From: a virus
DNA: 23,568 nucleotides
Direction: 5' to 3' (one strand)
IMG/VR virus record: IMGVR_UViG_3300021959_000403
Location: 1-23,568 of that record
Below the pieces are notes generated by a model. The model saw only the letters and a list, made by a program, of their open reading frames with translations. It had not been told where the DNA came from and searched no databases. Below are positions 1 to 23,568 of the stretch, piece by piece (the stretch's first letter is position 1; each line of letters begins with the position of its first letter). Position numbers and translations under genes: made by a program.

Positions 1-2
1 CC

Positions 3-632
3 AACATCCAAGTTTTTGATTGTGAAGATCACATACGATCTAAGCTTTATGGTATGGCTAACTCACCTTTTGATTTGACAATGTATATTGATGCTGACCA
101 AGAATGTCAACACGAAGATATCATTACCATCTGGGATCAGATTGGTGACGATGATATGAAATTCGTTGAGTTGACCAAAGACGAGAGAGCACAAGGTAGT
201 TTTGTAGAGGTCGCGGCTCCTATTCCTAGCACAGGAGACAAGATTGATCTGACACTATGCGGTGGTGTTTGTCTATATAACATGAAAAATTCTCTTGTCA
301 AGGACTTTATGCAAGATTGGTGGGATATGTTTGTGGTACAAGATAACTATTATGAATGGTCAAAAGGTAGAAAAAATAGACCAAAGGAAGACAGATGGTT
401 TCCAGAAGATACTCCTTCCACTATGCTACGATGGGATCAGTTCACCCTTTGGTGGCTGGTGAATAAAGTCCCTAAGTATAAGGAACTAAGTATAGGTATA
501 TTTAAAGAAAACTACAGGTGGAACTGGTTTACAAGTTTTAGACAAGATGAAAATGGAAATCATCATCTAGTTAATAAACATCCTATTCTGATACATCATT
601 CTGCTTCAATGAATAAGGAATTTATAGCATGA
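3..632 (+). CDS. Glycosyltransferase-like protein, 5'-truncated by window edge
   Basis: The reading frame is open from base 3 with no stop upstream, so the first ATG at 54 is most likely an internal methionine and the true start lies outside the window. About 209 residues are visible. Near the start, the segment SPFDLTMYIDADQEC carries an Asp-Ala-Asp (DXD-like) motif after a hydrophobic strand, as in nucleotide-sugar-dependent glycosyltransferases of the GT-A fold, where it binds metal and the sugar nucleotide. Further on, GGVCLYN followed by a Trp-rich segment resembles the acceptor-side region of such enzymes. The donor and acceptor are unknown. The stop overlaps the next gene's start (ATGA), so translation is probably coupled. 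The family call rests on motifs only. Another nucleotidyltransferase-type fold is possible. Confidence 0.6.
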   Translation, partial: NIQVFDCEDHIRSKLYGMANSPFDLTMYIDADQECQHEDIITIWDQIGDDDMKFVELTKDERAQGSFVEVAAPIPSTGDKIDLTLCGGVCLYNMKNSLVKDFMQDWWDMFVVQDNYYEWSKGRKNRPKEDRWFPEDTPSTMLRWDQFTLWWLVNKVPKYKELSIGIFKENYRWNWFTSFRQDENGNHHLVNKHPILIHHSASMNKEFIA

Positions 633-1312
633 GAGAAGTTCACGATATTAAACTAAACAACATCGTTGTGTTAGATGCGTTGGAAAAGTTTAGAGAGTTT
701 ATTCAGACAAGACACGACTCTGGAGAGATGAAAGAAAAGCTTCGTGTCAACTGTAATGAAAACAAACCTAATGATTATTTGTGTGATGAATATATGCATA
801 AGATTATTGATGAAGGCAGAGGTCACAAAGGATTTCCAGATAAACTTCAAGCTTATTCAGACCTAATGCCAGACAACCACTTGGGGAATGGCAGTAAAGA
901 ATATATGAATACCATAATCAACTATCGAGATCAGAGCCAGAAGCTGAATAACACATTGATGGCAGAACTATCTGCTAAGAAAAACACATTGATTTCTGTT
1001 TATCCACCTGGTGGGTTTATCTCTTGGCACAACAATGCTAACGCCGCTGGATATAATCTCATTCTCTCGTGGTCTGAAAATGGTGATGGCTGGTTTGACT
1101 ATTGGGATGCTGATAAGAAAGAACGTGTTCGTATTCCTGACCATGCTGGTTGGCAAGCAAAGATGACATACTTTGGTTCTTATGATGAGCCTGATGATCT
1201 GTGTTATCATGCAGCAAGCACAGACTGCCTTAGAATATCTGTCGCATATGTTTGGGGTCCACACGAAACAGTTTGGCAAGAGGTTATCGAAGACTTGGAA
1301 GATCCAGTATGA
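629..1312 (+). CDS. Probable 2OG-Fe(II) oxygenase-fold protein
   Basis: This 227-residue protein has a C-terminal half that looks like a double-stranded beta-helix. YPPGGFISWHNNANAAGYN (about 125-143) is followed by a GDGWFDYWD segment, then CYHAA (192-196) and LRISVAYVW (201-209). In 2-oxoglutarate/Fe(II) dioxygenases the pattern is H-x-D/E, then a distal H, then R about eight residues later. Here H134, H194 and R202 fit, but the acidic ligand place holds N136. It may therefore be a divergent oxygenase or an inactive fold relative. The N-terminal third is not recognised. It starts within the stop of the upstream glycosyltransferase-like gene (ATGA) and ends within the start of the next, so it belongs to a three-gene coupled operon. 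The substrate is unknown, and context would allow a sugar or protein side chain. Confidence 0.5.
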   Translation: MREVHDIKLNNIVVLDALEKFREFIQTRHDSGEMKEKLRVNCNENKPNDYLCDEYMHKIIDEGRGHKGFPDKLQAYSDLMPDNHLGNGSKEYMNTIINYRDQSQKLNNTLMAELSAKKNTLISVYPPGGFISWHNNANAAGYNLILSWSENGDGWFDYWDADKKERVRIPDHAGWQAKMTYFGSYDEPDDLCYHAASTDCLRISVAYVWGPHETVWQEVIEDLEDPV

Positions 1313-2046
1313 TCAATATAGTCTGTGTCAAATATGGCACAAAATATGATCATACGTGGGTGAATAGACTTTATAAAATGGTAAAGGAAAATTGTTCTTT
1401 ACCATTTATTTTTTATTGCATGACCGATAATACTGACTACCTAGATCCATATGTCGAGACTATAGATATAGACCATTCTCTTGAATTGGATTCTTTTTGG
1501 TGGAAACTAACTATATTTAATAACATATATGCTTTTGATGCTCCTACTATATTCTTAGATCTTGATGTGGTTATTCAAAACAATATTGATTATTATATGA
1601 CGAAATTATTTAATGAAGATAAACTAACTATTCCTTATACTGGAGTTTTAAAAAATTATCTCATGGATGGCATTTGGTATGAAGATGCATATCATCATAC
1701 TGCCGGAGTAAACTCATCAATTATGATCTTTAAACCAAGTAAAATGAAAATAATTTTAGATAATTTTATGGTTGATATGGATTACAACGTCCTTAAATAT
1801 AGGGGTGTTTGTAGATATTTGTGGGGAGAACATCGAGATTTATTTAACCTTATGGAGCATGGTAAAGATTGGTATTCTTATATGAAGAAATATAAAGTTT
1901 ATATTGATGATTATAATAGCTATGAAAAATATCGCACCAAGGATGATATACTATGGATGCCTCATGTACCTGTTGTGCTATTAAATGGCCTCGAAAATGA
2001 TAATCAAAGAAAAAGAGTTCTGAATAGGTTTGGATATTTTGTATAA
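1309..2046 (+). CDS. DXD-motif glycosyltransferase-like protein
   Basis: This protein has 245 residues from the ATG at 1309, which overlaps the upstream stop as ATGA. A longer frame back to 1252 exists, but it lies entirely inside the previous gene and has no better start. FWWKLTIFN (63-71) and then TIFLDLDVVI (80-89) form the usual strand plus Asp-x-Asp signature of GT-A glycosyltransferases, with D84 and D86 as the predicted metal/nucleotide-sugar binders. Aromatic-rich segments with Trp and Tyr follow, as in other phage-encoded relatives. Together with the glycosyltransferase-like gene at 3-632 it suggests glycan synthesis or glycosylation of a virion component or host product. The target is not deducible. 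The gene is very AT-rich, and its stop codon lies inside a late-promoter box that serves the next operon. Confidence 0.65.
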   Translation: MINIVCVKYGTKYDHTWVNRLYKMVKENCSLPFIFYCMTDNTDYLDPYVETIDIDHSLELDSFWWKLTIFNNIYAFDAPTIFLDLDVVIQNNIDYYMTKLFNEDKLTIPYTGVLKNYLMDGIWYEDAYHHTAGVNSSIMIFKPSKMKIILDNFMVDMDYNVLKYRGVCRYLWGEHRDLFNLMEHGKDWYSYMKKYKVYIDDYNSYEKYRTKDDILWMPHVPVVLLNGLENDNQRKRVLNRFGYFV

Positions 2047-2049
2047 ATA
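2042..2049 (+). promoter_or_regulatory. T4-type late promoter box (first of a pair)
   Basis: A perfect TATAAATA overlaps the stop codon of the glycosyltransferase-like gene. In T4 this octamer is the only core element read by gp55 (late sigma) with gp33/gp45. A second copy lies 33 bases downstream, and both point to the 117-residue gene at 2126. Confidence 0.65.
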
Positions 2050-2074
2050 ACACTATGGTGGATATTTTATACAT

Positions 2075-2082
2075 TATAAATA
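2075..2082 (+). promoter_or_regulatory. T4-type late promoter box (second of a pair)
   Basis: This is a perfect TATAAATA followed by G, in intergenic DNA about 43 bases before the ATG at 2126. It matches the TATAAATAG form seen at 5511, 9982 and 20652 in this window, so it is probably the stronger of the two tandem boxes for the fibre operon. Confidence 0.75.
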
Positions 2083-2125
2083 GATGGAATAACACAAATT
2101 AAAAGCGGTTAAAGGTTTTAGATTC

Positions 2126-2479
2126 ATGGCAGACTACGAGGATATAAGTGTTGATCAAGGTTCTGATATAGCAATAGAACTTCACATGACTAATACTGAT
2201 GGTTCAGTTAAAAATTTGACCAACCATTCAGTAGCCGCTAAAATGAAAAGAAATTATAATTCAGATAGTGATAATACCCAAGCATTTAATGCAATAATTG
2301 CAACACCTCCTTCTGATGGTATTGCAACAATATCGCTTACAAATACACAGACTGCAGCACTATCTGCTGGGCGTTGGGTTTATGATGTAGAATTATCATA
2401 TGTTGATAGTTCATCAAGCACAATAACAGAGAGAGTTCTTGAAGGCAAAGTCTTTGTAACTCCTTCTGTAACGAAGTAA
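2126..2479 (+). CDS. Small virion/fibre-associated protein, unknown function
   Basis: This is a protein of 117 residues that I do not recognise as a named T4 gene. The sequence is rich in Ser, Thr, Asp and Ala with alternating hydrophobic residues. It has a strand-like pattern in the second half (GIATISLTN, then AGRWVYDVELSY, then RVLEGKVFVTP), typical of small all-beta phage domains such as baseplate or fibre attachment modules. No signal peptide or membrane segment is seen. It is the first gene after tandem late promoters and is followed after 9 bases by the 86-residue gene and then a large fibre. It is therefore probably a late structural or fibre-attachment protein. That role is inferred from context and composition only. 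Confidence 0.6.
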   Translation: MADYEDISVDQGSDIAIELHMTNTDGSVKNLTNHSVAAKMKRNYNSDSDNTQAFNAIIATPPSDGIATISLTNTQTAALSAGRWVYDVELSYVDSSSSTITERVLEGKVFVTPSVTK

Positions 2480-2488
2480 GGAATCTAG

Positions 2489-2749
2489 ATGCCTACTCAT
2501 CTGAATCATGGTGAAAAAACCAGAGTGCAAGTGCAAACTGGTAATGTTACACGGGTCAAAAAAATTGTAGTTGGCAAACCCGTAAGAAGAGTTACTGCGG
2601 GTGCCTTTACTATAGGTAGCCTAGGAGGTGTGGATCTAACTGGCGTCACTGATGGCAGTATGTTAGTATATAATGGAACAGAATCCAAGTTCGAAGCAAA
2701 AGTTGAACTGGATAATCAAAATACTAATGTAAATGGAGGCAATTTCTAA
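2489..2749 (+). CDS. Small fibre-locus protein, unknown function
   Basis: This is an 86-residue protein with AAGGAA about 5 bases before its ATG. The first half is basic (Lys/Arg-rich, about 8-36). The second half contains a short GG-x-D-L-T and DGSMLVYNG segment that recurs in phage fibre proteins, then an Asn-rich tail ending NGGNF. The large fibre encoded next ends in DGGTF, so the two C-termini share a GG-x-F ending, perhaps a common cap or assembly signal. The stop overlaps the fibre start by one base (TAATG), which suggests coupled translation and a joint role. The function is not known. Confidence 0.6.
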   Translation: MPTHLNHGEKTRVQVQTGNVTRVKKIVVGKPVRRVTAGAFTIGSLGGVDLTGVTDGSMLVYNGTESKFEAKVELDNQNTNVNGGNF

Positions 2750-4683
2750 TGGCCGTAATTAGAATCAAAAGAGGCACAGGCACCACTGCACCATCCTCGT
2801 TAAAAACAGCGGAGTTAGGTTATGCAATGGGTACTGGTACCCAAGCTAACGGCGGTGATAGACTATACTTTGGTAAGGGTGATGATGGAAGTGGTAATGC
2901 TACCTCAATCGTTGTTATCGGTGGTGAATATTTCACAGGTGTGCTTGCGCATGCCGCTGGTACACTTACCGCATCTGCAGCAATTATTACTGATGCATCA
3001 AGTAAGATTGATAATCTTAAAGTTGATAATCTTGATCTTAATGGTAATACAATCAGTTCAACTGATACAAATGGTAATGTCACACTTGATCCAAATGGAA
3101 CAGGTGTTGTTGATGTTTCCACATCAAAGATATCAAATGTTGTAGATCCTGCAGCAGACCAAGATGCTGCTACGAAAAAATATGTAGATGATCAGTTTGG
3201 CGGTTCAGCTGCACTCCTCAACATTGCTGCAGATACTGGAAGCGCAGATGAAGTTTCCGCTGCATCAACTGTTACCTTTACTGGCGACACAGGTATCTCA
3301 ACTACAGTAAGTGATAACGAAATCACGATTGATTTGGATGACACCGCTGTAACTGCTGGCTCATACGGTTCATCTACCAATATTCCAACATTTACTGTTG
3401 ATGCGCAAGGCCGTTTAACAGCAGCAAGTACAGCATCAATTTCAACAACCTTGACTGTTGCGGCAGATGGTGGCTCTGGTGATGGTGTTGCTCTTGCTAC
3501 CGATACTCTTACATTATCTGGTGGTACAGGCGTTTCGACATCTATCAGTGGCGATACAGTAACATTCAATTCGAATGATGGCGAGATTGATCATGACAGC
3601 CTAAGCAATTTTGTTGCTGATGAACACGTAGCACACAGTGGGGTAACAATTACTGCAGGCGATGGTTTAACTGGTGGTGGTACAATTGCCGCCACACGAA
3701 CACTTGCCATTGGTGAAGGTACTGGTATTACAGTATCTGCAAACGCAATCGCTACAAATGATGGTGAAATTGTTCATGACAGCCTCTCAGGGTTTGTTGC
3801 TTCTGAACACATCAATCACGGTGGTGTAAGCATTGTTGCTGGTACTGGTTTAACTGGTGGCGGTAATATAGAAGCAACAAGAACGCTGAATGTTATTGGT
3901 GGTGACGGTATTACAGCAAATGCTGATGAGATTGAAGTTGCTGTTGATAACTCTACAGTTGAACTTTCTGCAACAAGCGGATCTGGAGTTGTACGAGTCA
4001 AAGATGGTGGTATTACCAACGCAAAACTAGCAAATGACTCACTTACAATCGGTACCACAGAAATTGACCTAGGTGCATCATCTACTGTTCTTGCTGGTCT
4101 CACACAGATTGATGTTGATAACATTCGTATCCTAGATAACACTGTTGCGTCATCAACCGGTACTCTTTTCCTTGACCCGAATCCTATCGACTCAGATGGT
4201 GGTGAGGTTATTGTTCGTGGTAACTTTACAGTACAAGGTACAACAACTACTGTAAACTCAACTACAGTGTCTATCAATGACTTGAACATGGTTCTTGCTG
4301 ACTCGGCAGCAAACGCTGCGGCTGCAGATGGTGCTGGTCTTACAGTCGGTGGCGCAGGATATTCAGGAACTAGGGCTACATTTACATATAACGGTAGTAC
4401 CGACGAATGGGAGATGAATAAGAAACTTAATCTCCCAGGTTCTGGATCACTAGAATTTGGTGGTGTTAGTCTATTAGAAACCATTGATGATCACTTAGCT
4501 AGTAACTTGCTTCAAGCGGGTGAAGGTATTGACTTAACATATAGTGATGGTTCAAATACACTTACTATAGCAGCAGAACTTGCCACAATCTCAAACCCAG
4601 GTGTTGCCTCATTCGACTCAGATGAGTTTACAATCACATCTGGTGCTGTTATTCTTGATACAATCGACGGCGGAACTTTCTAA
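2749..4683 (+). CDS. Tail fibre-like structural protein with internal repeats
   Basis: This is a 644-residue protein. The N-terminus (IRIKRGTGTTAPSSLKTAELGY, about 4-25, then DRLYFGKGDDG) matches the small N-terminal module common to phage fibres and the Bordetella phage Mtd-type adhesin. Residues 133-150 hold the DPAADQDAATKKYVDDQ element typical of T4-like fibres. Residues 276-336 and 337-397 form a tandem repeat of about 61 residues (NDGEI-x-HDSLS, then GLTGGG, then GTGI/DGI). Residues 489-560 (FTVQGTTTTVNSTT, then LADSA, then TYNG) resemble a domain frequent in cyanophage fibres. The protein is Thr/Ser/Gly/Ala-rich with almost no Cys, as expected for a trimeric beta-structured fibre. It ends IDGGTF. 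The locus corresponds to the fibre/whisker genes before gene 13 in T4. The receptor is unknown. Confidence 0.8.
   Translation: MAVIRIKRGTGTTAPSSLKTAELGYAMGTGTQANGGDRLYFGKGDDGSGNATSIVVIGGEYFTGVLAHAAGTLTASAAIITDASSKIDNLKVDNLDLNGNTISSTDTNGNVTLDPNGTGVVDVSTSKISNVVDPAADQDAATKKYVDDQFGGSAALLNIAADTGSADEVSAASTVTFTGDTGISTTVSDNEITIDLDDTAVTAGSYGSSTNIPTFTVDAQGRLTAASTASISTTLTVAADGGSGDGVALATDTLTLSGGTGVSTSISGDTVTFNSNDGEIDHDSLSNFVADEHVAHSGVTITAGDGLTGGGTIAATRTLAIGEGTGITVSANAIATNDGEIVHDSLSGFVASEHINHGGVSIVAGTGLTGGGNIEATRTLNVIGGDGITANADEIEVAVDNSTVELSATSGSGVVRVKDGGITNAKLANDSLTIGTTEIDLGASSTVLAGLTQIDVDNIRILDNTVASSTGTLFLDPNPIDSDGGEVIVRGNFTVQGTTTTVNSTTVSINDLNMVLADSAANAAAADGAGLTVGGAGYSGTRATFTYNGSTDEWEMNKKLNLPGSGSLEFGGVSLLETIDDHLASNLLQAGEGIDLTYSDGSNTLTIAAELATISNPGVASFDSDEFTITSGAVILDTIDGGTF
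3574..3939 (+). repeat. Tandem in-frame repeat inside the fibre gene (2 x ~183 bp)
   Basis: Two consecutive units of about 61 codons (3574-3756 and 3757-3939) share the order NDGEI, HDSLS, EH, GLTGGG and ATRTL. They are diverged at the base level but clearly homologous as protein, so this is an old duplication of a fibre shaft domain. Confidence 0.75.
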
Positions 4684-4691
4684 TATAATAC

Positions 4692-4717
4692 AGTCTGGAT
4701 ATTTTTATATTCAGACT
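4692..4717 (+). terminator. Hairpin after the fibre gene, possible terminator
   Basis: The arms AGTCTGGATAT (4692-4702) and ATATTCAGACT (4707-4717) pair over 11 positions with one G-U and a TTTT loop, 8 bases after the fibre stop. It is not immediately followed by a clean T run (TTAAACACGCCTTTTTT comes after), so termination may be partial. It could alternatively protect the 3' end of the transcript. Confidence 0.5.
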
Positions 4718-4745
4718 TTAAACACGCCTTTTTTAAGGAGCAGAA

Positions 4746-5510
4746 ATGGCTAAGTTATTACTTAAAAAATCATCAGTAGATGGTAATGCCGCTGGTACAA
4801 GCGATATAGATTATGGTGAACTTGCCATTAACTATCGCAATGGTAGGCTGTTCTATAAAGATAACTCAAATAATATTGATAACTTTATTGACTCGGATCT
4901 GATTAATGCGAAATACCTATCAAAGGCTGGGGGCACATTAACAGGTGATATAGCATTTGCTGGTTCTCAAACAGTAGATGGTAGAGATGTTTCTACTGAT
5001 GGCACAAAGCTAGATGGCATAGAAGCAAATGCAGATGTAACAGATACTACTAATGTTACCGCTGCAGGTGCTCTTATGCTTACAGGCGGTACAATGTCTG
5101 GCATTATCACAATGGGTGATAATAAGATTGTCAGTCTTGCAACTCCCGTAGATTCAGCTGATGCCGTACCAAAATATTATGTTGACTCTGCCCTCGATAA
5201 TTTTTCAGCAGTCAACGGCACACAGAACAGATATAGCTATACAGCCACAGCAGGTCAGACAACTTTTGCAGCCAACTATGATGTTGGATTTGTGGACGTG
5301 TATTTGAATGGTGTGCGTCTAGTGGTCGGTACAGACGTAACAGCAACATCAGGAACAAATGTTGTATTTTCTCCTGCGTTGGCATTGAACGATATCGTTG
5401 AAATAGTTGGATACGGTATTTTCACATTAGCAGACCACTACACCAAAGCCGAAGCAGATTTAAGGTTTAGAATTAACATATACGATGCATCAGGGACACT
5501 ACTCAACTAA
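4746..5510 (+). CDS. Second fibre/adhesin-like structural protein
   Basis: This is a 254-residue protein with a strong Shine-Dalgarno AAGGAG six bases before ATG. The N-terminus (LLLKKSSVDG, then DIDYGELAINY and GRLFYKD, about 24-39) is the short attachment module found at the start of many marine T4-like fibre proteins. Next come AGGTLTGDIAF (62-72), TDGTKLDGIEANAD, a second GGTMSG-ITMG element and a DSADAVPKYYVDSAL trimer-style motif near 135-150. The last third (VDVYLNGVRLV, then VEIVGYG) is a small beta domain common to cyanophage structural proteins. With the gene at 2749 it makes up the pre-gene-13 adhesin locus. The exact particle position is not known. Confidence 0.75.
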   Translation: MAKLLLKKSSVDGNAAGTSDIDYGELAINYRNGRLFYKDNSNNIDNFIDSDLINAKYLSKAGGTLTGDIAFAGSQTVDGRDVSTDGTKLDGIEANADVTDTTNVTAAGALMLTGGTMSGIITMGDNKIVSLATPVDSADAVPKYYVDSALDNFSAVNGTQNRYSYTATAGQTTFAANYDVGFVDVYLNGVRLVVGTDVTATSGTNVVFSPALALNDIVEIVGYGIFTLADHYTKAEADLRFRINIYDASGTLLN

Positions 5511-5518
5511 TATAAATA
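5511..5518 (+). promoter_or_regulatory. T4-type late promoter for the neck/terminase operon
   Basis: A perfect TATAAATA begins directly after the stop of the fibre-like gene and 31 bases before gene 13. It sits inside an inverted repeat: CAACTA at 5504-5509 and TAGTTG at 5517-5522. The 15 bases 5508-5522 are identical to 9979-9993 before gene 18. Confidence 0.8.
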
Positions 5519-5541
5519 GTTGAAAGATATAGGACGAAATA

Positions 5542-6294
5542 ATGGCTAACCCAACTTCAAGACAGACATTGATTGATTACTGCAAACGTCGTTTAGGCGA
5601 TCCAGTAATTGAAATCAATATTGATTACGATCAAGAACAAGATCGTGTGGATGAAGCCATACAGTATTGGCAAGAATACCACTCCGATGCTACATTTAGA
5701 ACATATATTGCTCAACAAGTGGGTGATAGTGATGTCTCAAGAGAGTATGTGAATGTACCAACTGATGTACTCTATGTTACTAAAATGTATAATGTCAACA
5801 GTAACTTTGGCGGTAGTACCAATATGTTCTCTGTTAAGTATCAAATGATGCTCAATGATATTGCAAATATGCAACACTTTGCTGGCGATATGGCATACTA
5901 CGAACAACTCAACCAATACTTGTCTCTTTTGGATATGAAACTCAATGGTCAAACACAAGTAACATATTCAAGGCACGAAAATAGACTGTATATACACGGT
6001 GATTTTGCAGATAAAGATATTAAGTCTGGAGATTATATTGTATATGAAGCATATAAAACAACACCAACAACCAATACGGATGTTTGGAATGATATATGGT
6101 TAAAGGAATATACAACTGCATTGTTTAAACACCAATGGGGAGCAAACCTAATCAAGTTTGAAGGCATGCAGATGCCGGGTGGGGTTACAGTAAATGGTAG
6201 ACAACTCTTTGATGATGCACTTCAAGATATAACAAGATTGCAAGAAAGAATCCGAATGGATTATGAGACACCAGCCAATTTCTTTGTAGGATAA
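5542..6294 (+). CDS. 13: Neck protein gp13
   Basis: This 250-residue protein is recognised as the T4 gp13 family, in the form found in marine T4-like phages. The N-terminus has LIDYCKRRLGDPVIEINID (10-28), then an acidic helix AIQYWQEYHSDA. Later it has YSRHENRLYIHGD and WLKEYTTALFKHQWGANL, then PGGVTVNGRQLFDDA and an ending NFFVG. In T4, gp13 forms the head-completion/neck collar with gp14 and joins filled heads to tails. It is shorter than T4 gp13 (about 309 residues), as is usual in this marine group. It is the first gene after a late promoter, and gene 14 follows after 3 bases. Confidence is high from motif density and from the 13-14-15 order. Confidence 0.92.
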   Translation: MANPTSRQTLIDYCKRRLGDPVIEINIDYDQEQDRVDEAIQYWQEYHSDATFRTYIAQQVGDSDVSREYVNVPTDVLYVTKMYNVNSNFGGSTNMFSVKYQMMLNDIANMQHFAGDMAYYEQLNQYLSLLDMKLNGQTQVTYSRHENRLYIHGDFADKDIKSGDYIVYEAYKTTPTTNTDVWNDIWLKEYTTALFKHQWGANLIKFEGMQMPGGVTVNGRQLFDDALQDITRLQERIRMDYETPANFFVG

Positions 6295-6297
6295 ATC

Positions 6298-7185
6298 ATG
6301 GCAACTAATCCATATTTTAGTCAAAAAGTAAGATCAGAACAGAATCTTTATGAAGATATAATCATAGAGTCGCTCAAGATGTTTGGGCAAGATGTTTATT
6401 ATTTGCCTAGAACAATTGTGAATGAAGATAGTATTTTCGGTGATGACGTTCCATCAAAATTTGGTTCCTCACACAAGGTAGAGATGTACATCGAGAACGT
6501 TGAAGGTTTTGATGGTGAAGGAGATTTGTTTACCAAGTTTGGTGTAGAAATAAGAGATCAAGCAACCTTTATCCTGGCAAGAAAACGATGGAGTGATCTT
6601 CAGAGAAATAGTAGTTCAGTAAGTTCTATTCGCCCAAACGAAGGTGACTTGATATATTTGCCTTTGTCAAATAAAATATTTCAAATTATGCATGTAGAAC
6701 ACGAACAACCATTCTATGCTCTTAGTAATCTACCAACATATAAAATGCGCTGCGAACTGTTTGAATATAGTGATGAGGATCTTGACACTGGCATTGATGC
6801 AATACAAGAGATTGAAGAAAACTATGCCTACACATATAGTCTCACACTAGATTCTGCTTTGACTGCAGGTTCTTGGTCTGTTGGAGATAATGTAAAACAA
6901 ACCTTGGCAGATGGTACAATCATGTCTGGCGAGATTTCAGCATACAGTGATAGCGATAAGATAGTACACCTTGTTCATGTCGGTGCGAATGACGGCGCCT
7001 TCCATAACTTTGCTACAAGTAGATATCTAATCACAGAAGATTCCTCTGGACAAGCACTCGTGACTGCTATAGCAGAGGTTAATAAGTTATCTGCTAATGA
7101 ACAGAATGATGATTTCAATACGACTGCCACAGATATGTCATTTCTTGATTTCAGTGAAACAAATCCATTTGGAGATCCTAGATAA
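6298..7185 (+). CDS. 14: Neck protein gp14
   Basis: This 295-residue protein belongs to the T4 gp14 family, which builds the neck with gp13 on the packaged head. Visible features include YFSQKVRSEQNLYEDIIIESLKMFG near the start (given here in part: NLYEDIIIESLKMFGQDVYY, 16-35) and YLPRTIVNEDSIFGDD (35-50). IRDQATFILARKRW and IYLPLSNKIFQIMHVEHEQP are typical of the family. A C-terminal segment ending NPFGDP is conserved in marine relatives. It is somewhat longer than T4 gp14 (256). The middle (about 180-245) reads like a small beta-domain insertion. Its stop overlaps the gene 15 start by one base (TAATG), which indicates coupled translation. Confidence 0.92.
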   Translation: MATNPYFSQKVRSEQNLYEDIIIESLKMFGQDVYYLPRTIVNEDSIFGDDVPSKFGSSHKVEMYIENVEGFDGEGDLFTKFGVEIRDQATFILARKRWSDLQRNSSSVSSIRPNEGDLIYLPLSNKIFQIMHVEHEQPFYALSNLPTYKMRCELFEYSDEDLDTGIDAIQEIEENYAYTYSLTLDSALTAGSWSVGDNVKQTLADGTIMSGEISAYSDSDKIVHLVHVGANDGAFHNFATSRYLITEDSSGQALVTAIAEVNKLSANEQNDDFNTTATDMSFLDFSETNPFGDPR

Positions 7186-8000
7186 TGCTTGGTTCATATT
7201 TTTATAACGAACGAATAAGAAAAAGTGTAGCCATGTTTGGTTCTCTTTTCAATAACATCTATGTGATTCGAAAGAATGCTGCAGGTGCTGTGATTAGTAC
7301 TGTAAAGGTTCCTATTTCATATGCACCTAAAAGAGATTTCTTAGAAAGAATACGAGATAATGCCAACTTAGATACAGATACAAATGTTGCTATAAAATTA
7401 CCTAGGATGTCATTTGAAATTTTAGGTTTTTCATATAACTCTGTCAGACAATTAAATAAAATGGGGAATAAAAACAGGGTAGCATCTACGTCTGTAACAC
7501 CTCAAGTTAAAAGAGCAAAGATATATAACTACGTCCCATATGATATCAACTTTCAATTACAAATTTACGCAAAAACACAAGATGATGCTTTACAGGTTGT
7601 AGAACAAATATTGCCTTTCTTTGCTCCGCAATATTCTCTTACTATCAAACCATTCGCTGATTATGCTGACATCAAAGAAGATGTTCCTATTACGCTTGAA
7701 GGTCTTTCTACCCAAGATGACTTTGATGGAGAATTAGGATCTCGTAGAACTATTATATATGCTTTAGATTTTGTTATGCAAGCTAATTTCTACCAAGGTG
7801 TCAACGAATCCGCTGTCATAAGAGAAGTTATTAATAATTTGCATGTTGATACACTCACTGATTCAGACGGTCATGGTAATGCATCAATACCAAATGTAAA
7901 ATTAACAGTGCTACCAAATCCATTAAATGTATCACCTGATAGTGATTATGGGTTTACAACGGTTAAATTATATTCAGAAGAGGGTGATTCAAGTGGCTGA
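7185..8000 (+). CDS. 15: Tail sheath stabiliser / tail terminator gp15
   Basis: The protein has 271 residues, essentially the same length as T4 gp15 (272). Diagnostic segments are YFYNERIRKSVAMFGSLFNN (5-24), VPISYAPKRDFLERIRDNAN, KLPRMSFEILGFSYNSVRQLN and YVPYDINFQLQIYAKTQDDA. These are followed by QILPFFAPQYSLTIKPF. In T4, gp15 forms a hexameric ring that caps the contractile tail after gp3 and docks with the neck gp13/gp14. It starts in the last base of the gene 14 stop and overlaps the start of gene 16 by 8 bases. No unusual residues are noted, and confidence is high. Confidence 0.93.
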   Translation: MLGSYFYNERIRKSVAMFGSLFNNIYVIRKNAAGAVISTVKVPISYAPKRDFLERIRDNANLDTDTNVAIKLPRMSFEILGFSYNSVRQLNKMGNKNRVASTSVTPQVKRAKIYNYVPYDINFQLQIYAKTQDDALQVVEQILPFFAPQYSLTIKPFADYADIKEDVPITLEGLSTQDDFDGELGSRRTIIYALDFVMQANFYQGVNESAVIREVINNLHVDTLTDSDGHGNASIPNVKLTVLPNPLNVSPDSDYGFTTVKLYSEEGDSSG

Positions 8001-8364
8001 TAAGAAAAAAGAAGCTGATACAGACTATACATACTCACGTGAGGTTCTTTATGATCTGATAGAAAAAGGCCGAGGCGCACTCGAGGATATGATTGAAGTT
8101 GCACGGGAGAGCGAACACCCTCGGGCATTCGAAGTATTATCAGGGTTAATTAAAAATACAGCTGATGTTAACGATAAACTACTTGACCTAAATAAGAAAC
8201 ATAAGGATATTAACACAGAGGCTGTAAAACAATTAGAAGGCGGTGTGACTAATAATAACGTTTTTGTTGGTTCGACTGCAGATTTACAACGTATGTTGCA
8301 AGATGTGAGAAAAAGTGAGGAAAACAATGTGGTGGATATTACACCACATCTAAAAGATGAATAA
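7993..8364 (+). CDS. 16: Small terminase subunit gp16 (GTG start)
   Basis: This protein has 123 residues from GTG at 7993. I chose this start because GAAGAGGG lies about 8 bases upstream and because the upstream frame to the ATG at 7927 is only gene 15 read in another frame. The chosen start also gives the family-like N-terminus VADKKKEADTDYTYSREVL. A central helical region (YDLIEKGRGALEDMIEVA, then ALEVLSG-like helices and VNDKLLDLNKKHKDI) fits the coiled-coil oligomerisation core of T4 gp16. The C-terminal NNVFVGSTADLQRML is typical. Gp16 assembles as rings, recognises DNA and stimulates the gp17 ATPase. It is shorter than T4 gp16 (164). It overlaps gene 17 by 8 bases. Confidence 0.88.
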   Translation: MADKKKEADTDYTYSREVLYDLIEKGRGALEDMIEVARESEHPRAFEVLSGLIKNTADVNDKLLDLNKKHKDINTEAVKQLEGGVTNNNVFVGSTADLQRMLQDVRKSEENNVVDITPHLKDE

Positions 8365-9970
8365 TATTAATAGTCATGAAGGATATCTTGGCAACCCTAA
8401 TGTAAAACGAGACGGTATTACACAAGGTTGGTCACAGGAAACAATCCTAGAATACCAAAGATGTATGCAAGATCCAGCATATTTTGCTCGGACCTATTGT
8501 AAGATTATATCTCTTGACGAGGGTTTAGTCAACTTTAATCTGTACCCATATCAAAAAAATATGTTCAAACATTTTAATGATAATAGATTTTCTATTGTTC
8601 TTGCTTGTCGACAAAGTGGTAAATCTATTTCATCTGTTGCATATCTGCTATGGTATGCACTTTTTAATAGTGAAAAGAACATTGCTGTCCTAGCAAACAA
8701 AGGCGCTACATCACGTGAAATGTTATCTCGCATTACACTTATGCTAGAAAATTTACCTTTCTTTTTACAACCTGGTACTAAGACACTCAATAAAGGCTCT
8801 ATAGAGTTTTCTAATAACTCTAAAATTATTGCTGCGGCGACATCTGGCTCATCTATTCGTGGTATGTCTGTCTCACTTCTATATCTCGATGAGTTTGCTT
8901 TTGTAGAAAATGCTGCTGAGTTCTACACATCAACATATCCTGTTATTTCATCTGGTAAAGATACTAAAGTTATTATTACATCAACTGCAAATGGCATTGG
9001 TAATATGTACTATAATATTTGGCAGGGGGCAACTCAAGGTACAAATACTTATAAACCATTTCGTGTCGATTGGTGGGATGTTCCAGGGCGTGATGAAAAA
9101 TGGAAAAACGAAACTGTTGGCAATACCTCTCAGCTACAGTTTGATCAAGAATTTGGGAATACCTTTTTTGGTACAGGTGATACACTTATTAATGCAGAGA
9201 CCCTTATGGAGTTTAGGGCAGCAGATCCTATTCGATGGTTAGAAGGTGGTGATTTATTAGTTTATGATGAACCAAAGGCAAAGCATGAATACATTATGTG
9301 TGTTGATGTATCAAAAGGAAGAGGACAGGATTATTCTACTTTTACCTTAATCGACATTAGCGTGTCGCCATTTAGACAAGTGGCTGTATATCGCAACAAC
9401 AATATCTCTCCTCTCCTCTTCCCTGATATTATTTATAAGTATGCAAATCTTTACAATAATGCATACGTTGTTGTAGAGTCAAATGATCAAGGAACTTTAG
9501 TCACAAGAGGTTTGTATTATGATTTAGAGTACGAAAATTTGCATATGGAATCTGCTATTAAGGCAGATAAAATTGGAGTTGAGATTACTAGAAAAACCAA
9601 AAGACTAGGTTGTTCAGCTATAAAAGATATATTAGAAAATAGTAAACTTATTATCCAAGATCATAATACAATTATGGAAATCTCTACATTTATTGCAAGA
9701 GGCCAATCATATGAAGCATCTGATGGTAATCACGATGATCTTATGATGAATTTAGTTATGTTTGGTTACTTTGCAAATACAAGTATGTTTAGAGACATGA
9801 CTGATATTAATCTTAGAGAAATGATGTATAAGGATAAGATTAATCAAATTGAGGCAGATATGATGCCTTTTGGTGCTATAAATGACGGCATGGATAGAAT
9901 CACACCAAATGAAATTATTACAGTAGGTGATAATGAGTGGAGTTTAGATAAAGATGACATATTTTTCTAA
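8357..9970 (+). CDS. 17: Large terminase subunit gp17 (ATPase-nuclease)
   Basis: This 537-residue protein is the DNA-packaging motor. The N-terminal ATPase has Walker A CRQSGKS (84-90), Walker B LLYLDEF (174-180, with catalytic E179) and the coupling motif TSTANG (208-213). The C-terminal RNase H-fold nuclease shows MCVDVSKGRGQDYST (D317), VVVESND (E374) and NHDDLMM (D460/D461), matching the metal-binding acidic triad of T4 gp17. The enzyme cuts concatemeric DNA and pumps it through the portal gp20 using ATP. It is shorter than T4 gp17 (610), mostly at the ends. It overlaps gene 16 by 8 bases. All catalytic residues are present, so it should be functional. Confidence 0.97.
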   Translation: MNNINSHEGYLGNPNVKRDGITQGWSQETILEYQRCMQDPAYFARTYCKIISLDEGLVNFNLYPYQKNMFKHFNDNRFSIVLACRQSGKSISSVAYLLWYALFNSEKNIAVLANKGATSREMLSRITLMLENLPFFLQPGTKTLNKGSIEFSNNSKIIAAATSGSSIRGMSVSLLYLDEFAFVENAAEFYTSTYPVISSGKDTKVIITSTANGIGNMYYNIWQGATQGTNTYKPFRVDWWDVPGRDEKWKNETVGNTSQLQFDQEFGNTFFGTGDTLINAETLMEFRAADPIRWLEGGDLLVYDEPKAKHEYIMCVDVSKGRGQDYSTFTLIDISVSPFRQVAVYRNNNISPLLFPDIIYKYANLYNNAYVVVESNDQGTLVTRGLYYDLEYENLHMESAIKADKIGVEITRKTKRLGCSAIKDILENSKLIIQDHNTIMEISTFIARGQSYEASDGNHDDLMMNLVMFGYFANTSMFRDMTDINLREMMYKDKINQIEADMMPFGAINDGMDRITPNEIITVGDNEWSLDKDDIFF

Positions 9971-9981
9971 AACTATAATAA

Positions 9982-9989
9982 TATAAATA
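9982..9989 (+). promoter_or_regulatory. T4-type late promoter for tail sheath/tube genes
   Basis: A perfect TATAAATA lies in the 82-base gap between genes 17 and 18, with flanking AACTAT (9971-9976) and ATAGTT (9987-9992) forming an inverted repeat around it. The same 15-base core occurs at 5508-5522. A perfect 14-base palindrome follows at 10012-10025. Confidence 0.82.
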
Positions 9990-10011
9990 GTTGTAATGAA
10001 CATCCGTATTA

Positions 10012-10025
10012 TGATAAGCTTATCA
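10012..10025. repeat. 14-bp perfect palindrome in the gene 18 leader
   Basis: TGATAAGCTTATCA is a perfect palindrome without a spacer. It lies about 23 bases after the late promoter box and before the ribosome binding site GAGGA at 10038-10042. It could be a protein-binding site or a 5'-leader structure, and no function can be assigned. Confidence 0.5.
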
Positions 10026-10052
10026 ACTATAAAAACTGAGGAATAAAACGCT

Positions 10053-11804
10053 ATGGCACTTACAACTCCCTCTCAGTCTCCAGCAATCGTTACGAAGGAG
10101 ATTGATTTAACAGGAGGTGTACCAAACGTACCAACTAGCACAGGCGCTTTTGTAGGCGAGTTTCGGTGGGGTCCAGTACAACAACCCACTCTAGTCGCAA
10201 ACGAAGCAGGTCTGGTTGAAATTTTTGGCGCACCTGACAGTGACAACACTGTCGAATGGCATTCAGCCGCATACTTTTTAAGATATTCTAGCGACTTCAG
10301 TGTTGTTAGAGAAATCAACGGAGCCGTTAATGGCTGGGATTCAGACGCTGGTGGCGCTGGAACTGCAGCAGCGCCCGTTGTTAAAAACAGAGATAACTGG
10401 GACAACCAAATCGGTGCACTCAATGACTCGGATCACACATTTGTTTCTAAGTGGCCTGGTGAACTAGGTAACTCAATCGAAGTTCAGTTCTGTACAGCAG
10501 ATTCATCTGGTACAACAGACTTTGATGCTTGGGCATATAGAGGATCCTTCGATGCTGCACCCGATACATCTGCATGGGATTCAGCAAGAGGCTCATCAAA
10601 GGATGAAGTTCATATCGCAGTCATAGATGCTGGCGGTCTCTTCACGGGTGTTAAAAACTCTGTACTCGAAACTTTCCCATTCCTATCAGTATCAAATGAT
10701 AACAAGTCCTCTGACGGAGCAACAAACTACGTCAAGAACGTTGTTAACAATGCTTCTGAATATGTTTGGATGGCAGGTTTTGGTGGATCACACTCAACAC
10801 CACCATTTAGCGCAAAAGCTGGAACTGCTTCAACAACTGCTACGAATAAAGCAAAAAGTGGTACTGTAACTGGTTCTATCAGAATGGCTAACGGTTCCGA
10901 TGGTTCCGCACTAACCACATCTGAATATGCAACAGGTTTTGACCAGTATGAAGATGTTGATACCACATTGGTTGACTTCCTCATTGCTCCTGGCATGAAC
11001 AGTCAGACAGATCAAACCGCAGTTGTAAACGATATGGTTGCAATTGCACAAGGTATCCGTAAGGACTGTGTGGTAGTAACTTCTCCTAATAGGGCTGCTA
11101 TTATCAATAATGCAAACCCAGTAACTGCTGCTGTAACAACAGCAAATACATTTACAAGTTCGTCTTATCTAATTGTGGATAACAACTACTTGAAAGTGTA
11201 TGACAAGTTCACTGATCAATATATCTTTGTACCCGCATCTTCTTCTACCGCTGGTATCATGGCTGCAACAGACTATAACGCTGCTCCGTGGTTCTCACCT
11301 GCTGGACCAAGACGTGGACAGTATTTGGGTATTACAGCACTGGCATACTCACCAAAGAAAACAGAAAGAGACACACTGTACAAAGCTGGCGTCAACCCGA
11401 TTGCCAACATTCCAGGACAAGGTGTTCTACTATTTGGTGATAAAACCAAACTCGCAAGACCAAGCGCATTTGACCGCATTAACGTACGTCGATTGTTCCT
11501 AGGACTTGAGAGAGCAATTGCTATTGCGGCTAGGAACGTGATGTTTGAATTCAACGATGAGTTTACTCGTGCTGAATTTAAGAATATCATTGAACCATTC
11601 TTGAGAGAAATCCAAGGCCGTCGTGGTATCACCGACTTCCAAGTTATCTGTGACGATACAAATAACACCCCGGCAGTCATTGACCGAAATGAATTTATAT
11701 GTTCCATCTTCATCAAACCAGCACGTTCAATCAACTACGTAACTCTAAACTTCGTAGCTGTTAGAACTGGTGTTGAGTTTAGTGAAGTTGTTGGCACTGT
11801 ATAG
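10053..11804 (+). CDS. 18: Tail sheath protein gp18
   Basis: This 583-residue protein is the contractile sheath subunit. The N-terminus SPAIVTKEIDLTGGVPNVPT and then GAFVGEFRWGPV is the family signature. The C-terminal conserved domain includes GQYLGITALAYSPKKTERD, LYKAGVNPIANIPGQGVLLFGDKT and INVRRLFLGLERAIAIAARN. It then has FEFNDEFTRAEFKNIIEPFLREIQGRRGITDFQV and an ending YVTLNFVAVRTGVEF (motifs given in pieces). Six-fold sheath rings surround the gp19 tube and contract on infection. It is shorter than T4 gp18 (659); the variable middle domains (about 100-330) carry the difference. It is followed after 14 bases by gene 19 on the same late transcript. Confidence 0.96.
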   Translation: MALTTPSQSPAIVTKEIDLTGGVPNVPTSTGAFVGEFRWGPVQQPTLVANEAGLVEIFGAPDSDNTVEWHSAAYFLRYSSDFSVVREINGAVNGWDSDAGGAGTAAAPVVKNRDNWDNQIGALNDSDHTFVSKWPGELGNSIEVQFCTADSSGTTDFDAWAYRGSFDAAPDTSAWDSARGSSKDEVHIAVIDAGGLFTGVKNSVLETFPFLSVSNDNKSSDGATNYVKNVVNNASEYVWMAGFGGSHSTPPFSAKAGTASTTATNKAKSGTVTGSIRMANGSDGSALTTSEYATGFDQYEDVDTTLVDFLIAPGMNSQTDQTAVVNDMVAIAQGIRKDCVVVTSPNRAAIINNANPVTAAVTTANTFTSSSYLIVDNNYLKVYDKFTDQYIFVPASSSTAGIMAATDYNAAPWFSPAGPRRGQYLGITALAYSPKKTERDTLYKAGVNPIANIPGQGVLLFGDKTKLARPSAFDRINVRRLFLGLERAIAIAARNVMFEFNDEFTRAEFKNIIEPFLREIQGRRGITDFQVICDDTNNTPAVIDRNEFICSIFIKPARSINYVTLNFVAVRTGVEFSEVVGTV

Positions 11805-11818
11805 GCGGGAGAAAATAA

Positions 11819-12343
11819 ATGGTCAATTCAGTAGACGACTTCAAAGCAAAACTAAAGGGTGGGGGAGCGAGAGCAAACCTATTCAAGGCAACCATTAACT
11901 TTCCTGCATATGCAAATGGAGATGTAGAACTTACATCTTTCATGTGTGAAGCAGCTCAGTTACCGGGATCTATCATGGGTGTTGTTACAATACCTTTCCG
12001 TGGTAGACAACTTAAAATTGCAGGTGATCGCACATTCGATACTTGGTCACCTACAATTATCAATGACACTGATTTCAGAATTCGTAACGCAATGGAACGT
12101 TGGATGAACGGTATTAACGCACACAGTGCAAATACTGGTCTGACAGCACCTGTTGATTACGAAGCAGACTTGATTGTTGATCAGTTGGATAGAGATGAAA
12201 CAGTATTAAAACGGTATAACTTCCGTGGATGTTTCCCTACCAATGTTGCACCAATTGATCTGTCATATGGATCAAACGATGAAATCGAAAGATTCTCGGT
12301 TGAATTCCAAGTGCAGTACTGGGAATCAGATACTACTTCCTAA
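11819..12343 (+). CDS. 19: Tail tube protein gp19
   Basis: The protein has 174 residues, close to T4 gp19 (163). Signature segments are DDFKAKLKGGGARANLFKAT at the start, FMCEAAQLPGSIMGVVTIPFRG (given in part, 41-62), RQLKIAGDRTFDTW and NAMERWMNGIN. The end has YNFRGCFPTNVAPIDLSYGSND and then FSVEFQVQYWE. This is the classic tail-tube fold that stacks as hexamers inside the gp18 sheath and forms the DNA channel. GGGAG seven bases before ATG gives good initiation. A 10-bp hairpin follows 19 bases after the stop, so the gp18-gp19 transcript probably ends there. Confidence 0.95.
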   Translation: MVNSVDDFKAKLKGGGARANLFKATINFPAYANGDVELTSFMCEAAQLPGSIMGVVTIPFRGRQLKIAGDRTFDTWSPTIINDTDFRIRNAMERWMNGINAHSANTGLTAPVDYEADLIVDQLDRDETVLKRYNFRGCFPTNVAPIDLSYGSNDEIERFSVEFQVQYWESDTTS

Positions 12344-12362
12344 GTAGTGTATATATAGAAAC

Positions 12363-12395
12363 AGATGGGGCAGAAATGCCCCATCTAAAGTTTAA
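12363..12395 (+). terminator. Rho-independent terminator after the tail tube gene
   Basis: AGATGGGGCA (12363-12372) and TGCCCCATCT (12377-12386) form a perfect 10-bp GC-rich stem with a GAAA tetraloop, followed by an AT-rich tail rich in T. A smaller hairpin (ACTACTT/AAGTAGT, 12332-12348) overlaps the gp19 stop just before it. Confidence 0.8.
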
Positions 12396-12416
12396 TTTTA
12401 ATTGGAAGTATAAGGT

Positions 12417-13910
12417 ATGGCTGAGAACTCTTTACGGCTTTTTGGATTTGAAATTTCAAGATCCAAGCAGGCTGAGCAAGAAGATAAAAAACTAAAATCA
12501 ATCGTACCTAAGATTGATGATGACGGTGCTGGTTATGTTACTTCTTCTGGTGCACATTACGGTCAATATATTGATATCCACGGCGATAAATCCAAGGACA
12601 ATTCTTCATTAATCCACAAATATCGTGGAGTTGCAATGCACCCAGAAGTGGATGCTGCACTTGAGGATATTGTAAACGAATCTATTTCTGGTACAGATGA
12701 AGCACCAATTGAACTTCAACTAGATAAACTAGATGTTTCTGACAACATTAAAAAATTAATGACCGATGAGTTTAAAAACATCATGCAAATGATGAAGTTT
12801 AATGAACTGGGTCATGATATATTCAAAAGATGGTATGTTGATGGTAGGATTGTGTACCACTTAGTTGTAAACGAAAATACCTTGAAGAATGGTATTGCGG
12901 ATATTCGTCCCATTGATTCAGCCAAGATCCGCAAAGTTAAAGAGGTCAAGAAAAAGAAAGATCCTCAAACTGGTGCCAACATTATTGAGGGTACCAATGA
13001 GTATTACATCTACCAAGAAAAACCAGGGCAACAGAACTCTGGTGTAAAACTAACAAATGACTCAGTTGTGTATATCACATCTGGTCTCTTAGATTCTACA
13101 CGTAAGTCTGTTGTATCACACTTACATAAAGCATTAAAACCTATCAACCAACTGCGCATGATGGAAGACTCGCTGGTCATTTACCGACTTGCTAGAGCGC
13201 CAGAGCGTAGAATATTCTATGTTGATATTGGTAACCTACCGAAAGGTAAGGCAGAAGAGTATATGAAGGACTTGATGTCCAAATATAGAAATAAACTAGT
13301 ATATGACGCATCAACAGGTGCCATCAAAGATGATAGAAAACATATGTCAATGCTGGAAGACTTCTGGATGCCACGCCGAGAGGGTGGTCGAGGTACAGAG
13401 GTATCTTCCTTACCAGGTGGTAGTAACCTAGGTGAAATAGATGATATTGTGTATTTCCAAAAACGACTATATCGTTCACTAAATGTACCAGTAAATAGAC
13501 TTGAACAAGAGAGCCAATTCTCACTCGGTAGATCAACTGAGATTAATAGAGATGAACTTAAATTTCAGAAATTTATTGACAGACTTCGTAAAAGATTCTC
13601 AATGGTATTCAGAGAGATCCTTAAGAAACAGTTAATATTAAAAGGTATAATTACAGAAGATGATTGGGAAGGATTGTATAATGATATACAATTTAATTAC
13701 TCAAAAGATAATCATTTTACTGAGCTAAAAGATGCTGAAATACTAAGAGAAAGATTGCAAACACTTGATCAAGCAGCACAGTATGTTGGTGAATATATTT
13801 CTAAAGAATGGGCAATGAAAAACATTCTTATGTTCTCTGACGATGATATTAAAGACATGGGTATTAATCCAGAAGAACAACAACAACCTGATAATGAGGA
13901 AGAACAATGA
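12417..13910 (+). CDS. 20: Portal vertex protein gp20
   Basis: This 497-residue protein belongs to the T4 gp20 family (524 in T4). It is a dodecameric ring at one capsid vertex that nucleates prohead assembly, docks the terminase and becomes the DNA channel. Visible signatures include SLRLFGFEISR (5-15), HPEVDAALEDIVNESI (75-90), HDIFKRWYVDGRIVYH and DIRPIDSAKIRKVKE. They are followed by KALKPINQLRMMEDSLVIYR with RAPERRIFYVDIGNLPK. The C-terminal part has DFWMPRREGGRGTEVSSLPGG and YRSLNVPVNRLEQE, as in all T4-like portals. The C-terminus is acidic and Gln-rich. Its stop overlaps the gene 67-like start by 4 bases. Confidence 0.97.
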   Translation: MAENSLRLFGFEISRSKQAEQEDKKLKSIVPKIDDDGAGYVTSSGAHYGQYIDIHGDKSKDNSSLIHKYRGVAMHPEVDAALEDIVNESISGTDEAPIELQLDKLDVSDNIKKLMTDEFKNIMQMMKFNELGHDIFKRWYVDGRIVYHLVVNENTLKNGIADIRPIDSAKIRKVKEVKKKKDPQTGANIIEGTNEYYIYQEKPGQQNSGVKLTNDSVVYITSGLLDSTRKSVVSHLHKALKPINQLRMMEDSLVIYRLARAPERRIFYVDIGNLPKGKAEEYMKDLMSKYRNKLVYDASTGAIKDDRKHMSMLEDFWMPRREGGRGTEVSSLPGGSNLGEIDDIVYFQKRLYRSLNVPVNRLEQESQFSLGRSTEINRDELKFQKFIDRLRKRFSMVFREILKKQLILKGIITEDDWEGLYNDIQFNYSKDNHFTELKDAEILRERLQTLDQAAQYVGEYISKEWAMKNILMFSDDDIKDMGINPEEQQQPDNEEEQ

Positions 13911-14239
13911 CAGAAGAAATAGAAGCTACAGGTGGCCCTATGGCAAATCAAGATATCATGACTATGATTGATTTTACTGCTGCTAGTGAATACACTAAGG
14001 CTACAGAAATTTTTAATGATATGTTAATGCAAAGAGTTGATGATGCTCTTGAGCAAGAAAAAATTGGTCTAGCTAATACAACATTTAATGGTGTTGATAG
14101 TGAAGAAGAACAACTTGAACTCGATCTAGATGATGATGATGAGGATATTGATGTTACTGATGATGAAATTGATGCTATGGTAGATGAGATTGATGATGAA
14201 AGTGGTGCCGTAGCTGATGTGGACGAAGAAGAAGATTAA
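13907..14239 (+). CDS. 67: Prohead core protein, gp67-like
   Basis: This protein has 110 residues and starts at ATG within the portal stop (ATGA), with GAGGAAG just upstream. The N-terminal half is helical (DFTAASEYTKATEIFNDMLM, then QRVDDALEQEK). The C-terminal half is extremely acidic, with long Asp/Glu runs from about residue 64 to the end. In T4, gp67 is a small acidic prohead-core protein encoded between genes 20 and 21, cleaved by gp21 and needed for correct head shape. Position, acidity and the MTMIDFTAA-type helix support the call. T4 gene 68 is absent here, as is usual in marine T4-likes. It is longer than T4 gp67 (80). Confidence 0.75.
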   Translation: MTEEIEATGGPMANQDIMTMIDFTAASEYTKATEIFNDMLMQRVDDALEQEKIGLANTTFNGVDSEEEQLELDLDDDDEDIDVTDDEIDAMVDEIDDESGAVADVDEEED

Positions 14240-14267
14240 TTTTTTAAAAAGTGTAAATACTTAAAGT

Positions 14268-14275
14268 TATAAATA
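14268..14275 (+). promoter_or_regulatory. T4-type late promoter for protease/scaffold/capsid genes
   Basis: A perfect TATAAATA lies in the 74-base AT-rich gap between the gp67-like gene and gene 21, 39 bases before the gene 21 ATG. It would drive 21-22-23 up to the terminator at 17330. Confidence 0.8.
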
Positions 14276-14313
14276 AATGTAAATAATTGAATATTTTTAC
14301 ATAGGAAATCCGA

Positions 14314-14970
14314 ATGAAACTAATTACAGAGTATACAGAATCCAATGTGGAATGTCTGGTCGAAAAGAATGATGAGACAGGTAAAAAGAAATACATTGTT
14401 GAAGGTATCTTTGCAGTGGCAGAAGGCAAGAACCGTAATGGTAGGGTATATCCCAAAGCCGTTATGGAAAAAGCCGTTGGCAAATATGTAAAAGAACAAG
14501 TAAAAACCAACAGAGCGGTAGGGGAACTAAACCATCCCGATGGCCCCACCGTGAACTTGGATAAGGTATCCCATCTCATTACTGACCTCAAAATGGAAGG
14601 TAATAATGTGATGGGTAAGGCACGAATATTGGAAACTCCTATGGGACAGATCGTTGCTGGTCTGCTTGAAGGTGGTGTTCAACTAGGAGTGTCAACTCGT
14701 GGTATGGGAAGTCTTGAGGAGAAAAACGGCACTATGTATGTCAAAGATGACTTTATGTTAAATACAGTTGACATCGTACAAGACCCAAGTGCATCTAAAG
14801 CTTTTGTTAATGGAATAATGGAAGGTGTAGATTGGGTTTGGAATAATGGCGTTATTGAACCACAAGAAATTGAAAGAATTGAGACTGAAATTAAGAAAGC
14901 ACCACGTGCTGATCTCTATGAGACACAAGTACGTGAGTTTAAGAATTTCCTCTCGTTACTGAAAACTTAA
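14314..14970 (+). CDS. 21: Prohead core scaffold protease gp21
   Basis: The protein has 218 residues, close to T4 gp21 (212). It is the maturation serine protease of T4-like proheads. Key segments are GKNRNGRVYPKAVME (38-52), GELNHPDG (70-77, probable catalytic H74), GVSTRGMGS (125-133, probable nucleophile S127) and NTVDIVQDPSA (150-160). These give the His/Ser pattern of the herpesvirus-like protohead protease fold. It cleaves scaffold, core and capsid proteins after L/I-x-E motifs, and such a site (LAE) is visible in gp23 here. It is the first gene after the late promoter at 14268, and the scaffold gene follows after 11 bases. Confidence 0.94.
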   Translation: MKLITEYTESNVECLVEKNDETGKKKYIVEGIFAVAEGKNRNGRVYPKAVMEKAVGKYVKEQVKTNRAVGELNHPDGPTVNLDKVSHLITDLKMEGNNVMGKARILETPMGQIVAGLLEGGVQLGVSTRGMGSLEEKNGTMYVKDDFMLNTVDIVQDPSASKAFVNGIMEGVDWVWNNGVIEPQEIERIETEIKKAPRADLYETQVREFKNFLSLLKT

Positions 14971-14981
14971 AGGAGTCTAAT

Positions 14982-15941
14982 ATGACTGATCAAGTAGAAC
15001 AGGATGTTGCACTCGATGATGACGAGATCGAAATCAACGAAATGCAAGATTCAAAAAATGCTGAGGCCGATTCTGTAGCATCTGTTAAGAAAGCAGAGAA
15101 TGCAGGTAAAACAGCAGCAGCTCGTAAGGGTGACAAGAAAAACTCAGAAAAAGCAGATGCTGCACCTAAAGCTGTAATGGCTTCTTATAAAGCAGAAGAT
15201 GTTGATTTTGAAGAAGATCTTGAAGCACTAATTTCAGAAGAAGCTACCCTTTCCGAAGGTTTCAAAGGTAAGGCTGCAATCATTTTTGAAGCAGCATTCA
15301 AATCGAAACTTACTGAAGAAGTTGACCGTTTGGAAGCAGAGTATGCTGAAAAACTCAATGAAGAAACTAATACTTTCAAAGACGAACTTGTCGAGAAGGT
15401 AGATGGTTATCTCAATCACGTAGTTGAGCATTGGATGGAAGATAACAAGGTCGCAATCGAAACTGGTTTGCGCACCGAAATTTCTGAAGAGTTCATGGAG
15501 AACTTGAAGAATCTCTTCACCGAATCGTACATTACGGTTCCAGAATCCAAAGTTGACCTAGTAGACGAATTGTCTGAGTCTGTTGCAGAACTAGAAGCAA
15601 AATTAGATGCTGCTACAGCCGAAGCAATTGAGATGAATGAAGCACTCGAAGGACATGAGCGTAATGCTATTATTGCAGAACACGCAGAAGGTCTTGCTGC
15701 AACTGAAGCCGAAAAACTTTTCAAGTTGGCTGAAGATGTAGATTTCGGGGATGCAGAAACATTCTCTGGTAAAGTCGCCACCATTAAAGAATCTTATTTT
15801 AAAAAAGGTTCTGCAAGTAAAGCAACTGCTGCTGCAGAAGCACTCGAGGAAGGTATTGTAGAAGATGATTCTCAGTCCGTCGTTGAAGTGTCTGACACAA
15901 TGGCATCCTATCTAAGCGCAATGCGCAAAACAACTTACTAA
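14982..15941 (+). CDS. 22: Prohead scaffold protein gp22
   Basis: This 319-residue, highly charged, Ala/Glu/Lys-rich, almost entirely helical protein lies between the protease and the major capsid gene, the T4 place of gene 22. Predicted coiled-coil stretches are near 105-150 and 190-250 (for example DELSESVAELEAKLDAATAE). Several possible gp21 cleavage motifs of L/I-x-E type occur (LSE near 90-92, ISE near 84-86 and 167-169), consistent with its destruction during head maturation. The C-terminus MASYLSAMRKTTY resembles the conserved scaffold end thought to contact capsid protein. The Shine-Dalgarno AAAGGAG is strong, as expected for an abundant protein. It is longer than T4 gp22 (269). Confidence 0.88.
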   Translation: MTDQVEQDVALDDDEIEINEMQDSKNAEADSVASVKKAENAGKTAAARKGDKKNSEKADAAPKAVMASYKAEDVDFEEDLEALISEEATLSEGFKGKAAIIFEAAFKSKLTEEVDRLEAEYAEKLNEETNTFKDELVEKVDGYLNHVVEHWMEDNKVAIETGLRTEISEEFMENLKNLFTESYITVPESKVDLVDELSESVAELEAKLDAATAEAIEMNEALEGHERNAIIAEHAEGLAATEAEKLFKLAEDVDFGDAETFSGKVATIKESYFKKGSASKATAAAEALEEGIVEDDSQSVVEVSDTMASYLSAMRKTTY

Positions 15942-15954
15942 GGAGATCCAAATA

Positions 15955-17286
15955 ATGGAATCTTATGATCGTTTAGTCGAAAAATGGGCCCCGGTTCTGA
16001 ATGAAGAATCCGGTGGTACTATTGCCGATGCTCACAGAAAAGCTGTTACAGCAGTTGTTCTTGAGAACCAAGAAAGAGAGTTCGCCTCCCAGGCTGCTCA
16101 ACAGAACTACCTCGCAGAAGGCACAGGCGAACCTGCTAACGCAACGGGCGCTGCTGCTAACTGGAACCCAGTACTGATCAGCCTCGTACGTCGTGCAATG
16201 CCAAACATGATGGCATACGACATGTGTGGTGTTCAGCCAATGACTGGCCCAACTGGTCTCATCTTTGCGATGAAATCACGTTACCAGGGTGGTTCTACTT
16301 CTAACCGTGAAGCATTGTTCAACGAAGCAGAAACACGCTTCTCTGGCGATTCTTCTGGTACACATGACTCAGATAACGCATCTGGTCTTAACGTAACCAA
16401 CCTTGATTCTGACTCAACTGCAGATGATGCTCGCTTGACTGCACTTGCAGCAGGTGGTATGCCAACAGACGACGCTGAAGCACTCGGCGCAACTGGTGGT
16501 TCTGTATTCAACCAGATGGGTTTCACCATTGAAAAAGCAACCGTGACTGCAAAATCACGTGCATTGAAAGCTGAATACAGCTTGGAACTTGCACAGGATC
16601 TGAAAGCAATCCACGGTCTGGACGCTGAAACAGAATTGGCTAACATTCTGTCCACAGAGATCCTTGCAGAAATCAACCGTGAAGTCATCCGTACTGTTAA
16701 CTCTCAGGCCAAAACTGGTGCATTGCAGGCTAACACTGCAGTGAACGGTATCTTTGACTTGCAGACAGATGCAGACGGCCGCTGGTCAGTTGAAAAAATC
16801 AAAGGTCTGATCCTTCAGATGGAGCGTGAATCTAACATCATCGCTAAAGAAACACGTCGTGGTAAAGGTAACTTTGTTATCTGTTCTTCCGATGTTGCTT
16901 CTGCACTTGCTGCTTCTGGCATGTTGGACTACTCCCCAGCAATGTCTACAAACTTGCAGGTAGATGACACAGGCAACACATTCGCTGGTGTTCTGAATGG
17001 TCGCACTAAGGTCTATATTGACCCATATGCTTCTACAGACTACATGAATGTAGGCTATAAAGGTACTAACCCATACGACGCTGGTGTATTCTATTGCCCA
17101 TACGTACCACTCACAATGGTTCGTGCGGTATCAGAAGAAAGCTTCCAGCCTAAAATTGGTTTCAAGACACGCTACGGCATGGCTTCTAACCCATTCGTTG
17201 GCGCAACACCTGCAAACGGTTTGGCAGCGGTTAAAACTAACCCTTACTACCGTATCTTCAGAGTGGACTCCATTCTGGGTGCATAA
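15955..17286 (+). CDS. 23: Major capsid protein gp23
   Basis: This 443-residue HK97-fold capsid subunit belongs to the T4 gp23 family (521 in T4; marine relatives are shorter). Signatures are NWNPVLISLVRRAMPNMMAYD (given as WNPVLISLVRRAMPNMM, about 69-85), CGVQPMTGPTGLIFAMKSRY and GFTIEKATVTAKSRALKAEY. These are followed by ELAQDLKAIHGLDAETELAN, NFVICSSDVASALAASG and GRTKVYIDPYAS. Near the N-terminus NYLAEGTGEP holds an L-x-E site with predicted gp21 cleavage after E55, removing a 55-residue propeptide. AAGGAG lies shortly before the ATG. Codon use is visibly GC-richer and more regular than in the neighbours, as expected for the most highly expressed gene. A strong terminator follows. Confidence 0.97.
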   Translation: MESYDRLVEKWAPVLNEESGGTIADAHRKAVTAVVLENQEREFASQAAQQNYLAEGTGEPANATGAAANWNPVLISLVRRAMPNMMAYDMCGVQPMTGPTGLIFAMKSRYQGGSTSNREALFNEAETRFSGDSSGTHDSDNASGLNVTNLDSDSTADDARLTALAAGGMPTDDAEALGATGGSVFNQMGFTIEKATVTAKSRALKAEYSLELAQDLKAIHGLDAETELANILSTEILAEINREVIRTVNSQAKTGALQANTAVNGIFDLQTDADGRWSVEKIKGLILQMERESNIIAKETRRGKGNFVICSSDVASALAASGMLDYSPAMSTNLQVDDTGNTFAGVLNGRTKVYIDPYASTDYMNVGYKGTNPYDAGVFYCPYVPLTMVRAVSEESFQPKIGFKTRYGMASNPFVGATPANGLAAVKTNPYYRIFRVDSILGA

Positions 17287-17299
17287 GCACTAATATAAA

Positions 17300-17320
17300 G
17301 GGAGAGGGTCAACCTCTCCC
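17300..17320 (+). repeat. Hairpin GGGAGAGG/CCTCTCCC after gene 23
   Basis: This is a perfect 8-bp GC-rich stem with a 5-base loop (17308-17312), 13 bases after the capsid stop and directly before the terminator hairpin. It has no T run of its own, so it more likely protects the 3' end of the mRNA or assists the terminator. Confidence 0.65.
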
Positions 17321-17329
17321 ACTTAAACT

Positions 17330-17358
17330 AGGGTGGTCTTTGGATCACCCTTTTTTTA
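17330..17358 (+). terminator. Rho-independent terminator of the capsid transcript
   Basis: AGGGTGGTC (17330-17338) pairs with GATCACCCT (17343-17351) with one G-U and a TTTG loop. Seven T follow at once. It is a textbook intrinsic terminator and separates the capsid operon from the methyltransferase genes. Confidence 0.9.
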
Positions 17359-17386
17359 TATGATATATACTTTTAAAGGAGTCCAA

Positions 17387-17989
17387 ATGTACCCATTAGA
17401 TGTAAGCTTTTTACCGATTCCTGATAAAAACCAACATGACCCTAAGATTGGAATGCAAGGTTGGGGCTATCTACCATACAATGATCCACTGTTACAGGAA
17501 TGGATTTCAGCTATTGGTAGAGAACATAAGATCAAAACAATGTTTGAGATTGGCACATTTGCTGGATACTCTGCAACAATGTTTTTAGAACATCTGTATT
17601 ATTTGAATAAAATTATTACAATTGATCCTAACAACTTTTCTGTTCGTGCTGGTGCTGCATTAGAAAAAAGATATGGTCACAGAGTAGAGTATAAAAAAAT
17701 CAAATCAACTGACTATGGTGGAACTTGGGATGAACGTTATGATATGGTATTCATCGATGGTAATCATAGCGGAGATGTTCCTTACCATGACATTGAACTC
17801 GCTCTATCGTTTAATCCTAAAGTCATTATGATGGACAACGTAGAATTGCCAGACGTACAACGTGCTATAAAAAAATCTGGTTTATTTAATTTAATCTATG
17901 ACCCAAAATATTTCTATTATACTAATGAACACAGAGGTCGTAGACAACCAGGAATATTAGGGGCATTTAATGTACGAAACACGTTATAG
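17387..17989 (+). CDS. Class I SAM-dependent methyltransferase (Methyltransf_24 type)
   Basis: This protein has 200 residues from ATG at 17387, chosen for AAAGGAG five bases upstream. The frame extends back to 17333 only by running through the terminator. Motif I is FEIGTFAGYSA (53-63), the acidic strand end is TIDP (79-82, D80), and VFIDGNHS (121-128) is the post-motif typical of the Methyltransf_24/O-methyltransferase family. A later MMDNVE (148-153) may contribute to metal or substrate binding. It transfers a methyl group from S-adenosylmethionine, probably to an oxygen. The substrate is unknown. It overlaps the next methyltransferase by 20 bases and may act with it. No promoter was recognised between the terminator and this gene. 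Confidence 0.8.
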   Translation: MYPLDVSFLPIPDKNQHDPKIGMQGWGYLPYNDPLLQEWISAIGREHKIKTMFEIGTFAGYSATMFLEHLYYLNKIITIDPNNFSVRAGAALEKRYGHRVEYKKIKSTDYGGTWDERYDMVFIDGNHSGDVPYHDIELALSFNPKVIMMDNVELPDVQRAIKKSGLFNLIYDPKYFYYTNEHRGRRQPGILGAFNVRNTL

Positions 17990-18575
17990 CAAAGAGTGGA
18001 AAAAAGAATATGTGTGGCCAAAAGAAGATGTTCACTTATGGCGGCATTTAAATAAAGAAAAGTACGGTCAAGTAGTACCTAAAACTGTAGCAGATATATC
18101 AGATAGCAAAGGTGTTATTATACAAGCAGGTGGTGCTTGTGGAGTATATGCAGATTACTATTCTAAAAGATTTGGTAAGGTATGGACTTTTGAACCAGAT
18201 CCAGATAACTTTCATTGTCTCAAAGAAAATACAAAAAATATTATAGCATTCAACTGTGCTCTTGGAGAAAACCTTGGTATGGTAACTATACACAATGATC
18301 GAAAAAACTTTGGTGCAACTCACATTGTAAAGAAAGAAGGGCCTATTAGAGTCCTTACAATTGATAGCATGTCTGTTTATCCAGATGTAATACATCTTGA
18401 CGTAGAAGGTTATGAAACAAATATATTAAAAGGAGCAGAACAAGTTATAAAGAAATGTTCACCTATGCTTGTTCTTGAAACTGTGGATAAAGATTATGTT
18501 GTAGGAAAACTAGGTTATACAGAAGTAGGAAAAATAGGAGCAGATACAGTTTTCAAAAGGTTATCTGTAACATAA
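17970..18575 (+). CDS. FkbM-family methyltransferase
   Basis: This 201-residue protein has SAM-binding motif I QAGGACGVYA (52-61), an acidic strand end TFEPDPDNF (73-81), and AFNCALGE. It then has the FkbM-typical LTIDSM and IHLDVEGYE segment (141-149), followed by ILKGAEQVI. FkbM-like enzymes methylate hydroxyl groups of sugars or polyketides and are often found in phage and bacterial polysaccharide loci. The start is embedded 20 bases inside the previous methyltransferase, so the two are translationally coupled. With the glycosyltransferase-like genes at the left end, a shared role in a methylated glycan is possible but not shown. Confidence 0.85.
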   Translation: MYETRYSKEWKKEYVWPKEDVHLWRHLNKEKYGQVVPKTVADISDSKGVIIQAGGACGVYADYYSKRFGKVWTFEPDPDNFHCLKENTKNIIAFNCALGENLGMVTIHNDRKNFGATHIVKKEGPIRVLTIDSMSVYPDVIHLDVEGYETNILKGAEQVIKKCSPMLVLETVDKDYVVGKLGYTEVGKIGADTVFKRLSVT

Positions 18576-18597
18576 ATGTAACATAATTGTGTATTTT

Positions 18598-18668
18598 AGA
18601 AAAAAGTTATAAAAAGTGTTAATTAGGTGTTTACATTGGTACCTACATATGGTATATTAAATTATCAA
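18598..18668 (+). repeat. Direct repeat, promoter-bearing copy 1
   Basis: These 71 bases match 20000-20070 with 7 differences by hand alignment. Five of those lie in the spacer between the -35 and -10 boxes. The conserved part includes an A-rich upstream block, AAAAAGTGTTAATTAGG, both promoter boxes and AAATTATCAA after the -10 box. Confidence 0.85.
18630..18658 (+). promoter_or_regulatory. Sigma-70-style (early-type) promoter 1
   Basis: TTTACA (18630-18635), a 17-base spacer and TATATT (18653-18658), with TGG before the -10 box giving an extended TGN element. It is preceded by an A-rich UP-like block. It looks like a host-polymerase early promoter and drives the gene at 18688. No TATAAATA box is present. 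Confidence 0.8.
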
Positions 18669-18687
18669 CAGATCATAGGAGATCATA

Positions 18688-19092
18688 ATGATTTATCAAG
18701 TTTACCAGATCCACCTGACTAACGAAGACATTGATCTTATCAACTCAACAGGTGATCACAATGCTGTTCCAGCAAATGCTCTAAAACAAAAAATGAGTTT
18801 CGGTCGTGACAATATCGGTGGTTATGCTGGTGAAGCATGGGACGCTGGTTACTATACCCACGTTGCTAACATCACTGCAGAAAACTATGACCAAGTGTTT
18901 GAAATTGGTAACATTGGCCCAGAGCAGAACATCGAGCGGATTGCTCGTATGCATTCTGTTTCTGTTGGTGATATGATTATTGCAGAGGATGGCACACAAG
19001 TTGTTGTGGCTGATTTTGGTTTCGTTGCCATCGGTCACAAACCAGAATTGGTAACCCCGGCGCCCTCAGGGCGACCAAGGCTGAGTTGGTAG
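18688..19092 (+). CDS. Conserved-looking phage protein, unknown function
   Basis: This is a 134-residue protein with AGGAGAT six bases before its ATG. I do not recognise a named T4 gene. The start MIYQVYQIHLTNEDIDLIN is a strand plus helix. The end holds MHSVSVGDMIIAEDGTQVVVADFGFVAIG (in pieces: HSVSVGDMI at about 97-105, VVVADFGFV), which resembles the short SVGD...GF beta module found in small phage and plasmid proteins (YodL/LPD28-like). That resemblance is weak and from memory only. The last residues (PAPSGRPRLSW) look disordered. It is the first gene of the small-gene island, under its own early-type promoter, which suggests early expression, perhaps in host takeover. No membrane segment is visible. 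Confidence 0.65.
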   Translation: MIYQVYQIHLTNEDIDLINSTGDHNAVPANALKQKMSFGRDNIGGYAGEAWDAGYYTHVANITAENYDQVFEIGNIGPEQNIERIARMHSVSVGDMIIAEDGTQVVVADFGFVAIGHKPELVTPAPSGRPRLSW

Positions 19093-19096
19093 TAGC

Positions 19097-19657
19097 ATGA
19101 ATATTTTTGTTCTTGATAAAAACCCAATACGTGCGGCTCAACTACAGTGCGACAAGCATGTTGTCAAAATGATTTTGGAATCTGGTCAGATGCTATCAAC
19201 TGCACATCGTGTACTTGATGGCGTTAAAACTAAAGGTCCATCTAAGTCAGGTAAACGTATGGTTGACAAGTGGCATATGTCAGACTCTTATAGAGAAGAT
19301 CTGCTTTACAAAGCTGTTCACGTCAATCATCCTTGCACTGTCTGGACTATGGAATCACTAGCAAATTATGCTTGGCACTATGAGCATTTTTGTGCTCTTG
19401 CTATTGAGTATGAATATCGGTATGAAAAGAAACACTCTACGTTTACAAAACTAGAAGAAGTTTTGTCCATACCACCAAAAAATATTCCACAAGATATTTT
19501 CCAAACACCATTCAAACTTGCTATGCAACATGAACCACAGTGTATACATGAAGGTGATCCAGTGCGGTCATACCGTGAATACTATGAGACAAAGCAAAAG
19601 CGGTTTGGTATGGTTTGGTCTAAGCGTGAAGTACCTACATGGTTCCATGTTACATAA
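19097..19657 (+). CDS. Conserved phage protein, unknown function (186 aa)
   Basis: This protein has 186 residues and starts 4 bases after the previous stop. MNIFVLDKNPIRAAQLQCDK (1-20), HVVKMILESGQMLSTAHRVL, NHPCTVWTMESLANYAWHYEHF and YEYRYEKKHSTF are features I associate with a widespread marine phage family of unknown function. The pattern is HVVKM...ESGQ, then HPC.W, then the C-terminal YREYYETKQKRF and W..R..PTWF. The conserved His, Cys, Trp and acidic residues (C18-D-K-H, HPC, H/E of the YRYEKKH segment) suggest an enzyme or nucleic-acid-binding role, but no assignment is justified. The final codons (FHVT and stop) lie in a 46-base segment that is repeated 320 bases downstream. Confidence 0.75.
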   Translation: MNIFVLDKNPIRAAQLQCDKHVVKMILESGQMLSTAHRVLDGVKTKGPSKSGKRMVDKWHMSDSYREDLLYKAVHVNHPCTVWTMESLANYAWHYEHFCALAIEYEYRYEKKHSTFTKLEEVLSIPPKNIPQDIFQTPFKLAMQHEPQCIHEGDPVRSYREYYETKQKRFGMVWSKREVPTWFHVT

Positions 19658-19686
19658 ATGATACACTTTTACTGCTTTCAGAAAAA
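19641..19686 (+). repeat. Direct repeat, copy 1 of 46 bp (gene end plus leader)
   Basis: Identical to 19961-20006 except for two C/T differences, exactly 320 bases apart. It contains the last codons of the 186-residue gene, its stop, and the start of the following leader. Confidence 0.9.
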
Positions 19687-19697
19687 GGAAAACAACG

Positions 19698-19919
19698 ATG
19701 AGTCACTGGCACTACCAACTAATGTACCACAAGTATGATAAACCTGTTCTAGGGGAAGAAGGTTACTATGCTGTGCATGAATACCACGAGATGGATGACG
19801 GTGCTGGTTGGACAGAGAACCCAGCCAATGTGACAGGCGATAGTATTGAAGATGTGAAGAAGATGCTACTGTTGATCCTAAAAGACATTGATAAGCATGG
19901 AGTAAAAGATTATGAATAA
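19698..19919 (+). CDS. Small conserved phage protein, unknown function (73 aa)
   Basis: A 73-residue protein with AAGGAAAA before its ATG. MSHWHYQLMYHKYD, then YYAVHEYHEMDDGAGWTENP (in part YYAVHEY, 24-30, and GWTENPANV, 37-45), then SIEDVKKMLLLILKDIDKHG and a final KDYE. This short two-part form, an aromatic beta half followed by a helix, recurs in small proteins of marine T4-like and other phages as far as I recall, without a known function. There is no signal peptide. The stop overlaps the start of a 21-codon frame. It probably shares the transcript from 18630. Confidence 0.7.
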   Translation: MSHWHYQLMYHKYDKPVLGEEGYYAVHEYHEMDDGAGWTENPANVTGDSIEDVKKMLLLILKDIDKHGVKDYE

Positions 19920-19977
19920 AGATTATGTGGCAGTGACAACTATTTCAATGTTTCGTCATAGGTTTCATGTTACATAA
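19912..19977 (+). pseudogene. Truncated small gene fused to a copied gene end (21 codons)
   Basis: The frame MNKDYVAVTTISMFRHRFHVT starts inside the stop of the 73-residue gene (ATGAATAA). Its first part resembles the N-terminus of a family of about 90-100-residue phage proteins beginning with YVVVTTIS-x-FR-x-R, as I recall them. The last four codons (FHVT and stop) lie in the repeat at 19961-20006, which copies the end of the 186-residue gene. The simplest reading is a gene cut short by recombination into this repeat. It may still be translated. Confidence 0.5.
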
Positions 19978-20006
19978 ATGATACACTTTTACTGTTTTCA
20001 GAAAAA
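19961..20006 (+). repeat. Direct repeat, copy 2 of 46 bp
   Basis: This matches 19641-19686 with two differences. It includes the FHVT-stop codons in frame for the 21-codon fragment and joins, within a few bases, the second promoter-bearing repeat (20000-20070). Confidence 0.9.
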
Positions 20007-20070
20007 AGTTTTAAAAAGTGTTAATTAGGGGTTTACATCTGTAACTCTATATGGTATATTAAATTATCAA
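20000..20070 (+). repeat. Direct repeat, promoter-bearing copy 2
   Basis: These 71 bases match 18598-18668, with both promoter boxes unchanged and most differences in the spacer. The left end overlaps the 46-base repeat, so this spot is a junction between two different upstream sequences. Confidence 0.85.
20032..20060 (+). promoter_or_regulatory. Sigma-70-style (early-type) promoter 2
   Basis: TTTACA (20032-20037), a 17-base spacer and TATATT (20055-20060) with the same TGG extension as promoter 1. It lies 31 bases before the ATG at 20091 and should drive the last three small genes of the island. Confidence 0.8.
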
Positions 20071-20090
20071 ATGAGAAAAGGATATATACT

Positions 20091-20324
20091 ATGGAAAATC
20101 AAATCGACTTTATCAGTGCTCATAACGGTGGCATCCAGTGTTCTTCAGATACTGGTTCTGTTGGCTGGTCCAGTACTTCTGAAGGTATCGCATATATCTT
20201 AAAAACTAAAGGTATTGCATCTAGTGTCATGGGCAGTTCCTCTATGGATTTTGCTTCTGAGTATGGCTTTAAAAATGATGGCGATGCTCTGTTGTTGTGG
20301 GAAAAAGCACTGGATTTAATATAA
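20091..20324 (+). CDS. Small protein, unknown function (77 aa)
   Basis: The protein has 77 residues, directly after early-type promoter 2, with AAAAGGA about 10 bases before ATG. MENQIDFISAHNGGIQCSSD is followed by a Ser/Gly-rich middle (VGWSSTSEGIAYIL, SSVMGSSSMDFASEYG) and a short helix DALLLWEKALDLI. It has one Cys, no membrane segment and no recognisable domain. I do not recognise the family. Its stop overlaps the next start by one base (TAATG). Promoter type suggests early expression. Confidence 0.6.
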   Translation: MENQIDFISAHNGGIQCSSDTGSVGWSSTSEGIAYILKTKGIASSVMGSSSMDFASEYGFKNDGDALLLWEKALDLI

Positions 20325-20545
20325 TGTATGATCTTGATATAATTAAAACAGATAAGATGCCGTCTCACGGTTCGCCTCAGGATCGTGGTAGTGCTGATGC
20401 CTATTACGGGCGTACTTATGCTCCCCATTATTATGTTGGTGCTTCAATGCAGTCAGAGCGTGTAGAAAAAGACAACATGACTGTTGGTGAGATTGCAGCC
20501 TACAAGTATGGCTATGATAATGAAGATGATCGGAAGGTGTGGTAA
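20324..20545 (+). CDS. Small conserved phage protein, unknown function (73 aa)
   Basis: This 73-residue protein starts at ATG 20324 in the previous stop (TAATG). A frame back to 20297 adds only codons inside the upstream gene. The pattern HGSPQDRGSADAYYGRTYAPH (HGSPQDRGSADAYYGR, about 13-28) and the end MTVGEIAAYKYGYDNEDDRK-VW are, from memory, the hallmark of a small protein found widely in marine and other phages, with Arg/Asp/Tyr-rich conserved motifs (DRGSAD-x-YYGR, EI-x-AY-x-x-GY). The function is unknown. No membrane segment or signal peptide is visible. The stop overlaps the next tiny gene by one base. Confidence 0.75.
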   Translation: MYDLDIIKTDKMPSHGSPQDRGSADAYYGRTYAPHYYVGASMQSERVEKDNMTVGEIAAYKYGYDNEDDRKVW

Positions 20546-20646
20546 TGAAGTGGCTTATTCTTATCGTTGGTTTGTGGTTGCTACTTTATAATGATGCAAT
20601 ATTATTTCAGATGTTACACCAAACAATCGTGGATCTTATTCAATAA
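20545..20646 (+). CDS. Tiny predicted membrane protein (33 aa)
   Basis: This protein has 33 residues and starts in the last base of the upstream stop (TAATG). MKWLILIVGLWLLLYNDAIL forms one hydrophobic helix of about 15 residues, followed by FQMLHQTIVDLIQ, an amphipathic stretch. It has the form of a single-span inner-membrane peptide. It is probably a real gene because of the one-base coupling and the clean hydrophobic pattern. Possible roles (lysis timing, superinfection exclusion, membrane effects) cannot be chosen from sequence. The late promoter at 20652 begins just after it. Confidence 0.55.
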   Translation: MKWLILIVGLWLLLYNDAILFQMLHQTIVDLIQ

Positions 20647-20651
20647 AACCG

Positions 20652-20659
20652 TATAAATA
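20652..20659 (+). promoter_or_regulatory. T4-type late promoter before the gp3-like/uvsY genes
   Basis: A perfect TATAAATA followed by GT lies 5 bases after the tiny membrane-protein gene and 36 bases before the ATG at 20688. A palindrome (20660-20674) sits where the transcript should start. Confidence 0.8.
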
Positions 20660-20674
20660 GTGGTATAATACCAC
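20660..20674. repeat. Palindrome GTGGTAT-A-ATACCAC at a late promoter start
   Basis: A perfect 7+7 inverted repeat around a single A directly abuts the TATAAATA box. It would form a 5'-end hairpin in the late transcript or act as a binding site. No function is assigned. Confidence 0.55.
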
Positions 20675-20687
20675 AAGGATTTTAAAA

Positions 20688-21200
20688 ATGGTTACAGAAT
20701 CAACACTACAAAATTCTAATTTTTTACAGGCAACTGGCTTTAAAATTGTGATTTATAGAAAGCGTTTTGCTAATCTAGAGTTCTTTGCGCAAACTATTGC
20801 TCATCCGGGTGTATCATTATCACCTACACCAATATCTTATAGGAAAACAGATATATTTGAACCAGGTGATAAACTAATATATGAGGATCTGACTGTTGAT
20901 GCAATTATGGATGAGAATATGCACGTTTATCAAGAAATGCTTAATTGGCAAACTAGCATTGTTGATAATGTAAAAACAACACCACTTTCTCGTGCATCTA
21001 AAATATCAGAACAAGATACGCAAGAGTATGATATATCTGTTCTAATACTTAATAACTCAAATGTACCAACTAGAGAAATTGTTTATAAGTCAGCATTCCC
21101 TACATCTATTGGAACACTACAACTTGCTACCAATGCTGGTACTGTAGAACCAATTATATTGCCCATTCAATTTAGATACAATACCTTTTCTTTTAAATAG
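20688..21200 (+). CDS. Tail completion/tail-tube-fold protein, gp3 candidate
   Basis: This is a 170-residue protein. FLQATGFKIVIYRKRFANLEFFAQTI (in parts: FLQATGFKIVI, 12-22), HPGVSLSPTPISYRKTDIF, DKLIYEDLTVDAIMDENMHV and YQEMLNWQTS follow the tail-tube-type plan: an N-terminal strand, a loop with P-G-V, a long beta hairpin, then a helix with W. The end has PIILPIQFRYNTFSF. Similar small proteins form tubes or terminators of contractile tails. In marine T4-like phages the tail completion protein gp3 is usually encoded next to uvsY downstream of gene 23, and the length is close to T4 gp3 (176), which makes gp3 the best guess. A gp19/gp54-like paralogue is the alternative. It has a late promoter of its own. 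Confidence 0.6.
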   Translation: MVTESTLQNSNFLQATGFKIVIYRKRFANLEFFAQTIAHPGVSLSPTPISYRKTDIFEPGDKLIYEDLTVDAIMDENMHVYQEMLNWQTSIVDNVKTTPLSRASKISEQDTQEYDISVLILNNSNVPTREIVYKSAFPTSIGTLQLATNAGTVEPIILPIQFRYNTFSFK

Positions 21201-21228
21201 ATAGGTATATACATTATGAAAGTTAAAA

Positions 21229-21672
21229 ATGAATTTAGAAACTATTTTAAAAATGTGGCAAGAAGATAGTGAGATAGATAACTCATCTCTTGACGAAACA
21301 TCCCGTAAAACTCCTGCACTTCACGCAAAATATCTTGAACTACTAGCCAACGCTAAACTGAGGCAAAAGAAATCTGAAATGACTCAGAAAACTTTGTTAC
21401 AGAAAAAATGGCTGTATTATAATGGTAAGATGGATCGTGAACAAATAGAGGAATGCGGCTGGGAGTATGACCCCTTCAATGGACTTAAAGTCATGAAAGG
21501 CGATATGAATTATTATTATGACTCAGATACTGATATACAAAAGTCAGAAGAGATCATACAATATTATAAAACCACGGTAGAAACATTAACAGAAATTGTT
21601 AATAACCTTAACTGGCGACACCAGACAATCGGTAACATGATCAAGTGGAGAATGTTCGAAGCGGGATCCTAG
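21229..21672 (+). CDS. uvsY: Recombination mediator UvsY
   Basis: The protein has 147 residues (T4 UvsY 137). MNLETILKMWQEDSEIDNSS is followed by helix-rich KYLELLANAKLRQKKSEMTQ and KKWLYYNGKMDREQIEE. It has a variable middle with NYYYDSD, and a C-terminal helix pair ending RHQTIGNMIKWRMFEAGS. The end matches the T4 UvsY ending (HIQDMRAFEAGK) in style and position. UvsY loads the UvsX recombinase onto gp32-coated single-stranded DNA. Only a weak ribosome binding site is seen. It is the last plus-strand gene, and its TAG stop is the reverse complement of the stop of the convergent minus-strand gene, both inside CTAG (21669-21672). Confidence 0.9.
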   Translation: MNLETILKMWQEDSEIDNSSLDETSRKTPALHAKYLELLANAKLRQKKSEMTQKTLLQKKWLYYNGKMDREQIEECGWEYDPFNGLKVMKGDMNYYYDSDTDIQKSEEIIQYYKTTVETLTEIVNNLNWRHQTIGNMIKWRMFEAGS

Positions 21673-22049
21673 GGCAAAGAAATTGTTTTAGTTACATCTA
21701 AACCAGGCGATGTAACACCTTCCATGCCAGTAATAGTGGTTGATGAAAATGCTGAATCTGTATAATCAAAAGTAGCTAAGTAATTTGTCCAAGACTCATA
21801 ATCTGATTGAGTGGGCCACTGAATAGTTTTAGTTAGAGTTTGATCATCAATATTCCATGCTAATGTAGCAGGGTATGATTTCTTAAGATTAAATTTTGCT
21901 ATATCAAAGTCTTCTCCACTGGAAGCCTCTGCTGCTGCTATAAAAGCCTCGTTCAAAGAAGGTGAATTATACCAACCAACAAACTCACCCACAGAATCAA
22001 ATATCTGATCTCCAGTGTATACATATATTTCTGTAACGTCGTATGTCAT
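21669..22049 (-). CDS. Fibre-module protein, unknown function (126 aa)
   Basis: A 126-residue minus-strand protein with AAGGAA seven bases before its ATG. MTYDVTEIYVYTGDQIF is followed by a Trp/Tyr-containing segment (VGEFVGWYNSPSLNEAFIAA), FDIAKFNLKKSYPATLAWNID, TQSDYESWTNYLATFDY and a Thr/Ser-rich end. It looks like a small soluble alpha-beta protein. I do not recognise the family. It follows the S74 fibre and the 74-residue gene in one operon, a place often held by fibre-associated or assembly proteins, so such a role is a reasonable but untested guess. It is AT-rich like the phage backbone, unlike the two genes upstream of it. Its stop overlaps that of uvsY. Confidence 0.6.
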   Translation of the reverse strand: MTYDVTEIYVYTGDQIFDSVGEFVGWYNSPSLNEAFIAAAEASSGEDFDIAKFNLKKSYPATLAWNIDDQTLTKTIQWPTQSDYESWTNYLATFDYTDSAFSSTTITGMEGVTSPGLDVTKTISLP

Positions 22050-22063
22050 TAGTTAGTTCCTTA

Positions 22064-22288
22064 CTAAGTGTTAGATGCTATTGCAGTATTCACAGCGGTC
22101 ATATCCTCTGAAGTCCAGTAGTCTTTAGCTACCATCAGTTCCAGATGCTCGACATTCCGTGCGACGACAGTCTCATCATCTGCGTAATCGTCCGGGTTTG
22201 CCCGTGCGGCATTGATTAGCGCAACGCTGTCCAGCATGGCGGAGTATGCTTTTGCGATTTCTTCTTCGGTCATAGTTTCTTCAGTCAT
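22064..22288 (-). CDS. Small fibre-module protein, unknown function (74 aa)
   Basis: A 74-residue acidic, helical protein: MTEETMTEEEIAKAYSAMLD, then SVALINAARANPDDYADDET and NVEHLELMVAKDYWTSEDMTA, ending in a short Asn/Thr tail. AAAGGA lies about 7 bases before its ATG, and that ATG overlaps the fibre stop (ATGA), so the two are coupled. Small acidic proteins ending in a W-T-S/T-E-D motif recur after marine phage fibres, as I recall. A role as a fibre chaperone or cap is possible. GC content is clearly higher than the phage backbone, like the fibre gene. Confidence 0.6.
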   Translation of the reverse strand: MTEETMTEEEIAKAYSAMLDSVALINAARANPDDYADDETVVARNVEHLELMVAKDYWTSEDMTAVNTAIASNT

Positions 22289-23568
22289 GTCAGTTTTCCT
22301 TTCAGTGTTTCAACTTCAGCTTTCAGTTCTTTGATGGCGTTTACCAAGACTGGGATAAGTTCTTCGTTCGTCATTCTCAGCTTGTCGGGGTCTTCATTGT
22401 CAACAATTACGTTGTCCTCACCCTCAATGGCTAGGACGTCTTGGGCTAGGAACCCATAATGCTTTTTGCCGTTGGTTTCTTCCGTGTCCCGGTCCTTGCG
22501 GAACTTGTAGCTAACAGGGTTAAGCTGCTCTACGAAGTCCAGCCCTTCGTTCATCGGTTCAATTTCGGTCTTGTCACGCTTGTCAGAAACTACGGTCCAA
22601 GCGACTTGGACATAGGCGTTTGTGACAGCGGTATGCCCCATGACAACGCGGTTGTTTTCTGTTGTTGGGTCGAAGACTGGTGAGTAGGAGCCACTGGAGG
22701 TGCGGAACGCCGCACCAAAGTTACCTGAGCCTGTGGTGTTGTTGTCCAGTGCCTGAAGACCAACAGCTACGTTCTCACTGCCTGTGGTGTTATCGTGGAG
22801 CGCCTGAAGACCAAGAGCTACGTTGTTGCCGCCTGTGGTGTTATAGCGGAGCGACTGAAGGCCAAGGGCTGTGTTGTTGACGCCCCCGGTATTGCTTGTT
22901 AGCGCCTGATAGCCATTCGCTGTGTTGCTGATGCCTGTGGTGTTAAGGATAAGCGCCTGAAAACCAGTTGCCGAGTTGTTGTTGCCTGTGGTATTATCAC
23001 GGAGTGCCTGAAGACCAAGAGCTACGTTGCCGGTGCCTGTGGTGTTTTCTCTAAGCGCATCATAGCCATTAGCGGTGTTGTTGGTGCCCGTGGTGTTATA
23101 GAGAAGCGCATTAACGCCTGTCGCTGTGTTGAGGGTGCCCGTGGTATTATAGAGAAGTGCGTATCGACCCGTTGCTGTGTTGTAGTTGCCTGTGGTATTA
23201 GTACGGAGTGCCTGAAAGCCACTTGCGGTGTTGCCGATGCCTGTGGTATTGCTGTAGAGCACATCATAGCCATTAGCGGTGTTGTAATCGGCTGTGGTAT
23301 TGTTGTAGAGCGCCTGATAGCCATGGGCCGAGTTGCCGTTGCCCGTGGTGTTAGAGTAGAGCGCCCGATAGCCATTTGCTACGTTGTAGACGCCTGTGGT
23401 GTTAGCGCGAAGCGCCTGATAGCCAGTTGCCGAGTTGTTGCCGCCTGTGGTGTTAGCGTAGAGCGCCTCAAGGCCATTCGCTACGTTTTTGCTGCCCGTG
23501 GTGTTAGAGTAGAGCGCCCGATAGCCAGTTGCCGAGTTGTTAACGCCTGTGGTGTTATAGGCAAGCGC
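22285..23568 (-). CDS. Long repeat fibre with S74 self-cleaving chaperone, N-terminus outside window
   Basis: The frame stays open to the window's right edge, so the GTG at 23262 is not the true start. At least 427 residues are visible. The first part is 16 tandem 17-residue repeats of the form NTTG-xx-N-x-A-x-G-xx-AL-xx, probably a beta-roll shaft. A globular link follows (NFGAAFRTSS, then DPTTENNRVVMGH, NAYVQVAWT). Last comes an intramolecular chaperone of the peptidase S74 (endosialidase) type: VVSDKRDKTEIEP, with its Ser at + strand 22585-22587, then LNPVSYKFR, HYGFLAQDV and a C-terminal coiled coil (VNAIKELKAEVETLKGKL). In this family the domain helps the fibre trimerise, then cuts itself off before the Ser; Ser and the nearby Lys are present. 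It is a probable receptor-binding fibre. Confidence 0.88.
   Translation of the reverse strand, partial: ALAYNTTGVNNSATGYRALYSNTTGSKNVANGLEALYANTTGGNNSATGYQALRANTTGVYNVANGYRALYSNTTGNGNSAHGYQALYNNTTADYNTANGYDVLYSNTTGIGNTASGFQALRTNTTGNYNTATGRYALLYNTTGTLNTATGVNALLYNTTGTNNTANGYDALRENTTGTGNVALGLQALRDNTTGNNNSATGFQALILNTTGISNTANGYQALTSNTGGVNNTALGLQSLRYNTTGGNNVALGLQALHDNTTGSENVAVGLQALDNNTTGSGNFGAAFRTSSGSYSPVFDPTTENNRVVMGHTAVTNAYVQVAWTVVSDKRDKTEIEPMNEGLDFVEQLNPVSYKFRKDRDTEETNGKKHYGFLAQDVLAIEGEDNVIVDNEDPDKLRMTNEELIPVLVNAIKELKAEVETLKGKLT
22741..23568 (-). repeat. 51-bp tandem coding repeats of the fibre shaft (16 units)
   Basis: Sixteen in-frame 51-base units plus 12 bases at the edge. The most conserved part is the complement of GCCTGTGGTGTT, encoding NTTG. 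Unit 6 from the window edge (NTTADYN) and unit 14 (NTGG) vary within the core. Such arrays may change unit number by recombination. Confidence 0.9.

Follow-up and report, generated by a model that had tools for sequence, protein, structure and literature searches.

Early promoters of the T4-like phages are described as very strong and as needing only the host polymerase for their recognition. The consensus of the T4 early promoters comprises GTTTAC at -36 to -31 together with UP DNA (PMC1524935, PMC2988021), and T4-like genomes keep a terminator after gene 23 (PMC1524935). Gene modules are exchanged in T4-like phages through PeSL cassettes (Arbiol 2010; Comeau 2014), which are known here through papers that cite them (PMC4503421). 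We analysed a viral contig that is complete at 23,568 bases, referred to below as the window, and compared a repeated block between its capsid and tail-tube-like genes with these systems. As PeSLs are portrayed in the citing papers, the block shares with them a composite intergenic early-promoter cassette that is repeated and lies at module junctions in variable regions, with gene insertions and deletions between relatives whose joints fall at the cassette. It differs from them in carrying a phased DNA dyad, often over the upstream stop codon, instead of a conserved RNA stem-loop, and in standing in the late region, in a phage that does not belong to the Tevenvirinae. The terminator-type stem-loop of the PeSLs was not found as a general feature of the copies, a clear one being seen only in single copies such as that of contig L260. 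Judged from sequence and from what the citing papers relate, the cassette is of the PeSL type, lacking the stem-loop and having a phased dyad in addition; the 18-bp dyad is not described in the PeSL literature as represented in those papers.

An island of small genes between gp23 and the tail-tube-like gene

The gp23 of the window is 64% identical to that of phage C48C1 and 57-60% identical to those of Methylophilales, Pelagibacter and Synechococcus T4-like phages, and C48C1 (Kyanoviridae, host not recorded) is the sole close DNA relative of the contig in the phage collection. The gene order is gp23, terminator, Methyltransf_24 and FkbM methyltransferases, island, late promoter, tail-tube-like gene and uvsY. 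The two methyltransferase genes (17333-18575) lie 3' of the gp23 terminator and lack a TATAAATA box; relatives of the FkbM protein occur mostly in phages of alphaproteobacteria, a weak hint of an alphaproteobacterial host. Near the end of the window, an open-ended ORF on the minus strand (22285-23568) contains a 51-nt (17-aa) tandem repeat (NTTG..NTA.G..AL) and an end, SDKRDKTEIEPM..., whose sequence looks like that of an endosialidase-type intramolecular chaperone; the ORF is probably a tail fibre or other adhesin.

Between gp23 and the tail-tube-like gene, the island forms a region of variable gene content that holds small genes of early type. An earlier note on this DNA had counted seven to eight of them, a number that we revise to six plausible genes (134, 186, 73, 77, 73/82 and 35 aa) and a 21-codon fragment; its statement that no TATAAATA box lies within 18576-20646 holds, the nearest ones being at 14268 and 20652. 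The features of the locus are as follows.

17330-17351, plus strand: intrinsic terminator after gp23 (9-bp stem, then a T run), setting the capsid operon apart
18688-19092, plus strand: orf134, a protein without assigned function; distant homologues in contigs G014 and L139 also stand behind a dyad (one mismatch) and a TTTACA promoter
19097-19657, plus strand: orf186, matching PHROG 624 'DNA binding protein' and, weakly, Pyr_excise
19698-19919, plus strand: orf73, with a homologue 84% identical in contig G014, amid many small genes
19914-19979, plus strand: 21-codon chimeric fragment, MNKDYVAVTTISMFRHRFHVT, joined by the repeat to the 3' end of orf186
20091-20324, plus strand: orf77, no assigned function; not found in L179, L180, L008, L010 or L014
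20324-20545, plus strand: orf82 (73 aa counted from ATG), no assigned function; mostly kept at the locus
20539-20646, plus strand: orf35, no assigned function; kept in most relatives
20652-20659, plus strand: late promoter TATAAATA of the tail-tube-like gene, at which the island ends

The repeated block and probable gene exchange at its joints

Two full repeats of the block, 126 bp long and 78% identical, are present in the island (18558-18683 and 19960-20085), together with a partial, promoter-less one.

18566-18583, plus strand: dyad 1, TGTAACATAAATGTAACA, which holds the FkbM stop codon; 47 nt separate the end of its 16-mer core from the -35
18600-18627, plus strand: A-tract UP block and spacer, copy 1, AAAAAAGTTATAAAAAGTGTTAATTAGG
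18630-18658, plus strand: early promoter P1 (-35 TTTACA, 17 nt, TGG, -10 TATATT)
19641-19686, plus strand: 46-bp partial repeat comprising the 3' end of orf186 and an orphan dyad (19648-19665), without a promoter
19687-19960, plus strand: segment absent from L003 and L015, inserted here or deleted there between 46-bp direct repeats
19968-19985, plus strand: dyad 2, TGTTACATAAATGATACA, 47 nt before the -35
20002-20029, plus strand: A-tract UP block and spacer, copy 2
20032-20060, plus strand: early promoter P2

Shared by the full copies, in 5' to 3' order, are the 3' end of the preceding reading frame, TAA included; the dyad TGTNNCATAAATGNNACA; roughly 18 bases that vary; and the A-tracts AAAAAAGTTWTAAAAAG. 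Then come GTGTTAATTAGG(T/G)G, TTTACAT, 17 nt and TATATT with TGG and, leading up to the ATG, AAATTATCA and a ribosome-binding site. The repeat thus includes the 3' end of the upstream gene; in each of the three window copies, the dyad and the stop codon of the frame before it overlap. The earlier note had aligned 71 bases of this repeat and counted 7 differences, 5 of them in the spacer; a recount by eye agrees and places the other two in the A-tract (GTTAT/GTTTT) and just 5' of the -35 (T/G). The segment GTGTTNATTAGGNGTTTACAT occurs twice, against 0 occurrences expected from 100 shuffles with 3 mismatches allowed. About 20 related IMG/VR contigs keep the block, standing before different small genes, so that the repeat passes the test of conservation in relatives by which the note proposed to refute itself. 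As read from its sequence, the repeated block is a composite cassette of a dyad, phased A-tracts (putative UP element and bend), a strong T4-type early sigma-70 promoter and a ribosome-binding site, and the proposal of early-type promoters in a modular cassette among late genes gains support.

The promoter of the block, GTTTACAT followed by 17 nt and TATATT with TGG, resembles T4 early promoters in its GTTTACA -35, the 17-nt spacer, the extended -10 (TGG with TATA(A/T)T) and the A-tract UP DNA, whereas T4 promoters lack the dyad. The two near-identical promoters of the earlier note, P1 and P2, are the only instances of TTTACA-17-TATATT in the 23.6-kb contig (0 for a control pattern). Scanned for generic sigma-70 promoters, this AT-rich region gave 22 matches versus 24.3 expected, which is chance level, and the evidence therefore lies in the repeat and its conservation, not in the hexamers. 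The related pattern TTTACA-17-TATANT has 10 matches in T4, on a single strand, and 0-3 in each other T4-like phage. In T4 (NC_000866), near-identical early promoter pairs are seen at 123064/136307 and at 20583/57961, as duplicated cassettes would give.

In C48C1, we find some two dozen sigma-70 promoter matches (a raw count of 50 enters most sites twice) versus about 3 raw matches per shuffle, and two of these promoters have AAAAAAGTTTTAAAAA directly before TTGACA. At the same locus in L179 (1940-2057), orf134 is preceded by AAAAAGTTTTAAAAAGACTTGACA-17-TATGAT, a promoter with a TTGACA -35, with the same A-tract upstream and no dyad. The near-identical A-tracts before TTGACA promoters in C48C1 and L179 suggest an old, UP-like element in the A-tract block. 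The main A-tracts of the cassette are set about 13 nt further upstream of the -35 than those of C48C1 and L179. orf134 accordingly keeps a sigma-70 promoter where the cassette is absent, and the difference between the promoters implies that they can be replaced while the gene stays. By the same A-tracts, the kept block AAAAAAGTTTTAAAAAGTG is best taken as UP or A-tract DNA; its TTAATT part is not conserved.

A comparison of alleles of the gp23-tube locus revealed breaking and rejoining at the block in five relatives. The window has the order orf186, bare dyad, orf73, 21-codon fragment, cassette, orf77, orf82, with 320 bp containing orf73 between two 46-bp copies, a segment absent in L003 and L015, whose order is orf186, cassette, orf77, orf82. 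The alignment of L003 to the window is unbroken through 19686 and resumes at 19961, only 19687-19960 being missing; the direct repeats flanking the missing segment are formed by the 3' end of orf186 together with the dyad, and the 46-bp copy at the L003 junction matches both of them. L014 has orf186, cassette, a different gene and an orf82-like gene; L010 has an orf82-like gene, orf186, a bare dyad, a new small gene and orf73; in L179, L180 and L008, orf186 leads directly into orf82 and the second cassette is absent. The junction in L014, L010 and L008 is occupied by other genes than in the window, and the island is absent in L182 and C48C1. On this comparative sequence evidence, the shared cassette appears to be a place of homologous gene-module exchange, as reported for PeSLs (PMC4503421). 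The word 'mobile' in the earlier note thus applies to the block as a recombination joint between modules and not as a transposing unit. Transposition was considered and set aside, since the joints are homologous 46-bp repeats and nothing suggests it: a recombinase of its own, terminal inverted repeats and a target duplication were not found, nor was a transposase-like family among the island genes.

The dyad and its spacing from the promoter

The dyad stands upstream of nearly every copy of the block. A search of 395 kb of related contigs for its exact 16-mer, GTNNCATAAATGNNAC, gave 23 distinct contexts, versus 0-1 in shuffled sequence. Of these contexts, 22 have a TTTACA at most 47 nt away, on one side or on both, and several are placed between divergent promoters; the exception to the 22 is the orphan (window 19649 and L010). 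The left half-sites AT, TA and AA recur as reverse-complemented right half-sites AT, TA and AA, with one GA, and this matching on opposite strands makes the dyad a two-fold symmetric DNA site. A Pho-box or other direct repeat was rejected because the right half-sites match the left ones only when reverse-complemented. At the four variable bases the half-sites pair in 17 of 46 cases versus 24.5 in shuffles, and RNAalifold found no consensus RNA structure among the dyad copies; with halves that vary independently and no conserved RNA fold, the dyad looks like a protein-dimer site rather than a stem-loop.

It is unlikely that the cassette is a classical PeSL in which the dyad forms the stem of a terminator that ends the upstream transcript, with the early promoter next to it. 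The symmetry of the dyad and its place after stop codons would fit such a role, as would the clear stem-loop just 5' of the L260 promoter and the standing of PeSLs as the known T4-like cassettes in the citing literature (PMC4503421). The lack of a consensus fold and of covariation, on which the hairpin or terminator reading of the dyad was rejected, speaks against it, and so do the dyads that lie between divergent promoters at 3 or 14 nt from the -35 of the reverse one, and a helical phasing that a terminator would not be expected to have. In L260 (1495-1600), an 11-bp stem-loop, AAAAATGCACA/TGTGCATTTTT, lies between dyad and -35, and this cassette looks, by sequence, like a true terminator plus promoter.

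Beyond the related contigs, no dyad was found in T4 (0 matches), HTVC008M, Mosig, C48C1 or five other isolate or single-cell phages, and Melnitz-3 has a single isolated match. A scan of bacterial genomes for the bare dyad gave scattered matches over many phyla and no pointer to the host. TGTAACATAAATGTAACAGAAAAA occurs with similar flanks in three Desulfovibrio MAGs (L268, L284, L291) and is possibly, from its sequence, a bacterial site of the same shape.

The distance from dyad to -35 is 3, 14, 25-27, 36-37 or 46-47 nt, that is, about 3+11n. The first contig set, scanned 0-75 nt upstream of TTTACA, also gave 49 (a site with one mismatch, seen in five contigs) and 70 (a single match, likewise with one mismatch); the phasing has R = 0.94 at period 11 (n = 19 groups, two doubtful rows or outliers included), and in this set p = 0.0008 with each distinct distance entered once. 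Two later free-spacing scans, which brought in new contigs, gave 3, 26, 27, 36 and 37 at sites with a plausible -10 and, in L572, where two dyads lie in tandem, 53 for the outer one; sites without a -10 gave 10, 12, 17, 19, 25 and 29 and are mostly coding-looking chance matches. A Monte Carlo test over 17 spacer families with the tandem cases kept gave p = 0.0002, the scans spanning spacings of about 3-49 nt and the spacings not all being independent, as some contigs and families share ancestry. A control scan with the dyad placed downstream of the -35 found mostly coding-looking matches and no such cassettes. In L572 (2760-2792), divergent early promoters flank the two adjoining dyads (GTTACATTTATGATACAGTGACATAAATGTAAC), and 36 nt separate each dyad from the -35 that belongs to it.

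With the -35 in its usual place at -35 to -30, the dyads would be centred near -46, -57, -68, -79 and -90. An upstream dyad at whole helical turns from the promoter is also the arrangement of class I activator promoters of the CRP/FNR type, though to our knowledge the half-site GTWWCAT is neither the CRP nor the FNR half-site. That the dyad is instead the operator of a repressor switching the early promoters off later in infection seems doubtful: its shape, its association with promoters and the copies 3 nt from the -35 are what an operator could have, but most copies are centred near -90 and phased, unlike in steric repression; looping or anti-activation is possible. Recent duplication without any regulator, with the cassette passed on by common descent, the steps of 11 nt due to slippage and the dyad serving as homology for recombination, would explain the spacer sequence common to many copies and the change from 47 to 36 in the main family by an 11-nt deletion, yet it is quite improbable given unrelated spacers at 26-27, 37 or 47 nt (L260, L261, L423, L555, L560, L509), two different 11-nt deletions that both lead to 36, and a dyad kept while the surrounding sequence changes.

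A candidate regulator of the early promoters

We consider it likely that the block is a modular cassette which combines gene swapping and early control with a dyad bound by a dimeric regulator, likely an activator. Homologous recombination of the phage would swap gene modules through the cassette, and each incoming gene would thereby come under early control, even amid late genes. A dimeric regulator would bind the dyad on the side of the helix that faces RNA polymerase, as the helical phasing and the absence of covariation at the RNA level suggest; it would most likely be an activator of the class I type in contact with the alpha C-terminal domain, and the A-tracts between dyad and promoter may assist through bending. 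Sites that are locked in phase and lie far upstream of a sigma-70 promoter good in other respects are typical of activators touching that domain, and an activator is, from the site's arrangement, probably to be ranked above a repressor. The earlier note had offered the kept upstream block as either an UP element or a regulator site; the kept segment AAAAAGTGTTAATTAGG reads best as UP or spacer DNA, so that a regulator site there would be placed too near the promoter. The dyad, some 47 nt before the -35 and not mentioned in the note, is the likelier site.

Ogr/Delta sites of P2 and P4 have the form TGT-N12-ACA and stand upstream of sigma-70 promoters. The same palindrome is the formal consensus of CrtJ/PpsR in phototrophic proteobacteria (PMC5362033, PMC10890935), and most dyads have it, including all three in the window. 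In contrast to CrtJ/PpsR sites, however, the inner CATAAATG is invariant here, and PpsR sites overlap the -35/-10. Known Ogr/Delta sites, in turn, govern late genes, and the Ogr/Delta zinc-finger protein (PF04606) had no match in 15 records of these contigs, most of them fragments. Among the Pfam matches listed for 162 ORFs of the related contigs, likewise fragments, no obvious DNA-binding regulator family was seen.

We regard as evenly balanced the more specific proposal that the early promoters of this marine T4-like lineage, unlike the factor-free ones of T4, would need, or be tuned by, a dimeric host or phage regulator binding the dyad upstream at whole helical turns; the L179 promoter before orf134, which has no dyad, indicates that the dyad is not indispensable there. 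If the proposal is true, the early genes of an abundant group of marine phages are tied to a regulator, and possibly to a host signal, and the site travels with the cassette, so that every captured gene would enter the regulon at once. It also yields a testable spacing rule, with 11-bp steps allowed and 5-bp steps not. Cassette-driven gene shuffling is also extended to this lineage.
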